Assembly: GCF_014635665.1 (NCBI RefSeq)
Contig: NZ_BMDG01000013.1
Span: 62,001 to 126,000 of the forward strand
Direction of reading: 5' to 3'
Source: Isoptericola cucumis
Lineage (GTDB): Bacteria > Actinomycetota > Actinomycetes > Actinomycetales > Cellulomonadaceae
DNA: 64,000 nt
The notes below the pieces were generated by a model. The model had not been told where the DNA came from. It did no database searches and saw only the letters and a list, made by a program, of their open reading frames with translations. Positions within the stretch are counted from its first letter, which is position 1. The number at the start of each line of letters is the position of its first letter. A program made the translations under genes and the position numbers. This document shows, one piece after another, positions 1 through 64,000 of this stretch.

Positions 1-1040
1 GGGTTCACCGTGAGCGCCTCGAGCGCCACCTGCGGGTCCAGGCCCTCCTTCACCGCGAACGAGGCCTGGTGCACGAGGAAGTTGATCGGCACCACCGGGT
101 GGTCGGTCGTGATGGCGACGCGCACGCCCGCCTCCGCGAGCCGGGCCAGGTTCCCGATGTCCCGGTGGCGCAGCTCGACCTTGGAGCGCGAGGTGAGCAT
201 CGGGCCGTAGATGACGGGGACGTCGCGCTCGGCGAGCACGTCGGCGACCTGCGCGCCGTCCGTGCCGTGGTTGACCACCAGCCGGTAGCCGAACTCGTCG
301 GCGAGCCGCAGGGCCGTCGCGATGTCGTCGGCGCGGTGGGTGTGCTGGTCCCACGCGAGCTCGCCGTCGAGCACCCGGGCCAGCGTCTCCTTGCCGAGGT
401 CGCGGGCGAACGGCTCGCCCTTCGCCTCGGCCGCCGCGCGCGCCGCCGCGTAGTGCTGCGCGTCGAGGAAGGCCTGGCGGATGACGGCGGCCACGCCGAG
501 GCGGGTGGACGGCTGCTTCTTCTGCTCGCCGTACACGCGCTTGGGGTTCTCGCCCAGCGCCGACTTCACCGAGACCGCCTCGCGGATCACCTGCTCGTCG
601 ACGGTGCGCCCGCCCCACGTCTTGATCGCCACCGTCTGCCCGCCGATCGGGTTGGCCGAGCCGGGCTTCACGACGACGGTCGTGACGCCGCCCGCGAGCG
701 CGTCGCGGAACCCCTCGTCCTCGGCGTTGATCGCGTCGAGCGCGCGCAGGTGCGCGCCGTCCGGGCCGGTCTTCTCGTTGGTGTCGTCGCCGGCCCAGCC
801 CTCGGCCTCCTCGTGCACGCCCAGGTGGCCGTGCGACTCGACCAGGCCGGGCAGCACCCAGCGCCCGCCCGCGTCGAGCGTGCGCACGCCGTCGGGGACC
901 TCGACGTCCGCGCCGACGGCCGTGATGACGCCGTCGGTGACGAGGACGGTGCCCCCGGAGACCGGCAGGCCGTCGACGGGGACGACGTAGCCGCCCGTGA
1001 TGGCGACGGACGAGCGAGCGGTGCGGATCGGCGTAGTCAT
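1..1040 (-). CDS. Amidohydrolase family protein (imidazolonepropionase-like), 3' end outside the window
   Basis: A metal-dependent hydrolase of the amidohydrolase superfamily; the substrate cannot be read from the sequence. The N-terminus has the usual small beta-sandwich leading to VLPGLVESHGHLG (about residues 62-74), whose two histidines are the first metal-ligand motif. Further His-containing strands follow (DQHTHR, VNHGTDG, ITTDHPV), the order expected for the TIM-barrel. About 346 codons are present and the C-terminus lies beyond base 1. The ATG ending at 1040 is used, but two further in-frame ATGs end at 1049 and 1052 and no Shine-Dalgarno sequence decides between them. It is divergent from the histidine phosphatase at 1070 with almost no spacer, so the two promoters must overlap coding sequence. 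Family confident, specificity unknown. Confidence 0.85.
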   Translation of the reverse strand, partial: MTTPIRTARSSVAITGGYVVPVDGLPVSGGTVLVTDGVITAVGADVEVPDGVRTLDAGGRWVLPGLVESHGHLGVHEEAEGWAGDDTNEKTGPDGAHLRALDAINAEDEGFRDALAGGVTTVVVKPGSANPIGGQTVAIKTWGGRTVDEQVIREAVSVKSALGENPKRVYGEQKKQPSTRLGVAAVIRQAFLDAQHYAAARAAAEAKGEPFARDLGKETLARVLDGELAWDQHTHRADDIATALRLADEFGYRLVVNHGTDGAQVADVLAERDVPVIYGPMLTSRSKVELRHRDIGNLARLAEAGVRVAITTDHPVVPINFLVHQASFAVKEGLDPQVALEALTVN

Positions 1041-1069
1041 GCCGGCCATCATGCCGCTACGGTCGGGCC

Positions 1070-1657
1070 ATGCCGACGCGACACCTGCACGTGCTGCGCC
1101 ACGGCGCCGCGGACCCCTTCGGCGAGCTCACGGCGGAGGGGGAGCGGCAGGCGGAGCTCGCCGGCCGCCGGCTGGCCGCCCTGCCGGTCGACGCCGTCTG
1201 GCACTCGCCGCTGCCGCGGGCCGTGCGGTCGGCCGCGGTGCTGGGCGCACAGCTGCCCGGCGTCCCCGTCGCCCCGGCGGAAGAGCTGGTCGACCACGTG
1301 CCGTACCTGCCCGACCCGATGCCGCCCGCGTGGGCCGGCTTCTTCGACGGGTACGACGCCGCCGAGGCGGCCGAGGGCGAGCGGCTGGCCGCCGCGCTCA
1401 CCGCGCGCTTCGCCCGGCCCGCCGACGTCGAGACGCACGAGGTGCTCATCACGCACGCCTTCCAGGTCGCGTGGCTCGTGCGCGACGCGCTCGCCGCGCC
1501 GCCCGAGAGCTGGCTGGGCCTGCCGTACGGCAACGCCGCCCTCACGACCGTCGAGTACCGCGACGACCGCAGCGCCTCCCTGATCGTCTACAACGACATG
1601 GGCCACCTGCCGCCCGAGCTGCGCTGGACCGGCTTCGGCCCGGCAGCGCGCCCCTGA
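1070..1657 (+). CDS. Histidine phosphatase family protein (phosphoglycerate mutase-like)
   Basis: A 195-residue cytosolic phosphatase of the histidine phosphatase superfamily. The motif HVLRHGAADP near residue 7 carries the catalytic RHG, whose histidine is transiently phosphorylated in this family. A second conserved histidine is in LITHAFQVAWLVRD (about residue 127), after the expected arginine-containing segment HSPLPRAVRSA. The length fits the small single-domain members (SixA/CobC-like). The substrate is unknown; no cobalamin genes are near, so a cobC assignment is not supported. It ends only 9 bases from the convergent nadE stop, with no clear terminator hairpin between them. Confidence 0.85.
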   Translation: MPTRHLHVLRHGAADPFGELTAEGERQAELAGRRLAALPVDAVWHSPLPRAVRSAAVLGAQLPGVPVAPAEELVDHVPYLPDPMPPAWAGFFDGYDAAEAAEGERLAAALTARFARPADVETHEVLITHAFQVAWLVRDALAAPPESWLGLPYGNAALTTVEYRDDRSASLIVYNDMGHLPPELRWTGFGPAARP

Positions 1658-1666
1658 ACGGGACAC

Positions 1667-3715
1667 TCACTCCGCCGGGACGTTCTCCTCCAGCTCGGCG
1701 AGCCACGCGGCGGCGGACGCGTCGGACGGCATGCGCCAGTCGCCGCGGGGCGACAGCGAGCCGCCGGCGGCGACCTTGGGCCCGTTGGGGATGGCGGAGC
1801 GCTTGAACTGCGACGAGAAGTACCGCCGGAAGAACACGAGCTCCCACTTCCGGATGGTCGCCAGGTCGTAGGCGGAGCGCTCGTCGTGCGGGAAGTTCGG
1901 CGGCCACTCGCCTGCCTCGGCGTCCCGCCAGGCGTGCCACGCGAGGAACGCGATCTTGGACGGTCGCAGCCCGTGCCGCAGCGTCCAGAACAGGGTGAAG
2001 TCCTGCAGCGCGTACGGGCCGATGGCGGCCTCGGTGGACTGCGGGGCCTCGCCCTCGCCGGCGGGCACGAGCTCGGGGGAGATCTCCTGGGCGAGGATCT
2101 CGCGCAGCAGGTCGTTGGTCTCGGCCTCGAAGCGGCCGGTGTCCGCGACCCAGCGGATGAGGTGCTGGATGAGTGTCTTCGGCACGCCCGTGTTCACCGC
2201 GTAGTGCGACATCTGGTCGCCCACGCCGTACGTGCACCAGCCGAGCGCCAGCTCGGACAGGTCGCCGGTGCCGAGCACGATGCCGCCGCGGTGGTTGGCG
2301 AGGCGGAACAGGTAGTCGGTGCGCAGCCCGGCCTGCACGTTCTCGAAGGTGACGTCGTAGACCTTCTCGCCCGACCCGAACGGGTGGCCCAGGTCGCGCA
2401 GCATCTGCTCCGCGGCGGGCCGGATGTCCAGCTCCTCGAAGTGCACGCCCAGCGACTCCGCGAGCCGGGTGGCGCGGTCCTTCGTCTCGGACGACGTCGC
2501 GAAGCCGGGCATGGTGATGGCGTGGATGTCGGTGCGGGGCCGGCCGAGCCGGTCCATCGCCCGGGCCGCGACGATGAGCGCGTGCGTCGAGTCCAGGCCG
2601 CCGGAGACGCCGATGACGATCTTCGGCTGCCCGATCGAGGCCAGCCGCTGCTCCAGGCCGGCCACCTGGATCGAGTACGCCTCGTAGCAGTCCTGCGCCA
2701 GGCGCTCCGGGTCGTCGGGGACGAACGGGAACCGGTCCACCTTGCGGCGCAGCCCGACGTCGCCCGTCGGCGGGTCGACGGTCCAGGGCACCGTCCGGAA
2801 CGCGTCGGTGCGGTCGGCGAGCGTGCGGCGGTTGTCGTCGAACGACCCCATCCGCAGGCGCTCCTGGCGCAGCCGGTCGAGGTCGACGTCGGCCACGGAG
2901 CGCCGGGCGCCGTCGGGGAAGCGCTCGGTCTCGGCGAGCAGGTCGCCCACCTCGTAGATCATCGTCTGGCCGTCCCACGACAGGTCCGTGCTCGACTCGC
3001 CCTGCGCCGCCGCGTACGCGTAGGCGGCCAGCCCGCGGTGCGAGGCCGAGCGCACCATGAGCCGCCGGTCCTCCGCCCGGGCCACGGTGATGGGGCTCGC
3101 CGACAGGTTGAGCAGCACCGTCGCGCCGGCCAGCGCCGCCTCGGCCGACGGCGGCACCGGCACCCACAGGTCCTCGCACACCTCGACGTGCACGGCGAGA
3201 CCCGCGACGTCGGACGCACGGAAGACGAGGTCCGGCCCGAACGGCACCGGCCCGTCGTCGCCGAACGGCAGCGTCACGGTGGCGCCGCGGCGGTCGTCGC
3301 CGGGCGCGAACCAGCGCTTCTCGTAGAACTCGCGGTAGTTCGGCAGGTACGACTTGGGCGCGACGCCCAGCACCCGGCCCCGGTGGACGACGACCGCGCA
3401 GTTCAGCAGCCGGTTCCCGACCTCCAGCGGGGCGCCGACGACGAGCATCGGCCGCAGGTCGGCGCTCGCCTCGACGATCTCCGCCAGCGCGTCGGACGTC
3501 GCCTCCAGGAGCGTGTCCGCGAGGTGCAGGTCGTCGATCGCGTACCCGGACACGCACAGCTCGGGGAAGACGGCGACCGCGACGCCGTCGTCGTGGCACG
3601 CGCGCGCCTCGGCGAGGACCGCCGCGGCGTTCGCGCGCGGGTCGGCGACGGCGACGGGGACGGTGCAGGCCGCCACGCGGGCGAAGCCGTGGGCGTAGGC
3701 CGAGGAGAAGTCCAC
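1667..3715 (-). CDS. nadE: Glutamine-dependent NAD+ synthetase
   Basis: Catalyses the last step of NAD biosynthesis: ATP-dependent amidation of nicotinate adenine dinucleotide, using ammonia released from glutamine. The 682 residues form the two-domain actinobacterial version. The N-terminal nitrilase-type glutaminase (about 1-280) shows the Glu-Lys-Cys triad in AVFPELCVSGY, APKSYLPNYREF and VEVCEDLWVP. The C-terminal synthetase (about 340-640) shows the PP-loop SGGLDSTHALIV that binds ATP. The length matches the mycobacterial enzyme (about 680). It is read from a GTG at 3715, preceded by a G-run. It is monocistronic in this window, with copC divergent upstream. Confidence 0.95.
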   Translation of the reverse strand: MDFSSAYAHGFARVAACTVPVAVADPRANAAAVLAEARACHDDGVAVAVFPELCVSGYAIDDLHLADTLLEATSDALAEIVEASADLRPMLVVGAPLEVGNRLLNCAVVVHRGRVLGVAPKSYLPNYREFYEKRWFAPGDDRRGATVTLPFGDDGPVPFGPDLVFRASDVAGLAVHVEVCEDLWVPVPPSAEAALAGATVLLNLSASPITVARAEDRRLMVRSASHRGLAAYAYAAAQGESSTDLSWDGQTMIYEVGDLLAETERFPDGARRSVADVDLDRLRQERLRMGSFDDNRRTLADRTDAFRTVPWTVDPPTGDVGLRRKVDRFPFVPDDPERLAQDCYEAYSIQVAGLEQRLASIGQPKIVIGVSGGLDSTHALIVAARAMDRLGRPRTDIHAITMPGFATSSETKDRATRLAESLGVHFEELDIRPAAEQMLRDLGHPFGSGEKVYDVTFENVQAGLRTDYLFRLANHRGGIVLGTGDLSELALGWCTYGVGDQMSHYAVNTGVPKTLIQHLIRWVADTGRFEAETNDLLREILAQEISPELVPAGEGEAPQSTEAAIGPYALQDFTLFWTLRHGLRPSKIAFLAWHAWRDAEAGEWPPNFPHDERSAYDLATIRKWELVFFRRYFSSQFKRSAIPNGPKVAAGGSLSPRGDWRMPSDASAAAWLAELEENVPAE

Positions 3716-3822
3716 CCCCCGAGTGTAGGAACACGGCGGCGCCCCACGAGTCGTGCGGCCGTGCCCGCGTGCGGTCCCGACAGCGCGTGGGGCGCGGGAG
3801 CGGGGCTCGCTAGGGTCGGAGG

Positions 3823-4551
3823 ATGCACCTGAAGCCTGCGCGACGACGACGCGCCCTCGTCCTGCTCGCGGCCGTCCTGGGCCTCGGGCTCGGGTTCACC
3901 GTCGTGCAGCCCGCCGCCGCGCACGACCGGCTGGTCTCCGCCGACCCGGAGGACGGCGCGAAGCTGGACACCCCGCCGTCGCAGGTCGTCCTGACGTTCA
4001 GCGGTGACGTGCTGCCGTCGGGGGCGCAGGTGATCGTCTCCACCCGTGACGGCTCGGTCGAGGGCGAGGTCGCCGTGGACGGCGCGGTCGTCACGGCGGA
4101 GCTGCCCGGCGACCTGCCCGCGGGCGGTCACGACGTCGTGTGGCGGGTCGTGTCGTCGGACGGGCACCCGATCGAGGGGGAGCTGTCGTACGACGTCGCC
4201 GCCGCGGCGGAGCCGGCCACCGAGGCGACCCAGGAGCCGGAGGCCAGCCCGTCGCCGACGAGCGAGGGCCAGGCCACGGACGCACCGTCGCCGGACGGCG
4301 AACGGCCCTCGGGCGACATGACGTCCTCCGCCGGCACCGACGGTCACGAGCACCCCACCGGTGTGCCCGGGGCGGAGCTGGACGAGAACGGCGAGGCGGG
4401 CTGGGCCGCGTCGTGGCTCTTCGGCGCGGCGGTCCTCGCCCTCGTCGCCGTCGCGGCGGCGATGGTGCTGCGGCAGCGCCGGATGCGGCAGGAGCTGGAC
4501 GACCGCGAGCCGCCCGGCGACGGCCCTGAGGACGGCCCCGCCGGCCGCTAG
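3823..4551 (+). CDS. CopC-domain copper resistance protein with C-terminal membrane anchor
   Basis: An exported copper-binding protein. Residues 1-35 form a signal peptide (RRRR, a hydrophobic run, then AAAHDRL). Cleavage after AAA would place His at the mature N-terminus, the first copper ligand in CopC proteins. The CopC/YobA beta-barrel follows (LVSADPEDGAKL to DGHPIEGELSYDV, about 36-125). Next come a Pro/Ser/Glu-rich linker of about 60 residues, one transmembrane helix near residues 195-215 and a short Arg/Glu-rich tail. It is therefore probably tethered to the outer face of the membrane. No CopD partner is adjacent; the CopA/CsoR copper genes lie at 29653-32887. Domain assignment confident; role in copper storage or delivery inferred. 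Confidence 0.85.
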   Translation: MHLKPARRRRALVLLAAVLGLGLGFTVVQPAAAHDRLVSADPEDGAKLDTPPSQVVLTFSGDVLPSGAQVIVSTRDGSVEGEVAVDGAVVTAELPGDLPAGGHDVVWRVVSSDGHPIEGELSYDVAAAAEPATEATQEPEASPSPTSEGQATDAPSPDGERPSGDMTSSAGTDGHEHPTGVPGAELDENGEAGWAASWLFGAAVLALVAVAAAMVLRQRRMRQELDDREPPGDGPEDGPAGR

Positions 4552-4758
4552 GCGGGATTTGCAGATCTGAGCAAGGCGACGACATCAGTCCGGCTTGCCG
4601 GCGTCTCCGCATCGCCTCGGGGCGTTCATCGAGGTGTGCTCACCGTCATCGAGGGACGCGGGCCGAGGACGGCACCGGCTCCGGAAGAGCGGGCACCTTA
4701 GGCCGCTCGGGCGCGGCCAGCAGCCTCGACACGATCGACGGGTGGCGTCGAGCGGTGT

Positions 4759-5745
4759 TCACGACCTGTGCACCGGAGCGGCATCGAGCCAGCTGCGATA
4801 GGCGTCGAGGTCGACATTGCTGCCGCACACGATGGTGACGACGTGCCGGCCGGCGAAGCGATCCCGGTCCTCGAGGAGGGCGGCGATGCCGAGCGCGGCC
4901 GAGGGTTCGACGACGAGTCCGGCGTGCTCGAGGAGCATGTGCATGCCCGTCACGATGGAGGCCTCTTCGACCAGGACGGCGTCGTCAGCGACCTGGAGGA
5001 GGTCATCCAGGACGACGGGGATCGGGCGCCGTCCGGCGACACCATCGGCGATGGTGTCGGTCGGCCCGGTGGTCACGACGCGCCCCAGGTGCCAGGAGCG
5101 CGTCATCGCCGGCGCGCCCTGCGGCTGGACGCAGATCACCTCGGCCCCTGGCGCGCAGGACTTCACGATATGACCGACACCGGTGGCCAGGGCCCCGCCG
5201 CCGAGAGCGATCAGGACGGCGTCGAACGACGGCAGCGTCTCCACGAGCTCCAGGCCGATGGTCGCCGCGCCCTCGCACGTCTCGATGTCCAGGCTGTCCT
5301 CGACCAGGCGGATGCCGTCGAGCCGGGCGACGGCCGCCGCCCGCTCGCGAGCCAGCTCGTGGTCACCGTCCACCAGCTCCAACCCGGCTCCCAGCGCGCG
5401 GATGCGGTCGAGCTTGGCCGCCGTCGCGAACCGTGACGCCACGACGGTGACGTCGAGCCCGCGGCCGCGGCCGGACCAGCCCAGCGCCTGGCCGAGATTT
5501 CCCGCGCTGGCGCACACGACGGCCCTTTCGCCTCTGGCTGCCAGCTGGCTCGCCACCAGCTCTGTGCCGCGGGCCTTGAAGCTGCGGACCGGGTTCGCCG
5601 TCTCGAGCTTGATGCTTACCGTGCACCCCAGGTCGGGCTCCAGCGCCTCGCAGCGATACAGCGGAGTGTCGAGGAAGACGGGGTCGATCACCTCTCGAGC
5701 CGCGCGGATCCGAGCAGTGTCGAGGCGCGTGGATGGACGCGTCAT
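4759..5745 (-). CDS. PLP-dependent threonine/serine dehydratase-like enzyme
   Basis: A 328-residue fold-type II pyridoxal-phosphate enzyme of the threonine dehydratase/tryptophan synthase beta group. The PLP-lysine motif is SFKARG near residue 55, the substrate loop is CASAGNLGQALG (about 80-91), and the glycine-rich phosphate-binding turn is ALGGGALATGVG (about 182-193). There is no C-terminal ACT regulatory domain, so it resembles catabolic threonine dehydratases or serine racemases rather than biosynthetic IlvA. It lies in a block (4552-9970) with more A/T-ending codons than the flanking genes. The function is a family inference; the true substrate is not determinable. Confidence 0.8.
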   Translation of the reverse strand: MTRPSTRLDTARIRAAREVIDPVFLDTPLYRCEALEPDLGCTVSIKLETANPVRSFKARGTELVASQLAARGERAVVCASAGNLGQALGWSGRGRGLDVTVVASRFATAAKLDRIRALGAGLELVDGDHELARERAAAVARLDGIRLVEDSLDIETCEGAATIGLELVETLPSFDAVLIALGGGALATGVGHIVKSCAPGAEVICVQPQGAPAMTRSWHLGRVVTTGPTDTIADGVAGRRPIPVVLDDLLQVADDAVLVEEASIVTGMHMLLEHAGLVVEPSAALGIAALLEDRDRFAGRHVVTIVCGSNVDLDAYRSWLDAAPVHRS

Positions 5746-5807
5746 GTCCGATGCTCATCTCCTTGGTCGTGGAAGTCGGGCGGGCCGTCTCCTGCGCGAT
5801 TCAGCGC

Positions 5808-6617
5808 TCAGAGCGACAGGCTCCAGCGGAATCCGTCCGGATCGGTGAAGTGGCTCGAGTCGGAACCGGCCGCCGGTTCTTGCGGGGCAACGGGGCTGCC
5901 GCCGGCGGATTCGGCGGCGGACATGAGCTGGTCGAGGCCCTCCTGGGTCTCCGTGCGGTGGCCCAGCGCCAGTCCGCCCGTGCGGTGGCCAGGGTCGTCG
6001 ATGCCGACGTCCTTCGCCAGCACGGCCCGCGGCATCAGGCACAGACGCGCTGCTCCCTGTTGTGGCTGGAAGTCGATGTACTTGTTTCCATAGTCGCGGT
6101 CGGTTGCCATGCCCAGTGCCTGGTAGAACGTCCGCGAGGCTCGGGGGTCCTTGACGCCGAGGATGATGCTGATCTCGGTGGGCCGAGGAACTGCAGCGGC
6201 CTCCCCTGACTTCTTGTTGGAATCGGCAGCCACCTTCCAGATCGAGCCGTCGGGTGCCCGAAAGGCCCCCGAGAACGAACCGAAGAGAGCCTTCTTGGCC
6301 GGCTTGAGCACGTGCGCGCCGGCGTGGGCTGCGGCGTCCATCACCGCTTGCACCTCGGCCGGCTGTGCGAGCGCGTAGGTCACGACGTATCCCGGGAACG
6401 GTGACGATTCCCCCTCGGATCCCGCGCCAGTGGTCGTCGGCGGTGCCAGTTCGAAGCGGCCGGTGCCGTGCATGTCCACATCAACGGTCTCGGCACTCTC
6501 GCTGATCAGCGGGCTGAATGCTGAGGCGTAGAACTCCTTGGATGCGGGGAGATCGCCTGCGAGGGTGACGACGTCCAGGGCGAGCGAGGTCTCTGTGTGA
6601 CGGGTCTGCTCGTTCAC
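5808..6617 (-). CDS. VOC family protein with two tandem glyoxalase-like domains
   Basis: A 269-residue vicinal-oxygen-chelate protein made of two repeats. The first (about 8-130) runs from the strand SLALDVVTLAGD to FGSFSGAFRAPDGSIWKVA. The second (about 145-268) runs from ISIILGVKDPRASRTFYQALG to SSHFTDPDGFRWSLSL. Each repeat ends with the D-P-x-G-x-x-W type strand common in the family. Such proteins may be glyoxalases, ring-cleaving enzymes or drug-binding resistance proteins; metal ligands are not clear enough to choose. The GTG start at 6617 overlaps the stop of the upstream DUF1801 gene by 4 bases (GTGA), so the two are translationally coupled. Confidence 0.8.
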   Translation of the reverse strand: MNEQTRHTETSLALDVVTLAGDLPASKEFYASAFSPLISESAETVDVDMHGTGRFELAPPTTTGAGSEGESSPFPGYVVTYALAQPAEVQAVMDAAAHAGAHVLKPAKKALFGSFSGAFRAPDGSIWKVAADSNKKSGEAAAVPRPTEISIILGVKDPRASRTFYQALGMATDRDYGNKYIDFQPQQGAARLCLMPRAVLAKDVGIDDPGHRTGGLALGHRTETQEGLDQLMSAAESAGGSPVAPQEPAAGSDSSHFTDPDGFRWSLSL

Positions 6618-7084
6618 TTGGCGGCCTTCCTGATCAGCCTCTCCAACTCATCCCAGGCGGCCTCGCTCGGCTCGGTCAGGGCGTAGGAGGTCGCCCAGAG
6701 ACCGCTGTTGTCGTCGAGGTCGGCCTGCACGCTGAACCCGAAGGTCGAGTACCGCTCCTTGTCGCCCTGGCCGCTGCGGAAGAAGCACAGCACCTTCCCC
6801 TTCCTCGCATAGCCGGGCTGGCCGTAATACAGCTTCGGCTCCAGGTCCGGGGCGCACGCGGTGACGATGGCGTGAACGCGCCGGGCGAGGGTGCGGTCGG
6901 GCTCGGGCATCTGGTCGATCTTCGCCACCAGGGCCGCCTCGTTGGCGGCCGCCTTGTCCGCGGCCTTGCCGTTGCGGCCCTGGGTCTTGAGCTCCGCGGC
7001 GCGCTCCCTGATGGCGGCGCGCTCCTGTGCCGACATGGTGTCGCTATCGGTCTGCGGATCGGGACGGGCCGTCTTCTCGGTCAT
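6614..7084 (-). CDS. DUF1801 (YdhG-like) domain protein
   Basis: A 156-residue protein of unknown biochemical function. The N-terminal third is a charged, Ala/Lys-rich helix. The rest (about 60-156) fits the YdhG/DUF1801 fold: LARRVHAIVTACAPDLEPKL, the YYGQPGYARKGKVLCFF strand pair, and a C-terminal helix AAWDELERLIRKAA. Related proteins include frataxin-like iron chaperones, but no iron-specific residues can be argued here. A strong Shine-Dalgarno (AGAGGAGAG) sits just upstream of the ATG at 7084. It is the first gene of a two-gene unit with the VOC protein downstream. Family confident, function unknown. Confidence 0.75.
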   Translation of the reverse strand: MTEKTARPDPQTDSDTMSAQERAAIRERAAELKTQGRNGKAADKAAANEAALVAKIDQMPEPDRTLARRVHAIVTACAPDLEPKLYYGQPGYARKGKVLCFFRSGQGDKERYSTFGFSVQADLDDNSGLWATSYALTEPSEAAWDELERLIRKAAK

Positions 7085-7185
7085 TTCTCTCTCCTCTGGT
7101 GGGCTGAGCTCCGGTGCCTTGAGGCTATGGGGAGCACCCCGTCGTGGAACTTCTCGATTCCTGACCGATCCTCCCTGCGCGACGA

Positions 7186-7224
7186 TCAGCCGGCAGGGAT
7201 CGTGCGGCCGGCCCCCTGGTTCAT
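7186..7224 (-). CDS. 12-codon mini-ORF directly downstream of tetR, possibly a gene remnant
   Basis: An ATG at 7224 overlaps the tetR stop as ATGA and is preceded 6 bases upstream by a strong Shine-Dalgarno (GGAGGGG). It reads MNQGAGRTIPAG and then stops. Translation initiation signals this good in front of 12 codons suggest the remains of a truncated downstream gene, or a short leader peptide. Nothing homologous is recognisable and no coding sequence follows before the DUF1801 start at 7084. Seen: the start, the RBS and the stop. Inferred: remnant status. Confidence 0.25.
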   Translation of the reverse strand: MNQGAGRTIPAG

Positions 7225-7967
7225 GGTCGTTCCCCTCCGGGTGGGGTCCGTGGTGATGAGGTGAGGTCGGGTCGGGTACGGATCCGGAGTTCGAGTCCGT
7301 CGAGGAAGTAGGCGAGACCCCGGGTGAAGTCCCCGAGCCAGTCGTCGTCGTCGAGGTAGCGGTGGCCGGCCAGCGTCGGGTAGCGGTCCGCGTTCTGCTG
7401 CAGGAGGGCCTGCCCGACCTCGCGGTCGTGGTCGGTGATGTTCAGGGTCGCCTCGGTCGAGGCGGAGCCGAAGATCAGGTTGTGCAGCGTCCACATCGCA
7501 GCCGACAGCTCTGCGCCGGTCAGGCCGGCGCGGAGCAGGGTGGACATGACCAGCTCCAGCTGGTCGAGATAGCTCGGGCCGAAGCTGGGACGAGACGCCG
7601 CCACCGGTGCAACCCAGGGATGCTCGACCAGGGTCGCCCGCCACGCGACCGCGATCGCCTCGATGCACGCCCGCCAACCGTCCGGCTGCGCTCCGGTCGG
7701 GGCATCGGTCTCGGCGAAGACGTGGTCCACGGCCAGGTCGATGATGTCGTCCTTGGTCTTGACGTGCCAGTACAGCGACGGGGCCACGACGCCGAGTTGC
7801 TCGGCCACGCGCCGCATGGTCAACGACCCGAGCCCGCCGCCGTCCAGGATCTCGACGGCGACCTCGACGATCCGCTCGCTCGTGACCGGTGGCTCGCCGC
7901 GTCGGGAGCGCTGCGGACGCAGCCACACGTTCGACGGCTCTGCGTGCTCTTCACGGGGTTCTGGCAT
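7221..7967 (-). CDS. TetR family transcriptional regulator
   Basis: A 248-residue repressor. The DNA-binding helix-turn-helix is at about residues 28-75 (SERIVEVAVEILDGGGLGSL, TMRRVAEQLGVVAPSLYWHV, KTKDDIIDLAVDHVF). The long C-terminal ligand domain resembles the TetR_C_1 group found in TetR itself. It is divergent from the DHA2 exporter at 8064, and the 96-base gap holds GTTAGG-type repeats, so it very probably represses both genes and responds to an exporter substrate. Start: ATG at 7967 with GGAGAGCGATCGG upstream. Family and gene pairing confident; ligand unknown. Confidence 0.9.
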   Translation of the reverse strand: MPEPREEHAEPSNVWLRPQRSRRGEPPVTSERIVEVAVEILDGGGLGSLTMRRVAEQLGVVAPSLYWHVKTKDDIIDLAVDHVFAETDAPTGAQPDGWRACIEAIAVAWRATLVEHPWVAPVAASRPSFGPSYLDQLELVMSTLLRAGLTGAELSAAMWTLHNLIFGSASTEATLNITDHDREVGQALLQQNADRYPTLAGHRYLDDDDWLGDFTRGLAYFLDGLELRIRTRPDLTSSPRTPPGGERP

Positions 7968-8012
7968 CCGATCGCTCTCCTTGCTTCGTCACCGCGTCCC
8001 GGTGTGCTGCTA

Positions 8013-8053
8013 GGTTAATCTAACAGCGTTAGGTACGCATGACCATCGTTAGG
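8013..8053. promoter_or_regulatory. Candidate TetR operator in the tetR/DHA2 divergent promoter
   Basis: A perfect 5-3-5 inverted repeat, CTAAC-AGC-GTTAG, occupies 8020-8032. The hexamer GTTAGG occurs at 8028-8033 and again at 8048-8053, exactly 20 bases apart, and a further GTTA lies at 8014. The second GTTAGG overlaps the AGGGAG Shine-Dalgarno of the exporter, whose start is TTG at 8064. Position and symmetry fit a repressor site controlling both directions. That the neighbouring TetR binds here is inference. Confidence 0.6.
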
Positions 8054-8063
8054 GAGACCAGAG

Positions 8064-9539
8064 TTGAGCACGAAAGACGGAGAAGGATCGTCGGCGCGCT
8101 GGTGGACGCTGGCACTGGTGGCGCTGGCGCAGCTGCTGGTGGTGCTGGACGGCACCATCGTCAACATCGCCCTACCCTCGGCCGACGCTGAGCTGGGCCT
8201 GGGGGAGGCGAATAGACACTGGGTGATCACCGCCTACCTGCTGACCTTCGGGGGCCTGCTGCTGATAGGCGGGCGCATCAGCAGCACGATCGGGCACCGG
8301 CGGGCCTTCGTGATCGGCCTGCTCGGCTTCTCCGTCCCCTCCCTGGTCGGCGGACTGGCATGGAGTGCCGAAGTCCTCATCGTCGCTCGAGCGCTCCAGG
8401 GCGCGTTCGCTGCGCTGCTGGCACCCGCCGCGCTGTCCCTGCTCGCCATGTCGTTCACCGAGGCCCGGGAACGGGGCCGGGCCTTCGGCGTGTTCGCCGC
8501 TGTGGGCGCGGCCGGGTCCGCGGTCGGTCTGCTCCTCGGCGGTGCGCTGACCGACTTCGCGAGCTGGCGCTGGTGCCTGTACATCAATGTCCCGATCGCC
8601 GTGCTCATCGCGATCGGTGCCGCCGTCATCCCGCGGACATCGGCAGTAAGACAGACCGGCCGCATCGACGTCTTCGGTGCGCTGCTCAGCACCGGCGGCA
8701 TCGCCGCCATCGTGATCGGGATCGGCCAGCTCGACGGCCAGCAGGTCTCGGTACCCGTCGTGGCCGCCCTGATCGGCGGCGGCCTCGTCCTGCTCTTCTC
8801 CTTCGTGCTCGTCGAACGCGCGGTGCCCAATCCGATCCTCCCGCTGACGATCCTCGAGAGCTCCGCCCGCGCCGGCTCATTCATCGCCATCGGGCTGATG
8901 TTCTCGGCGATGTTCGGCTTCTACCTGTTCATGAGCTACTACATGCAGGCTCAGCTGGACTACCCGCCCCTGAACGCAGGCCTCGTGCTACTCATTCATG
9001 CCGTCGCCGCACTGATCGGATCCATGATCATTGCTGGGCGGCTCCTCGGCCGCGTCCCGCCGGCGGCCCTCGTGGTTTCCGGGCTCCTCGCCGCCGCCGC
9101 CGGGCTGGCCGTCCTCACGTTCCTCGACGTCCGGTCGACCCACGTCCTGGTCATCTACCTGGTGCCCGCCATGGTGCTGACCGGCCTGGGAATGGGCCTG
9201 GTGATCACCGCCACCGCGAGCACCGCGACCGAGGGCGTCGGCGCACACGAGATCGGAGCCGCCTCGGCCGCCTACAACGCCTCCCAGCAGCTCGGTGCCG
9301 CGATCGGCGTCGCGCTGCTCAATACCGTCGCGGTCATCTCCAGCACCGCCTATCACGCCACCGAAACGGCGACCGATGACGAAGCCATCGTGCACGGCTA
9401 CACCACCGCCCTGGCCGTCAGCGCGGGGATCCTGGTCGCCGCAGCGATCCTCGTCGGCATCCTGCTGCGACGAAGGCACCGCGGCTGCGCACCTCACCCG
9501 CTTCCTGAGCACCAGACCGAGCCGACCCACGGTTCCTGA
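8064..9539 (+). CDS. DHA2 family MFS drug:H+ antiporter (EmrB/QacA type)
   Basis: A 491-residue integral membrane exporter predicted to have 14 transmembrane helices. Helix 1 is followed by the DHA2 signature VLDGTIVNIALPS (about residues 24-36). The RxxxGRR-like loop GGRISSTIGHRRAF and the helix-4 sequence RALQGAFAALLAPAALSLL are also present. This family extrudes lipophilic drugs, dyes or antibiotics using the proton gradient. It starts at TTG 8064 with AGGGAG 7 bases upstream; no ATG fits the N-terminus better. The divergent TetR gene is the likely controller. Codon use is less GC-skewed than in the distant flanking genes. Class confident, substrate unknown. Confidence 0.9.
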   Translation: MSTKDGEGSSARWWTLALVALAQLLVVLDGTIVNIALPSADAELGLGEANRHWVITAYLLTFGGLLLIGGRISSTIGHRRAFVIGLLGFSVPSLVGGLAWSAEVLIVARALQGAFAALLAPAALSLLAMSFTEARERGRAFGVFAAVGAAGSAVGLLLGGALTDFASWRWCLYINVPIAVLIAIGAAVIPRTSAVRQTGRIDVFGALLSTGGIAAIVIGIGQLDGQQVSVPVVAALIGGGLVLLFSFVLVERAVPNPILPLTILESSARAGSFIAIGLMFSAMFGFYLFMSYYMQAQLDYPPLNAGLVLLIHAVAALIGSMIIAGRLLGRVPPAALVVSGLLAAAAGLAVLTFLDVRSTHVLVIYLVPAMVLTGLGMGLVITATASTATEGVGAHEIGAASAAYNASQQLGAAIGVALLNTVAVISSTAYHATETATDDEAIVHGYTTALAVSAGILVAAAILVGILLRRRHRGCAPHPLPEHQTEPTHGS

Positions 9540-9554
9540 CCGAGAGGATCACTG

Positions 9555-9968
9555 ATGAACACCCACGAAAAGCTCGACCCTCAGAAGTTCTTCGACGCGT
9601 ACGCCGCCGCGATGCTCGAGCGAGACGCGAAATCGATCGCTGACCTCTACGCCGTGCCCGCTCTCGTCGAGTTCCCCGGCCAGGCCGTGGCGGTCTCCGA
9701 CGCGTCCCAGACGGAGCAGTTCTTCGCGGCCTCCTTCGGCCAGTACGAAGACATCTCGGACGTCACCGCTGCCGTCGAGACCATTGCGGACACCAGCCAC
9801 AGCTCATGGGTCAAGGTCTGTTGGTCCTACGACGGCACATCCGCCGAGCAGTTCATCTACCAGCTCGTCCAGACAGCAGCAGGCTGGAGGATCGCGGTGC
9901 TCACGCCTCTCGTCGACGACGAGTCGCCCGAGGTCTCGCCCTCGGGCTCCATCGATCTCGATATCTGA
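9555..9968 (+). CDS. NTF2-like (SnoaL/DUF4440-type) small protein
   Basis: A 137-residue cytosolic protein with the alpha+beta cone pattern of the NTF2-like superfamily. An N-terminal helix pair (QKFFDAYAAAMLERDAKSIADLYAVPALVEF) is followed by a curved sheet (SSWVKVCWSYDGTSAEQFIYQLVQTAAGWRIAVLTPL). Members include isomerases, cyclases and proteins with no known activity; no catalytic residues can be named. It lies 15 bases after the DHA2 exporter, with GAGAGGATC as ribosome binding site, so it is probably cotranscribed with it. Its contribution to resistance, if any, is unknown. Confidence 0.65.
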   Translation: MNTHEKLDPQKFFDAYAAAMLERDAKSIADLYAVPALVEFPGQAVAVSDASQTEQFFAASFGQYEDISDVTAAVETIADTSHSSWVKVCWSYDGTSAEQFIYQLVQTAAGWRIAVLTPLVDDESPEVSPSGSIDLDI

Positions 9969-10180
9969 GCCCAGGTCGCACCGGACGCCGAGGCGATGAT
10001 CGCCGCACCTGCCGCTGCACCGCAAGGAGAAACCGCGAGAAGAGACGGGGGGAGTGTTCTCGTCAGCGTGATCACCGGGTTCCGCGTTGAAGTTCGAGCA
10101 GACGGGGCGGGGGCGGTGAACTCGGTGTTGCGTGCCGGGTTGCCTGGCGTGCGTCGATCCGGGCGAGACCGGCGAGACAC

Positions 10181-11470
10181 CTAGCCGGCCAGGCGCGCCC
10201 GCCGCCGGGCCGAGGCCACGAGCGCCACGACCGCGGGCACCAGGATCACCGCGCCGACGACGTTGACCGCCTCGAACCCGCCGGCCGCCAGGACCGGTCC
10301 GGCGACGGCGGCCGCGGCTGCCCCGGCGTAGTTCATCGCCGCGTCCGAGGCGCCCTGCAGCGGGACCTTGACGTGCGCCTCCACGACGCCCGCCAGCAGG
10401 GCGGACGAGCCGATGAGGCTGGCCGACCAGCCCAGCCCGAGCACGAGCAGCGCGACGGCCGTCAGCGTGGGGTTCCCGCCCCCGCCGTGCGCGGCGTGCT
10501 CGCCGGTCGCCGTGGTCGTCGCGGCCGTGAAGCCGAGCACCAGCGCGACGGCGAGCAGCCCGATCCCGAGCGCCGTCGTGCGCACCCCGCCGACGCGGTC
10601 CGCCAGCCAGCCGAACACGGGGCTGAGCGCGAACATCCCCAGGATGTGCAGGCTGATGACCACGCCGACGATCTCGAGCGACATGCCCGCGTGCTGCATG
10701 TGCAGGGGCGTCATCACCATCACGACGATCATCACGGCGTGCGCGCACGCCGGCATGACGACGGCGAACCGCGCCACCGGGTGGCCCCACGCCCACGCGA
10801 GGGCCGCCCGCGCCCCGACCCGCTTGGCGCGGGGTGCGCCGTGGGCCTGTTCGAGGGAGACCGGGGCGGGCGCGCGGTAGAGACCGCCGACGACGGCGGC
10901 GGCCGCGAGCAGCGCGACGAGCGCGAACAGGAACGGCCCCGCGAACTCCGGCAGCCCGAACGACTGCCCGAGGTCGTCGCCCGGCGCGGTGAGGTTCGGC
11001 CCGAGCACGGAGCCGACGGTCGTCGCCCAGACGACGACCGACATCGTGCGCGCCCGGGTCGCGGCCGGCGTGTCGTCGGCGGCGGCGAACCGCGACTGCA
11101 GCGTGACCGCGTTCGCCACCCCGAACAGCGCGATCCCCGCGAGCTGGACGACGATCGAGCCGACCGCCGCCGAGACGACGATGACCAGCGCGCCCGTCGC
11201 CGCGAGCAGGTACCCGAGGGTGAGCGCGGTGCGCCGTCCCCGCCGGACGGCGAGGTTGGCCAGCGGGATGGCTGCGACCGCGGCGGCGAGCACGCCCGCG
11301 GCCTGTGCGAGCCCGGCCATCGACGTGCCGCCGAGCCGCTCGGTGAGCAGGGCGCTCACGGCCGCGCCGACGGCGACCCCGATGCCGCCCAGCGCGTTGC
11401 CGAGCACGAGCGCGGTGATGTTGCGGGCGTGCCCGCGGGGTCGGGCGGGGGTGGCGCTCGGGTCGGTCAC
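10181..11470 (-). CDS. MFS transporter
   Basis: A 429-residue major facilitator with about 12 hydrophobic segments, starting at NITALVLGNALGGIGVAVG and ending at AVILVPAVVALVASARRRARLAG. The loop after helix 2 (LAVRRGRRTALTLGY) is typical of the superfamily, and a His/Gly-rich loop (TGEHAAHGGGG) separates two C-terminal helices. The substrate is unknown; an efflux role is the usual prediction. The GTG at 11470 is chosen because GGAG lies 7 bases upstream. An in-frame ATG at 11527 would add 19 Pro-rich residues. It diverges from hupB and has no visible partner regulator. It converges on the 9555 gene across a 212-base spacer in which I see no clear hairpin. Confidence 0.8.
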   Translation of the reverse strand: MTDPSATPARPRGHARNITALVLGNALGGIGVAVGAAVSALLTERLGGTSMAGLAQAAGVLAAAVAAIPLANLAVRRGRRTALTLGYLLAATGALVIVVSAAVGSIVVQLAGIALFGVANAVTLQSRFAAADDTPAATRARTMSVVVWATTVGSVLGPNLTAPGDDLGQSFGLPEFAGPFLFALVALLAAAAVVGGLYRAPAPVSLEQAHGAPRAKRVGARAALAWAWGHPVARFAVVMPACAHAVMIVVMVMTPLHMQHAGMSLEIVGVVISLHILGMFALSPVFGWLADRVGGVRTTALGIGLLAVALVLGFTAATTTATGEHAAHGGGGNPTLTAVALLVLGLGWSASLIGSSALLAGVVEAHVKVPLQGASDAAMNYAGAAAAAVAGPVLAAGGFEAVNVVGAVILVPAVVALVASARRRARLAG

Positions 11471-11646
11471 GGGGTCTCCGGGGCTGGGAACGGGTCGGGG
11501 ATCGGGCCGTGCGGGCTCTGCAGGCATGAGCCTAGGACCGTCACGGGCGCCGGCTCTCACCGGTCGCGGGCCCGCGAGAGTGGGGCACTTCGGGCGTGTC
11601 TGCCACGCCACGCGCGCAAAAGTCGCAGGAATCCGCGGATGTTCCT

Positions 11647-11732
11647 TAGTGTGTTCCCCGTCCTCCCGGCGCGAGCCGGGGAACGCGTGAACGTGACGAC
11701 GTGCGGGCAGCGCGCGTCGTGATCCGGAGAAG
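11647..11732 (+). promoter_or_regulatory. Possible hupB promoter and leader hairpin
   Basis: TAGTGT at 11647-11652 fits the actinobacterial -10 pattern TANNNT. About 90 bases of leader follow. A hairpin with a GNRA tetraloop lies at 11665-11680 (CCCGGC-GCGA-GCCGGG). The strong Shine-Dalgarno GGAGAAGGG is at 11726-11734, just before the ATG at 11741. No good -35 is visible. A structured leader on a highly expressed HU gene is plausible but unproven. Confidence 0.35.
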
Positions 11733-11740
11733 GGATTCAC

Positions 11741-12025
11741 ATGTCGCTCAACAAGTCCGAGCTCGTCTCGGCCATCGCCGGCAAGGCGGAGAACCTGAGC
11801 AAGGCGCAGGCCGAGGAGTTCCTCAACGCCTTCCAGGCGGTGCTGGAGGAGTCCCTCGCCAAGGGTGAGGCCGTCAAGGTCACCGGTCTGCTGTCGGTCG
11901 AGCGCGTCGAGCGCGCCGCCCGCACCGGTCGTAACCCGCGCACGGGCGAGGAGATCCAGATCCCCGCCGGCTACGGTGTCAAGATCAGCGCCGGCTCGGT
12001 CCTGAAGAAGGCCGTCGCCAAGTGA
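11741..12025 (+). CDS. hupB: HU family DNA-binding protein
   Basis: A 94-residue histone-like nucleoid protein that bends and compacts DNA as a dimer. The whole HU fold is visible: the helical half MSLNKSELVSAIAGKAENLS, then the beta-arm with RTGRNPRTGEEIQIPAGYG (about residues 63-81), containing the NPRTGE tip whose proline intercalates in DNA. The protein ends at KAVAK. It therefore lacks the long Lys/Ala tail of mycobacterial and streptomycete HupB/HupS, and corresponds to the short tail-less form. It is monocistronic, with a strong RBS and a 17-bp terminator hairpin. Confidence 0.95.
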   Translation: MSLNKSELVSAIAGKAENLSKAQAEEFLNAFQAVLEESLAKGEAVKVTGLLSVERVERAARTGRNPRTGEEIQIPAGYGVKISAGSVLKKAVAK

Positions 12026-12071
12026 TCGTCCGCTGACCGGCGGGACGTCACGTCCGCCGCGTCAGCCGCTC

Positions 12072-12111
12072 GGAGGCCCGCCGCTCGCCACGTCGCGAGC
12101 GGCGGGCCTCC
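12072..12111. terminator. Bidirectional terminator hairpin between hupB and the VOC gene
   Basis: A perfect 17-bp stem (12072-12088 pairs with 12095-12111; the left arm starts GGAGGCCC and ends GCTCGC) closes a 6-base CACGTC loop. It lies 46 bases after the hupB stop and 21 bases beyond the convergent VOC stop. No T-run follows, which is usual in this GC range. Confidence 0.85.
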
Positions 12112-12132
12112 GTCGTCCCCGGGCCCGGCGCG

Positions 12133-12531
12133 TCAGGACGTGCCGGGCCGCAGCACCGTGACGAGCTCGATCGGGTTGCCTGCGGGGTCGCGCACCCAGG
12201 CGACGCGCAGCCGCCCGTCCTGGAACTCGTGCGGCGCCCGCATCACCTCCGCCCCGGTGTCGACGGCGCGCGCGAACTCGGCGTCGACGTCGTCGCACCA
12301 CAGCACGAGCTCCATCGCCGCGCCCTCGGCGGACACCCCGATGCCGTGCTCCGTGCGGGCGGCGATCGGGGAGGCGACGCCGAGGGTCAGCCCGGGCAGC
12401 CGCAGCTCGACGTGCCACGGGTCGCCGTGCGGGGCGTAGCGGTAGCTCTCGGCGAAGCCGAGCGCCCGGTAGAACCCGACGACCGCCTCGACGTCGTCGG
12501 CGTACAGATTGACCTGCGTGCCGGTGAACAT
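12133..12531 (-). CDS. VOC family protein (glyoxalase/bleomycin resistance-like)
   Basis: A single-domain vicinal-oxygen-chelate protein of 132 residues. It shows the paired beta-alpha-beta-beta-beta units: TQVNLYADDVEAVVGFYRALGF at the N-terminus, and MELVLWCDDVDAEFARAVDTGAEV leading to VAWVRDPAGNPIELVTVL at the C-terminus. The terminal DPxGNxIEL strand carries the glutamate that is a metal ligand in many members. Function is unknown; antibiotic binding and lactoylglutathione-type reactions are both possible. ATG 12531 is used: upstream in-frame sequence is antisense to the MFS gene and not convincing as coding. The two genes diverge with a 115-base gap. Confidence 0.8.
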   Translation of the reverse strand: MFTGTQVNLYADDVEAVVGFYRALGFAESYRYAPHGDPWHVELRLPGLTLGVASPIAARTEHGIGVSAEGAAMELVLWCDDVDAEFARAVDTGAEVMRAPHEFQDGRLRVAWVRDPAGNPIELVTVLRPGTS

Positions 12532-12646
12532 GCGGTCACGATAGGGCGCCGTCGACCGACTCACCGGCTGCGGTGGCGTGGCGTCTGGATCGAACGGCGT
12601 GGAGCCCGGGTCGGCCCGATCGCCTTCCCGGGTTGTTGCGACGAGC

Positions 12647-13888
12647 ATGACGACGAACCCGACGGAGACGACGAGCACGACGAGCACCACGACCGGCGCC
12701 GCGGCGGGGCGCGCCGCGCCCCTGTCGCCCCGGCGGGCGTGGCTCGCGCTGGCCACGATGTTCCTCGGCAGCTTCTCCCTGGTGACGGCGGAGTTCCTGC
12801 CGCCCGGCGTGCTGACGCCGGTGGCCCACGACCTGGGCGTCACGGAGGGCGTGGTGGGGCTGTCCGTCAGCGTGACCGCCCTGACGGCGCTGCTGACGGC
12901 GCTGGGGCTGAGCTCGATGTTCCCCCGCACCGACCGGCGGACGCTGCTGGTGGTGCTCGCGCTGGGCGCGGTCGTCTCCAACGTGCTCGTCGCGGTGGCG
13001 CCCAGCATCGGCGTCCTCATGGTGGCGCGGCTGCTGCTCGGGGCCGCGCTGGGCGGGTACTGGTCCATGTCGTTGGTGATCGCGGCGCGGCTCGTCGCGG
13101 CGGACCGGGTGGGCAGGGCGATGATGATCGTCAACGCGGGGACGACGGTCGCCACCGTCGCCGGCGTGCCGCTCGGGGTGCTGATCAGCGCGGCGGCGGG
13201 CTGGCGGGTCGTGTTCTGGTCGGCCGCGGCGCTGACCGTCGTCACGGCCGTCGCCATGCGCCTCGCGCTGCCGCTCATCGCGCCGACGCCGGGGATCGGC
13301 TGGTCGGCCATGGGCCGCGCCCTGCGCTCGCCCGGCGTCGCCGTCGGCGTCGTGAGCATCGTGGCGGTCATCGGCGGGCACTTCGTCGGCTTCACCTACG
13401 TGCGCCCGGCGCTGTCGCTGCTGCCGGGCTCCGACGTCGGCACGATCGCGGTGCTGCTCGCGCTGTTCGGCGTCGGCGGGCTGGTCGGCAACTTCGCCAT
13501 CGGCGCCCTCGTCGACCGGCACCTGCCGGTGCTGCTGCTCGCCGTGCCCGTGGCGATCGGCGTGAGCGTCGCCGCCGTCGGCCTGGCCGCCTTCGCCCCG
13601 GTGCTCGCCTACCCGGCGGTGGTCGTGTGGGGCGCGGCGTTCGGCGGCGTGCTGAACGTCGTGCAGGTGTGGATCACCCGGGTCCTGCCCGACCAGGTCG
13701 AGGCGGGCAGCGGGCTGGTCGTCGCCGGGTTCCAGACGGCGATCATCCTGGGCTCCGCGGTCGGCGGGGTGGGCGTCGACGCCGTGGGCGTCGGCTGGGC
13801 CTACCTGGTGGCGGCCGTGGTCGCCGTCGCCGGCGGGATCCTCGTGCGCAGCACCCTCACGCGGGCGTCGGCCCGCGCCGCCCGCTGA
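12647..13888 (+). CDS. MFS transporter (AraJ/YdhP-like DHA1 group)
   Basis: A 413-residue, 12-helix major facilitator. After a Thr/Ala-rich N-terminus, helix 1 contains the characteristic GSFSLVTAEFLPPGVLTPVA, typical of sugar or drug exporters of the AraJ/NepI/YdhP type. Helix 2 contains LTALGLSS before the charged loop MFPRTDRRTLLV, and helix 4 has ARLLLGAALGGYWSMSLVIAARL. A purine-nucleoside or arabinose-like efflux role is known for relatives, but the substrate here is open. ATG 12647 is preferred over the ATG at 12578 because it begins the predictable cytosolic N-terminus. Its 3' end overlaps the convergent broken araC gene by about 30 bases, and AraC may have been its regulator. Confidence 0.8.
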   Translation: MTTNPTETTSTTSTTTGAAAGRAAPLSPRRAWLALATMFLGSFSLVTAEFLPPGVLTPVAHDLGVTEGVVGLSVSVTALTALLTALGLSSMFPRTDRRTLLVVLALGAVVSNVLVAVAPSIGVLMVARLLLGAALGGYWSMSLVIAARLVAADRVGRAMMIVNAGTTVATVAGVPLGVLISAAAGWRVVFWSAAALTVVTAVAMRLALPLIAPTPGIGWSAMGRALRSPGVAVGVVSIVAVIGGHFVGFTYVRPALSLLPGSDVGTIAVLLALFGVGGLVGNFAIGALVDRHLPVLLLAVPVAIGVSVAAVGLAAFAPVLAYPAVVVWGAAFGGVLNVVQVWITRVLPDQVEAGSGLVVAGFQTAIILGSAVGGVGVDAVGVGWAYLVAAVVAVAGGILVRSTLTRASARAAR

Positions 13889-14866
13889 GGCCGGGGCCAG
13901 CCGCGGCCCCGCCCACCACGTCCACCTCGCCCGCCGGCGCCGGCCCGGACGACGGGGACGCGCCGGCCGCTCGTCGCCACTCGGACGGCGTGCGGCCGGT
14001 GTGGCGCCGGAACGCGCGGCCGAAGGCCGTGTCCGAGCCGTGTCCGAGCCGTAGCCGAGCTGCCGCGCGACCGTCGCGACGGGGAGGTCTCCCGCCGTCA
14101 GCAGGCAACGGGCGTGGGCGACCCGCACCGCCGCGAGGTAGCGGCCGGGCGTCTGCCCGGTCGCCGCGCGGAACCGGGCGGCGAAGCCGGACCGGGAGGC
14201 GAGCGCGACCCGCGCCAGCTCGTCGACGGTCCAGTCCCGGCCCGGGTCGGCGTGGATCGCGGCGACGGCGCTCGCCAGGCCCGGGTCCTCCCGCTGCATG
14301 AGCCAGCGCGCAGGCGCGCAGCCGCGGGCGTACCAGGCGCTGATCGCCATCGACGCGACGAGCGTGACCACCCGGTCCCCGAGCACGCTGCGCGGGGTCC
14401 GGTAGTCCTCCACGAGCGTCCGGAACATCGTCGCGGCCGTCGGCTCGGACTGCGGGAGCTCGGTGAGGAGCACGTGGTCCGGCAGGGTGCCCGCGCCCGT
14501 GCCCGCGCCGACGGGCGCGACCTGGACGCACCGGACGGCCGAGTCCGAGAGGGCGTGCAGCTCGAACCGGGGCCCGTGCGGCAGGAACAGGAAGTCGCCC
14601 GGCGCCAGGTCGACGACCTCGCCCACGCCGCGCACCCGCACCAGGCCGCAGGTGACGAGCAGCAGGGCCGGGTCGCCCGTCGCGTGCTCGACCCACTCGC
14701 CCGCCGCGAGCTCGTGCCGCGAGCGCGCCACGAACCGCCACTGCAGGCCGGCCAGCACGCGGTCCAGCTCTGCCGCCGCCGCTTCCGCCGACGTGGCCGC
14801 GGCGTCGGACGAGACCCCGCAGGCTCCCGCGCTACCGTCGTCGGTCCGGGAATGCGTCGCGCTCAT
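13857..14866 (-). pseudogene. AraC family regulator inactivated by an 11-bp tandem duplication
   Basis: A cupin-sensing AraC regulator split over two frames. Frame one, from ATG 14866, encodes the cupin-like N-domain (VRVRGVGEVVDLAPGDFLFL) and most of the DNA-binding domain (DWTVDELARVALASRSGFAA; FRAATGQTPGRYLAAVRVAHAR). It reaches LGYGSDTA and then goes out of frame. The other frame resumes at SDTAFGRAFRRHTGRTPSEWRR, the second helix-turn-helix and AraC signature end, and stops at 13857. The cause is a perfect direct repeat of 11 bases at 14029-14050; removing one copy restores a protein of about 330 residues. The ATG overlaps the stop of the Schlafen-like gene (ATGA). The unshifted frame runs on into sequence antisense to the MFS gene, so a chimeric product could still be made. 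Confidence 0.85.
14029..14050. repeat. Perfect 11-bp tandem duplication inside araC
   Basis: GTGTCCGAGCC occurs at 14029-14039 and again at 14040-14050, followed by a diverged partial third copy (GTAGCCGAG). Since 11 is not a multiple of three, the duplication shifts the reading frame within the second helix-turn-helix of the AraC regulator. Slipped-strand replication could both create and remove it. Confidence 0.9.
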
Positions 14867-16257
14867 GCCACATGCCAGGTGGCACGGGGGTCGCGCGCCG
14901 AAGCGCCCTCCCATCGGACCAGTCCGGCGTCCCGCAGCGCTCGGAGGTGTTTGACGACGGTCGGCCGGGTGATCCCGACGATCTCCTCGATCTGGCCCGT
15001 TCCCAGCGGGCGACCGGCCCGCCGGAGAGCGTCAAGGACGCCGAGTGCGCCCCGTGGCAGAGTCGAACGCACGTCCTCCGGGACGGCGTCGGCTGCCGCG
15101 AGCACGAGGCGCACGGATCCGCTCGTCTGGAGGTAGATCGGGTCCGTGAGGCCACGCTGGCGCATCTGCGCAAAGATGCGCTTGATGCCCTCACCGAGCT
15201 CTTGCGCGATTCTCAGGTCGGCACAGACACGGGCGATGCGCGGGTTGCGGGCATGGCGCGAGATCGTCTCGGGATGCGCGGGGTTCGCAAGCCCGGGGAA
15301 CCTGCCGGGGCTCGAGATCTCGACACGGTCCGGGAAGATCTCGACCCGCACGTGGTCCCCGACCGAGCTGTAGGAGCGGTGCAGCACCGCGTTGACCAGC
15401 CCTTCGAGCCACGCGTCGCGCGGCACGATCGGGCTCGGTTCGAATCGACCGCTCGCGGCCAGCGACCGCCGCCTGGGAACGAGACGGTCCATCGTTGAGG
15501 CAGCGGACATGATCTGCGCGGGGATGGATCCTTCGCACCGTATGTCTGCGTCCTCGTCGAGGGTGAGCTCGGCGCCGGTGCCGCGCTCGACGCCCGCGTA
15601 GCGCAGCACGCGCACGTGGGCGTGCGGGTAGAGATCTTGGGGATGCTCGGCGAACAGCAGGTACGCGGCCGTGGTGAGACGGCCGTCTCGTGTGAGGAGG
15701 CTCCGTGCCCGGAGCATCGAATGCGGGTCCGAGGCCCCCATGTCCGCGGCGTAAGGGGCGACCTGTGCGGGATCCAGGTCGCCGAGCTCACGGTCTGCGG
15801 GCGTGCCGTCGTAGGGCGCGCTCCCACGGTCGTACTCGAGCTCTTGTCGTTGGGCGAACCCCAGACGCCGGGACTCGTCACCGACTCGGAGGTAGCACTC
15901 GCCCGATGCGGTCTCATGGACCTGCTCGCCGGGCTCGACCCGGAAGACGAGCAGTGCGGCGCCCTCGGCCGTCGTTCGTTCCTCGACACGGTGCCTGACG
16001 ACCGGCCGGGTGAAATCGTGTGCGGCCTGCCGCAGCTCGTTGATCCGCTGTGCGGAGATGTCGTCGGCCCGGCCGGAGTGGATGCCGACGAGCACGGTGC
16101 CGCCCTCGGCATTGGCGAACGCGACGAGAGGGACGGCGAGGTCTCGTGCCTTGATCCTGCCCGACTTCCGTTCGTACCACTGCCCCTCAGGCATCTGCGC
16201 GAGGCGCGCGAGGGGATCCTCGGCGGTCAAGGCGTCGTCGACCTCGCTGGTGTACAT
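14863..16257 (-). CDS. Schlafen/AlbA_2-domain ATP-binding regulator with C-terminal winged helix
   Basis: A 464-residue protein of the COG2865 type. The N-terminal AlbA_2 (Schlafen-like) domain covers about residues 20-150 (WYERKSGRI, VAFANAEGGTVLVGI, LVFRVEPGEQVHETASGECYLRVGDESRRL). The middle is the HATPase_c_4-like part, with EGLVNAVLHRSYSSVGDHVRVEIFPDRVEISSPG split around residue 300 (LVNAVLHRSY, VEISSPGRFPG). The C-terminus (about 400-460) is a winged helix: GALGVLDALRRAGRPLGTGQ, IEEIVGITRPTVVKHLRALR. Relatives are often called ATP-dependent DNA-binding regulators; no target is known. The ATG directly abuts a 31-bp palindrome, implying autoregulation and possibly leaderless translation. 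Codon use is less GC-skewed than in the neighbours, suggesting acquisition. Confidence 0.85.
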   Translation of the reverse strand: MYTSEVDDALTAEDPLARLAQMPEGQWYERKSGRIKARDLAVPLVAFANAEGGTVLVGIHSGRADDISAQRINELRQAAHDFTRPVVRHRVEERTTAEGAALLVFRVEPGEQVHETASGECYLRVGDESRRLGFAQRQELEYDRGSAPYDGTPADRELGDLDPAQVAPYAADMGASDPHSMLRARSLLTRDGRLTTAAYLLFAEHPQDLYPHAHVRVLRYAGVERGTGAELTLDEDADIRCEGSIPAQIMSAASTMDRLVPRRRSLAASGRFEPSPIVPRDAWLEGLVNAVLHRSYSSVGDHVRVEIFPDRVEISSPGRFPGLANPAHPETISRHARNPRIARVCADLRIAQELGEGIKRIFAQMRQRGLTDPIYLQTSGSVRLVLAAADAVPEDVRSTLPRGALGVLDALRRAGRPLGTGQIEEIVGITRPTVVKHLRALRDAGLVRWEGASARDPRATWHVA

Positions 16258-16288
16258 GGAAGTACTCTAAAATCTTTAGAGTACTTCC
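16258..16288. promoter_or_regulatory. Perfect 14-3-14 palindrome abutting the start codon of the Schlafen-type gene
   Basis: GGAAGTACTCTAAA (16258-16271), ATC (16272-16274) and TTTAGAGTACTTCC (16275-16288) form a perfect palindrome. It fills nearly the whole 38-base gap between two same-strand genes and touches the ATG at 16257. It is A/T-rich in a very GC-rich region. It could be an operator, an RNA hairpin, or both. Confidence 0.9.
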
Positions 16289-16293
16289 GACAA
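16264..16293 (-). promoter_or_regulatory. Predicted leaderless promoter of the Schlafen-type gene
   Basis: On the minus strand TTGTCG (16293-16288) is followed by an 18-base spacer and TAGAGT (16269-16264), then 6 bases and the ATG. This is the -35/-10 geometry and TANNNT-N6-start arrangement of actinobacterial leaderless genes. No usable Shine-Dalgarno is present. The palindrome covers the -10 and the spacer. Confidence 0.6.
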
Positions 16294-16295
16294 GG

Positions 16296-19082
16296 TCAGA
16301 GGTCGCCCTTGCGCTCCAGGTACCGCATCGCGACCCAGCCGATGGGTACGCGGCCCCAGTAGGTGACGACGCGGTACAGCATCGTCACGGAGAACGCGAT
16401 GGACGCCGGGATGCCGGCGGCGGTGAGGCCGGCGGTGAGCGCGCCCTCGACGCCGCCCAGGCCGCCGGGCGTCGGCACCAGGGCGCCCAGGGCGTTGCCG
16501 ACCAGGTAGATCACCGCGACGTCGACGAGGTTGAGCGACCGGCCGAACGCCGCCAGCGCCGCGTCGAAGGCCAGCACGTACCCGAGCGTCATCACGACGT
16601 TCCCGCCGAGCCCCAGCGCCAGGCGCGCCGGCTGGCCGAGCATCTGCGACAGCCGCGGCCACACCTGCTCCAGGGTGGGGCGGGCCTTCTCCCAGGCCCA
16701 GCGCCGGACGGCGGGCACGAGCAGCGTCGCGACGACCGCCAGCGCGACGCCCGTGATGGCGAGCAGCACCGTCGTCGACGGCAGCTCGATGAGGCCGCCG
16801 GAACCCGTGAGGATCGACAGGACCACCAGCAGCAGCACGGTGACGACAAACTGCGACACCTGCACCAGGGCGACCGTCGCGACCGCCATCGGCATGGCCA
16901 CGCCGCGCCGCGTCAGCATGCGCAGGTTGAGCGCCGCGGGACCGATCCCGGCGGGCGCGGCGAGGGCCACGAACGACCCGGCCATCTGCGTGAGCGTGGC
17001 CCGCCACAACGGCAGCTTCTCCGGGGAGAACGCGGAGAACGTGAGGGCCGCGCCGAACCAGGTGACCGCCCCGAACGCGAACGACGCCGCCACCCACCAG
17101 GGGTTCGCCGCCGCGATCGACGCCGCGATCTCCTCGAAGTTCATCGTCGTGACGATCACGGCGACGGCGACGATCGTCAGCGTCACCATGATGATCGTGC
17201 GGGCGCCGAACCGGGTGATGTTCTGCGGCTGGACGTCCGCCTGCGGCAGCCGCGCCACCAGGGCCTCGCGGAGCTCGTCGAGCAGGCCCTTGGCCCGCCG
17301 CACCTCGACCCGGGTGGCCGGCGGGAGCGCGATCGTCTGCAGCAGCGGCCCGATCGCGGCGATGTCCTCGTCCGGCAGCGCGCGCACGGCGGAGGCGAGC
17401 GCCCGCTCCGCCCCGACGCGCAGGGCGAGCAGCGCGAGCATCTGCGTGAGGTCGAGGCGGCGGGACAGCACGGACGACGCGATCTCGCCCAGCTCCCACC
17501 CCGTGAGCCACACGTGCGGGTCGCCGTGCGCGTCGTGGTGCACCAGCAGCACGTCGGGGGTCAGCGCGTGGTGCGTGAGCCCGGCCTCGTGCGCGCGCCG
17601 CAGCTGCTCCCACGCCTGGGCGAGGATGGCGTCGCCGCGCTCGCCGGCGAGCAGCTCGTCGGACGCGTCGCGCAGGGACACCGCGTCGGCGGCGTGCTCC
17701 TGCACCATGACGACCGAGTCGTCGGCGATACCGATGCCCTCGAGGCGCGGGGTGCGCACGCCCGCGGCCGTGGCGGCGTACGACAGCAGGGCGATGCGCT
17801 CGGCCGCGGCCTTGAGGGAGATCGCGGTGCGCCCCTCGATGCCGCGCAGCCGCAGGGCCCGCCAGGCGCGGGTGAGCGTGCCGATGACGTGCCGGTCGCC
17901 GTCGAGCACGACCACGTCCCGGCGTCGTCCGTCGCCCGTGAACATGGCGTACACGCGGTTGTCGCCGGAGCGCGTGAGGGCGAGGGCGGCCGGGTCGGCG
18001 GGGGAGTCGTCGGGGAGGTCGTCCGCGTGGCCCGGGGCGTCCTCGTCGCCGGTGCGCCCGAGGGCGTCCATCGTCTCCCCGGCGCGGGCGTCGTCGGCCG
18101 GGTCGACCGGGGTCACCAGCCCGCCCGCGGTGTCGTAGGAGGCGATGGTGTCGACGTGGACCGGGCCCGAGAACCCGCCGGCCCCGGCGTCCTCGTCGTC
18201 CGTGGCGGCGGCGTCGTCCTCGTCGGGCACGTGGTCGGCGGCGGCGACGGCGGTGGCCGAGTCGCGCACCCGCACCAGCAGGGTCGGCCGGAAGCCGGCC
18301 CGGCGGACGGCGGAGACGAGGTCGGCGCCGTAGGCCCGCTCGCTGCGGACCCCGGACACGTACTGGACGGTCTGGCCGGCCAGGCGGCCCAGCAGCAGCG
18401 CGACCAGGATCCCCGGCAGGGAGACCTGCCCGGTGATGAGCACGATGAACAGGGCCAGGTACAGCACGTTCCACGACCAGCGCACCGTGCGGCGGCGGGT
18501 GCGCGGGCCCGCGGTGGTGAGCAGCCCGGCGATCGCCGCGACGTAGCCGGGGATCGTCAGCAGCCACTCCCCGTCGCGGCGCACCGACAGGCCGCGGATC
18601 AGCTCGTCGCTGCCGAAGGCGGAGATCATCACGACCGTCAGGACGCCCAGCAGCAGGCCCAGCGCCGCGCCGCAGATGGACTCGACGACCTGCCGGCCCA
18701 GGCGGCGCACGCCGAGCTCCACGAGCACGGCCACCGGGACGAACAGGGTGACCATGCCCTCCAGCACCGCGACCGGGATGAACAGGATGCGCGCCAGGAG
18801 GGTGTTGAAGGTCTGCACGTCCTGCGTGACGCCCTCGGTGGTGGCGTGCGCGACCACGGACAGCACCAGCACCAGCGCGATCCCGAGCGCGCTGGTCACC
18901 ATCCCGAGCATGTCGGAGGGGTGCCGCACGCGCGGCTCCGGGGTGTCGACGACGCGCACGAGGTCGTGGTCGGCGTCGCGGCCCGGGACGTCCCGTCCCA
19001 GCAGGGCCTGCAGCGGGCCTGTCGGGGGAGCCGGGTCCTGCGACGGATCGCGCGAGGGACCCGCGGCGCTCGCTCCGGACAT
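16296..19082 (-). CDS. Flippase-like (lysyl-PG synthase TM family) membrane protein with embedded pseudokinase domain
   Basis: A 928-residue membrane protein in three parts. Part one (about 60-230) has several transmembrane helices, starting MLGMVTSALGIALVLVLSVV. Part two (about 235-620) is cytosolic: an acidic Asp/Ala linker and a protein-kinase-like region. In it the HRDxxxxN loop reads HHALTPDVLL and DFG reads TGWELG, so the catalytic aspartates are missing. Part three (about 630-925) is the YbhN/MprF-like lysylphosphatidylglycerol synthase TM domain, with ITRFGARTIIMVTLTI and the motif GALVPTPGGLGGVEGALTAG. The protein has no aminoacyl-transfer domain, so it is a flippase-type member and not an MprF synthase. 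The lipid or polymer substrate is unknown. Its start codon lies beside direct repeats shared with the peptide ABC operon promoter region. Confidence 0.8.
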   Translation of the reverse strand: MSGASAAGPSRDPSQDPAPPTGPLQALLGRDVPGRDADHDLVRVVDTPEPRVRHPSDMLGMVTSALGIALVLVLSVVAHATTEGVTQDVQTFNTLLARILFIPVAVLEGMVTLFVPVAVLVELGVRRLGRQVVESICGAALGLLLGVLTVVMISAFGSDELIRGLSVRRDGEWLLTIPGYVAAIAGLLTTAGPRTRRRTVRWSWNVLYLALFIVLITGQVSLPGILVALLLGRLAGQTVQYVSGVRSERAYGADLVSAVRRAGFRPTLLVRVRDSATAVAAADHVPDEDDAAATDDEDAGAGGFSGPVHVDTIASYDTAGGLVTPVDPADDARAGETMDALGRTGDEDAPGHADDLPDDSPADPAALALTRSGDNRVYAMFTGDGRRRDVVVLDGDRHVIGTLTRAWRALRLRGIEGRTAISLKAAAERIALLSYAATAAGVRTPRLEGIGIADDSVVMVQEHAADAVSLRDASDELLAGERGDAILAQAWEQLRRAHEAGLTHHALTPDVLLVHHDAHGDPHVWLTGWELGEIASSVLSRRLDLTQMLALLALRVGAERALASAVRALPDEDIAAIGPLLQTIALPPATRVEVRRAKGLLDELREALVARLPQADVQPQNITRFGARTIIMVTLTIVAVAVIVTTMNFEEIAASIAAANPWWVAASFAFGAVTWFGAALTFSAFSPEKLPLWRATLTQMAGSFVALAAPAGIGPAALNLRMLTRRGVAMPMAVATVALVQVSQFVVTVLLLVVLSILTGSGGLIELPSTTVLLAITGVALAVVATLLVPAVRRWAWEKARPTLEQVWPRLSQMLGQPARLALGLGGNVVMTLGYVLAFDAALAAFGRSLNLVDVAVIYLVGNALGALVPTPGGLGGVEGALTAGLTAAGIPASIAFSVTMLYRVVTYWGRVPIGWVAMRYLERKGDL

Positions 19083-19084
19083 GT

Positions 19085-19144
19085 CGGTGAGTCTAGGTGG
19101 TATGGGGCCGCCCGGCCTGTGACATCCGGTGAGTCGCGGTGGTA
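19085..19144. repeat. Pair of 18-bp direct repeats, 42 bp apart, in a divergent promoter region
   Basis: CGGTGAGTCTAGGTGGTA (19085-19102) and CGGTGAGTCGCGGTGGTA (19127-19144) match at 16 of 18 positions. Their start-to-start distance of 42 bases is four helical turns. They lie 3 bases upstream of the flippase-like gene's ATG and within the 209-base gap before the ABC substrate-binding gene. They may be regulator half-sites; the binding protein is unknown. Confidence 0.6.
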
Positions 19145-19291
19145 GGTTCCCCCATCACGATGCGATCACGAGTCCGGCTGTGACCGGCGACCGTGACCTG
19201 CGCGACACTGCGGTGTGCTAGAAACGCCCGCATCGTGGCCTGGGCGATGGCGTCGATGCTGTGGCCCGTCAGAAGAAGGGGACCCCCGAAG

Positions 19292-20929
19292 ATGAGTGCG
19301 ATCCGAGCCTCACGAAGGCTGCTCGCCGGTACCGCCGGCGCGGCGGCCGTAGCACTGGCACTGACCGCCTGCGGCGGCGGCGGGAACGACGGCGGTGACG
19401 GCGGAGGCGGCGGAGAGTCGCTGACCATCGGCACCACCGACAAGGTGACGTCGCTGGACCCGGCGGGAGCGTACGACAACGGCTCGCTCGCCGTGATGCT
19501 CCAGGTCTACCCGTTCCTCATGAACAACCCGCAGGGCAGCTCCGAGGTGGAGCCGGACATCGCGGAGTCGGCGGAGTTCACCTCGCCCAAGGAGTACACG
19601 GTCAAGCTCAAGCCGGGCCTGAAGTACTCCAACGGCAACGACCTGACCTCGTCCGACGTGAAGTTCACGTTCGACCGTCAGCTCAAGATCGCGGACGAGA
19701 ACGGCCCGTCGTCGCTGCTCCAGAACCTGGAGAAGGTCGAGACGCCCGACGAGACCACGGCCGTCTTCCACCTCAAGCAGCCGAACGACCAGACGTTCCC
19801 GCAGATCCTGTCGACCAGCGCGGGCCCGATCGTGGACGAGGACGTCTTCTCGCCCGACGAGCTCACCCCGGACCAGGAGATCGTCGACGGCGACGCCTTC
19901 GCCGGCCAGTACAAGATCACGAGCTACTCCCTGAACGAGCTCATCGCATACGAGGCGTACGAGGGTTACGAGGGCCTGCTCGGCGCCCCGAAGACCCCCA
20001 AGGTCAACGTCAAGTACTTCACCGACTCGTCCAACCTCAAGCTCGAGGTGCAGGACGGCTCCGTCGACGTCGCGTGGCGCTCGCTGTCGCCCACCGACAT
20101 CGAGGACCTGGGCGGCGACGACTCCGTCAAGGTCGTCAAGGGCCCGGGCGGCGAGATCCGCTACATCACGTTCAACTTCGACTCGCAGCCGTTCGGCGCG
20201 AGCCAGCCGGAGGCCGACGAGAAGAAGGCGCTCGCCGTCCGCCAGGCCGTGGCGCACCTGATCGACCGCGAGGCCATCGCCGAGCAGGTCTACAAGGGCA
20301 CCTACACGCCGCTGTACTCCTTCGTGCCCGAGGGCCTGACCGGTGCCACCGAGCCCCTCAAGGAGATGTACGGCGACGGCGAGGGCGGCCCGGACGCGGA
20401 CGCGGCGAAGAAGGTGCTCGCGGACGCGGGCGTCACGGAGCCGGTCGAGCTCAGCCTGCAGTACTCGAACGACCACTACGGCCCGTCGTCGGGCGACGAG
20501 TACGCGCTCATCAAGGACCAGCTCGAGGAGAGCGGCCTGTTCAAGGTGAACCTGCAGACCACCGAGTGGGTGCAGTACTCCAAGGACCGCACGTCCGACG
20601 TCTACCCGGCCTACCAGCTCGGCTGGTTCCCGGACTACTCCGACGCGGACAACTACCTCTCGCCGTTCTTCATCGAGGGCAACTTCCTCGACAACAACTA
20701 CTCGAACCCCGCGATCGACAAGCTGATCAAGCAGCAGGCCGTGACGCCCGACGCGGAGGAGCGCACGGCGCTCATCGAGCAGATCCAGGAGGAGGAGGCG
20801 AAGGACCTGTCCACCGTCCCCTACCTGCAGGGTGACCAGGTGGCGGTCGTCGGTTCCGGCGTCACCGGCGCCGAGGACACGCTCGACGCGTCGTTCAAGT
20901 TCCGCTACGGCGCGCTGGCCAAGGGCTGA
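19292..20929 (+). CDS. ABC transporter substrate-binding lipoprotein (SBP family 5, peptide/oligopeptide)
   Basis: The extracytoplasmic receptor of the adjacent importer, 545 residues. The signal sequence ends in the lipobox LALTAC (Cys near residue 26), so it is lipid-anchored to the outer face of the membrane, followed by a Gly/Asp-rich flexible spacer. The SBP_bac_5 fold begins at LTIGTTDKVTSLDPAGAYDN. It includes DVKFTFDRQLKIADENG and RYITFNFDSQPFG, and the family motif RQAVAHLIDREAIAEQVYKG near residue 325. Such proteins bind peptides, some nickel or opines; the ligand is not determinable. ATG 19292 is used: upstream in-frame codons lack a signal peptide and GAAGGGGA precedes this ATG. 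First gene of a four-gene operon. Confidence 0.93.
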   Translation: MSAIRASRRLLAGTAGAAAVALALTACGGGGNDGGDGGGGGESLTIGTTDKVTSLDPAGAYDNGSLAVMLQVYPFLMNNPQGSSEVEPDIAESAEFTSPKEYTVKLKPGLKYSNGNDLTSSDVKFTFDRQLKIADENGPSSLLQNLEKVETPDETTAVFHLKQPNDQTFPQILSTSAGPIVDEDVFSPDELTPDQEIVDGDAFAGQYKITSYSLNELIAYEAYEGYEGLLGAPKTPKVNVKYFTDSSNLKLEVQDGSVDVAWRSLSPTDIEDLGGDDSVKVVKGPGGEIRYITFNFDSQPFGASQPEADEKKALAVRQAVAHLIDREAIAEQVYKGTYTPLYSFVPEGLTGATEPLKEMYGDGEGGPDADAAKKVLADAGVTEPVELSLQYSNDHYGPSSGDEYALIKDQLEESGLFKVNLQTTEWVQYSKDRTSDVYPAYQLGWFPDYSDADNYLSPFFIEGNFLDNNYSNPAIDKLIKQQAVTPDAEERTALIEQIQEEEAKDLSTVPYLQGDQVAVVGSGVTGAEDTLDASFKFRYGALAKG

Positions 20930-20938
20930 TCCTGCCCC

Positions 20939-21982
20939 GTGGCCTCGCGTAGCTCGGCAGGAAGCGCACTGGGACGCTACATCCTGGTGCGCTTCCTGCT
21001 CATCATCCCCACCGTGTTCATCCTGGTCACCACCGTCTTCGTGCTCATGCGCGCGACGGGTGACCCGATCACCGCCGCACTGGGCGGGCGCCTGACGCCC
21101 GACCAGCTCGCCGAGCGGATCCACGCCGCCGGCTACGACCGGCCGATCCTCGTGCAGTACTGGGAGTACCTCACCGGCATCTTCACCGGTGACTTCGGCA
21201 CCACGATCAGCGACAACCGTCCCGTGATCGAGGTCCTGTCCCAGTACGGGACGGCCACCCTCGAGCTGGCGACCTACGCCGTGATCGTCGCCCTGCTGCT
21301 GGGCGTCCCGTTCGGGATGGTCGGCGGCTACTTCCGCGACCGGCTCCCCGACGCCGTCCTGCGCATCCTCGCGATCCTCGCCTACGCGACCCCGGTCTTC
21401 TTCGCCGGCCTCCTGCTCAAGCTCGTCTTCTCGGTGTGGCTGGGCTGGTTCCCCGTGGCGGGCAGGGTGTCCACCGACGGCGAGATCGAGATGCAGATCG
21501 CCGGGGCGGACTCCGGCTTCATGCTGGTCGACGCCTTCGCCACCGGTGACCCCGCCGTGGTCCTCGACGTGGTCTCGCACGCCGTGCTGCCCGCCGCCGC
21601 GCTGGGCCTGCTCACCGCCGGCGTGTTCCTGCGGCTCGTGCGCACCAACATGATCGGCACGCTCGGCGCCGACTACATCGACGCCGCCCGCTCGCGCGGC
21701 GTCGGTGAGCGCCGGCTCGTCACCAAGCACGCGTGGCGGCCCGCGCTGATCCCGATCATCACGGTCGCCGGCATGCAGATCGCGATGCTCCTGGTGGGCG
21801 CCGTGCTCACCGAGACGACGTTCGAGTGGCGCGGGCTGGGCTTCCAGCTCGCCGAGTACCTGCAGGCGCGCGACTTCGTGGCCGTGCAGGGGATCGTCGT
21901 GCTGATGGCCGTCGTCGTCGCCGTGACGAACTTCCTGGTCGACATCATCGCGGCCCTGGTCGACCCGAGGGTGAGGTACTGA
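20939..21982 (+). CDS. ABC transporter permease, DppB/OppB type
   Basis: The first membrane subunit of the peptide importer, 347 residues and about six transmembrane helices. It begins with LGRYILVRFLLIIPTVFILVTTVFVLMR, and after the periplasmic loop has the family sequence YDRPILVQYWEYLTGIFTGDFGTTI. The EAA-type cytoplasmic loop, which contacts the ATPase, reads DYIDAARSRGVGERRLVTKH (about 243-262). It starts at GTG 20939, 9 bases after the substrate-binding gene, and its stop overlaps the next permease by one base (TGATG). The partner is DppC at 21982. Confidence 0.92.
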   Translation: MASRSSAGSALGRYILVRFLLIIPTVFILVTTVFVLMRATGDPITAALGGRLTPDQLAERIHAAGYDRPILVQYWEYLTGIFTGDFGTTISDNRPVIEVLSQYGTATLELATYAVIVALLLGVPFGMVGGYFRDRLPDAVLRILAILAYATPVFFAGLLLKLVFSVWLGWFPVAGRVSTDGEIEMQIAGADSGFMLVDAFATGDPAVVLDVVSHAVLPAAALGLLTAGVFLRLVRTNMIGTLGADYIDAARSRGVGERRLVTKHAWRPALIPIITVAGMQIAMLLVGAVLTETTFEWRGLGFQLAEYLQARDFVAVQGIVVLMAVVVAVTNFLVDIIAALVDPRVRY

Positions 21983-23067
21983 TGACCGCACCGGAGATCG
22001 CCGGCGCCGAGGCGTCCGGCGCCGCTGCCGCAGCCCCCGAGCACCTCGAGGGCCGGGGCGCCTGGTTCAAGAAGCTGCCCGTGGTGCACCAGCTGCGCCA
22101 GAGCGTGGGGCTGCAGCGCGGGATGCTGATCGCGGGCCTCGTGCTCACGGCCGGGTTCGTGCTGGTGGCCGTGCTCTCGCCCGTGCTGGCCCCGTTCGGC
22201 TGGTCGCAGCTGCGGGACCTGGACGGCGCGTTCGGCGCCCAGCAGCCGCCGTCGGCCGAGCACTGGTTCGGCACCACCGTCGGCGGGTACGACGTGCTGT
22301 CCCGCGTCGTGTGGGGCGCGCGCACGGCGCTGCTCGTGGTGGTCGTCGCGGTGGCGTCCTCGATCGTCGTGGGCGTGCTGCTCGGCCTCGTGTCCGGGTA
22401 CTTCGGCGGCTGGCTCGACCGCATGCTCGTGGTGGTCGCCGACGCCATCTACGCGTTCCCGTCCCTGCTGCTCGCGATCCTGCTCGCCATCGTCATCTCG
22501 GGCGGGCAGTCGAGCATGTGGGGCGGCATCTTCGCGGCCGCGCTGTCCATCACCGTGGTGTTCGTACCGCAGTACTTCCGGGTGGTGCGCGCCGAGGTGG
22601 TGCGGGTCAAGCAGGAGGCGTTCGTCGACTCGGCGCGCGTGCTCGGCACCGGTCACTGGCGCATCATGACGCGTCACGTGCTGCGCAACTCCACGCGCAC
22701 GCTGCCGCTGATCATCACCCTCAACGCGTCGGAGGCGATCCTCACGCTCGCGGGCCTCGGCTTCCTCGGCTTCGGCATCGAGCCGACCGCGGCGGCCGAG
22801 TGGGGGTACGACCTGCAGCGCGCGGTCGCGGACGTCACGTCCGGCATCTGGTGGACGGCGCTCTTCCCCGGCCTGGCGATCGTCATGGCCGCGATGGGCA
22901 TGACGCTCATGGGTGAGTCGCTCAACGACCTGTCCGACCCGCGCCTGCGGTCCCGGGCCCGCTCCCGGAAGGTCGCGGGGGCGGTCGCCGCGACGTCGGT
23001 CGAGGCGGACACGTCCGTCGCGCCCGTCGACACCGCCGAGCCGAAGCAGAAGGGGGACGACGCATGA
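21982..23067 (+). CDS. ABC transporter permease, DppC/OppC type
   Basis: The second membrane subunit, 361 residues. It has an N-terminal cytoplasmic segment of about 45 residues, one helix (MLIAGLVLTAGFVLVAVLSP), an OppC_N-like loop (SAEHWFGTTVGGYDVLSRVVWG) and five further helices. The EAA loop is FVDSARVLGTGHWRIMTRHV (about 213-232), followed by LNASEAILTLAGLGFLGFG. A long hydrophilic C-terminal tail ends the protein. ATG 21982 is taken because it overlaps the dppB-like stop (TGATG); an earlier in-frame start would lie inside that gene. Its stop overlaps the ATPase gene as ATGA. Confidence 0.92.
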   Translation: MTAPEIAGAEASGAAAAAPEHLEGRGAWFKKLPVVHQLRQSVGLQRGMLIAGLVLTAGFVLVAVLSPVLAPFGWSQLRDLDGAFGAQQPPSAEHWFGTTVGGYDVLSRVVWGARTALLVVVVAVASSIVVGVLLGLVSGYFGGWLDRMLVVVADAIYAFPSLLLAILLAIVISGGQSSMWGGIFAAALSITVVFVPQYFRVVRAEVVRVKQEAFVDSARVLGTGHWRIMTRHVLRNSTRTLPLIITLNASEAILTLAGLGFLGFGIEPTAAAEWGYDLQRAVADVTSGIWWTALFPGLAIVMAAMGMTLMGESLNDLSDPRLRSRARSRKVAGAVAATSVEADTSVAPVDTAEPKQKGDDA

Positions 23068-24746
23068 GCGCCGTCGCGACGATCACCGACCTGGCGGTCT
23101 CCTTCGCCACGGACGCCGGCCCGGTGCGCGCCGTCGACGGCGTGAGCCTCGACGTGCAGCCGGGCGAGGTGCTCGCCGTCGTCGGCGAGTCCGGGTCGGG
23201 CAAGACCGTGACGGCGAAGACGATCCTCGGCCTCCTGCCGGCCACCGCCACCACCCGCGGCGCCGTCGTGCTGACCGGCCGCGACGGCCGCACGACCGAC
23301 GTCATCAACGTGCCCCCGGCGCAGCTGCGCGCGGCGCGCGGGCGCGACGTCGCGATGGTGTTCCAGGAGCCGTCGAGCGTGCTCAACCCCGTCTACACGG
23401 TGGGGTGGCAGATCGCCGAGGGCCTCCGGGCGCACGGCGACGTGTCGAAGAAGGAGGCGCGGGCCCGGGCCGTCGAGGTGCTGCGGACCGTCGGGATCCC
23501 CGACCCGGAGCATCGGGTCGACCACTACCCGCACCAGTTCTCGGGCGGCCAGAAGCAGCGCATCGTCATCGCGATGGCGCTGGTGCTCGACCCGAGCCTC
23601 ATCGTCGCCGACGAGCCCACCACGGCGCTCGACGTCACCGTGCAGGCCGAGATCCTCGACCTGCTGCGCACGCTGCGCGACGAGACGGGCACGGCGATCG
23701 TCCTCATCACCCACAACATGGGCGTGGTGGCCGACCTGGCCGACCGCGTCGCGGTGATGTACCAGGGCAAGCTCGTGGAGCAGGCGCCGGTCGGCGACCT
23801 GTTCGCCGACCCGCAGGCCGACTACACGAAGGCGCTGCTCAAGGCCGTGCCGAAGATCGGCGAGGGCCGGGCCCGGGCGGCCGAGCGTGCCGCGGCACGG
23901 ACCGAGGAGTGGAAGGCCGGCGAGCCGGTCGTCGAGGCCGACGGCCTGACGATCACGTACCCGGGCCGCTTCCGCCAGCCGGCGTTCACCGCGGTCGACC
24001 ACGTCTCCCTGCAGATCCGGCCGGGCGAGGTGCTGGGCCTGGTGGGCGAGTCCGGGTCGGGCAAGACGACGATCGCGCGGGCCATCGCGGGCCTCACCCC
24101 CGTGTCCGACGGGTCGCTGAAGGTGCTCGGCACCCAGATGCGCGGGGCGAAGGGCCGGCAGCTCAAGGGGATGCGCCCGCGCCTGGGCTTCGTCTTCCAG
24201 GACCCGGCCACGTCGTTCAACCCGCTGCTGACCATCGCCGAGTGCGTGGCCGAGCCGCTGGTCGTGCACGGCAGGTTCGCGTCGCCGGAGGCGGCGCGGG
24301 GCCGGGTGGACGAGCTGCTCGAGGCCGTCCAGCTCCCGCGCAGCTACGGCGACCGGTTCCCGCACGAGCTCTCGGGCGGGCAGCGCCAGCGCGCGTCGCT
24401 CGCGCGCGGGCTTGCGCTCGACCCGGAGCTGCTCATCGCGGACGAGCCGACGTCGGCGCTCGACGTGTCGGTGCAGGCCCGCGTGCTGGAGCTGTTCTCC
24501 GAGCTGCAGCGCGAGCTGGGCTTCGCGTGCCTGTTCGTGTCGCACGACCTCGCCGTCGTGGACCTCCTCGCCGACCGCATCGCGGTGCTGTACCGCGGCG
24601 AGCTGGTCGAGGAGGGCATCGGCGAGCAGGTGCTCGGCAGCCCGCACGAGGACTACACGCGGCGCCTGCTGGCGTCGCTGCCCGTACCGGACCCGGTGGC
24701 CCAGGCCGAGCGTCGCGAGGCGCTGCGCGTCCTGCACGCGGGCTGA
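23064..24746 (+). CDS. ABC transporter ATP-binding protein, fused DppD-DppF type
   Basis: The energising subunit of the importer, 560 residues with two complete nucleotide-binding domains in one chain. Domain 1 (about 1-260) has Walker A GESGSGKTVTAKT, signature FSGGQKQRIVIAM and Walker B LIVADEPTTALD. Domain 2 (about 290-545) has GESGSGKTTIARA, LSGGQRQRASLAR and LLIADEPTSALD. One protein therefore replaces the separate DppD and DppF of enteric bacteria. This is the last gene of the operon: it overlaps the permease by 4 bases and is followed 16 bases later by a long hairpin. Confidence 0.95.
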   Translation: MSAVATITDLAVSFATDAGPVRAVDGVSLDVQPGEVLAVVGESGSGKTVTAKTILGLLPATATTRGAVVLTGRDGRTTDVINVPPAQLRAARGRDVAMVFQEPSSVLNPVYTVGWQIAEGLRAHGDVSKKEARARAVEVLRTVGIPDPEHRVDHYPHQFSGGQKQRIVIAMALVLDPSLIVADEPTTALDVTVQAEILDLLRTLRDETGTAIVLITHNMGVVADLADRVAVMYQGKLVEQAPVGDLFADPQADYTKALLKAVPKIGEGRARAAERAAARTEEWKAGEPVVEADGLTITYPGRFRQPAFTAVDHVSLQIRPGEVLGLVGESGSGKTTIARAIAGLTPVSDGSLKVLGTQMRGAKGRQLKGMRPRLGFVFQDPATSFNPLLTIAECVAEPLVVHGRFASPEAARGRVDELLEAVQLPRSYGDRFPHELSGGQRQRASLARGLALDPELLIADEPTSALDVSVQARVLELFSELQRELGFACLFVSHDLAVVDLLADRIAVLYRGELVEEGIGEQVLGSPHEDYTRRLLASLPVPDPVAQAERREALRVLHAG

Positions 24747-24762
24747 GCGGTCCCCGCCCCCA

Positions 24763-24827
24763 GCAACGTGCGTGCTGACTCGATCCTCGAACAGCACCTT
24801 TGAGGATCGAGTCAGCACGCACGTTGC
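24763..24827. terminator. Long hairpin A: 26-bp perfect arms with a 13-base loop
   Basis: 24763-24788 pairs perfectly with 24802-24827 (the arm starts GCAACGTG and ends GATCCTC); the loop is 24789-24801. It lies between convergent genes, the peptide ABC operon and the CPBP gene, and probably terminates both. The stem is far longer than needed for termination and has no T-tract. Compare the similar elements at 47389 and 55002. Confidence 0.85.
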
Positions 24828-24854
24828 CGTCTCGGGGCGGGCGTCTGTGGCCGG

Positions 24855-25694
24855 TCAGAGGCCGAGCGCGTCCTTCCAGTCCTGCGGCAGCAGGGCGTAG
24901 CCCACGAACGCGACGACGTCGAGCACCGTGTGCGCGACGACGAGCGGCAGCACGCGGTGGCGCCCCCACCGGCTGGTGTAGAACCAGGCGAAGACGACGC
25001 CCATCACGACGTTGCCGAAGAACGGCCCGACGCCCTGGTACAGGTGGTACGAGCCGCGCAGCAGCGAGCTCCACACGACGAACCACGCCCGGTGCCAGCC
25101 GAGGTCGCGGGTGCGCTCGTGCAGGTAGGCGACGGCGACGACCTCCTCGAGCAGCCCGTTCTGCAGCGCGGCGACCACCAGCACGGGCACGGTCCACCAG
25201 TGCTCGTTCAGCGCGCTGGCCTGCACCGACACGGTGATGCCGAGCGCGCGGCCCAGCAGGTAGAACGCGAGCCCGGGGACGCCGATGGCGGCGGCCAGGC
25301 CGAAGCCCCACGCGACGTCGCGACCCGGCCGGGCGCCGTCGAGGCCCCAGTCCAGCCCGATGCGCCGCCGCGTCCCGGTCCACGTGGCCGACGCCCGCCC
25401 GCTGAGCAGGTACAGCGCGAGCGCCACGGGCACCAGGGCGAAGGCGATCCCCAGCAGCTGGTAGACGAGGTCGAGCAGCGAGCGGTCGGACTGGCTGGCG
25501 TTGAGCGTCGCGGTCTGGTCGGCGAGCCTCGTGTCGGCGGTGAGCCGCGCGACGATGTTGACGATCGCGTAGACGCCGCTCTGGCCGAGGCTCAGCCCGA
25601 GCACGATCCAGATCTCGGCGGTGGTGCGGCGCCGTGCGGACGGCGTGGTGGCGGGCGCCACGGCGGTGGCCGTGGCGGGCGGGACGGCGGTCAC
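24855..25694 (-). CDS. CPBP family intramembrane glutamic endopeptidase-like protein
   Basis: A 279-residue membrane protein with about seven hydrophobic segments, related to CAAX prenyl proteases/bacteriocin-processing (CPBP, Abi) proteins. Motif 1 appears as LLEEVVAVAYL (about residue 185): the paired glutamates are present but the usual arginine of EExxxR is valine. The histidine of motif 2 is probably in RGSYHLYQG, and motif 3 is HTVLD. The altered motif 1 makes protease activity uncertain. The GTG start at 25694 overlaps the stop of the ribbon-helix-helix gene (GTGA), placing it last in a three-gene operon with the SPFH protein. Confidence 0.75.
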   Translation of the reverse strand: MTAVPPATATAVAPATTPSARRRTTAEIWIVLGLSLGQSGVYAIVNIVARLTADTRLADQTATLNASQSDRSLLDLVYQLLGIAFALVPVALALYLLSGRASATWTGTRRRIGLDWGLDGARPGRDVAWGFGLAAAIGVPGLAFYLLGRALGITVSVQASALNEHWWTVPVLVVAALQNGLLEEVVAVAYLHERTRDLGWHRAWFVVWSSLLRGSYHLYQGVGPFFGNVVMGVVFAWFYTSRWGRHRVLPLVVAHTVLDVVAFVGYALLPQDWKDALGL

Positions 25695-25945
25695 GCGCCC
25701 AGCGTAGGCGGACGCCCTGGACGGCGGGTGGGTGCGACGTCGCGCGGCAGGCGCCCGGCGTCCTTGAGCGCGCGGCGCAGCAGCAGGTCGACCTGCGCGT
25801 TGACGCTGCGCAGGTCGTCGGCCGCCCACCGGGCCAGGGCGTCGTGGATCGCGGGGTCGAGCCGCAGCAGGACCTGCTTGCGGGCGCGCCGCGAGCCCGA
25901 CGGCGGCGACGCGTCGTCGGGCTCGGGCGGGGTGCGGGGGGTCAC
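25691..25945 (-). CDS. Small ribbon-helix-helix (Arc/HicB-antitoxin-like) protein
   Basis: An 84-residue protein. After a Pro/Asp-rich lead, the segment [20 protein letters not shown] followed by [20 protein letters not shown] (about residues 23-62) has the beta-strand plus two-helix pattern of Arc/MetJ-type DNA-binding proteins. The N-x-Q-V region is typical of Arc-like antitoxin domains. The C-terminal tail is basic. The GTG start at 25945 overlaps the SPFH stop and its own stop overlaps the CPBP start, so the three are translated together. No toxin gene is adjacent, so it is more likely a local regulator or structural partner. Confidence 0.7.
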
Positions 25946-26895
25946 TGGTAGAGCGAGCCCGCGTTGACGACGGGGGTGGCGCGGCTCTCGCCGCAGAGCA
26001 CCACGAGCAGGTTGGACACCATGGTGGCGCGGCGCTCGTCGTCGAGCGTCACGACGCCGTCCGCCTCGAGGCGGTGCAGGGCGCTCTCCACCATGGACAC
26101 CGCGCCCTCGACGATGCGCGACCGCGCCGCGATGATCGCGCCGGCCTGCTGGCGCTGCAGCATGGCCTGGGCGATCTCCGGCGCGTAGGCGAGGTGGGAG
26201 ATGCGCGCCTCGACGACCTCGACGCCGGCGACGGCGACGCGCTCGGCGACCTCGGTGGCGATCTCGCCGGAGACCAGCTCCGTGGCGCCGCGCAGCGACT
26301 CGACGTCGTCCCCGCCGTCGTACGGGTGCGACATGGCGACGTGCCGCAGCGCGGACTCCGACTGCACGGAGACGAAGTCGTCGTAGTCCTCGACGGCGAA
26401 GCTGGCCCGGGCGGTGTCGGCCACCTGCCAGACGACGATGGCGGCGATGTTGACCGGGTTGCCGTCGGCGTCGTTGACCTTGAGCTCGCTGGTCTCGAAG
26501 TTGCGCACGCGCACGGACACGCGCCGCTTGGTGCTGAGCGGGACCGTCATGACGAGGCCGGTGCGCCGCACCGTGCCCAGGTACCGGCCGAAGAGCTGCA
26601 CGACGAGCGTCTCGCCGGGGCTGACCACCGAGATGCCGCTGAGCATCACCAGCGCGAGGAGCAGTCCGAGCGCGGCGACGCCCACCATGGCGGGCGTGTC
26701 GTTCGTGACGGCGCCGAGGACGCCGGCCGCGAGGACGGCGAGCGCGACGACGAAGGCGAGCACCGCGCCGCCCGCGCCGAGCGACCAGGCCCGGCGCTCC
26801 TCGACGTCCACGCGGGTGCCGGCGTGGCCGACGGGGCGGTCGGTGCGAACTCGGGGGTTGTGGCCGGGCTGATGGCGTGGCACGATGGCAAACAA
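25942..26895 (-). CDS. SPFH/prohibitin (band 7) domain membrane protein
   Basis: A protein of about 317 residues. Two transmembrane helices lie near residues 40-90 ([40 protein letters not shown]). The SPFH domain then runs from about 90 to 290 ([60 protein letters not shown]). SPFH proteins form large ring assemblies at membranes and often control proteases, which fits the downstream CPBP gene. The TTG at 26895 lies within a palindromic repeat shared with the divergent operon, so the true start may be the GTG at 26883 or further in. Family confident, start uncertain. Confidence 0.85.
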
Positions 26896-26909
26896 GTTTG
26901 CAACGCAAA
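26888..26909. promoter_or_regulatory. Overlapping inverted repeats in the SPFH/ABC divergent promoter
   Basis: GCAAAC-AA-GTTTGC (26888-26901) overlaps TTTGC-AAC-GCAAA (26897-26909), giving three alternating half-sites. The run is A/T-rich in a GC-rich setting, 19 bases before the ATG of the membrane-protein gene at 26928. It probably serves as operator for the winged-helix regulator encoded at 27622. Confidence 0.6.
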
Positions 26910-26927
26910 GTTCTCTGTGAGGTATCG

Positions 26928-27629
26928 ATGAGTTCGTCCCCCGACCGGCCGCACGACGGCCCCGAGCTGGCAGCGGCCGAGTCGCTGCGGCTCATCCGCG
27001 AGCAGCAGGAGCGCGCGCGCTCCGGCCTCGAGCCGGACGGCCGCCTGCTCTGCCTGCTCTGGGGGGTCGCGTGGCTCGTCGGCTACCTGGTGCTGTGGTC
27101 GGGCGCCCGCGGCTCGGAGGGGATCCCGAGCGCCCCCGCGTTCGTGGTCTTCGGCGTCCTGCTCGCCACGGCGGTGGTCGTCACGATCGTGCACAGCGTG
27201 CGCCGCACGGCCGGGACGCGGGGCGCGAGCCGCCTTGCCGGGGCGCTGTGGGGCTCCGCGTGGTTCGTCGCCTTCGTCGCCTACCCGTTCATCATCGGGG
27301 GCCTCGGTCGCGCCGGCGCCTCCGACGAGGTGATCGGGCTGGTCGCGAACGCCCTCGCCTGCATGATCGTCGGGATCATGTACCTCACGGGCGCCGCCTG
27401 CTTCGCGGACGTCAGCCTGTACGTCCTCGGCGTGTGGATCGTGCTCACCGGCGCCGTGGCGACCGTCGTCGGGATGCCGACCACCTACCTGGTGATGGCG
27501 TTCCTCGGCGGAGGCGGCTTCCTCGTCATCACCCTCGTGTGGCAGGTGGTCGAGACCCGGCGCCGGCGGCGGGCACGGGCAGGGCACGTCGCCGCGGGGG
27601 CCGTCGAGCAGGACCGCACCGATGGCTGA
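26928..27629 (+). CDS. Multi-pass membrane protein of unknown function
   Basis: A 233-residue protein. A charged N-terminal helix ([20 protein letters not shown]) precedes about six transmembrane segments, and a short Arg-rich tail follows. The segments alternate with small loops and no enzymatic motif is recognisable. Similar membrane proteins are regularly encoded just before a small winged-helix regulator and an ABC exporter, as here, so a sensor or immunity-like role is possible but unproved. ATG 26928 has GAGG five bases upstream. The gene overlaps the regulator by 8 bases. Confidence 0.7.
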
Positions 27630-27921
27630 GCTCGACGCCGTCATCCACGCCCCGGCGCGGCTGCGCGTCGTCGCCACCCTCGCCACCCTGGGCGCCGACG
27701 ACGAGATCACCTTCCCCCGGCTGCAGCAGCTGCTCGACATGACCGCCGGGAACCTGTCCACCCACCTGCGCAAGCTCGAGGACGCCGGGTACGTCCGGCA
27801 GTCCAAGACCCACGCCGGCCGCAAGCCGGTCACCTACCTCGCGCTCACCCCCCAGGGTCGGCGCGCGTTCGAGGACTACACCCAGGCCCTCACCGGGCTG
27901 CTGAAAGGAGCCGGCGCATGA
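27622..27921 (+). CDS. Small winged-helix transcriptional regulator (MarR/ArsR-like)
   Basis: A 99-residue single-domain DNA-binding protein. It follows the winged-helix layout: helices ARLRVVATLATLG and FPRLQQLLDM, recognition helix TAGNLSTHLRKLEDAG, wing VRQSKTHAGRKPVTYLALTP, and a terminal helix RRAFEDYTQAL. It has no metal-binding cysteines, so ArsR-type metal sensing is unlikely. It sits between the membrane protein and an ABC exporter with overlaps on both sides (8 and 4 bases). It probably autoregulates the operon through the repeats at 26888-26909. Confidence 0.85.
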   Translation: MAELDAVIHAPARLRVVATLATLGADDEITFPRLQQLLDMTAGNLSTHLRKLEDAGYVRQSKTHAGRKPVTYLALTPQGRRAFEDYTQALTGLLKGAGA

Positions 27922-28904
27922 GTGCCGAACCGACCGCGGAGACCCTGAGCCGCCCGCCCACCACCTCCGGGGAGGCGGTCGCCGTGCACGGCGTGACGCG
28001 CCGCTTCGGTGACGTCGTCGCCCTCGACGACGTGTCCCTCGACGTCGGCCCCGGCGAGATCGTGGGCCTGCTCGGCCCCAACGGCGCGGGCAAGTCGACC
28101 CTGCTGTCGCTGGTGAGCGGCCAGCGCCGGCCCGACACGGGCACCGTGCGCCTGTTCGGCGGCGACCCGCGCGACGCCCGGTCGCGCACCCGGCTCGGCG
28201 TCACGCCGCAGGAGACCGGGCTGCCGCCCACCCTGCGCGTGGGGGAGGTGGCCGACTTCGTCGGCGGCCACTTCCCGGACCCGGTGCCCACACCGGAGCT
28301 CCTGGAGCAGTTCGGCCTCACCGACCTGGCGCGCAAGCAGACCGGCGCGCTGTCCGGCGGCCAGAAGCGCCGGCTGGCGATCGCGCTGTCCCTCGTGGGG
28401 CGCCCGCGCGTCGTGCTGCTCGACGAGCCGACCACCGGCCTCGACGTCTCCGCCCGCCAGGCGCTGTGGGACGCGATCCGCCAGTACCACGCCGGCGGCG
28501 GCACCGTGCTGCTGACCAGCCACTACCTCGAGGAGGTGCAGGCGCTCGCCCGGCGCGTCGTCGTCATCGACCGCGGCGCCGTCCGCGCCGACGACTCCCT
28601 GGACGCCGTCCTGCGGCGCGTCGCGCTGCGGCGGGTCGTGCTCACCGCGCCCGCCGACCTGTCCACCTGGGCCGGCGTGGTCCGGTCGCGGCCCGTCGAC
28701 GGGGCGCCGCCCGAGCGGCAGGAGCTGTTCACCCCCGACGCGGACGTGCTGGTGCGCGACCTCGTGGTCTCGGACGTCGAGTTCCGCGACCTGGAGATCC
28801 GCGGCGCGAGCCTGGAGGAGGCGTTCGCCGAGATGGTGGCGCCCGAGAGCACGCCCGAGAGCACGCCCGAGAGCTCACCCAGCATCGAAGGAGCGGTCCG
28901 ATGA
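27918..28904 (+). CDS. ABC transporter ATP-binding protein (exporter type)
   Basis: The nucleotide-binding subunit of an ABC-2 exporter, 328 residues. It shows Walker A GPNGAGKSTLLSLVSG, signature LSGGQKRRLAIAL, Walker B VVLLDEPTTGLD and the H-loop TSHYLEE, in the CcmA/drug-exporter style. A C-terminal accessory region (about 225-310) follows, ending in a short repeat of ESTP units, a triplicated 12-base sequence in the DNA. AAAGGAG precedes the ATG at 27918. It overlaps both neighbours as ATGA. The partner permease is at 28901; the substrate is unknown. Confidence 0.9.
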   Translation: MSAEPTAETLSRPPTTSGEAVAVHGVTRRFGDVVALDDVSLDVGPGEIVGLLGPNGAGKSTLLSLVSGQRRPDTGTVRLFGGDPRDARSRTRLGVTPQETGLPPTLRVGEVADFVGGHFPDPVPTPELLEQFGLTDLARKQTGALSGGQKRRLAIALSLVGRPRVVLLDEPTTGLDVSARQALWDAIRQYHAGGGTVLLTSHYLEEVQALARRVVVIDRGAVRADDSLDAVLRRVALRRVVLTAPADLSTWAGVVRSRPVDGAPPERQELFTPDADVLVRDLVVSDVEFRDLEIRGASLEEAFAEMVAPESTPESTPESSPSIEGAVR

Positions 28905-29686
28905 CCACGACCACGCCCGCCGCGACGCCGGTCGTGGGCCCGGTGCGGCTGACCTGGCTGCACCTGAGGTTCCAGTTCCTCGAGACCGTCCGGATCCCGA
29001 TGGCGGTGCTGGGCAACATGCTGTTCCCGGCGCTCGCGATGTTCTTCTTCGTCGTGCCCCAGCGGGAGGTGGCCGAGAACCCGGCGTGGGCGACGATGGC
29101 GGTCGCCGGGCTGTCGTTCTTCGCCGTCTGCTCGGCGAGCCTGTTCACCTACGGGCTGGGCGTGGCGGAGGACCGCCAGCTGCCGTTCGACCCGTTCGTG
29201 CGCTCCCTGCCCGCCGGCCCGGGGCCGCGGATGGTGGCACGCATCGTCAACGGCGCGGTCTTCGCGCTGTTCGGGCTGGTGCCGCTCGTCCTGGTCGCGT
29301 GGCTGTTCACGTCGGCGTCGGTCACCGGGTCGCAGCTGCTCGCCGGGACCGGGATGATCCTGCTGGGCTCCGTGCCGTTCGTGCTGCTCGGCATGGCCGT
29401 GGGGTACTCCCTGACGGCCAAGGCGGCGCTGCCCGTCGTGCAGGTCATCCTGTTCCCGCTGGCGTTCGCCGGCGGGCTGTTCCTGCCGCCGATGATGTTC
29501 CCGCCGTGGCTGGACGCCATCTCGCAGGCGACGCCGACCCGGGCGGGTCGTGACCTGCTGGTGCAGGCGCTCACCGGGGAGCCGGCCTACGGGCTGGCCT
29601 GGCCGGTGCTGCTGGGCTGGACCGTGCTGTTCGCAGCCCTGGCCGTGGGCGCCTACCGCCGCGACGAGGGCCGCCGCTTCCGCTGA
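28901..29686 (+). CDS. ABC-2 type transporter permease
   Basis: The membrane subunit partnering the ATPase at 27918, 261 residues with about six transmembrane helices: [38 protein letters not shown], a central [19 protein letters not shown], and a terminal [21 protein letters not shown]. The segment before the last helix ([20 protein letters not shown]) resembles ABC2_membrane proteins, in which it is the transition to the C-terminal helix. The ATG overlaps the ATPase stop. Its end overlaps the convergent copA stop by 34 bases, so no terminator separates the two. Confidence 0.85.
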
Positions 29687-32055
29687 CCCGGCAGCTCCCC
29701 GGCGTGGCGGAGGCGGAGCGAGTTGCCGACCACGATGACCGACGAGGCGGCCATGGCGGCGCCGGCGATCATCGGGTTGAGCAGCCCGGCCGCGGCGAGC
29801 GGGATGGCCGCCACGTTGTACGCGAACGCCCAGAACAGGTTCTGCCGGATCACGCGCAGCGTGCGCCGGGACAGCCGGACGGCCGCCGGCGCGGAGCGCA
29901 GGTCGCCGCGCACCAGCGTGATGTCGCTGGCCTCGATCGCGACGTCGGTGCCGGTGCCCATGGCGAGCCCCAGGTCGGCGGTGGCGAGGGCGGCGGCGTC
30001 GTTGACGCCGTCGCCCACCATCGCCACGACGCACCCCTCGCCCTGGAGCCGGGCGACGACGGCGGCCTTGTCCTGCGGCAGCACACGGGCGACCACGTCC
30101 TCGTCCGCGATGCCCACCTCCCGGGCGGCGACGCGGGCCGCGCCCTCGCCGTCGCCGGTGAGCAGCACGGGCCGCAGCCCGAGGTCGCGCAGCTCCGCGA
30201 CCGCCCGGGCGGACGTCGCCCTGACCGGGTCGCGCAGCACGATCACGCCGCGGGCCGCGCCGTCCCAGGCGACGACGACGGCGCTGGCGCCGGTGGCCTC
30301 CGCGTCGGCGAACGCCCGCGCGAGGTCGTCGGGGAGCGCGACGCCCTGGCCGGCCAACCACGACGGCTGCCCCACGAGGACGCGCCGGGCGTTGAGGCCG
30401 CCGTCGGCCGCGAGGCCCGTCAGCCCGGAGTGCGCGCGCCGCACGACTGCTTCGACCCCACCGCCGGGCGTGGCCGCGAAGCCGAAGGCCTGCAGCGCGC
30501 CGATCGACACGCCGTCGGCCCCCGTCCCCGCCTCCGACCGGGGGGCCGAGGTGCGGGCCGCCTCCGCGACCGCGTGCGCGATCGGGTGCTCGCTGAGCGC
30601 CTCGACGGCGCCGGCGTAGGCCAGCACCTCCTGCTCCCCGGCGGGGCCGGCGACGACGCGCTCCACCTGCATGCGGCCCACGGTGACGGTGCCGGTCTTG
30701 TCGAGCACCACGGTGTCGATGCGGCGCGTGGACTCGAGGATCTCCGGGCCCTTGATGAGGATGCCGAGCTGGGCGCCGCGGCCGGTGCCGACCAGCAGCG
30801 CGGTGGGCGTCGCGAGGCCGAGGGCGCAGGGGCACGCGATGATCAGCACGGCCACGGCGGCGGTGAACGCCATCTGCAGGTCCGCGCCGGCCAGCAGCCA
30901 GCCCGCCAGCGTGAGCACGGACAGCCCGAGCACGACCGGCACGAACACGGCCGAGATCCGGTCCGCCAGCCGGGCGACCGGGGCCTTGCCGGTCTGCGCC
31001 CGGGCGACGAGCCGCCCGATCTGCGCGAGCGTCGTCTCCTCGCCCACGCGGGTGGCCCGCACCACCAGGTGGCCGGACGCGTTGACGGTCGCGCCGGTCA
31101 CGGCGTCGCCCGGGCCGACGTCCACCGGCACGGGCTCGCCCGTGAGCAGGGACGCGTCGACGGCGCTGGTGCCCTCGACCACCTCGCCGTCCGTGGCGAC
31201 CTTCTCTCCTGGCCGCACGACGAACAGGTCGCCGACTGCGAGCGAGGCGGCGGGCACCCGCTCGGTAAGGCGCGCGCCGTCCGGCCCGACGGCGGCCGAG
31301 CCGTCCGCCGCGGTCCGCACCCGCTCCGCGTCCTTGGCCCCGAGCTCGAGCAGCGTCCGCAGCGCGTCGCCCGCGCGGCGCCGGGCGCGGTGCTCGGCGT
31401 AGCGGCCGGCGAGGAGGAACGTCGTGACGACGGCCGCGACCTCGAAGTACAGCTCGGGGGTGCCGCCGGACGCCGACGGCACGAGCGACGGCCGCATCCG
31501 CATGCCGAGCTCGCCCGCGCCGCCCAGGGTGAGGGCCCACAGCGACCACACCGTGGCGGCCACGACGCCGAGGGCCACCAGCGTGTCCATCGTCGACGCC
31601 CCGTGCCGGGCCGCCCGGGCCGCCGCCGCGTGGAACGGCCACGCGCCCCACGTCACGACCGGCAGCGTCAGCGCCGCGACCACCCACTGCCAGCCGGTGA
31701 GCTGCAGCGCGGGCACCATCGACAGGGCCACGACCGGCACCGTGAGGACGGCGGAGACGACCAGCCGGCTGCGCAGGTCGGCGCCGCGGTCGGTGGCCGC
31801 CGGCGGGCTCACGTCACGACGCGACGTGACGCGCGCGGCGTAGCCGGCGTTCTCGACGGCCTCGACCAGTGCGGCGTCGTCGACCGGCGCCGTGAGCTCC
31901 ACGTGCGCGGTCTCGAGCGGCAGGTTCACGGTGGCGCTGACGCCGTCGACGCGGTTGAGGCGCTTCTCGACCCGGGCCACGCACGACGCGCAGGTCATGC
32001 CCTCGATCGCCAGCTCGACCTCGTGGACCGGTGGCGTGCCGGCGGGGGCGGACAT
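29653..32055 (-). CDS. copA: Copper-translocating P1B-type ATPase
   Basis: Exports cytosolic Cu(I) using ATP, 800 residues. One N-terminal heavy-metal domain with GMTCASC (about 18-24) is followed by eight predicted membrane helices. The transmembrane metal site [12 protein letters not shown] lies near residue 410, the phosphorylation site DKTGTVT near 450, and the hinge [10 protein letters not shown] near 690. The CPC motif and the NSLRLR end fit Cu(I)-ATPases. Upstream on the same strand are the copper chaperone and CsoR, so the unit is csoR-copZ-copA. A long Ala/Gly-rich stretch lies in the nucleotide-binding domain. Assignment confident; Ag+ may also be exported. Confidence 0.95.
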
Positions 32056-32149
32056 GGGCGGCTCCGGACGTGGGCTGGGCAGGGCTGGGCGGGTCGGGGC
32101 GGGGCCGCGGGTCAGGGGGCCTGGCGTCGCGGCGTGGTGGTCGGGTCGG

Positions 32150-32524
32150 TCAGGCGCGCGGCGGGACCGACAGGTCGTAGGTCTTCGTGGCGGGTGCGGC
32201 GGTGCCGGCCTCCGCGGAGCCGCAGCCGCAGGCGCGGTTGTGCGCCTCCTGGCGGGCGGACGCCTGGGCGGCCTGCTGGGCGGCCAGCGCGTCGTTCTGC
32301 ACGGCGAACGACGCGACGTCGTAGCCGGCCTCGTCGACGGCCTCGCGCAGCGCGCCCTCGTCGAGCGGGGCGTCGGAGAAGACGGTGACCTCGGAGGTGC
32401 CGCCGGCGTGCAGCTCGACGCTGACGTCCTCGACGCCGGCCACGGCCGACACGTCCTTCGTGACGTGCGCGACGCAGTTGCCGCAGGTCATCCCGGTGAC
32501 GCCCAGGGTGGTGACGGTGCTCAT
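32150..32524 (-). CDS. copZ: Heavy-metal-associated (CopZ-like) copper chaperone with extended C-terminus
   Basis: A 124-residue cytosolic metallochaperone. The HMA domain (about 1-68) contains [15 protein letters not shown], whose two cysteines bind Cu(I), and ends with [11 protein letters not shown]. It is longer than the usual 68-70 residues. The extension is Ala/Gln-rich and includes [14 protein letters not shown] near residue 97, giving two further cysteines and a histidine that may form another metal site. AAGGAG lies 6 bases before the ATG at 32524. It is located between csoR and copA in one operon. Confidence 0.9.
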
Positions 32525-32548
32525 GGGTGCTCCTTCAGGGGTTCGGGG

Positions 32549-32887
32549 TCAGCTGCGGACGAGGCGGCCGATGGCGTCGGCCGCCTCCTTGACCTTGGCG
32601 GCGCCCTCGGCCTCGGAGGAGCGTGCGGCGTCGACGACGCAGTGGCCCAGGTGGTCCTCGACGAGCCCGAGCGACACCGCCTGCAGCGCCTTCGTCACCG
32701 CGGAGACCTGCGTGAGGATGTCGATGCAGTACACGTCCTCGTCGATCATGCGCGCGATGCCGCGGACCTGGCCCTCGATGCGGCGCATGCGCTTGAGGTA
32801 GGCCTCCTTGTCGGAGGCGTAGCCGTGCGGACCGTTGTGGGCGTGCCCGACGGGAGCGGGTGGGGCGGGAGCAGTCGTCTCGGTCAT
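32549..32887 (-). CDS. csoR: CsoR family copper-sensing repressor
   Basis: A 112-residue all-helical repressor that leaves DNA when Cu(I) binds. The core is KRMRRIEGQVRGIARMIDED, VYCIDILTQVSAVTKALQAV and LVEDHLGHCVVDAA. It supplies the Cys-His-Cys ligand set of CsoR (C in VYC, H and C in HLGHC). A His-containing N-terminal lead (HNGPHGY) precedes it. ATG 32887 is chosen because the upstream in-frame ATG at 32899 lies in the operator palindrome. It is the first gene of the copper operon and controls itself, copZ and copA. Confidence 0.93.
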   Translation of the reverse strand: MTETTAPAPPAPVGHAHNGPHGYASDKEAYLKRMRRIEGQVRGIARMIDEDVYCIDILTQVSAVTKALQAVSLGLVEDHLGHCVVDAARSSEAEGAAKVKEAADAIGRLVRS

Positions 32888-32898
32888 GCGGTCCAGCA

Positions 32899-32913
32899 TA
32901 CCCCTGAGGGGTA
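32899..32913. promoter_or_regulatory. CsoR operator
   Basis: TACCCC-TGA-GGGGTA forms a perfect 6-3-6 inverted repeat, the G/C-tract palindrome flanked by TA that CsoR proteins recognise. It lies 12 bases upstream of the csoR start used here, where it would cover the promoter. Confidence 0.85.
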
Positions 32914-32939
32914 AGGGCCGCGTCGGGGCGCCACGGCGG

Positions 32940-33326
32940 TCAGGGTGCGTCGCCGAAGACCTCCGCGTCGTACCGCGACCGGGCGTCCTCGACGTCGGGC
33001 AGCGTGACCGCCGTCCAGTGCAGGAGGGCGTCCACCAGGTCCTGGAGGGTGGTGCCGAGCGGGGTGATCCGGTACTGGACCGCGACCGGCCGCGACCGCA
33101 CGACCAGCCGCTCGACCATCCCGTTGCGCTCCAGGCGCCGGAGGGTCGACGTGAGCGACTTCTGCGTCACTGCCGGGACGCTCCGGCGCAGCTCGTTGAA
33201 CCGCTGCGGCTGCTCGCACAGGGAGTCGAGGACCTGCAGCGACCACTTGTCGAGCACCTGGTCGAGCAGCTCGCGGTGGGCCGCGGTGAGTGCGGGCGGG
33301 GCGGTCGCCGGGGCGGTCTCGGTCAC
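32940..33326 (-). CDS. HxlR family transcriptional regulator
   Basis: A 128-residue winged-helix repressor or activator of the HxlR (MarR-like) family. The core is DKWSLQVLDSLCEQPQRFNE, then the recognition helix region LRRSVPAVTQKSLTSTLRRL, ERNGMVERLVVRSRPVAVQY, and a C-terminal dimerisation helix. One cysteine (SLCEQP) lies near residue 37; redox-active cysteines near this position occur in some members. GTG 33326 is used; the same frame continues antisense into ridA. It is divergent from ridA, its probable target, with direct repeats in the 82-base spacer. Confidence 0.88.
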   Translation of the reverse strand: MTETAPATAPPALTAAHRELLDQVLDKWSLQVLDSLCEQPQRFNELRRSVPAVTQKSLTSTLRRLERNGMVERLVVRSRPVAVQYRITPLGTTLQDLVDALLHWTAVTLPDVEDARSRYDAEVFGDAP

Positions 33327-33352
33327 GACACCTAGTCTCGTTGAGGTGTCTT

Positions 33353-33378
33353 TCGGATACAAGGTAGACATCGGATAC
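33353..33378. promoter_or_regulatory. Candidate HxlR binding repeats
   Basis: TCGGATAC occurs at 33353-33360 and 33371-33378, 18 bases start to start. The second copy is part of an inverted GGTA-N9-TACC pair. The repeats lie in the 82-base gap between hxlR and ridA. Regulator assignment is inferred from position. Confidence 0.5.
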
Positions 33379-33408
33379 CTACCGACCATCCCGACGAGAG
33401 GACACTCC

Positions 33409-33819
33409 GTGGCCGTCGAGCTCCACACCCCCGAAGGCATGTTCCAGCCGGTCCCGTACCACCACGTCGCGACCGCCACCGGCACGCGGCAGGTGCACGT
33501 GGCCGGGCAGATCGCCCGCGACGCCGACGGCCGGAGCATCGCGCCGGGCGACCTCGCGGGGCAGGTCGAACAGGCCCTGCGGAACGTCGCCCGGGGCCTC
33601 GCCGGCGCCGGCGCCGGCTTCGCCGACGTCGTCCGCCTGCGCTTCTTCGTCACGCAGTGGCACCCCGACAGGTACGGCGACCTCCTCGCCGGCATCGACC
33701 GGGTCGCCGACGAGCTCGGCCTCCCGCAGCCGTGGCCGCCCGTCTCGCTCATCGGCGTCGAGATCCTCTTCGAGCCCGACGTGCTCGTCGAGATCGAGGC
33801 GTACGCGGTCCTCGACTAG
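33409..33819 (+). CDS. RidA family protein (YjgF/YER057c/UK114)
   Basis: A 136-residue member of the enamine/imine deaminase superfamily; these proteins form trimers and remove reactive 2-aminoacrylate-type metabolites. It shows HHVATATGTRQVHVAGQIAR, the helix DLAGQVEQALRNVARGLAGA and FADVVRLRFFVTQWHPDRYG. The catalytic arginine of RidA proper, usually in a C-terminal I-R-V-E-I-E context, is replaced here (VSLIGVEILFEPDVLVEIEA). It is therefore probably one of the Rid subfamilies with another substrate. GTG 33409 has GAGAGGAC upstream. The divergent HxlR is its likely regulator. Confidence 0.82.
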   Translation: MAVELHTPEGMFQPVPYHHVATATGTRQVHVAGQIARDADGRSIAPGDLAGQVEQALRNVARGLAGAGAGFADVVRLRFFVTQWHPDRYGDLLAGIDRVADELGLPQPWPPVSLIGVEILFEPDVLVEIEAYAVLD

Positions 33820-34039
33820 GGAGCGGGCGCGACGAGAAGGCCGTCGCGACGCGAGCTCGACCCCACCCTGGTCGGCCCACAGCGGGCGCTGCGTCATGTC
33901 GGCGTACCGCGCGCCCGGGCTGGACGTCGAACGTCCGCTCCGTCGACCTCTGACGGTCGGTCGTTGCGCAGATCAGGATGCCAGACGACCTGGACCCGGC
34001 CGACGGGGAGCGGTCCCTGTGGACGGCCGCCCCCGCGCA

Positions 34040-35905
34040 TCAGGCGGGGGCGGGCTCCTCGGCGGAGTCCGGCGCGGCGTCGACGGCGATGCGCAGGGCG
34101 GCGACCAGGTCGCGGTAGAGCTCGTCGGCGGCGTGCAGCTCCTCGTGGGTGCCCCGCGCGCGGACGCGGCCGCCCTCCATGACGAGGATGGTGTCCGCGT
34201 CGAGCACGGTGGACAGGCGGTGCGCGACGGTGACGACCGCGCCGCGGCGGGCGTGCGAGCGGATGGCGTCGTGGATCGCGGCCTCGGTGAGGCCGTCCAC
34301 CTGTGACGTCGCCTCGTCCAGCAGCAGCACGTCCGGCTCCTTGAGCAGGGCGCGGGCGAGCGCGATGCGCTGCCGCTGCCCGCCGGAGACGGCGGACGAC
34401 ACGAGGGACGTGTCGAGGCCGTCGGGCAGGTGCTCCAGGTCGTCGGTGAGGCGGACGGCGGCCAGCACCTCGCGGACGCGCTCCTCGGGGGCGTCCGGCC
34501 GGCTGAACAGGAGGTTCTCCCGGATCGTTCCGGGCACGACGGGCGTCTCCTGCTCGACGTACGCGAACCGCGCGCGGACGGCCGCGTGGCTCAGCTCCCG
34601 GTAGGGCGTGCCGTCGAGGCGCAGCTCGCCGGCGTCGGGCTCGAGGAACCGCAGCAGCAGGGCGAGCAGCGTCGTCTTGCCCGCGCCCGACGGGCCGACG
34701 AGCGCCACGTGCCCGCGGCGCGGCACCTCGAGCGAGACGTCGTGCACCACCGGCGTCTCCGCCCGGTAGCCGGCGGTGACCCCGTCCAGGACGAGCACGG
34801 GCCGGTCGGTCCCGGTCCCGCCGTCGGCGGTCGTGGAGCCCGTGGCGACGGGGCGGTCGTCGTCCTCCTCGAGCTCGAGCTGCTCCACCTCGCGGATGCG
34901 CTCGGCGGCGGCGAGCCCGGACTGCAGGGTGGTGAACGCCTGGGTGAGCTCCGAGATCGGGCCCACGATGTTGAACGCGTACAGCAGGAACGCGACCAGG
35001 CTGGAGACGGCGAGCAGGTCCTGCGAGACCCGCCACGCGCCCAGGCCGAGGATGACGATGATCGCGAGCTGGATGCCGCTCCACGAGACGGTCCAGGCGA
35101 CGGCCTCCGTCTTCACCGCCGTCACCGCGTGCTTCCGTGCCTCCTGGGCGTCGTCGAGGATCTTGCGGCCCTGGCGCTCCTCGGCGCCGCTCGCCTTGAC
35201 GGTCCGTACGGCGCGGACCGCGCCCTCGACCGCGCCGCCCAGGCGCCCGACCGCCTCCTGCGTGCGGTGCTGGGCCTTGCCGATGCCCGGCAGCAGCAGC
35301 GCCATCGCGACCGCCACGACGACGATCGCCGCGACGGTGGAGCCGAGCAGCGTGAGGTCGAGCACGGCCATGAGCACGAGCGTGCCGACCAGGGAGATGA
35401 ACCCGTTGACCAGGCTGACCAGGCTGTTCGACGTCGCCTCGCGCAGCAGCAGCGTGTCGGAGGTGACCCGGGTGACCAGCTCGCCCGCCGGCTTGGAGGT
35501 GATGGCGCCGACGCGCGCCCGCAGGTAGCGCGTGACGATCGACGAGCGCGCCTCGTAGACGACGTCCTCGGCGAGCCGGCCGAGCAGGATCCACTGGAAC
35601 AGCCCCACCACCGAGCCGACGACCATCAGGGCCACCAGCCAGGTGACCGGCCCGCCCATCGACGCCCCCGTGGACAGCGTGTCCAGCACCCACTTGGTGA
35701 CCATCGGCGTGGCGAGGCTCATCGCGGTCGCCAGGAGGCCGAGCACGAGGCCGAGGGCGAGGGTGCGGCGGTGCGGGCGGACGAAGCCGAGCAGGATGCG
35801 CAGGCGTTCGCGGCCGGATCGTGCGGGAGCGGCGGAGCCGCCGTCGGGCGCGTCGGGGCCTGGGGCGGGGGGCCGTGGGTCGGTGGCGGGCATGCTGTCA
35901 ACCAT
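34040..35905 (-). CDS. ABC transporter, fused permease and ATPase (MsbA/LmrA-like multidrug exporter)
   Basis: A 621-residue half-transporter that works as a dimer. Six transmembrane helices (about 45-330) are followed by a nucleotide-binding domain (about 370-595). The latter has Walker A GPSGAGKTTLLALL, signature VSGGQRQRIALARAL, Walker B DVLLLDEATSQVD and H-loop VAHRLS. It is likely to export lipophilic compounds. ATG 35905 is selected because GAGGAG stands 8 bases upstream; alternatives at 35914 and 35893 are worse placed. The start codon lies inside a 16-base palindrome. The divergent TetR gene at 36034 is presumably its repressor. Confidence 0.9.
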   Translation of the reverse strand: MVDSMPATDPRPPAPGPDAPDGGSAAPARSGRERLRILLGFVRPHRRTLALGLVLGLLATAMSLATPMVTKWVLDTLSTGASMGGPVTWLVALMVVGSVVGLFQWILLGRLAEDVVYEARSSIVTRYLRARVGAITSKPAGELVTRVTSDTLLLREATSNSLVSLVNGFISLVGTLVLMAVLDLTLLGSTVAAIVVVAVAMALLLPGIGKAQHRTQEAVGRLGGAVEGAVRAVRTVKASGAEERQGRKILDDAQEARKHAVTAVKTEAVAWTVSWSGIQLAIIVILGLGAWRVSQDLLAVSSLVAFLLYAFNIVGPISELTQAFTTLQSGLAAAERIREVEQLELEEDDDRPVATGSTTADGGTGTDRPVLVLDGVTAGYRAETPVVHDVSLEVPRRGHVALVGPSGAGKTTLLALLLRFLEPDAGELRLDGTPYRELSHAAVRARFAYVEQETPVVPGTIRENLLFSRPDAPEERVREVLAAVRLTDDLEHLPDGLDTSLVSSAVSGGQRQRIALARALLKEPDVLLLDEATSQVDGLTEAAIHDAIRSHARRGAVVTVAHRLSTVLDADTILVMEGGRVRARGTHEELHAADELYRDLVAALRIAVDAAPDSAEEPAPA

Positions 35906-35941
35906 GATTGACACTCCTCAGTTTCGTCAACCCTGGTTGAC
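35897..35941. promoter_or_regulatory. Two tandem palindromic operators upstream of the ABC exporter
   Basis: GTCAACCATGATTGAC (35897-35912) and GTCAACCCTGGTTGAC (35926-35941) share the same arms. The second is a perfect 7-2-7 palindrome; the first has one mismatched arm pair. They are 29 bases apart centre to centre. The first covers the exporter's start codon and lies next to its Shine-Dalgarno. They are probable sites for the divergent TetR. Confidence 0.75.
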
Positions 35942-35972
35942 GACCAGTTGTCGGAACGATCTGCCCCGAAGT

Positions 35973-35988
35973 GGAACATTGATGTTCC
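35973..35988. promoter_or_regulatory. Third 7-2-7 palindrome nearer to tetR
   Basis: GGAACAT-TG-ATGTTCC is a perfect palindrome, 45 bases before the tetR ATG. It has the same 16-base geometry as the two exporter-side sites but a different sequence. It may be an autoregulatory site or belong to another regulator. Confidence 0.55.
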
Positions 35989-36033
35989 AACATGGTCAAG
36001 AAGTGATCCATTCCCGGGTGTAGCGTTCGCCGC

Positions 36034-36591
36034 ATGACGGAGGCGCAGGAGATCGAGACCGGTGCCCGCGCGCGCACCCGGCGGGCGATCGTCGAGGCCG
36101 CGGTACGGGAGCTCGCGCGCGACTCCGCGGCCTCGCTCGGACAGATAGCGGACGCCGCCGGCGTCGGGCGGACGACGCTCCACCGGTACTTCCCCGACCG
36201 GGCCGAGCTGCTCGCCGCGGTCGGGGCGGAGACCGTCGCCCGGCTGACCGAGGTGCACGCCCGCGCCCGGGTCGACGAGGGCGACGCCCGCGCAGCGCTG
36301 CGGCGGCTGTGCCCCGAGTACCTGCTGCTCGGTGACCTGCTCACCCTGCTGTTCACCGGTGTGGTCCCCGACGCCGTCCTCGACGGGGAGGGCGCCGCCC
36401 CGCTCGCCGCGCTCGTGGCGCGCGGGCACCGCGAGGGCAGCATCGACCCCGAGCTCGACGTGGAGTGGGTGGTCGGCGTCGTGTGGGCGCAGCTGTACCT
36501 CGCGTGGGCCACCCTCCGGGAGGGGCAGGCCGCGCGGCACGACATCGTCCCCATGCTGGTGCGCACCGTCGACAAGGCCGTCGCGCCCTGA
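36034..36591 (+). CDS. TetR family transcriptional regulator
   Basis: A 185-residue repressor. The N-terminal helix-turn-helix runs from ARTRRAIVEAAVRELARDSA through LGQIADAAGVGRTTLHRYFP to DRAELLAAV (about 10-65). The ligand domain is short and ends VRTVDKAVAP. It is divergent from the ABC exporter with three palindromes in the 128-base gap, the standard layout for a drug-responsive repressor of an efflux pump. A strong hairpin follows 14 bases after the stop. Confidence 0.9.
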   Translation: MTEAQEIETGARARTRRAIVEAAVRELARDSAASLGQIADAAGVGRTTLHRYFPDRAELLAAVGAETVARLTEVHARARVDEGDARAALRRLCPEYLLLGDLLTLLFTGVVPDAVLDGEGAAPLAALVARGHREGSIDPELDVEWVVGVVWAQLYLAWATLREGQAARHDIVPMLVRTVDKAVAP

Positions 36592-36604
36592 GCCCTCGCG
36601 GCAC

Positions 36605-36643
36605 GACGCCGCCCGCCCCGGGCAGCCCGGGGCGGGCGGCGTC
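36605..36643. terminator. Bidirectional terminator between tetR and the subtilase
   Basis: A perfect 18-bp, all-G/C-rich stem: 36605-36622 pairs with 36626-36643 around the loop CAG, and the arm begins GACGCCGCCC. It lies between convergent genes, 24 bases from the subtilase stop. Confidence 0.85.
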
Positions 36644-36666
36644 CGACCGCGTCTGACCGGGTGGAG

Positions 36667-38913
36667 TCAGCCCGCGCAGTGGTGCACGTCGCTCGTGGCC
36701 GTGCCGACCACGACGTCCGCGAGCCCGCCGAGCGCGGTCACGTGCACCGCGTTCACGGTGAGCCCGTGGTCGGCGCCCGGGACCGGGGTCTGCTCGTTGA
36801 CCACGATCCGGGCCGCGCCGGGCAGGTCGACCTCGACGCCGACGCCCGGGTCCACGGGGACGGTCTTCCCGCCCACCTTGAGCGTCAGGCCGACCGAACC
36901 CTCGGCCGAGCCGCCGTCGGCGCAGGTGCTCGTCGACGTGGCCGTCAGCCCCTCGACCTCGATCACCGGCAGGCCCGGCAGGCCGATCCGCACGTCGCCC
37001 ACCGACGACGTCGCGGTGGACGTCCCCGGGTCGAGGCTCGTCGTCACCTCGGGGCACAGGCCGCCGGCGCGCAGCACCAGCACCCCCACGGAGGGCGTGC
37101 ACGGCGTGTCCGTGGTGGTCGCCTGCGCCGTCCGGACCGGCCCCGTGTCCGGCTCGCGGTCGATCTCGAGGTCGAGCAGCGGGAGGCCGACGCTCGCGCT
37201 CAGGCCCGACGCCCGCCCGGTGTAGTGCTCGAGCAGCACGGTGTCCGACGTCGACGACGGCTCGTAGACGTCGTCGCCCGCGAACTCGGCACCGACCGGG
37301 AGCGTGGCGTCGTCGGTCAGCGGCTGGTCGGGCACCACGGTGCACGTGGCCTCGCCGGAGGCGTCGGTCTCGCCCGTGCAGGTCTGCCGGTCGTCCCCGG
37401 CGCCGAGGCTCAGCGTCACCTCGGCCCCCGCGACGGGCGGCCCGTCCGCCGACACCTCGGTCAGCACGGCGGACAGCTCGGTCGACGCGCCGTTCGCCAC
37501 CGCGTCCGGCCCCGACCAGGTCACGACCGTCGGGATGCGGGGCAGGGCCTCGGCCAGGTCGATCCGGGGCGTGGTGACCGGGGTGCCGCCGCTGTCGTAC
37601 GTGACGTCGGCGCCGGTGTCCCGGAGCAGCTCGACCAGCTCGCCCACCGAAGCGTCGGGCATCTCCTGGCGCAGCACCGCCAGCGCGCCGGCCACGTGCG
37701 GGGCCGCCATCGACGTCCCCTGCATCGGTGCGTAGGCGTCGTGGGTCGCGGTCGGGACCGACGACGTGACGTCCACCCCCGGCGCGAACACGTCCAGCAG
37801 CACGCCGCGGTTGCTGAAGCCGGCGACCGAGTCGTCGTCGGCCGTGGCGCCGACGGTGACCGCCGCCTCGACGCAGGCGGGGCTGCCGACGCCGGCCTGG
37901 TGTCCCTCGTTCCCGGCCGAGACCACCGGCGCGACCCCGGCGCCCACGAGGGTGCCGAAGGCCCCCGCGACGGGGTCGCCGGGGCAGTGGCCGGTGTTGT
38001 TCTCGGGGCTGCCGAGGCTCAGGTTCACGGCCGCGACGGCGTGCTCGCCCGCGAGGGCCGCCACGTCGTCCAGGCCCGCGAGGATGTCGGCGGTGTTCGA
38101 CGCGACGCACGGCGCGACGCCGTCGCAGATCTCGGGATCGTCATAGCGGGTGAACACCTGGACCGCGATGATCCCGGCGCCCGGCGCGACCCCCGCCGAC
38201 GGGGCGCTGCCGCCGCCACCGCCCGCAGCGGTGCCGGCGACGTGGCTCCCGTGGTCGCAGATCGAGACCTCCCCGTCCAGGCAGGCGGGGGTCAGGGCGT
38301 CCGCCGAGCCGGGGCCCGACTCGTCCTCCCCGCCGCCGGGACACAGCGTCCGCCCCAGGCCGGACGCGTTCGAGTGGCACGACTCGGCCACGACCCGGTC
38401 GTCGAAGAACTCGTGCTGCCCGTCGATGCCGGTGTCCAGCACGGCCACGGTCTGCCCGCTGCCGTCGACACCGCGCCGGTGCGCGACGTCCGCGCCGATC
38501 ACCGCCGTGCTCGAGTCGAGGGTCGGGCGGTACGTGCGGTTCGGGTGCACCTTCGCGACGTCGGGCGACGTCGCCAGGGAGCGGATCGCGTCGGCGTCGG
38601 CGCGCATCGCGGCGTACGGGAACGCGTCGTACGTGCGCACGGTCCGTGCGCCGACGTCGGCCGCCAGGTTCCGCGTGCGGACGTCGCGGCCGCGCTCCCG
38701 GTCGTCGCGGAGCTCGACGACGACGGTGATCGGGCCGTCGTCCTCGGCCTGGGCGACGAGCGCGCGCTCGTCGGCGTCCGGGGCGGGCCCGGGGTCGGGT
38801 GCCGCGGTCGCGGCGGTCGTCGGGAGGGCGAGGGCCAGGAGGGCGAGCGCGCCGACGAGCGCGCGTGGCCTGCGCCTGTCGTGCCGCCTGCGGCGTCGGA
38901 TGCTGGGTGACAT
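36667..38913 (-). CDS. Secreted S8 (subtilisin-like) serine protease with Ig-like and choice-of-anchor-P-type C-terminus
   Basis: A 748-residue exported protease. The signal peptide is at 1-38 (RRRRR, LVGALALLALALP, TAATAAP). An inhibitor_I9-type propeptide follows to about 125. The catalytic domain has Asp in VAVLDTGIDG, His in DHGSHVAGTA and Ser in GTSMAAPHVAGAL, with oxyanion Asn in SAGNEGH. After about residue 430 comes an Ig-like domain (SGPDAVANGASTELSAVLTE). The final part (about 530-748) has two cysteine pairs and strands resembling choice-of-anchor P. ATG 38913 is used because upstream in-frame codons lack features. The substrate is unknown; it probably acts on the cell surface or in the medium. 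Confidence 0.92.
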   Translation of the reverse strand: MSPSIRRRRRHDRRRPRALVGALALLALALPTTAATAAPDPGPAPDADERALVAQAEDDGPITVVVELRDDRERGRDVRTRNLAADVGARTVRTYDAFPYAAMRADADAIRSLATSPDVAKVHPNRTYRPTLDSSTAVIGADVAHRRGVDGSGQTVAVLDTGIDGQHEFFDDRVVAESCHSNASGLGRTLCPGGGEDESGPGSADALTPACLDGEVSICDHGSHVAGTAAGGGGGSAPSAGVAPGAGIIAVQVFTRYDDPEICDGVAPCVASNTADILAGLDDVAALAGEHAVAAVNLSLGSPENNTGHCPGDPVAGAFGTLVGAGVAPVVSAGNEGHQAGVGSPACVEAAVTVGATADDDSVAGFSNRGVLLDVFAPGVDVTSSVPTATHDAYAPMQGTSMAAPHVAGALAVLRQEMPDASVGELVELLRDTGADVTYDSGGTPVTTPRIDLAEALPRIPTVVTWSGPDAVANGASTELSAVLTEVSADGPPVAGAEVTLSLGAGDDRQTCTGETDASGEATCTVVPDQPLTDDATLPVGAEFAGDDVYEPSSTSDTVLLEHYTGRASGLSASVGLPLLDLEIDREPDTGPVRTAQATTTDTPCTPSVGVLVLRAGGLCPEVTTSLDPGTSTATSSVGDVRIGLPGLPVIEVEGLTATSTSTCADGGSAEGSVGLTLKVGGKTVPVDPGVGVEVDLPGAARIVVNEQTPVPGADHGLTVNAVHVTALGGLADVVVGTATSDVHHCAG

Positions 38914-39292
38914 GGGTCGGTACTCCGTCCGGCATGGTCGTCGTGCGGCCGTGCCGTCGCGGGTCCCGTCGCCGGTCACCCGTCGTCGGTCACCCCCGCG
39001 CCCGCCTGCCGGCGCGCGCCGACACCCGAGGGCCTGCGGCCTCCCGGGCGCATGACGGCCACGACCGGGGCGGGCGCGCGAGCACGTCGCGCCGTCCCGC
39101 CGGGGTCGAGCACGTCGTGCCGACGCGGGCGAGCATGCCGGACCCGTGGTCACCGACGACCGCGGGCGGACGTCGCCCCGGTCGTTTGCACCGTCGCCGA
39201 TCGCGCCGACGCGCCCCCTGCTGGTGCACCCCCTCGCCGTCGAGGGTCCGACGTCACCGGACTACCACAGGCCCGCCGCCGCCGCACCTGCG
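38914..39292. other. 379-base gap upstream of the subtilase, no feature recognised
   Basis: The region between the subtilase ATG and the remnant gene at 39293 has no open frame with convincing composition, no strong hairpin and no clear promoter. It must contain the protease promoter, but I could not place it. Confidence 0.5.
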
Positions 39293-39452
39293 TCACGTCT
39301 CGGCGACAAGCGCCGCGTAGGCGTCGTCCGGGTGGGTGCTCCAGGCGGGAGCTGCGACACCGATGCTCCGCATTCCGCCCCAGGACACTGCGCTACCGGG
39401 CCCGGAACTCCGACGGGTCGAGCGTGGGGTCGATCTTCAGGCGCCCCGTCAC
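39293..39452 (-). pseudogene. Frameshifted small gene at the end of the type VII-like operon
   Basis: A GTG at 39452 overlaps the preceding gene's stop as GTGA, like every other junction of this operon. It reads VTGRLKIDPTLDPSEFRAR and then hits TAG at 39393-39395. In the next frame the sequence continues as plausible protein, SAVSWGGMRSIGVAAPAWST followed by HPDDAYAALVAET, and stops at 39293. Skipping one base at the TAG joins the two into about 52 residues. Seen: the coupled start and both peptide segments. Inferred: that they are one broken gene. It could also be a programmed shift or a sequencing error. Function unknown. Confidence 0.4.
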
Positions 39453-40015
39453 GACGCGTCCGCCATGCTGATCGACGCGGCGAACTCGTCGAGGACCGGC
39501 AGGACCGCGTCGAGGTGCACGAGGTTCGACGTGCCGTACATGACGACGACGTCGCTGCCGCCCGTCCGCCAGCCCCAGTTCACGGAGACGACGATGTCGC
39601 CGCCGATGCTGTCGGCCCGCGTGTAGCGGACGGCCCGACGACCGGTCCCCAGGCCGCCGTGCACGGTGGTGACCTCCGGTGCGCGCGTCGCGTCCGGCTC
39701 GGGCAGGCCGAGGAGCCGGTCGGCGGGCATGGCCTCGTCGGTGGGGTTCTCCAGGACCTGCACCATCTCCAGCGAGCCGTCGGGGGCGCCGAGCAGGGCG
39801 AACCGGTGGAGGTCAGGCGTCATGCGCGGGTAGGCGAGCAGCTGACGCAGGAAAAGCTCGAGCCGACCCGACGCGTCCTCGCCGTACTCGAAGGCCCCCG
39901 AGGCGAGGCGGGTGACCGTCGTGACCCACTCGTCCGCCGTCGCGTAGCCGTTCCACGGAAAGTCGCGGGGCACGTAGACCCAGCGGTCTGTGTCGAAGTC
40001 GACCTTGAGCGTCAT
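39449..40015 (-). CDS. Uncharacterised protein of the type VII-like operon (188 aa)
   Basis: I do not recognise this family. It is a soluble 188-residue protein without signal peptide or membrane helix. It starts MTLKVDFDTDRWVYVPRDFPW, has alternating strands (RFALLGAPDGSLEMVQVLEN; GGDIVVSVNWGWRTGGSDVV) and ends with a helix HLDAVLPVLDEFAASISMAD. The strand-rich body with a closing amphipathic helix parallels the neighbour at 40012, and both could be Mog1/PsbP-like alpha/beta sandwiches; this is shape resemblance only. ATG 40015 overlaps the upstream stop (ATGA). It is likely an accessory or chaperone-like partner of the secreted proteins of this operon. Confidence 0.7.
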   Translation of the reverse strand: MTLKVDFDTDRWVYVPRDFPWNGYATADEWVTTVTRLASGAFEYGEDASGRLELFLRQLLAYPRMTPDLHRFALLGAPDGSLEMVQVLENPTDEAMPADRLLGLPEPDATRAPEVTTVHGGLGTGRRAVRYTRADSIGGDIVVSVNWGWRTGGSDVVVMYGTSNLVHLDAVLPVLDEFAASISMADAS

Positions 40016-40644
40016 GCGGGCTCCTTGACGGCTTCGGGCGCGGGCGAAGGCTCTGCGTGGGCGTCGCGCCACCGCAGGGAGGACATGATCGTGTCGCCGA
40101 GCTCGGTGAGCGCATCGACCATCGGGGCGAGCTCGGGATCCCGGTCACCGGAGACCGTGAACGTGCCGACCAGGTACGGGACGTCAGGCGACGGGGACTC
40201 CCACACGTGGTGCACCGTGCGCAGCGTGCCGCCGGCGGTCCCGCCCGGCAGGTCGAGGTCCGGCGCCCCGGCTGACGGACCGATTTCCTCGCGGCGGGCG
40301 TCACCGGCACGGGTGGTGACGATCGTCGACGCCGGCCCTACGGGCGGACCGCCGTCCCGGCGTGCCGGGGCAAACGCGAGTGCGAGCGACACCGGCACCT
40401 TCCACGGCGTGCCGAGCGGGAGGACGACGTCCACGACGCCGCGCTCCTTGGCCGACCGGACCGCGGCGGTGAGGGATCGTTCCACGTGGCGCACCCGGCC
40501 TCGCGTGCGGTCGTCGAGCGGGACGCCCTCGTAGTGCCGCTGCACGACGGCGCGCACGTCCGCCTCGACGTCGCCCTGCGCGGGGACGAGCACGAAGCCG
40601 GGCGGCAGGATCAGCGCGTAGCCGGGCGTGGACGTCTCGTTCAT
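40012..40644 (-). CDS. Uncharacterised protein of the type VII-like operon (210 aa)
   Basis: Not recognised. A soluble protein of 210 residues. The start GYALILPPGFVLVPAQGDVE resembles the opening strand and Pro-Gly turn of LpqN/Mog1-type domains. Helices follow (EADVRAVVQRHYEGV, RHVERSLTAAVRSAKERGVV), then strands (VDVVLPLGTPWKVPVSLALA; VPYLVGTFTVSGD) and a closing helix APMVDALTELGDTIMSSLRW. ATG 40644 lies 2 bases from the membrane-protein stop at 40647, and its own stop overlaps the next start. It is probably functionally paired with the 39449 protein. Confidence 0.7.
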   Translation of the reverse strand: MNETSTPGYALILPPGFVLVPAQGDVEADVRAVVQRHYEGVPLDDRTRGRVRHVERSLTAAVRSAKERGVVDVVLPLGTPWKVPVSLALAFAPARRDGGPPVGPASTIVTTRAGDARREEIGPSAGAPDLDLPGGTAGGTLRTVHHVWESPSPDVPYLVGTFTVSGDRDPELAPMVDALTELGDTIMSSLRWRDAHAEPSPAPEAVKEPA

Positions 40645-40646
40645 CG

Positions 40647-41219
40647 TCAGCCGTCCTTCGGGGCGAACCGCTGGTCGGGGATCACGACGTCGGGGCGGGT
40701 ATCCGCCACCGGCGGCCCGTCGTCCGGTGGGAGTACGCGCCACGACCGGGGGAGCAGACGCAACGTGCCGAGAACGATCCGGAGCAAGAGCAACGCGACC
40801 GCGCCGGCCCAGGCGACGATGACATACCCGGATGCGTCGTCCATCGGTTCATCCTGTCCGCGGAGTGACAAGACGTGGAGGGCGGTCCCGAGGAAGAGGA
40901 TCCAGCCAAAGAGCAGAAGCATTCCTCTGCCCATCGGTGGCATGCGGACCTTGCCGTTCCCAGACCATCGGGTTTCCCGCCCGGGCCAACGGGGCAGCGG
41001 AATGCTGAGGACCACCGCGGCGGCGTAGATGACGACGGGCAACCACGCCAGGTTGCGCCAGGCGACACCGACGACGCCGGTGGACCCGAACCCGCCGATA
41101 GCCAGACCGATCAGTCCCTGGATCACGAAGATCAGCATCTCGGCGCACGAGCACATCGCGACGACGAAGGCCAACTTGCCGACCATGTCCCAACGGTCGG
41201 AGATCTGCCGTCGTGTCAT
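40647..41219 (-). CDS. Small multi-pass membrane protein of the type VII-like operon
   Basis: A 190-residue protein with four predicted transmembrane helices: KLAFVVAMCSCAEMLIFVIQ; WRNLAWLPVVIYAAAVVLSI; GMLLLFGWILFLGTALHVLS; and YVIVAWAGAVALLLLRIVLG. A short Pro/Asp-rich cytosolic tail follows. No known family is apparent. The ATG overlaps the stop of the coiled-coil protein gene (ATGA). Given its place after a putative secreted, membrane-active protein, an immunity or docking role is possible but not shown. Codon use is visibly less GC-rich than in the heme genes nearby. Confidence 0.7.
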   Translation of the reverse strand: MTRRQISDRWDMVGKLAFVVAMCSCAEMLIFVIQGLIGLAIGGFGSTGVVGVAWRNLAWLPVVIYAAAVVLSIPLPRWPGRETRWSGNGKVRMPPMGRGMLLLFGWILFLGTALHVLSLRGQDEPMDDASGYVIVAWAGAVALLLLRIVLGTLRLLPRSWRVLPPDDGPPVADTRPDVVIPDQRFAPKDG

Positions 41220-42649
41220 GACTTGCCCGCAGGATCCCACTGGCCTGCGACGTCATAGGTAGCTCCATCGACTTCGGCCCACCAGTCGCCGTAGCGACCG
41301 AGGGCGTCACCGCCGAACTCGTCAGGAACCACGTCGCGTAGTCCGCCGGGAATGTTGAGAATGTTTCCGTTGATGGCGTCGTCGTGCCAGCTCACTGCCG
41401 AGTCGGCAAGACCCACGATGTTGTTGGTGAGCGACATCTGCGAAAGGTTGCGCCCAGCCCCGAGGAGGGCGTTGTCGACGAAACCGCCGGACCCGACGGT
41501 GGCGTTCCTGGCGACGGAGACGAACGCCGTTCCGTCGACGCCGCCACCCTTGAAGACGCGGGCGACGTCCTCGAGGCTCCGATAGGTGGGGCGCCCGACG
41601 AGCTGCATGTTCTCCAGCCGGACGCCGCGCGGCATGGACCGCGCGAGGTCGTCCGTGACCCGAGCCGTGGCATCGCCATACCGCAGCCTCGCGCGCGCCG
41701 GGCGCAGCACGGCACCGAGGACGCCAGGCCGCCGCGATCCCGCCCACGCGAGCCGCGCCGACCTCGTCACGCGGACGGCCTTCATCGTGAGCTTGACGCC
41801 CGAGCCCAGGGCTGCGCCGACCCCCAGCGTCAGAAGCGCGACGGCATCCAACCCGACGTCCAGCCACGAACCGTTGCCCGTGGCCGCGAGCGTGCTGCTC
41901 ATCGCCAGGGTGGCTAACGCGAAGCCGGCTGCGAACGGCAACAGGACGGGGAAGAAGATCGACAGGATGCCAAGCGCGGTGGTGATGATCGACATGGCGT
42001 CCTTGAGGGCCTTGATCCACCCCATGTTCTCCGTCACCCAGCCCTTGAAGCTGTCCCAGGCGGAGTCGGTGAGGCCGTCGGCCTCGACAGTCTCGGCGAT
42101 GGCTTGCTCGGCACGGGCACCCGAGTCCTCGGCGGTCGCGACAGCGGCGTCGTAATGGGCGCGTGCGGCCACGAGCTCCTGCGTGAGCGGTTCGACGGCG
42201 CTGACGAGCCGGGTGAGGTCGTCGCGCCGTGATTCCCGGTCCTCAGGTGCGGCGAGCTGCACGTCCCCCTCGGCCTCACGGATGCGGACGTCGTACCGCT
42301 CGACGTCGTCGGCGATCGAGTCTCGCGTCCGCAGGGCCCGCTCGACCTCGCCCTGCGCCTCGGCCAGGACCCCGGCATACGTGCCGAGCACGGTGCCCGC
42401 GGTCTCGTAGCGCCCCTGGATTTGCGCCAGCCGGGGGACGACCTCGTCGGCCTGTGCCGCCAGCTCCGTCATCGCCTCGGACTCGTGCGACTCGGTGTCG
42501 GCGATGGCGGTCTTCAGATCCCCGACCGCCCGCCCGACGTCGCCGGCGAGCTGCGAGTACCGGGTGGCGTGCTGGCTGATTCCTTCCGCGTTGCCCTCCA
42601 GGGGCTGCATCTCGTAGCTGCGGCGCAGCGCCTCGGTGCGCGCCGTCAC
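41216..42649 (-). CDS. Putative type VII secretion substrate: coiled-coil N-terminus with central membrane helices
   Basis: A 477-residue protein. Residues 1-200 are heptad-like helices rich in Ala/Glu/Arg (AGDVGRAVGDLKTAIADTES; RDSIADDVERYDVRIREAEG), resembling the helical secretion-signal modules of WXG/LXG effectors. W near 208 and 216 precedes two or three hydrophobic segments at about 220-290 (MSIITTALGILSIFFPVLLP; LDVGLDAVALLTLGVGAALG). The remaining 190 residues are Gly/Asn-rich and show no catalytic motif. Such layouts occur in pore-forming or membrane-inserted T7SS proteins. The GTG at 42649 overlaps the stop of the WXG100-like gene. No EccC ATPase is in the window, so secretion is inferred from architecture only. 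Confidence 0.6.
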   Translation of the reverse strand: MTARTEALRRSYEMQPLEGNAEGISQHATRYSQLAGDVGRAVGDLKTAIADTESHESEAMTELAAQADEVVPRLAQIQGRYETAGTVLGTYAGVLAEAQGEVERALRTRDSIADDVERYDVRIREAEGDVQLAAPEDRESRRDDLTRLVSAVEPLTQELVAARAHYDAAVATAEDSGARAEQAIAETVEADGLTDSAWDSFKGWVTENMGWIKALKDAMSIITTALGILSIFFPVLLPFAAGFALATLAMSSTLAATGNGSWLDVGLDAVALLTLGVGAALGSGVKLTMKAVRVTRSARLAWAGSRRPGVLGAVLRPARARLRYGDATARVTDDLARSMPRGVRLENMQLVGRPTYRSLEDVARVFKGGGVDGTAFVSVARNATVGSGGFVDNALLGAGRNLSQMSLTNNIVGLADSAVSWHDDAINGNILNIPGGLRDVVPDEFGGDALGRYGDWWAEVDGATYDVAGQWDPAGKS

Positions 42650-42936
42650 CGCTCGCCCTCCGCGGCGCGTGCGAGCTCGGCGTCCGCATCGGTGAACATG
42701 TCGGCCACGGCGCCGGTCGCCTGCTGGAGGCCGTCCAGCTTCTCGATCAGCTCGGTGCGCGCGGCGTCCCAGTTGTTGCCGAACGTCCCGACGGCGCGGG
42801 CGAGCGCGGGGTGCCCGATCATCGTGGCGAGCTCGTTCGCCGCGGTCTCCGCGCCCTCGAGCGCCGACCCGATCGACCCGAGCCGGGACGCCGTGTCCCG
42901 GACGCCGTCGAGGTCCAGCTGCAGCCGCTCTCCCAC
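42646..42936 (-). CDS. WXG100-like small helical protein
   Basis: A 96-residue protein with two predicted long helices around a Gly-Asn-Asn-Trp turn: LDGVRDTASRLGSIGSALEG, ALARAVGTFGNNWDAARTEL, then EKLDGLQQATGAVADMFTDA. Size, helical hairpin shape and the central W (about residue 56) match WXG100/ESAT-6-like secretion partners, although the motif is N-W-D rather than W-x-G. The GTG at 42936 has a G-run 6 bases upstream. The gene overlaps the larger effector-like gene by 4 bases (GTGA), the usual order for small partner then substrate. Confidence 0.65.
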   Translation of the reverse strand: MGERLQLDLDGVRDTASRLGSIGSALEGAETAANELATMIGHPALARAVGTFGNNWDAARTELIEKLDGLQQATGAVADMFTDADAELARAAEGER

Positions 42937-43043
42937 CAGGTCCCCCCCTGTCGTGCCTTGCTTCGGTGCCTGGACGAGGGTAGACGAGACGTCGCGGACG
43001 GCCGGACGACCGTCCACAGGCGAGCTCCCGGCCCGCCGGCTGG

Positions 43044-44375
43044 TCAGGGACGTGCCGCGGCCGCCGCCTTGGCCCCCGCCGGCAGGGCGTCGAGGACCCG
43101 GTTCACCGCGGCGTCGTCGTGCGCGGACGAGACGAACCACGCCTCGAAGACGGACGGCGGCAGGTTCACCCCGGCGTCGAGCAGGGCGTGGAAGAGCGCG
43201 CGGTACCGGAACACCTCCTGCGCCTGGGCCTGGGCGTAGTCGCGCACGCCCTCGGCGGCGGCGAACGGCCCGAAGAAGGTCGAGAACAGGGTGCCCGCGC
43301 GCTGCACGCGGTGCTCCACGCCCTCGGCGGACAGGGCGTCGGACAGCGCCGCCGCCAGGGTGTCGGCGACCAGGCCGACCCGCGCGTACACGGCGTCGTC
43401 GGCCAGACGCAGCGTCGTCAGGCCCGCGGCCACCGCCACCGGGTTCCCGGACAGGGTGCCCGCCTGGTAGACCGGGCCGGTCGGGGCGAGCTGGTCCATC
43501 AGCGCGGCCGGACCGCCGATCGCGGCCACCGGCATCCCGCCGCCCACGACCTTGCCGAACGTCAGCAGGTCGGGGACGTACCCCTCGCCGCCGGCCGCGC
43601 GGATCGCGTCGTTCTCGAGCCCCCACCAGCCGGACGGCCCGACGCGGAAGCCGGTGAGCACCTCGTCCATGATCATGAGGGCGCCGTGCTCGCGGGTGAT
43701 GCGGCGCAGGCCCTCGTTGAAGCCCTCGTGCGGGGGGACCACGCCCATGTTGGCGGGGCTGGCCTCGGTGATGACGGCCGCGATCTGCGAGCCGCGCTGC
43801 GCGAACGCGGCCTCGACGGCCGCGAGGTCGTTGTACGGCAGCACGAGGGTCTCGGCCGCGGACGCCTCGGTGACCCCGGCGGTACCCGGCATCGCCAGGG
43901 TCGCGACGCCGGAGCCCGCCTCCGCCAGCAGCGCGTCGACGTGCCCGTGGTAGCAGCCGGCGAACTTCACGATCAGCGGCCGGCCGGTGGCGCCGCGCGC
44001 CAGGCGCACCGCCGTCATCGTCGCCTCCGTGCCGGTGGACACCAGGCGCACGCGCTCCGCGACCGGCACCCGGCGGCGGATCTCCTCCGCCAGCTCGACC
44101 TCGGCCACGGTGGGCGCGCCGAACGACAGGCCGCGGGCTGCGGCGTCCTGCACGGCCGCCACGACCTCCGGGTGCGCGTGGCCCAGCAGCGCCGGCCCCC
44201 ACGAGCAGACGAGGTCCACGTACTCGCGACCCGCGACGTCGGTCACGTACGGCCCGCGGGCGCTGGCGAGGAACCGAGGGTCGCCGCCCACGGAGCCGTA
44301 GGCGCGCACGGGCGAGTTCACGCCCCCGGGGATCGCGGCCTGCGCGCGCAGGAACGCCGTGTGGTTGGGGTTCAC
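43044..44375 (-). CDS. hemL: Glutamate-1-semialdehyde 2,1-aminomutase
   Basis: Makes 5-aminolevulinate from glutamate-1-semialdehyde using PLP, second step of the C5 heme pathway. The 443 residues show [19 protein letters not shown] at the N-terminus, the gating and PLP-binding sequences [15 protein letters not shown] and [11 protein letters not shown], and [11 protein letters not shown]. The catalytic lysine is in [18 protein letters not shown] (about 265-282). GTG 44375 is favoured by GGGAG eight bases upstream; a GTG at 44393 would overlap the hemB stop and is the alternative. Last gene of the heme operon. It works with HemA, encoded divergently at 50239. Confidence 0.95.
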
Positions 44376-44389
44376 CTGATCTGCTCCCG

Positions 44390-45400
44390 TCACTTGATCC
44401 ACTCCGCGATCTCGGTCGCCCAGTAGGTGAGGACGACGTCGGCGCCGGCGCGCTTGATGGCCAGCACCGACTCCAGGACGGCGGCGCGCCGGTCGATCCA
44501 GCCGTTCGCGGCGGCCGCCTCGATCATCGCGTACTCGCCGGACACCTGGTACGCCGCGACCGGCACGTCGGAGCGGTCGGCGACGCCGCGCAGCACGTCC
44601 AGCGACGTGCCGGCCGGCTTGACCATCACCATGTCGGCGCCCTCGGCGAGGTCGAGGTCCGCCTCGCGCAGCCCCTCGCGGGAGTTGGCGGCGTCCATCT
44701 GGTAGGTCCGGCGGTCGCCCTGGAGAGCCGAGTCGACGGCGTCGCGGAACGGGCCGTAGAACGCGCTGGCGTACTTGGCGCTGTAGGCGAGGACACTGAC
44801 GTCGGCGAAGCCGGCGTCGTCGAGCGCGTCGCGGATGACGGCGACCTGGCCGTCCATCATGCCGCTCGGCGACACGACGTCCGCCCCGGCCCGCGCCTGG
44901 GCGACCGCCATCGTGGCGTAGCGCTCGAGCGTGGCGTCGTTGTCGACGGTGCCGTCGTCGGCGAGCACGCCGCAGTGCCCGTGGTCGGTGAACTCGTCGA
45001 GGCACGTGTCGGCCATGACCACCGGCCCCGGGGCGCCGGTCTCGCCCTCGACCGCGGCGACGGCCTCGCGCGCGACGCGCAGGCCGCGCTGCAGGATCCC
45101 GTCGGGGCCGTCGCCCGCCGTCCCGGTGGCGTCCCGCTCGGCGGGGATGCCGAAGAGCATGACGCCGCCCACGCCCGCGCGGGCGGCCTCGGCGACGGCG
45201 TCGCGCAGGCTCGCCTCGGTGTGCTGCACCTGCCCGGGCATGCTCGCGATGGGGGCCGGTGCGTCGATGCCCTCCTTGACGAACAGCGGCAGCACCAGGT
45301 CGGCGGCGTGCAGCCGGTGCTCGGCGACGAGACGCCGCATGCGCGGCGTGGTGCGCAGGCGGCGCGGTCGGTACACGATGCCGGACGTGGGGCTGCTCAC
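44390..45400 (-). CDS. hemB: Delta-aminolevulinic acid dehydratase (porphobilinogen synthase)
   Basis: Condenses two 5-aminolevulinate molecules to porphobilinogen, 336 residues. The Schiff-base lysines are in [20 protein letters not shown] and DMVMVKPAG. The metal region reads [20 protein letters not shown]: Cys is present at two positions and the third zinc-ligand position carries aspartate/glycine-type residues, so the metal may be Mg or mixed. GTG 45400 overlaps the hemD stop (GTGA). It lies between hemD and hemL. Confidence 0.95.
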
Positions 45401-46200
45401 GGGTGCTCCTTCGAGGTGAGGACGTCGGTCGGGGAGGGGTCGGAGGTCGTCAGGGCGGCGACGACGGCGGCGGCGAGCGCCTCGTCCGTGGGGGACGCGG
45501 CGACGGCGGCCACGGTGAGGCCGGCGGCGCGTGCCACGTCGGCCGAGGGGCGGCCGATCGCGACGACGGGCGTGGCGGTCCCGGCCTGGCGGGCGACCTC
45601 GCGGGCGACCGACCCCGACGTCACGACGACGAGGTCGAAGCCGCCGGAGCGGGCGCGGGCGGCGACGTCGGCGGGCAGCTCGCGCCGCACCGTGCGGTAG
45701 GCGGTGACGACGTCGGGCTCCCAGCCCTTCGCGGCCAGGCCGTCGGGCAGCGTGGGGCGCGCGAGGTCGCCGAGCGGGAGCAGCACGCGGGCCGCGGTCC
45801 CCGCCGTGCCGCCCGGCGCCGGGAACGCGGCGACGATCCCCGCCGCGGTCGCGTCGTCGTCGGCGGGCAGCAGGTCCACGCGCAGGCCCGCGCCCTCGAG
45901 GGCGGTGCGCGTCGCCGGCCCGACGGCGGCCCAACGGGTCGCGGCGGTGGCCAGGTCGGTGCCCGTGCGGCCGGCGGCCGCGCGCAGCGCGTCGACCGCG
46001 TTGACGCTGGTCACGACGCTCCACGCGTACGCGCCGCCCACGAGCCGCCGCACGGCCTCGTCCAGCGGTGCGGGGTCCGTGGCCGGTGCGCGCTCGATCA
46101 CGGGGGCCGCGGTGACGTCCAGCCCGCCGTCCCGCAGCCGGGCGACGAGCCCCGCGGCGCGCTCCGGCGCACGCGCGACGAGGACCGCTGCGGACGTCAC
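45397..46200 (-). CDS. hemD: Uroporphyrinogen-III synthase
   Basis: Cyclises hydroxymethylbilane to uroporphyrinogen III with inversion of ring D. It has 267 residues in the two-lobed HemD fold: [34 protein letters not shown], and the second lobe [18 protein letters not shown] and [20 protein letters not shown]. Sequence conservation is weak in this family; the S/T-S-x-N/S turns and the position between hemC and hemB make the call. It is a stand-alone enzyme, not fused to a uroporphyrinogen methyltransferase. GTG starts overlap stops at both ends. Confidence 0.92.
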
Positions 46201-47276
46201 GCGCCCTCCGGGTCGTCGGTGCCGGTGGGCGCGCGCAAGGGGGCGACGTCGGCGCGGGCGGCGGGGTCGAGCTCCGCCGGGGCGGCGCCGACGGTGAGCG
46301 GCGCCAGCCGGGCGGCGCCGTCGGCGAGCAACGCCTCCGCGACCCGCACGCCGAGGGCGTGCGCGGCGTCGTCCTGGGTGCGGGGGTCGGCGTCGGCCGC
46401 GAGGGGCGTCGCGGCGGAGTGCGTGAGCTGTTCCGTGCCGTCGACGCGGGCGACCACGGCGGTGAGCTGGAGCTCTCCCGCCTCGACGCGCGCGTGGGCG
46501 CCGACCGGCGCGGCGCAGCCTGCCTCCAGCCGGGCGAGCACGGCGCGCTCGGCGCGCACGGACAGGCGCGTGGGCCGGTGGTCGAGGGCGGTGAACGCGC
46601 CGGCCAGGGCCGAGGCGCCGAGGTCGCCGGTCCGGGCCTCGACGGCGAGCGCGCCCTGCCCGGGCGCGGGGGCCACGACCTTCGCGTCGAGCACCTCGGT
46701 CACGACCTCGGTGCGGCCCAGCCGCGACAGGCCCGCGTACGCGAGGACGACGGCGTCGAGGTCGGCGTCGGGGCCGAGCGCGCGGGCGAGCCGCGTCTCC
46801 ACGTTCCCGCGGATGTCGACCAGCTCGACGTCGGGGCGCGCGGCCTGGATCTGCGCGGCGCGGCGCGGCGACCCCGTCCCGACACGGGCCCCGCGCGGCA
46901 GCGTCTCCAGCGTGAGGCCGTCCCGCGCGCACAGCGCGTCCCGAGGGTCCTCGCGCTCCGGGGTGACGATGGTCAGGCCGTCGGGCTGGGCGGTGGGCAG
47001 GTCCTTGAGGGAGTGCACGGCGACGTCGCACCGGCCGTCGGCCAGCGCCTCGCGCAGGGCGGTGACGAAGACGCCCGTGCCGCCGAGCGTGGCCAGCGAC
47101 CCGGTCTTCACGTCGCCCTCGGTGCGGATGCGCACCAGCTCGACCGGCCGGCCCAGCAGCTCCTCCAGCCGGCGGGCGACCGTGCCCGACTGCGTGGTGG
47201 CCAGCGCGCTGCCGCGGGTGCCGAGGCGCAGCGGTGCGGTTCCGGGCGACGTTCCGGGCGAGGAGGAGGTGCTCAC
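46197..47276 (-). CDS. hemC: Hydroxymethylbilane synthase (porphobilinogen deaminase)
   Basis: Joins four porphobilinogens into hydroxymethylbilane, 359 residues. It shows [15 protein letters not shown] at the N-terminus, [34 protein letters not shown], and the cofactor cysteine in [13 protein letters not shown] (about residue 258), which carries the dipyrromethane primer. The C-terminal extension is Ala-rich and longer than in E. coli. GTG 47276 is preceded by an unremarkable RBS. First gene after a 190-base gap holding a long hairpin; it overlaps hemD downstream by 4 bases. Confidence 0.95.
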
Positions 47277-47388
47277 CGCCCCAGTCTCTCGCAGTCGCCC
47301 GGCCTGTGGACAACCGCGGCCGGGCTCGGAGGCCGATCTCACACGGTTGCTGTCGCGCGGTCAGATCCTCGGCCGCCCGGTGCCGCGA

Positions 47389-47451
47389 GGTAGTGCCTCC
47401 CGTGCTCCGGTAGTGCCCGGGGGGACCTACCGGAGCACGGGAGGCACTACC
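47389..47451. terminator. Long hairpin B: 25-bp perfect arms with a 13-base loop, inside the heme cluster
   Basis: 47389-47413 pairs perfectly with 47427-47451 (the arm starts GGTAGTGCC and ends CTCCGGTAG); the loop is 47414-47426. It is the only sizeable spacer in an otherwise overlapping heme gene series, between the hemG stop (47467) and the hemC start (47276). It may terminate or attenuate transcription, splitting hemE-hemG from hemCDBL. Confidence 0.85.
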
Positions 47452-47466
47452 GCGGCGAGGACGGCG

Positions 47467-48981
47467 TCAGAGGTGCTCGGTGGTGGCCTGGGCGTGGGCG
47501 ACGACGGCGGCCAGCCCCGTCCCGGCGATCCAGCCGCCGGTGACGGCCAGCCCCGGCGTCCGCCCGACGGCGTCCGTGAACGACGCGACCTGCGCACGGT
47601 AGGCCGGCGTCGGGGGTGGCAGGGAACCGTCCCAGCGCTGCAGCAGGTGGTCGTGCACCCGGTCGGTGAGGTCGACGCCGAGCAGCACCGACGCGTCGCG
47701 GGCGGCCTCCTCGGCGGTCGGCGGCTCCGTCTCCGAGCCCAGCCGCCCGTACGACAGCCGCACCACGTGCACGCCCTCGCCCACGGCCTTGCGCACCCGC
47801 TCGGCCAGCCACGGCCACTTCGCGGTGGCGTGCGTGAGGGCCTTCGCCCGCACCCCGGCGCCGCCCTCGTGCCCCGGCCCGTCCGCGGCGTCGGGCGCCA
47901 CCAGCATCCCGGAGCCGCGGGGGGCGTCGTCGAGCTCGGGCGCGTCGAGCAGCAGCGTCACGAGCCACACGTCGGCGCCCCGCTCCGGCGTCGGCACCGC
48001 CACGGCGCCGCCGTCGGGCGCGGGCGGCAGCCACGGGGCGAGCAGCGGCGCGACGGCGGGCGTCGTGACGACCAGCCGCTCGGCGGCCACCTGCGCGCCG
48101 GCGTCGGTGCGCACCAGCCAGGTGCCGCCCGGGCCGGCGTCGAGACGCTCGACGCCGCTCACGCGCTGCCCGACCCGCACCACGGTGTGGATGGGGCCGG
48201 TCTGGTCGACCCGCGGGGAGTCGACCCACTCCTCGGCGCTCGCGGCGACCTCGCCCGTGAGGGCCTCGACGAGCGCGTGGATCCCGCCGTCGATCCCGCG
48301 CACCGCGGACCCGGCGGGCGCGGCGGCCCGCAGTCGGCCGACGGCGCGCGACAGCGACGACTCGGCGGCGAAGGCGTCGAGCAGGCCGGGCGCGACGGCG
48401 GCGACGTCGAGACGGTCCAGCGGCGCGGAGTGCACCCCGGTGGCGACGGGGGCGACGAGCCGGTCGGCCACGCGCTGCCCGAGCCGGGAGCGCACGAACG
48501 TCCCCAGGTCGGTGGTGTCGGCGACGAACCGCGGCAGCACGCGGTCCAGGGCCGCACGCAGCACGCCCGGCCACCCGATCGCGCGCCGCACGTCGGGCGC
48601 CCAGGGGACGGCGGGGATGCCCAGCACGCCGGCCCTCGGCAGCGGGAACGCCTGCCCGGCGGCGTACCCCCAGGCGGACAGGGGCGCGGGGCTCACGACG
48701 TCGAGCCCCAGCTCGGCGACCAGGTCGGCGACGGCGGTGCCGCGCGCCGCGAACGACTCCGCCCCCAGGTCGAGCCGCAGGCGCGGGAACGACCCGAACG
48801 CCCCGCCCCGCACGGGCCCGCCCACGCGGTCGGCCCCCTCGAGCACGACCACGCGCAGCCCCCGGTTCACCAGGGTGCGCGCGGCGACGAGCCCGCCGAC
48901 GCCCCCGCCGACGACGACGGCGTCGACGACCTCCGGCCCGCGACCGGAGCCCGGCTCGGAAGGTGGGAGGGGTGGTGTCAC
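47467..48981 (-). CDS. hemG: Protoporphyrinogen/coproporphyrinogen oxidase (HemY/CgoX type)
   Basis: An FAD enzyme of 504 residues. In actinobacteria this HemY-type oxidase usually converts coproporphyrinogen III to coproporphyrin III (the coproporphyrin-dependent route). FAD binding is seen in [20 protein letters not shown] and [16 protein letters not shown] at the N-terminus. The substrate domain includes [20 protein letters not shown], and the C-terminal FAD motif is [23 protein letters not shown] 48981 overlaps the hemE stop (GTGA), so the two are coupled. No hemH or hemQ is in the window. Confidence 0.92.
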
Positions 48982-50189
48982 AGGCTGTGCACCAGCTCGA
49001 CGACGCGCGTCAGGACGGCGGGGTCGGTCTCGGGCGGGACGCCGTGGCCGAGGTTGACGACGTGCCCCGGTGCGGCGGCCCCCCGGGCGACGACGTCGCG
49101 CACGTGCGCCTCCAGCACGGGCCACGGGGCGCCGAGCAGGGCGGGGTCGATGTTGCCCTGCAGGGGCACGCCGGCGCCGGTCCCGGAGGTGGGCCCGGCG
49201 GCGAGCAGGGCCGCGGCCTCGTCGAGCGGGGTGCGGTAGTCGACGCCGACGGTCGGGTGGGCGACACCGGCACGCGTGAGCACGTCGTGCATCGCCGGCA
49301 GCAGGTGGGCGGTGCCGGTGCCGAAGTGGATGCCGGGGACGCCGAGGCCGGCGACGTGCGCGAGCGCGCGCGTCGACGACGGCGCGACGTGCGCCTCGTA
49401 GTCGGCCAGCGAGAGCGACCCGGCCCACGAGTCGAAGAGCTGCACGGCCGACGCGCCCGCGAGCACCTGGGCCTGCAGGAAGCGGCCGGTGAGGTCGGCC
49501 GTCCAGGCGGTGAGGCGCGCCCACGTCTCGGGGTCGGCGTGCATGAGGGTGCGGGCGGCGAGGTGGTCGCGCGACGGGCGGCCCTCGACCAGGTAGGCGG
49601 CGAGCGTGAACGGCGCGCCGCCGAAGCCGATGAGCGGCACGGCGGCGTCGGCGTCGACCCCCTCGACGGCGTGCGCGCCCGTCCGGTCCGCGTACCGGTG
49701 CTCGGCGGACAGCTCGGCGACCGTGCGCCGCACCGCCTCGGTGATCGGCTCCAGCGCCGCGTCGGTGAGGTCGCGCTCGACCAGCCGCGCCACGTCGTCG
49801 GCCGTGCGGTAGGGGCGGTCCATCACGGGCCCGACGCCGGGCTTGATGTCGACGTCCACTCCGGCCAGGCGCAGCGGGACGACGATGTCGCTGAAGAAGA
49901 TGGCGGCGTCGACCCGGTGCCGGCGCACGGGCTGGAGGGTGATTTCCGCCGCCAGGTGTGGCATGAGGCAGGACTCGAGCATCCCTGTTCCTTGACGGAC
50001 CTCGCGGTACTCCGGCAGCGACCGGCCGGCCTGGCGCATGAACCACACCGGGATCGTCCCGGCGGCGTCGGACGGGCGCTCGCCCCGCAGGGCACGCACC
50101 AGCGGGGCGCCGGCGGTCCGTCCGTCGGCCAGCGGATGGTCGGCGGGCAGGTGCGCCGGGGCGGCGGCAGGATGCGTGGGGGATGTCAC
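48978..50189 (-). CDS. hemE: Uroporphyrinogen decarboxylase
   Basis: Removes four acetate carboxyls from uroporphyrinogen III to give coproporphyrinogen III, 403 residues. The signature [18 protein letters not shown] (about 48-65) holds the active-site arginines, followed by [13 protein letters not shown] with the catalytic aspartate. Later blocks are [25 protein letters not shown] and [16 protein letters not shown] 50189 is used; a TTG at 50195 is the alternative and neither has a strong Shine-Dalgarno. It is divergent from hemA with under 50 bases between the starts. Confidence 0.95.
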
Positions 50190-50238
50190 GGTCAATGATT
50201 CTGCCCCGGGGGCTCGCCTCTCTTAAAGTTGGAGCACT

Positions 50239-51690
50239 GTGGTACTCCTCTCTCTCACCGCCTCCCACCGCGAGCTGGACCTCGACGCGCTCGAGCGACT
50301 GTCCACCGGCTCGGCGTCCGTGGGCCGCGCCGTCGTCGGTTCCTGTGGTCCGGTGCGGGGGTCGGTGGTGATCTCCACGTGCAACCGGTTCGAGCTCTAC
50401 CTCGACGTGGACGCCCCCCTGGACGGCGACGCCGTGCGGCACGCGACCGGGCACGTGGCCGAGCTGGTCGCGGCGAGCTCGGGCGTCTCGACACCGACGG
50501 CGGTCGAGTCGTTCACCGTGCGCACGGGCCCGGAGGTGACCGAGCACCTGTTCGCCGTGGCGTCCGGGCTCGACTCGATGGTGGTGGGGGAGCGCGAGAT
50601 CGCCGGACAGGTGAAGCGGTCGCTCGCCGAGGCCCGCGCCGACGGGACCACGTCCAAGACGCTCGAGCTGCTGTTCCAGACGGCGTCGCGCACCTCCAAG
50701 CAGGTCGGCACCCGCACGGCGCTGGGCGCGGCGGGCCGGTCCGTCGTCTCGCTCGGCCTCGACCTCGCGGAGCGCGACCTCACGGGGCAGGCAGGGCCGG
50801 CGGGTGCACCGTGGCGCGGCGCGCGCGTCGTGCTCATCGGCACCGGCTCCTACGCCGGTGCGTCGGTCGCGGCGCTGCGGGCGCGGGGCTGTGACGACGT
50901 GCGGGTCTACTCCCGGTCGGGCCGTGCCGAGCAGTTCGCGGCGTCGCACGGCATCGAGGCCGTGCCGGACGTCCCGGGTGCGCTGGTGGACGCGCTGGCC
51001 GACGCCGACGTCGTGGTCTCCTGCTCCGGTGCCCGCGGCCGCGCGCCGGCGGGCGGGTCCGTGGCGGGCGAGCCGGTCGAGGCCCGGGCCGAGGTGTCGC
51101 TGGAGTACGTGCTGGACGCCGCCGCGGTGGTGCGGGCCCGCGAGCGGGCGTCGGCCCTGGCGGACGGCCCGTCGACCGGCTCGGGCCGGCGCGAGACCGG
51201 CGCGCCGCTGATCGTGCTCGACCTGGCGCTGCACCGTGACGTCGACCCGCGCGTGGCGGACGTCGAGGGCGTGCTGCTTTACGACCTGAGCACCCTCAAG
51301 GCGCACGCCCCGGCGGCCGCCGCGGGGGTGGCGGAGGCGCGCCGGATCGTCGACGGCGCCGCGGACGCGTTCGAGGAGACGCGGCTCGGGCGCGCGGCGG
51401 ACGCCGCGGTCGTCGCGCTGCTCGACGAGGCCGAGACCCGGATCCGTGCCGAGGTGGACGACGCCGCCGCGCGGCTGGCGGCCGAGCTGGCGCCCCGTGG
51501 CGAGACGCCGGACGAGTCCGACCTCGACGCGATCGCACGCGGCGTGCGTCGCCGGGTGCACTCCGCCCTGCACTCCCGGATCGTCGAGGTCCGGGCCGCG
51601 GCGCTCGCGCGGGCGCGGGCACAGGAGGCGGCCGTCGTCACCGGGGCCGAGGCCCTCGTGGCGGCCGAGGAGCCCAGCCGGTCGCACTGA
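50239..51690 (+). CDS. hemA: Glutamyl-tRNA reductase
   Basis: Reduces glutamyl-tRNA(Glu) to glutamate-1-semialdehyde with NADPH, the committed step of C5 heme synthesis. It has 483 residues. The catalytic cysteine is in VVISTCNRFELYLDV (about residue 50). The family signature is LDSMVVGEREIAGQVKRSLAEA, with SKQVGTRTALG following. The NADPH domain is RVVLIGTGSYAGASVAALRA, and the dimerisation helices lie near the end. GTG 50239 has GGAG just upstream. It runs opposite to the other heme genes, so supply of precursor and pathway enzymes can be controlled from one short intergenic region. Confidence 0.95.
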   Translation: MVLLSLTASHRELDLDALERLSTGSASVGRAVVGSCGPVRGSVVISTCNRFELYLDVDAPLDGDAVRHATGHVAELVAASSGVSTPTAVESFTVRTGPEVTEHLFAVASGLDSMVVGEREIAGQVKRSLAEARADGTTSKTLELLFQTASRTSKQVGTRTALGAAGRSVVSLGLDLAERDLTGQAGPAGAPWRGARVVLIGTGSYAGASVAALRARGCDDVRVYSRSGRAEQFAASHGIEAVPDVPGALVDALADADVVVSCSGARGRAPAGGSVAGEPVEARAEVSLEYVLDAAAVVRARERASALADGPSTGSGRRETGAPLIVLDLALHRDVDPRVADVEGVLLYDLSTLKAHAPAAAAGVAEARRIVDGAADAFEETRLGRAADAAVVALLDEAETRIRAEVDDAAARLAAELAPRGETPDESDLDAIARGVRRRVHSALHSRIVEVRAAALARARAQEAAVVTGAEALVAAEEPSRSH

Positions 51691-51874
51691 CGGCGGAGGC
51701 GTCGCGGCGTGCCGTGAACGTCCCGGAGTGGCACGTTTCGACGGACGAGACCGGCATCACCCTGTTTCGACGAGCACATCCGGCATGCCGGGACTAGCGT
51801 CCTGAACGCGGAAACCCGGTTCGGGTGCCGGTTCCCGCCGAGAACCTGACCCGCAACGGAAGGACCCTCCGACG

Positions 51875-52255
51875 ATGGACAGCTTCTGGGACTACATCCT
51901 CTATCTCATCTGGATCTTCTTCTTCATCGCCTACCTGATGGTGCTGTTCCAGATCCTCACGGACCTGTTCCGTGACCACCAGCTCTCCGGCTGGTGGAAG
52001 GCGCTGTGGGTGATCTGCCTGATCTTCATCCCCCTGCTCACGGCCCTCGTCTACCTCATCGCCCGCGGGCGGGGCATGGCCGAGCGGCAGGTGGCCGCGG
52101 TGAAGACGGCGAAGGCCGACACCGAGGCGTACATCCAGTCGGTCGCGACGCAGCCGTCGCCGGCCGACCAGATCGCGTCCGCCAAGCGCCTCCTCGACGA
52201 GGGCTCGATCACCCCGGACGAGTTCGAGCGGCTGAAGGCCAAGGCGCTCGCCTGA
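51875..52255 (+). CDS. Small membrane protein with PLDc_N-like helices and C-terminal SHOCT domain
   Basis: A 126-residue protein. Two transmembrane helices (LYLIWIFFFIAYLMVLFQIL at about 10-29 and ALWVICLIFIPLLTALVYLI at about 43-62) flank a loop with LFRDHQLSGWWK, as in PLDc_N/cardiolipin synthase-like N-terminal modules. A short linker leads to the SHOCT domain IASAKRLLDEGSITPDEFER (about 98-117), a short oligomerisation motif. Relatives are common in actinobacteria and their function is unknown. It is monocistronic, with GGAAGGACC upstream and a hairpin terminator 20 bases after its stop. Confidence 0.8.
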   Translation: MDSFWDYILYLIWIFFFIAYLMVLFQILTDLFRDHQLSGWWKALWVICLIFIPLLTALVYLIARGRGMAERQVAAVKTAKADTEAYIQSVATQPSPADQIASAKRLLDEGSITPDEFERLKAKALA

Positions 52256-52275
52256 GGCGATCCGCCCACCCGGTC

Positions 52276-52309
52276 GACGCCCGGTCCCGCACCCGCGGGG
52301 CCGGGCGTC
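52276..52309 (+). terminator. Terminator after the SHOCT-domain gene
   Basis: GACGCCCGGTCCCGC (52276-52290) pairs with GCGGGGCCGGGCGTC (52295-52309) around an ACCC loop, with a single G-T wobble in a 15-bp stem. Confidence 0.8.
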
Positions 52310-52338
52310 GTCGTGCGTGTGCCCGTGGGTCGCTTATA

Positions 52339-52368
52339 TTGACGTGTGTCAACATAGACGTATGTCGA
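52339..52368 (+). promoter_or_regulatory. Two ArsR-type operator boxes before the ACR3 gene
   Basis: TTGAC-GTGT-GTCAA (52339-52352) is a perfect palindrome. TAGACGTATGTCGA (52355-52368) is an imperfect second copy covering the ATG at 52362. The GAC-N4-GTC cores are 16 bases apart. This matches the A/T-flanked palindromes bound by SmtB/ArsR proteins, and the operon's own ArsR-ArsC fusion is the likely ligand. Confidence 0.75.
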
Positions 52369-53474
52369 TACAAGCGCGGGACCAGCCTGCCGCCCGCCGT
52401 CTGTCCACCCTCGACCGGTGGCTCCCGCTGTGGATCGGCCTCGCCATGCTCGGCGGGATCACGCTGGGGCGCTTCGTGCCAGGGGTCTCGGACCTGCTTG
52501 CTGCGATGGAGGTCGGCGGCATCTCGGTCCCGATCGCCCTCGGTCTGCTGGTGATGATGTACCCGGTGCTGGCCAAGGTCCGCTACGACAAGGTCGCGGC
52601 CGTCGCCGGGGACAAGAGGCTCCTCGTCTCCTCGCTGGTCCTCAACTGGATCGTCGGCCCGGCGCTGATGTTCGCCCTCGCGTGGACGTTCCTGCCCGAC
52701 CTGCCCGAGTACCGCACCGGGCTGATCGTCGTGGGCCTGGCCCGCTGCATCGCCATGGTCGTCATCTGGAATGACCTGGCCTGCGGGGACCGGGAGGCGG
52801 CCGCCGTGCTGGTCGCGATCAACTCCGTCTTCCAGGTGGTCGCGTTCTCCCTGCTCGGGTACTTCTACCTCACCGTGCTGCCCGGCTGGCTCGGGCTGGA
52901 CAGCCAAGGGCTGGACGTCTCCGTGGGCGAGATCGCGTTGAACGTCCTGGTCTTCCTCGGCATCCCGCTGGTGGCCGGGTTCACCTCCCGCTGGTTCGGT
53001 GAGCGTGCCAAGGGCCGCGACTGGTACGAGGAGCGGTTCGTCCCCCGCATCGGCCCGTGGGCCCTGTACGGGCTGCTGTTCACGATCGTGCTGCTGTTCG
53101 CGCTCCAGGGTGAGGCGGTCACGTCGAGCCCGGTCGACGTCGTGCGCATCGCCCTGCCGCTGCTGGTGTACTTCGCCGTCATGTGGGGCCTGGGCACGGT
53201 GCTGGGCAAGGTGCTCGACCTCGGCTACGCCCGCACCACCACGCTCGCGTTCACCGCTGCGGGCAACAACTTCGAGCTCGCCATCGCCGTGGCCATCGGC
53301 ACCTTCGGCGCCAGCTCCGGCGAGGCGCTGGCCGGCGTCGTCGGACCGCTCATCGAGGTCCCGGTCCTGGTGGGCCTGGTCTACGTGTCCCTGTGGGTCG
53401 GCCGACGCTGGTTCGCCGCCGACCCGTACGCCACGGCGGCACCCGCACGAGAGCTGAACGAGGTGAGGTCATGA
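52362..53474 (+). CDS. acr3: ACR3 family arsenite efflux transporter
   Basis: A ten-helix membrane carrier that exports As(III), 370 residues. The conserved cysteine motif of ACR3 appears in VVGLARCIAMVVIWNDLACG (about 117-136), and the later GNNFELAIAVAIGTFG block (about 302-317) carries the essential glutamate region. LPLWIGLAMLGGITLGRFVP opens the protein. ATG 52362 lies within the second operator box and has little leader, so initiation may be weak without derepression. It is first in the operon acr3 / arsR-arsC fusion / arsC, overlapping the next gene as ATGA. Confidence 0.95.
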   Translation: MSIQARDQPAARRLSTLDRWLPLWIGLAMLGGITLGRFVPGVSDLLAAMEVGGISVPIALGLLVMMYPVLAKVRYDKVAAVAGDKRLLVSSLVLNWIVGPALMFALAWTFLPDLPEYRTGLIVVGLARCIAMVVIWNDLACGDREAAAVLVAINSVFQVVAFSLLGYFYLTVLPGWLGLDSQGLDVSVGEIALNVLVFLGIPLVAGFTSRWFGERAKGRDWYEERFVPRIGPWALYGLLFTIVLLFALQGEAVTSSPVDVVRIALPLLVYFAVMWGLGTVLGKVLDLGYARTTTLAFTAAGNNFELAIAVAIGTFGASSGEALAGVVGPLIEVPVLVGLVYVSLWVGRRWFAADPYATAAPARELNEVRS

Positions 53475-54541
53475 CCACCGGCACGACTGCGGCGACCGGC
53501 ACGACCGTGGCGACGCCGCTCGCGGCCCCGCGCGACCCGGACTGCGGGTCACAGGTCGACGCGCACGCGATCGGCACCGAGGCCGCGGGGGTGGTCGCGG
53601 CCGCGCTCAAGGCGCTGGCCGAGCCGCTGCGGCTGCGGATGCTCTCGTTCGTCGCCACCGCGCCGTCGGGCGAGGCGTGCGTCTGCGACCTGGCCGAGCT
53701 GACGGACGTGTCCCAGCCCACGGTCTCCCACCATCTCAAGGTGCTGCGCGACGTCGGCGTGCTCGCCTCCGAGCGGCGCGGCACGTGGGTCTGGTACCGG
53801 ATCACCCCCGGCTACAAGTCCGCGGTCAGCACGATGCTGGAGGCGTTCGCCCCCGCCGCCCTGGCCGCGGGGGGCGAGCGTCCGCACCTGGCCGGGCTCG
53901 AGGACGTCGACGCGTCGCTCGACCGCCTCGCCGCGGACCTCGTCGTCGAGCACGCCGGGCTGGGCGCGGACGTGGTGCTGCGCACCGTGCGGGAGTCGTA
54001 CACCGCGCTCGCCCGCTCGGCCACGGTGTCCGCCCACCTGCTCACCCTCACCGACCGGTTCGCCCGTCAGCGGCTGGCCGACCTGACCCGCGACGCGGGC
54101 ACGGCGCGCCCCCAGGTGCTGTTCGTGTGCGTCGCCAACGCGGGCCGTTCGCAGCTCGCGGCCGCGCTCGTGCGTCGCTACGCCGGCGACCGGGTGGTCG
54201 TCCGTTCCGCCGGGTCCACGCCGGCCGCGGACGTCCACCCCGCCGTGCGCCCCGAGCTCGCCGCCCTCGGCACCGACGACCCGTTCCCCAAACCGCTGAC
54301 CGACGACGCCGTCCGTGCCGCCGACGTGGTCGTCACCATGGGCTGCGGCGACGTGTGCCCCGTCCTGCCCGGCACGCGGTACGAGGACTGGCTCGTCGGC
54401 GACCCGGCCCTCGCCTCGCCCGCCGGCGTGGCCGCCATCCGCGACGAGCTGGACCGGCGGGTCCGGGCTCTCCTCGCCGACCTGCTGCCCGACCTCGCCC
54501 TGCCGCCCGACCTGCCGACCGACCTGCCCACCCAGCCCTGA
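53471..54541 (+). CDS. ArsR-type repressor fused to a low-molecular-weight phosphatase (ArsC) domain
   Basis: A 356-residue fusion of sensor and enzyme. Residues 35-130 are an ArsR winged helix (ALKALAEPLRLRMLSFVATA; VSQPTVSHHLKVLRDVGVLA), with the metal-ligand pair in GEACVCDLAEL. A helical linker domain follows (about 140-215; DRLAADLVVEHAGLGADVVL). Residues 218-345 are an arsenate-reductase-like domain with P-loop VCVANAGRSQLAAA and the resolving cysteines in MGCGDVCPVLPG. All three redox cysteines are present, so it may be active. It probably both represses the operon and reduces arsenate. The ATG overlaps the acr3 stop. Confidence 0.88.
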   Translation: MTTGTTAATGTTVATPLAAPRDPDCGSQVDAHAIGTEAAGVVAAALKALAEPLRLRMLSFVATAPSGEACVCDLAELTDVSQPTVSHHLKVLRDVGVLASERRGTWVWYRITPGYKSAVSTMLEAFAPAALAAGGERPHLAGLEDVDASLDRLAADLVVEHAGLGADVVLRTVRESYTALARSATVSAHLLTLTDRFARQRLADLTRDAGTARPQVLFVCVANAGRSQLAAALVRRYAGDRVVVRSAGSTPAADVHPAVRPELAALGTDDPFPKPLTDDAVRAADVVVTMGCGDVCPVLPGTRYEDWLVGDPALASPAGVAAIRDELDRRVRALLADLLPDLALPPDLPTDLPTQP

Positions 54542-54555
54542 CGACGGAGAACACC

Positions 54556-54990
54556 ATGACCGACACGACCGCCCGCGCGCCCCAGCCGTCCGCCCTGTTC
54601 GTCTGCGTGCACAACGCCGGCCGCTCCCAGATGGCGGCGGGATTCCTGCGCGCCCTGTCGGGCGGGGCGGTCGACGTGCGCTCCGCCGGGTCGATGCCCG
54701 CCGACCGGATCAACCCCGTCGCCGTCGAGGCCATGACCGAGGTCGGCATCGACATCACGGCCGAGCAGCCCAAGGTGCTCACCACCGAGGCCGTGCAGGC
54801 GTCGGACGTCGTGATCACCATGGGCTGCGGCGACGCCTGCCCGATCTTCCCCGGCAAGCGCTACGAGGACTGGGAGCTCGACGACCCGTCGGGCCAGGGT
54901 CTGGACGCCGTGCGCCCCATCCGCGACGACATCCGCCGCCGCGTGCTGGGCCTCCTGGACTCCCTCGGCGTCGAGCCCGCCGCCATCTGA
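54556..54990 (+). CDS. arsC: Arsenate reductase (thioredoxin-coupled, low-molecular-weight phosphatase type)
   Basis: Reduces As(V) to As(III) for export by ACR3, 144 residues. The P-loop is FVCVHNAGRSQMAAGF (nucleophilic Cys near residue 17), and MGCGDACPIFPG provides the relay cysteines. RSAGSMPADRINPVAVEAM is the usual second block. The sequence is closely similar to the C-terminal domain of the preceding fusion gene, suggesting duplication. It starts 14 bases after the fusion gene with ACGGAGAAC as RBS. It is followed by long hairpin C. Confidence 0.94.
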   Translation: MTDTTARAPQPSALFVCVHNAGRSQMAAGFLRALSGGAVDVRSAGSMPADRINPVAVEAMTEVGIDITAEQPKVLTTEAVQASDVVITMGCGDACPIFPGKRYEDWELDDPSGQGLDAVRPIRDDIRRRVLGLLDSLGVEPAAI

Positions 54991-55001
54991 CCTCGGCCCC
55001 C

Positions 55002-55071
55002 ACCCCTTCGAGAACGCGATCGTGGTCGTCATCTGGGCGGATGACGTCCACGATCGCGTTCTCGAAGGGGT
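55002..55071. terminator. Long hairpin C: 24-bp perfect arms extending to a 32-bp interrupted stem
   Basis: 55002-55025 pairs perfectly with 55048-55071 (the arm starts ACCCCTTCG and ends GATCGTGG). After one T-T mismatch, 55027-55033 pairs with 55040-55046, leaving a 6-base loop TGGGCG. It lies between the convergent arsC and flavoprotein genes, 12 bases from each. It is probably a bidirectional terminator; compare 24763 and 47389. Confidence 0.85.
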
Positions 55072-55082
55072 TCGACCCTGGT

Positions 55083-56498
55083 TCAGGCCTCGTCGTCGCC
55101 GGAGCGGCCGTGGGCGACGCCGGTGCCGAAGCCGACCCCGGCGGGGGCGCCGACGCCCAGCGTCACCAGCTGCGGCTCGGCCGGCGCGCTCCCGCAGCAC
55201 GACCCGGCGCCGGGCTCGCCGTCGGCGTCCAGCGCGAGGTCGGTGGAGCAGACGCCGGTGGCGGGCAGGTTCAGCTCGACGAGGTCGGCCGCGGCCCGGT
55301 CGCCGGCCAGCGCAGCCGCCACGGACCGCACCTGCTCGTAGCCCGTGGCCAGCAGGAAGGTCGGGGCCCGGCCGTAGGACTTCATGCCCACGAGGTAGAA
55401 GCCGTCGTCGGGGTGGGCCAGCACGGCCTCGCCGTGCGGGGGCACCGTGCCGCAGGAGTGCTGGTTCGGGTCGATGAGCGGCGCCAGCGCGCTCGGCGCC
55501 TCGACCACCGGGTCGAGGTCGAGGCGCACCTCGCGCAGCATGCCCAGGTCGGGGCGGAAGCCGGTGGCGTTGACGATCGCGTGCGCGTCGAGGGCGAGGG
55601 CCTCGTCCTTGGTGGTGCCGAGCACCTGCACCGACTCCGCGCCCGGGACGAGCCGGGAGATCGACACCCGGGTGAGCAGGCGCAGGCGCCCGGCGTCCAC
55701 GGCCTCCTTGAGCCGGGTGCCCAGCAGGCCGCGGGCGGGCAGCTCGTCGTCCGTGCCGCCGCCGAACAGCCGGCGAGCGGACCCCCCGCGGATCGCCCAG
55801 GTGACGGTGGTGCCCGGCGCGCCCTCGGCCAGTTCCACGAGGCTCAGCAGCGTGTTCGCCGCGGAGTGGCCCATCCCCACGACCAGCGTGTGCCTCCCCG
55901 CGAACCGGGCGCGGTCGGCGCCGAGGACGTCGGGCAGCGGGCCGGTGACGAACGGCGCGGCGTCGGCCTCACCGGCGGCCGGCAGCCCGCTGACGCCCAG
56001 CGGGTTCGACGTCGCGTACGTGCCGGAGGCGTCGACGACGGCGCGGGCGAGGACGTCGGTGACGCGGCCGGCGGCGTCCACCGTCCGCACCCGGTAGCCC
56101 TGCCGCTCGCGGCCCAGCGACCGGGTCTTGTCCGCGCCGTCGCGGGCCACGGCGAGGACGCGGGTGCCGGTGCGCAGGCGGGCGGCGATCGCCGGGGTGG
56201 CGGCGAGCGGGGCGAGGTAGCGGGTGACGAGCTCGGCGCCGGTGGGCAGGGCGTCGGGGTCGGGCGAGGTCCACCCCGTCGGCTCCAGGAGCCGGCGGGC
56301 CGCGGCGTCGACGTCGTAGCGCCACGGCGAGAACAGCCGCACGTGCCCCCACGACGCGATCGCCGCACCGGCCTGCGCGCCGGCCTCCAGGACCAGGGGC
56401 TCCAGGCCCCGCTCCAGCAGGTGGGCGGCGGCGGCCAGGCCCACGGGCCCTGCGCCGATCACGACCACCGGAAGCTCGTCCCGCACCGTGGTGACCAT
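55083..56498 (-). CDS. FAD/NAD(P)-dependent oxidoreductase of the arsenic locus (ArsO-like flavoprotein)
   Basis: A 471-residue flavoprotein monooxygenase-like enzyme. The N-terminal FAD site is VVVIGAGPVGLAAAAHLLER (about 11-30). A second Rossmann motif HTLVVGMGHSAANTLLSLVE lies near residue 205, and ATG-type residues occur in IVNATGFRPDLGM. The tail holds GAGSCCGSAPAEPQ, a CC pair that could bind arsenicals. Proteins of this type in ars clusters are called ArsO; the reaction is not established. ATG 56498 has AAGGAGTGCGAG upstream. It is divergent from the second arsR across a palindromic operator. Confidence 0.82.
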   Translation of the reverse strand: MVTTVRDELPVVVIGAGPVGLAAAAHLLERGLEPLVLEAGAQAGAAIASWGHVRLFSPWRYDVDAAARRLLEPTGWTSPDPDALPTGAELVTRYLAPLAATPAIAARLRTGTRVLAVARDGADKTRSLGRERQGYRVRTVDAAGRVTDVLARAVVDASGTYATSNPLGVSGLPAAGEADAAPFVTGPLPDVLGADRARFAGRHTLVVGMGHSAANTLLSLVELAEGAPGTTVTWAIRGGSARRLFGGGTDDELPARGLLGTRLKEAVDAGRLRLLTRVSISRLVPGAESVQVLGTTKDEALALDAHAIVNATGFRPDLGMLREVRLDLDPVVEAPSALAPLIDPNQHSCGTVPPHGEAVLAHPDDGFYLVGMKSYGRAPTFLLATGYEQVRSVAAALAGDRAAADLVELNLPATGVCSTDLALDADGEPGAGSCCGSAPAEPQLVTLGVGAPAGVGFGTGVAHGRSGDDEA

Positions 56499-56522
56499 CT
56501 CGCACTCCTTCGTGTCCACGAA

Positions 56523-56577
56523 GCATCGAAGAACGTCGATGCCTGACAGTCGACAACGTATCCATATTCTTCGATGC
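56523..56577. promoter_or_regulatory. ArsR operator between the flavoprotein and arsR genes
   Basis: GCATCGA-N6-TCGATGC (56523-56542) is a perfect inverted repeat. The 11-mer GCATCGAAGAA (56523-56533) is also perfectly inverted at 56567-56577 (TTCTTCGATGC). This gives three related half-sites across the divergent promoter, which includes the A/T-rich TATCCATATTC (possible -10). They are probable sites for the ArsR encoded at 56595. Confidence 0.8.
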
Positions 56578-56594
56578 GTGGCAAGATGGCCCGC

Positions 56595-56996
56595 ATGACC
56601 ACGACCGACCTGCCGCTGCTCGCCCCGGCCGCCGCCGTCGGCGGCGCCGGCTGCTGCGGCCCCGTGGTCGCGCCCGTCGACGCGGCCGACGCCCGCGACC
56701 TCGCGCGCACGTTCAAGGCGCTGGGCGACCCGACGCGCGTGCAGCTCCTGTCGATCGTCGCCGCGGCGGGCGGCGGAGAGGCGTGCGTCTGCGACCTCAC
56801 CGAGCCGGTCGGGCTCGCGCAGCCGACGGTGAGCCACCACCTCAAGATCCTCGTCGACGCCGGGCTGCTGGTCCGCGAGCAGCGCGGCCGCTGGGCCTAC
56901 TACTCGCTCGTGCCCGGGGCGCTCGGCGCGACCGCCGCCGGGCTCGTGGGGCTCGCCGGCGACCGGGCGGCGGACGGGCGGACCCCCGCCCGATAG
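56595..56996 (+). CDS. arsR: ArsR family metalloregulator
   Basis: A 133-residue arsenite-responsive repressor. The winged helix is LARTFKALGDPTRVQLLSIV, with recognition region GLAQPTVSHHLKILVDAGLL and wing VREQRGRWAYYSLVPGAL. Arsenic ligands are likely the ACVCDL cysteines near residue 65 in helix 3, and additionally GAGCCGP near residue 18, a CC pair at the N-terminus. ATG 56595 is preferred because in-frame ATGs at 56574 and 56586 lie in or next to the operator. It is divergent from the flavoprotein; the ppx gene follows 9 bases later and may be cotranscribed. Confidence 0.9.
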   Translation: MTTTDLPLLAPAAAVGGAGCCGPVVAPVDAADARDLARTFKALGDPTRVQLLSIVAAAGGGEACVCDLTEPVGLAQPTVSHHLKILVDAGLLVREQRGRWAYYSLVPGALGATAAGLVGLAGDRAADGRTPAR

Positions 56997-57005
56997 CGTG
57001 TGTCG

Positions 57006-57932
57006 ATGCGGCTCGGCGTGATCGACATCGGCTCCAACACCGTCCACCTCCTCGTCATGGAGGCGCGCGCCGCCGCGCGGCCCGTGCCGCAGGTGTCGCA
57101 GCGCTCCGTGGTGCGCCTCATGCGCTACCTCGAGCCGGACGGCTCGATCTCCGACGAGGGCGTCGCCGCGCTCACCGAGGCCGTCGGGACGGCGGCCGAC
57201 CTGGGCCGGGCCCACGGCACCGACGAGACGCTGGCGCTCGCGACCTCCGCCCTGCGCGAGGCGACCAACGGCCCGCAGGTGCTGGCGGCGCTCGCCGAGC
57301 GGGCCGGGGTGCCGATCGAGGTGCTCGCCGGCGACGACGAGGCCAGGCTGACGTTCCTCGCCGCGCGCCGCTGGTACGGCTGGGGCGCCGGCCGCCTGCT
57401 CCTGCTCGACATCGGCGGCGGCTCGCTGGAGCTCGCGACCGGCGTCGACGAGGACCCGGACGCCGCGGTGTCGCTCCCGCTCGGCGCCGGCCGCACCACG
57501 CGGGCGTTCCTCTTCGAGTCCGACCCGCCGGCCCCCGAGTCCGTCGACCGGCTCCGCGCGCACGTGCGCGCGGTCGTGGCGGGTGCCGTCGGGCCGCTGC
57601 GGGCCGCGCCGTCGCCCGACCACGTCGTCGCGACCTCCAAGACGTTCCGCTCGTTGGCGCGGCTCGCCGGCATGCCGCGCGACGTGCTCGGCCCCACGGG
57701 CCGGTGGCGCATGCGCCGCGAGCACCTGGACGACTGGGTGCCGCGGCTGGCGCGGCTGTCGTCCGTGGACCGCACCGTGCTGCCCGGCATCGGGCCCGGC
57801 CGTGCGCTGCAGATCGTCGCGGGCGGCGTCGTCGCCCAGGAGGCGATGCGCGCCCTCGACGTCGACGAGGTCGAGATCTGCCCGTGGGCGCTGCGGGAGG
57901 GCGCCATCCTGCAGCGCCTCGACCACATGTGA
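57006..57932 (+). CDS. Ppx/GppA family exopolyphosphatase
   Basis: A 308-residue member of the ASKHA-fold exopolyphosphatase/pppGpp phosphohydrolase family, the short actinobacterial form (Ppx1/Ppx2-like) without the C-terminal HD domain of enteric Ppx. The phosphate-binding motifs are LGVIDIGSNTVHLLVMEA at the N-terminus and LLLLDIGGGSLELATG (about 132-147). The conserved E of EVLAGDDEARLTF lies near residue 112. It may hydrolyse polyphosphate or pppGpp; these are not distinguishable here. ATG 57006 is used over the adjacent GTG at 57000; no clear RBS. Confidence 0.9.
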   Translation: MRLGVIDIGSNTVHLLVMEARAAARPVPQVSQRSVVRLMRYLEPDGSISDEGVAALTEAVGTAADLGRAHGTDETLALATSALREATNGPQVLAALAERAGVPIEVLAGDDEARLTFLAARRWYGWGAGRLLLLDIGGGSLELATGVDEDPDAAVSLPLGAGRTTRAFLFESDPPAPESVDRLRAHVRAVVAGAVGPLRAAPSPDHVVATSKTFRSLARLAGMPRDVLGPTGRWRMRREHLDDWVPRLARLSSVDRTVLPGIGPGRALQIVAGGVVAQEAMRALDVDEVEICPWALREGAILQRLDHM

Positions 57933-57981
57933 CGGTCCGCGGCGACGAACCGCCGGACACCCGGTCCGCCGGCCTGTCAGG

Positions 57982-58272
57982 TCAGTACGGCCGGTCGGCG
58001 GGGCGAGGCGCTCGCAACCAGGCGGCCCCGCGCGTGGAGACGAGCGTCCCGTCCGGTCGCTCGACGACGACGAGCAGCACCGCGTCGCACCCGTCGCACC
58101 GCACGATCGCGCCCATCGCGCTGACGTGTGCCCGGGCCCGTGCGACGACGTCGGTGCGCCCACAGGTGGCGCAGCGGACCAAGGCGAGCGTCGTCTCGAA
58201 GGCGAAGGCCTCGCCGAGGAGTCCGGCGACGGCGTTGCCGTCGAGCGGGGCGTCGTGCGCGGGACGGTCCAT
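57982..58272 (-). CDS. DUF6510-type zinc-ribbon-like small protein
   Basis: A 96-residue cytosolic protein. Two CxxC pairs, VRCATCGRTD (about residue 38) and VRCDGCDAVLLVVVERPDG (about residue 61), form a probable zinc ribbon. The N-terminus LDGNAVAGLLGEAFAFE is characteristic of this family, which is commonly encoded next to sulfite-oxidase-like and ferredoxin reductase genes in actinobacteria, as here. The ATG overlaps the reductase stop by one base (TGATG). Function is unknown; an assembly or electron-transfer helper for the molybdoenzyme is a guess from linkage. Confidence 0.75.
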   Translation of the reverse strand: MDRPAHDAPLDGNAVAGLLGEAFAFETTLALVRCATCGRTDVVARARAHVSAMGAIVRCDGCDAVLLVVVERPDGTLVSTRGAAWLRAPRPADRPY

Positions 58273-59000
58273 CAGGCACCTCCGAAGCGTTCGGTGCGCA
58301 CCCGGTCCGGCGCGTGGCCGAGTCCGGTGAGCAGGGCCGCGGCCGCCTCGACGAAGCCGGTCGGGCCGCAGACGAAGACGTCGGGCCCGTCGGCCGCGGT
58401 GAACCCGGGTGCGGCCAGGTCGTCGTCGGCCACCCTGCGCGGGCGGGTCGGCCACCCCGGCGGCGACTCGCGGGAGAACACCCAGTGCACCTCGACGCCG
58501 GGCGTGGGCTCGTCGATCTCCTCGCGGCCGATCGCGTCCGCGGGGCCGCGCACGGAGCAGACGAGCCGGAAGGGGGCGCGGCTCGACGACGCCCGCCGGG
58601 CCCGCAGCATCGCCAGCAGCGGCACGACCCCGGAGCCGCCGGCCACCAGGAGCACGGGCCCGGGGTCGCCGGGGCGCCAGACGAAGTAGCCGCCGAGCGG
58701 GCCGCGCACCTCCATCAGGTCCCCGGGACGTGCCACGTCCACGAGGTACGGCGACACCTCGCCGTCCGGCACCCGGTCCACGACGAGGTCGGCGCGCTCC
58801 GCCTGTCCGGTGGCGGCCAGGGAGTAGGCGCGCGTGGCCTGGTAGCCGTCCGGGGCGGTGAGGCGCACGTCCAGGTGCTGCCCGGGCGACGACGCCTCGA
58901 GCCCCGGGACCGAGAGCGTGAGCTCGCGTGCCGAGCGCGTCAGGGGGCGTGCCCCGACGACGGTCGCGACGTGCCAGCCGCCGGTCGCCCCGGCCGTCAC
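58272..59000 (-). CDS. Ferredoxin reductase-type FAD/NAD(P)H oxidoreductase
   Basis: A 242-residue flavoprotein of the ferredoxin-NADP reductase fold. The FAD-binding barrel contains TRAYSLAATGQ (RxYS motif, about residue 60) and GDLMEVRGPLGGYFVW. The nucleotide domain has PVLLVAGGSGVVPLLAMLRA (about 118-137) and ends in DVFVCGPTGFVEAAAALL. There is no attached [2Fe-2S] domain. It lies between the molybdopterin enzyme and the zinc-ribbon gene with 4- and 1-base overlaps. It probably delivers or receives electrons for the sulfite-oxidase-like protein. Confidence 0.88.
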   Translation of the reverse strand: MTAGATGGWHVATVVGARPLTRSARELTLSVPGLEASSPGQHLDVRLTAPDGYQATRAYSLAATGQAERADLVVDRVPDGEVSPYLVDVARPGDLMEVRGPLGGYFVWRPGDPGPVLLVAGGSGVVPLLAMLRARRASSSRAPFRLVCSVRGPADAIGREEIDEPTPGVEVHWVFSRESPPGWPTRPRRVADDDLAAPGFTAADGPDVFVCGPTGFVEAAAALLTGLGHAPDRVRTERFGGA

Positions 59001-59590
59001 GAGTACCGCTGCTCGAGCCAGGGGTCGCCGTAGGCGTGGTAACCGTTGCTCTCCCAGAACCCCGGCTGGTCGTCGTCCTCCATGACGAGGCCGCGCAACC
59101 ACTTCGCGCTCTTCCAGAAGTACAGGTGCGGCACCAGCAGCCGGGCCGGGCCGCCGTGCACCGGCTCCAGCGGCTCGCCCTCGAACTCGTAGGCCACCCA
59201 CGACTGCCCGTCGAGCAGGTCCTGGAGCGGGACGTTGGTGGTGTAGCCGCCGTAGGAGTGCGCCATGACGAAGTCGGCGCTCGTCTCCACGTCGGCGAAG
59301 AGGGTGTCCAGCGAGACGCCGCGCCACGTCGTCCCGAGCTTCGACCAGTGCGTGACGCAGTGGATGTCGGTCGTGACGTCCTCGGCAGGCAGGGACATCA
59401 GCTCGTCCCACGACCACCGGTGCGCCGCGCCCGTCTCGGTGTGCACCGCCAGCTGCCAGTGCGCCTCGTCGACGGACGGCGTCGGGCCCGTCGACAGCAC
59501 GGGGAAGTCCTGCGTGACGAACTGGCCCGGCGGCACGTCGTCACCCGGGTCGTCGCGACGCCCTCCGAACCCCCGCGTCACGATGCTCAT
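58997..59590 (-). CDS. Sulfite oxidase-like molybdopterin-dependent oxidoreductase
   Basis: A 197-residue single-domain member of the sulfite oxidase/YedY (MsrP) family. The molybdenum-ligating cysteine is in VTTDIHCVTHWSKLGTTWRG (about residue 78). HSYGGYTTNVPLQDLLDG, the pterin contacts HGGPARLLVPHLYFWKSAKW and the WLRGL turn follow. There is no signal peptide and no Tat motif, unlike MsrP, so it should be cytosolic. The heme and dimerisation domains of true sulfite oxidases are absent. ATG 59590 is used. First gene of a three-gene unit with its putative reductase. Confidence 0.88.
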   Translation of the reverse strand: MSIVTRGFGGRRDDPGDDVPPGQFVTQDFPVLSTGPTPSVDEAHWQLAVHTETGAAHRWSWDELMSLPAEDVTTDIHCVTHWSKLGTTWRGVSLDTLFADVETSADFVMAHSYGGYTTNVPLQDLLDGQSWVAYEFEGEPLEPVHGGPARLLVPHLYFWKSAKWLRGLVMEDDDQPGFWESNGYHAYGDPWLEQRYS

Positions 59591-59675
59591 GGCAGGCCTC
59601 CCGATGGGTGCTCCGTGTCGGCCCCACGATCAGAGCAGACCCGCCGTGGCCTCGCCAGCGGGGACCGACGGGCTC

Positions 59676-59693
59676 GGCCCGCAGGGGCGGGCC
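59676..59693 (-). terminator. Short hairpin after the CoA transferase gene
   Basis: GGCCCGC-AGGG-GCGGGCC forms a 7-bp all-G/C stem with a 4-base loop, 2 bases beyond the CoA transferase stop. It is a plausible terminator in the 105-base gap before the molybdoenzyme gene. Confidence 0.5.
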
Positions 59694-59695
59694 GG

Positions 59696-61093
59696 TCACC
59701 AGGTGGCGTGGTCCGTGCCCCAGGGGCGGGCGGGGGAGCGGTGGTCGTCGGCTCCCGGCAGCGCGGGCCGGGCGGTCGTGACGCGCGGCCGGTGGCCGTG
59801 GCTCACCGTCGCGGACGACGACGGAGCGGCGGCCGGCGGGTGCGCGTGGTCGCGGGGCCCGGCGTCGAGCAGCCAGGCCCCGGTGCGCGCGAGGGCCGCG
59901 TCCACGTCGCGGCCGCTGCCGTCGGCCGCCCGCGCGGCGAGCGCGTCGACGACGCCGGCGGCGAGCAGGTACCCGGTCGCGTGGTCGAGCGCCTGCGCGG
60001 GCAGCGCCCCGGGGGTGGTGCCGTCCGGCGACTCGACGAGCGCGACGCCCGACGCCGCCTGCACGATCGAGTCGAAGCCGCGCCGGTGGGCCCACGGGCC
60101 CGCGTCGCCCCACGCGCTGACCCGGGCGCGGACGACGCCCGGCGGCGGGCGCAGCCCGAAGCGGTCGAGGGCGCCGGGGCGGTAGCCGGTGACGAGCACG
60201 TCGGCCTCGTCCAGCAGCGCCTGGGCGCGGTCGAGGTCGCCGGCGTCGTGCAGGTCGAGCAGCGTGCTGTGCTTGCCCTGGCCGGTGTCGAGGTGCTGCC
60301 AGCGGATCTCGGCCGGCACCGGCGGGTCGACGCGCAGCACGTCGGCGCCGAGCTGGGCGAGGGCCCGCGTCGCGACGGGGCCCGCGATGACGCGCGTGAG
60401 GTCGAGCACCCGCACCCCCGCGAGCGGGGCCGGGCCCCCGCGTGTTCCGGAGCGGCGCCCGCCCGCCTCCGGTTCCCCGCCGATGGCCGCCGCCGGGCGG
60501 GCGACGCCGTCGGCGCGCCGTGCGGCACGGACCAGGGGGTGCGCGCGGGCGGCCGTCCCGGGCGCGGAGGCGCGCCACTCGTCCTCGTCGCGCACCCGGA
60601 CCGCGATCGCGCCCGCGGCCGCGGCGTCGTCCTCGAGGGCCGCCGCGTCGGCGTCGGCGAGCCGCGCCGCCAGGTCCTCGCGGCCGGTGCCGTCGGGCAG
60701 GCCCAGCAGGTGCAGCAGCCGGGAGCGGTGGTGCGGGTAGTTGGCGTGGGTGCGGACCCAGCCGTCGGCGGTGCGGAAGAACCCGGACAGCGGCGCGAAC
60801 CCCTCGACGGGCCGGCCGTCCAGGCGCAGCAGCCGGTCGGAGCCGAACGATGCCGCGACGCGGGCCGGGTCCGGGCCGCGCTCGGTGAGCGGGCCCGTCG
60901 CGCCCGCGCGGGCCGCGGCGGCGCACAGCGCCGCGACCGCGCCGAGCGCGAGATCGAGGACGGGGAGCGTGGCGGCGAGCCACGCGTCGCGGGCGCCGTC
61001 GGGCACGGGCGGCTCGGAGGGCGCCGCCGGCGCGGGGGCGTCCTCGCCGAGGCCCGTCTCGTACTCCGCCACCAGGCGGCGCCACGGTTCCAT
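59696..61093 (-). CDS. CoA transferase family III (CaiB/BaiF-type) protein
   Basis: A 465-residue enzyme of the CaiB/BaiF group, which moves CoA between carboxylic acids or racemises acyl-CoAs. The core domain begins at LAGVRVLDLTRVIAGPVATR (about 222-241) and contains LGADVLRVDPP, ADVLVTGYRPGALDRFGL and the AWGDAGPWAHRRGFDSIVQA block. The N-terminal 200 residues are an Ala-rich partner region with GFFRTADGWVRTHANYPHHR. The arrangement, with the L-x-G-V-R-V start in the middle, suggests a circularly rearranged two-part member. Substrate unknown; no adjacent acyl-CoA genes. ATG 61093 has no strong RBS. Confidence 0.8.
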   Translation of the reverse strand: MEPWRRLVAEYETGLGEDAPAPAAPSEPPVPDGARDAWLAATLPVLDLALGAVAALCAAAARAGATGPLTERGPDPARVAASFGSDRLLRLDGRPVEGFAPLSGFFRTADGWVRTHANYPHHRSRLLHLLGLPDGTGREDLAARLADADAAALEDDAAAAGAIAVRVRDEDEWRASAPGTAARAHPLVRAARRADGVARPAAAIGGEPEAGGRRSGTRGGPAPLAGVRVLDLTRVIAGPVATRALAQLGADVLRVDPPVPAEIRWQHLDTGQGKHSTLLDLHDAGDLDRAQALLDEADVLVTGYRPGALDRFGLRPPPGVVRARVSAWGDAGPWAHRRGFDSIVQAASGVALVESPDGTTPGALPAQALDHATGYLLAAGVVDALAARAADGSGRDVDAALARTGAWLLDAGPRDHAHPPAAAPSSSATVSHGHRPRVTTARPALPGADDHRSPARPWGTDHATW

Positions 61094-61212
61094 GTCCCGA
61101 CGCTACGCCGTCCTGCGCGACGGATCTGCGGACGGACCGGTGGTCCATCTTCGCCGGTCAGCGTGAGGATCGCCGCGTGGCAGGGCCCTCCTGGGGCCGC
61201 CATTTCTAGTCC

Positions 61213-61228
61213 AGTGGTCTTGAACTGT
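61213..61228 (+). promoter_or_regulatory. DasR/NagR-like operator upstream of the GntR gene
   Basis: AGTGGTCTTGAACTGT matches 12 of 16 positions of the palindromic DasR-responsive element ACTGGTCTAGACCAGT, known from streptomycetes. It lies 18 bases before the GntR start, so the GntR/UTRA regulator probably controls its own operon in response to an amino-sugar phosphate. Confidence 0.6.
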
Positions 61229-61246
61229 GGCCGAGTCTGTGTGTCA

Positions 61247-61981
61247 ATGGGGCCCGTGACGAAGTACCACGGGGTGCGCGAGCAGCTCCTCGACCGCCTC
61301 GAGGTGATGGCCGCCGGCGAGCAGCTCCCCCCGGAGCGCGAGCTCTCCCAGTCGCTGGGGGTCTCCCGGATGACGCTGCGGCGCGCGATCGACGACCTGG
61401 TCGCGCGCGGCGCCGTGCGCCGGCGCCCCGGGTCCGGCGTCTTCGCCCTCAGCCCCAAGCTCGACCCGGGGCTCGTCGCGTCGTCGTTCACGGCCGACAT
61501 GCGCGCCCGCGGGCTGCGGCCCGGCGGCCGCACGCTCGCCTTCGAGCGCCGCAGCGCCGGCGCGCGGGTCGGCCGCCGGCTGCGGGTGTCACCCACCGAC
61601 CGTGTCGTGCGGGTGACGCGCCTGCGGCTCGCCGACGGCGAGCCGATGGCCATCGAGGAGCTGCACGTCCCGGACGCCCTGGTGCCGGGCCTCGAGGCCG
61701 CCGACCTGCAGGACGCCTCCTTCTACGACCTGCTGCGCTCGCGGTACGGCGTGCGCGTCGTGCGCGGCGTGCAGACCATCGAACCGACCGTCCTCGACGA
61801 GGACGAGGCCCGCGCCCTCGACGTGCCCGCGCACTCGCCCGCCCTGCAGTTCGAGCGCACCTCGTGGGGCGCGCGCGACGGCGAGGACGTCGGCGTCGTC
61901 GAGTTCGTGCGCTCCGTCTACCGCGGCGACCGCTATCAGATCCGCACCGAGCTGACCGTGCCGGCCGAGGGAGCACCATGA
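61247..61981 (+). CDS. GntR family regulator with UTRA domain (DasR/NagR/YvoA-like)
   Basis: A 244-residue regulator. The N-terminal winged helix (about 5-75) is KYHGVREQLLDRLEVMAAGE, QLPPERELSQSLGVSRMTLR, DDLVARGAVRRRPGSGVFAL. The UTRA effector domain (about 90-240) includes ADMRARGLRPGGRTLAFE, RVTRLRLADGEPMAIEELHV, FYDLLRSRYGVRV and EFVRSVYRGDRYQIRTEL. UTRA domains of this subgroup bind sugar phosphates such as GlcN-6-P or GlcNAc-6-P. It leads an operon for sugar kinase, murQ and anmK, overlapping the kinase by 4 bases. Local repressor of peptidoglycan-sugar recycling is the likely role. Confidence 0.9.
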   Translation: MGPVTKYHGVREQLLDRLEVMAAGEQLPPERELSQSLGVSRMTLRRAIDDLVARGAVRRRPGSGVFALSPKLDPGLVASSFTADMRARGLRPGGRTLAFERRSAGARVGRRLRVSPTDRVVRVTRLRLADGEPMAIEELHVPDALVPGLEAADLQDASFYDLLRSRYGVRVVRGVQTIEPTVLDEDEARALDVPAHSPALQFERTSWGARDGEDVGVVEFVRSVYRGDRYQIRTELTVPAEGAP

Positions 61982-62955
61982 CCGCCCCGACGAGCGTCCT
62001 GACCTTCGACGTCGGCAAGACCGGCTGCCGTGCCGCGCTGTGGACCGGCGGCGTGCGGGCCGCCGAGGCCGAGGGCCCGGGGCCGGTCGGCCTCGCGGGC
62101 GCCGGCGGCACCCGCGCCGCGCTGGAGGCGATGTCCGCGACCGCCGCCGGGCTGCCCGGCGGCCCGGCGTCGCCCGCGACCGTCGTCGCCGGGCTCGCCG
62201 GGCTGCTCAGCGCGCCGCAGCAGGCCGCGCCGCTGCTCGACGGGCTGGCCGCCCGGTTCCCGGGCGCCCGCGTCGTCGTGACCAGCGACGCCGTCACCTC
62301 GCACGCCGGCGCGCTGTCCGGGCGGCCGGGCGTCGTCCTGGCCGCGGGCACGGGGACCAGCGCCGTGGGCCTCGGCGTCGACGGGGTGCTGCACCTCGTC
62401 GACGGCTGGGGCTACCTGCTCGGCGACGCCGGCAGCGGCTACACCATCGGGAGGGCGGGCATCGAGGCCGCCCTGCGCGAGGACGACGGCCGCGGCGGCA
62501 GCGCCGCGCTGCTGCGACGGCTCGTGGCGCGCTGGGGTGTCCCGCGCGAGGTGCCGCGGCTCGTGCACGGGGCCGACAACCCCGCGCGCGTCGTGGCCGG
62601 CTTCGCCCGCGACGTCTTCGACGCCGCCCGCGAGGGCGACCCGCACGCCGGCCGGATCTGCACCGACGCGGCGGCCGACCTCGCCGACGCCGTCGCCGCC
62701 GCCGCGCGCCGTGCCGGGCTCGGCACGTCCCCGGTGGTCGCGGTCACCGGCGGCCTGCTGGGCGCCGGGCCCGTCCTCGCCGGCCCGTTCGACCTCGCGC
62801 TCGCCGAGCGCCTCCCCGGCGTCGCCCGCCAGGAGCCCGACGACGACGCCCTCGCCGGCGCGCACCTGCTGGCCACCCGCCCCGACCTCCCGCACCACGG
62901 CGCGTCGTCCACCCGCGACCCGCGCCCGACCGACGCACCACCGGAGACCCCATGA
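61978..62955 (+). CDS. BadF/BadG/BcrA/BcrD-type ATPase, probable N-acetylglucosamine kinase
   Basis: A 325-residue ASKHA-fold kinase. It has phosphate 1 motif VLTFDVGKTGCRAALW, a central phosphate-2 segment VVLAAGTGTSAVGLGVDGVL, the WGYLLGDAGSGYTIGRAGIE sequence typical of GlcNAc kinases of this group, and an adenosine motif VVAVTGGLLGAGPVLAGPF near residue 260. The usual DGG/DGT start is VGK here. Placed between a UTRA regulator and murQ, it probably phosphorylates GlcNAc (or MurNAc) released from the cell wall. ATG 61978 overlaps the regulator stop; its own stop overlaps murQ. Confidence 0.85.
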   Translation: MTAPTSVLTFDVGKTGCRAALWTGGVRAAEAEGPGPVGLAGAGGTRAALEAMSATAAGLPGGPASPATVVAGLAGLLSAPQQAAPLLDGLAARFPGARVVVTSDAVTSHAGALSGRPGVVLAAGTGTSAVGLGVDGVLHLVDGWGYLLGDAGSGYTIGRAGIEAALREDDGRGGSAALLRRLVARWGVPREVPRLVHGADNPARVVAGFARDVFDAAREGDPHAGRICTDAAADLADAVAAAARRAGLGTSPVVAVTGGLLGAGPVLAGPFDLALAERLPGVARQEPDDDALAGAHLLATRPDLPHHGASSTRDPRPTDAPPETP

Positions 62956-63944
62956 GCGCACGACCCACCCCCGGCGACACCCCCGCCGAGACGCCCGCCA
63001 ACCACGACGAGCGGCCCGCCGGCGCGGGAGACCTGGCGCACGAGCTCGCCCGCCTCGACACCGAGCGCTCCCGGCCGGACCTGCGGCTCGAGACGATGGA
63101 CGTCGCCGGCCTCGTGGCCGCCCAGCTCGAGAACGACCGCGCCGTCCAGCAGGCGGTCGAGGCCGCGGCGCCGCAGATCACCGCGGCCCTGGGGGCGGTC
63201 GTGTCCCGCCTGGAGGCCGGCGGCCGGCTGGTCTACGTCGGCGCCGGCACCCCGGGCCGGCTCGCCGTGCTCGACGCGGCCGAGTGCCTGCCCACGTTCG
63301 GGGCCGGGCCCGAGACGGTCACCGCCCTCATGGCGGGCGGCGAGGACGCGATGATCACCGCCGTCGAGGGGGCGGAGGACGACGCCCGGGCCGGTGCCGC
63401 CGACGTGCGCGCCGCGGGCGTGGGCCCGCGCGACGTCGTCGTCGGCATCACGGCGTCCGGCCGGACCCCGTACGTCGTCGCGGCGGTCACGGCCGCGCGC
63501 GAGGAAGGCGCCGCCACCGTCGGGATCACCAACAACGCCGGCACCGCGCTGGCCGCGGCCGCCGAGCACCCGATCGAGACGCTCACCGGGCCGGAGCTCG
63601 TCGCCGGGTCGACGCGGCTCAAGGCGGGCACCGCGCAGAAGCAGGTGCTCAACATGCTCTCGACGATCGCGATGATCCGGCTCGGCAAGGTCTACGGCAA
63701 CCTCATGGTGGACGTGCACGTCACCAACGAGAAGCTGCGGGTGCGCGGCCAGCGCATCGTCATGGAGGCCACCGGCGCCGGGCCCGAGGAGGCCGAGGGC
63801 GCGCTCGCCGCCGCCGGCGGGCACGCCAAGGTCGCGATCGCCGCCCTGCTGCTCGACGTCGCGGCCGGCCGGGCGCGCGAGCTCCTCGACGCCGCCGGCG
63901 GGCACCTCGGCGCCGTCCTGCCGGGCCAGGGGGCGGGCCGATGA
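62952..63944 (+). CDS. murQ: N-acetylmuramic acid 6-phosphate etherase
   Basis: Cleaves MurNAc-6-P to GlcNAc-6-P and D-lactate, 330 residues. The SIS domain contains GGRLVYVGAGTPGRLAVLDA and AECLPTFGAGPE (the family usually has SGR for TPGR), then VVGITASGRTPYVVAAVTAA. The catalytic region includes ELVAGSTRLKAGTAQKQVLN (about 214-233), a MurQ signature, and YGNLMVDVHVTNEKLRVRGQ. About 30 extra Pro/Thr-rich residues precede the usual start. Overlaps of 4 bases with the kinase upstream and anmK downstream show one translational unit. Confidence 0.94.
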   Translation: MSARPTPGDTPAETPANHDERPAGAGDLAHELARLDTERSRPDLRLETMDVAGLVAAQLENDRAVQQAVEAAAPQITAALGAVVSRLEAGGRLVYVGAGTPGRLAVLDAAECLPTFGAGPETVTALMAGGEDAMITAVEGAEDDARAGAADVRAAGVGPRDVVVGITASGRTPYVVAAVTAAREEGAATVGITNNAGTALAAAAEHPIETLTGPELVAGSTRLKAGTAQKQVLNMLSTIAMIRLGKVYGNLMVDVHVTNEKLRVRGQRIVMEATGAGPEEAEGALAAAGGHAKVAIAALLLDVAAGRARELLDAAGGHLGAVLPGQGAGR

Positions 63945-64000
63945 TCGTCGTCGGCCTCATGACCGGGACGTCGGCGGACGCGCTGGACGTCGCCGTCGTC
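63941..64000 (+). CDS. anmK: Anhydro-N-acetylmuramic acid kinase, 5' end only
   Basis: Only the first 20 codons are in the window: MIVVGLMTGTSADALDVAVV. The GLMTGTSADALD segment is the phosphate-1 motif of AnmK (usually GLMSGTSxDGxD), which phosphorylates and opens anhydro-MurNAc to MurNAc-6-P, the substrate of MurQ just upstream. The ATG overlaps the murQ stop (ATGA). Confidence 0.85.
   Translation, partial: MIVVGLMTGTSADALDVAVV

Follow-up and report, generated by a model that had tools for sequence, protein, structure and literature searches.

The locus raises the question of what a perfect palindrome does directly before the start codon of a Schlafen-type gene. The window, i.e., the whole 64-kb stretch of DNA that was analysed, carries at positions 16258–16288 a 31-bp perfect palindrome with two 14-bp arms and a 3-nt centre (GGAAGTACTCTAAA-ATC-TTTAGAGTACTTCC); both arms are exact and the element adjoins the start codon at 16257 on the minus strand, just as the initial annotation had described it. 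With up to three mismatches allowed, its sequence occurs once in the window and not at all in 100 shuffles, and no 31-base stretches of the window are richer in AT than those at the palindrome, with near-equal ones near 35978, 51896 and 52333. In 64 kb of DNA an arm of 14 bp is no rarity by itself (it is the longest arm in 4 of 20 Markov shuffles of the window, and the window itself holds two hairpins longer than the palindrome, both G+C-rich), and the case against chance therefore rests on orthologue conservation, which is the decisive evidence and confirms the palindrome as a genuine site. The two G+C-rich hairpins, both perfect and possibly terminators, have 19- and 18-bp arms and are located at 36605–36643 and 12071–12112.

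The gene (14863–16257, minus strand) encodes a protein of 464 amino acids in which three domains follow one another, all on the minus strand: SLFN_AlbA_2 (residues 24–132, positions 15862–16188; PF04326, E 2.3e-12), HATPase_c_4 (residues 300–386, positions 15100–15360; PF13749, E 1.5e-20) and a C-terminal winged helix (residues about 404–450, positions 14908–15048), which is ArsR/IclR-like according to Pfam (HTH_5, PF01022, E 5.1e-9; HTH_IclR, E 2e-7) and bears out the earlier statement that the protein carries a winged helix of its own. The order of the domains is that of the known Schlafen AlbA_2 – HATPase – wHTH proteins, from which the window gene differs in standing alone, with what would be its own operator. 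The protein is also homologous to PHROG 12156, labelled “DNA helicase” (residues 18–463, E 3.7e-118), and to PDB 3lmm, an uncharacterized protein (residues 39–380, E 3.2e-10), but differs from them in having no Pfam helicase domain beyond HATPase_c_4; the Pfam description of the latter mentions a putative RecG C-terminus, and no helicase motor domain was found in the Pfam scan of the window homologue. In some annotations the phage homologues (L042, 3992–5428; L043, 3926–5356) are named (RecG-like) DNA helicase. PADLOC returned matches to pAgo (E 2.8e-13) and to two SIR2-type Argonaute-associated profiles (about 1e-6), as well as matches of Csa3/CARF profiles to the winged helix, none of which was taken as naming a system.

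As to the function of the gene, a passage on SLFN13 gives Glu205, Glu210 and Asp248 as its catalytic carboxylates (PMC5862951), and bacterial Schlafens are the subject of the Taboada preprint, as cited in a passage of PMC12839542. In the alignment, inspected by eye, E24 is nearly invariant and position 29 is E or D in 32 of 32 rows; this spacing of 5 equals that between Glu205 and Glu210 in the SLFN13 passage, while a third acid is not clearly conserved. E24 and E/D29 are thus likely counterparts of two of the SLFN13 carboxylates, the third being uncertain. On an Azotobacter plasmid, the genes brxC and pglX have a relative with 30% identity between them. The most economical picture of the gene’s function would be that of a potentially toxic nuclease that represses its own gene, perhaps with a defence-type role.

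Conservation of the palindrome was assessed in 36 homologous loci, the window’s included. Left out of this set were L035 (start unclear), L075 (N-terminus missing), L076 (36% identity), L078 (the same locus as L074), L022 and L024–L029 (27–33% identity), eight faecal phage records and duplicate phage records. A dyad of the form TACTCTAA-N5-TTAGAGTA, or a variant of it, precedes the gene in 31/36 loci, with 6 or more of the 9 inner pairs formed; in the window this 21-bp core occupies positions 16263–16283, and TACTGTAA is another version of the site. Four of the 31 dyads have exactly 6 of 9 inner pairs, and in the five misses no chance-like dyad goes beyond 4–5. The distance from the centre of the dyad to the start is 16 nt in 27 loci, 17 nt in two, 22 nt in one and 44 nt in L070; these values lean towards the pattern because the start codons, all in frame, were picked by hand. 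Both halves of all 31 dyads keep the CT (AG) of the half-site without exception. Changes in the two halves are coordinated: offset 6, which may be C, G or A, is complementary in 29/31 (19.6 expected from shuffles, with 0/2000 as high), and the G/G type at this offset requires four changes on the protein tree (33 rows) in all bootstraps, one further locus being A/A. The outer arms behave differently, with offsets 11–15 paired in 16, 14, 16, 13 and 11 of 31 dyads as against 12.8, 9.7, 15.2, 8.5 and 10.9 in shuffles. The expectation that the palindrome would recur upstream of orthologues was thus borne out, and of the 31-bp site originally proposed it is the 21-bp core that is conserved, whereas its full extent is particular to the window and some other loci. 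The dyad is absent at the start in L036, L037, L060, L063 and L077, each of which has half-site repeats further upstream; in L036, L037 and L060 these are TACTTGAA-type direct repeats with a spacing of about 12 bp. Phages Squirty and Nymphadora have a layout similar to that of the loci with the dyad at the start.

The right half of the dyad contains the –10 of a presumed leaderless promoter. In the window the putative –10 hexamer TAGAGT (16264–16269, minus strand) ends 6 nt before the ATG, and TANNNT is found before the gene in 33/36 loci, at –12 in 28 and at –13 in five, in agreement with the leaderless position assigned to this hexamer at the outset. Of the 36 loci, one has a Shine-Dalgarno (SD)-like sequence, namely L070, in which the start codon is displaced downstream by 28 nt. 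All five loci in which the dyad is missing at the start keep TANNNT, at –12 in L036, L060 and L077 and at –13 in L037 and L063, so that promoter duty, which would fall to the right half, is separate from operator duty, which would involve both halves. By contrast, the TTGTCG (16288–16293, minus strand) put forward as a –35 element by the initial annotation is not supported, as no conserved hexamer occupies that place in orthologues; many loci have ACTC there, which amounts to part of a third half-site, roughly one turn of the helix upstream. A sigma70 consensus scan of positions 15900–16700 gave no match, a result that is uninformative for a leaderless actinobacterial promoter.

Taken together, these features make it very probable that the palindrome serves as operator in the autorepression of a self-contained Schlafen-type gene. 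The gene product, as a dimer, would most likely read both inverted half-sites TACTCTAA, 5 nt apart, by means of its C-terminal winged helices, and since the right half-site contains the –10 hexamer of the presumed leaderless promoter, the bound dimer would shut out RNA polymerase. Expression would thus be kept low until a signal, perhaps acting via the ATPase-like domain, releases the dimer. The gene moves between species jointly with its operator, as one unit, and both occur in temperate phages. Autorepressed winged-helix genes of the ArsR/MarR type have an operator placed over the –10. The locus resembles them in having a dyad over the presumed promoter and in encoding a winged helix, and differs in that the regulator would be the whole putative effector protein, in its leaderless start and in the extra arrays that flank part of the loci. 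The abstracts and passages of the literature surveyed describe no operator for the Schlafen-type family. A family suspected of an anti-phage RNase function would hence gain a concrete operator sequence with natural symmetric variants, which makes the regulation and induction of the gene directly testable.

Who reads the site was approached through its distribution. Allowing up to three mismatches, the core occurs once each in 10 of 14 orthologue genomes, before the gene in nine and elsewhere in G416, and a reversed control pattern occurs at nine places in the same 14 genomes. With at most one mismatch, 396 genomes of the order contain 16 places in 15 genomes, compared with two for the control; of these near-exact places, 13 are before an orthologue, two just behind one (the G739 and G774 orthologues) and one stands alone in G798, with no relative within the 3 kb fetched. 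The near-exact core is absent from 10 of the 24 orthologue genomes. The pattern AGTACTCT-N9-AGAGTACT, run against the whole collection, proved too strict, with 16 stretches of which none comes from a record titled actinobacterium. In viral contigs the core dyad was found in 66 stretches with two patterns and a relative is encoded within one of them (the Squirty contig), so that the dyad cannot by itself serve as a marker there. In a Mantel comparison over 29 loci, half-site distance is not correlated with recognition-helix distance (r 0.14, p 0.11), nor is it after correction for the rest of the protein (r 0.006, p 0.49); the winged helix as a whole gives r 0.28 and a partial value of 0.15. 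The operator is well supported as a site, and its binder is inferred to be the gene’s own protein. Of the interpretation proposed at the outset, the sequences support a dyad with the features of an operator, which covers a –10 of leaderless type, stays nearly equally far from the start of orthologous genes and is largely confined to the locus of a gene with a C-terminal winged helix; the –35 box and the 31-bp extent are not supported.

This lack of correlation would suit a regulator of the host, governing a larger regulon, that reads the site in place of the gene’s own protein. Such a reader is very unlikely, as the near-exact copies are almost confined to places beside the gene (15/16 in 396 genomes), a distribution that fits a self-specific site and not a host regulon, and as the gene is found with similar sites in phages and in unrelated hosts. 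The palindrome could act, alternatively, as RNA, the 14-bp arms pairing into a hairpin in the leader that controls translation, an option raised with the original description and favoured by the position of the dyad next to the start codon. It is extremely improbable, because the dyad contains the presumed –10 hexamer; in addition, the outer arms are weakly paired (11–16 of 31, against 8.5–15.2 in shuffles), G/T accounts for 4/34 unpaired inner cells and an SD-like sequence is absent in 35/36 loci.

The Schlafen-type gene has a patchy distribution. A family-level protein search at E 1e-20 gave 12 of 150 genomes, the window’s own included, a count that takes in relatives at 29–33% identity; orthologues were found in 9 of 394 genomes of the class and in 24 of 396 genomes of the order, the own genome being counted in both. 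Over 31 aligned full-length rows the identity to the window protein is 46–67%. Copies in another family of the class (f27) are 65% identical to it and those in its own family 63–67%; being equally close to both, the window protein points to a spread of the gene by horizontal transfer. A first viral search with the window protein as single query retrieved no relative; Mycobacterium phage Squirty and Gordonia phage Nymphadora carry, next to the integrase, genes that are 54–56% identical to the window protein, and phage relatives of Squirty and Nymphadora match in two or three pieces around the gene. The viral contig L101, at 43% identity, keeps the same core dyad in a similar layout. No neighbour recurs in more than 3 of the 23 neighbourhoods compared: one large ORF is common to three loci of one genus, besides a few pairs and nothing wider; long neighbouring ORFs in such G+C-rich DNA are partly shadow ORFs, and three neighbours were run against Pfam and PADLOC. 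L023, L063 and L074/L078 have broken reading frames or a central deletion, and the gene is therefore also being lost.

Half-sites are not limited to the dyad. Using a counting pattern chosen after the sequences had been seen, matches in the 36 loci number 62 at 0–40 bp upstream, 44 at 40–240 bp, 2 at 240–440 bp and 4 at 440–640 bp; downstream they number 46 at 0–300 bp, 3 at 300–600 bp and 4 at 600–900 bp, with 13 in the 49,428 nt inside the genes. Downstream flanks were measured from the first stop in L023, L063 and L074, where the frames are broken and downstream results are unreliable, and are short in L037 (151 bp) and L071 (225 bp). At least three matches within 300 bp after the stop occur in 10/36 loci, and fewer in the remaining 26. 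In several loci the arrays consist of two direct half-sites, a spacer and two inverted ones, and a locus may use its own variant repeatedly, such as TACTTGAA in L036, TACTATAA in L058 and CTGTATCA in L077. In L057, L058, L059 and L070 duplicated flanks add half-sites on both sides, the repeats themselves containing arrays.

Direct repeats (E ≤1e-4, comparing –600 to 0 with the stop to +900) bracket the gene in 14/36 loci, with lengths of 20 to 208 bp, as against 1/79 neighbouring control ORFs (18 bp), which are partly shadow ORFs and unmatched for recent acquisition; the shortest repeats, those of L069 and L038, are weak cases. Exact words of at least 23 bp are shared between the two flanks (from 450 to 32 bp upstream of the start, and the 320 bp that follow the stop) in 11/36 loci, while 500 cross-locus pairs never exceed 15 bp. 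By eye, the repeats of L019, L032 and L033 are host DNA, those of L056 and L062 resemble interspersed inverted-repeat elements, and those of L065 may be paralogous gene ends. Alignment with empty sites gives an overlap between the two flanks of 23 and 24 bp for L019 (G077 and G105), of 61 bp (G323, G303), 64 bp (G341) and 60 bp (G262) for L033, and of 83 and 85 bp for L032 (G323 and G303), i.e., all three loci have a target-site duplication relative to an empty site. The gene and its operator were therefore inserted there as a short unit; an empty site could also arise by deletion between direct repeats, which would not, however, create the duplication. The gene behaves in some lineages at least, and in part demonstrably, as a one-gene insertion unit, and the flanking arrays together with the empty sites raise the question of how such a unit, without a recognisable transposase, inserts at different places. 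At the site occupied in G739, G806 has the same neighbours and a solo array without the gene, and a solo palindrome is present in G798, where the left neighbour is the same; by eye, G671 and G772 have neither. In the three congeneric genomes G739, G798 and G806 (L108, L109, L203), half-site palindromes are duplicated or solo, with the gene next to them or missing.

These arrangements suggest a further reading, which overlaps with autorepression, namely that the half-sites chiefly serve as recognition ends, bound on both flanks by a Schlafen-type protein that helps to move its own gene, the operator doubling as one of the sites. It would account for the clustering of half-sites on both flanks, including arrays behind the gene, where autorepression has no need of them, for the direct repeats around 14 loci, for the overlaps at empty sites and for the solo array and solo palindrome. 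The duplications at the tested sites, however, range from 23 to about 85 bp, unlike those of a classical transposase; ends and lengths vary among the loci examined, with neither defined ends nor a fixed duplication length. Neither a transposase nor a recombinase domain of a known kind is among the Pfam matches of the window protein, arrays are absent from the host DNA duplicated in L019 and L033, and the window copy itself has neither arrays nor direct repeats, its longest shared word being 10 nt, at chance level. Direct repeats are lacking in 22/36 loci and 26/36 have fewer than three half-site matches behind the gene, some of the repeats look like interspersed elements or paralogous gene ends, and both the post hoc half-site pattern and the unmatched control ORFs weaken the comparison. 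Recognition ends are on balance an unlikely main role of the half-sites. It would similarly be rather improbable that the locus represents a novel one-gene mobile element, in which a protein with AlbA_2, ATPase and winged-helix domains recognises coordinately evolving arrays at both ends, one of them the operator, mobilises the unit with long variable target duplications and leaves solo arrays behind.

A gene flanked by palindromes, with solo REP palindromes elsewhere, is characteristic of the REP-associated tyrosine transposases. The Schlafen-type gene is like them in its flanking palindromes and in the solo palindromes found elsewhere, and differs from REP systems in having no transposase domain among its Pfam matches, mostly one core site per genome and long direct duplications.

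Returning to the probable autorepressor operator, its design is found more widely among distant homologues, although not universally. Nine distant plasmid or viral loci were scored (L044, L103, L104 and L214–L219), and in three of them (L044, L104 and L219) a significant palindrome lies close to a candidate start; L103 was scored at three inner start codons, and two dyads with 8 of 9 pairs sit further upstream. No palindrome was found near the start of L220, which lies inside a BREX operon. Homologues at about 27–29% identity (L025, L028) have, by eye, TACTCTTAA repeats upstream. In the window itself, a downstream AraC-type ORF (14010–14866, minus strand) begins, by eye, on the stop codon of the Schlafen-type gene with an ATGA overlap, and its frame, judged by eye and from the ORF list, appears to be shifted by an 11-bp tandem duplication at 14030–14051.
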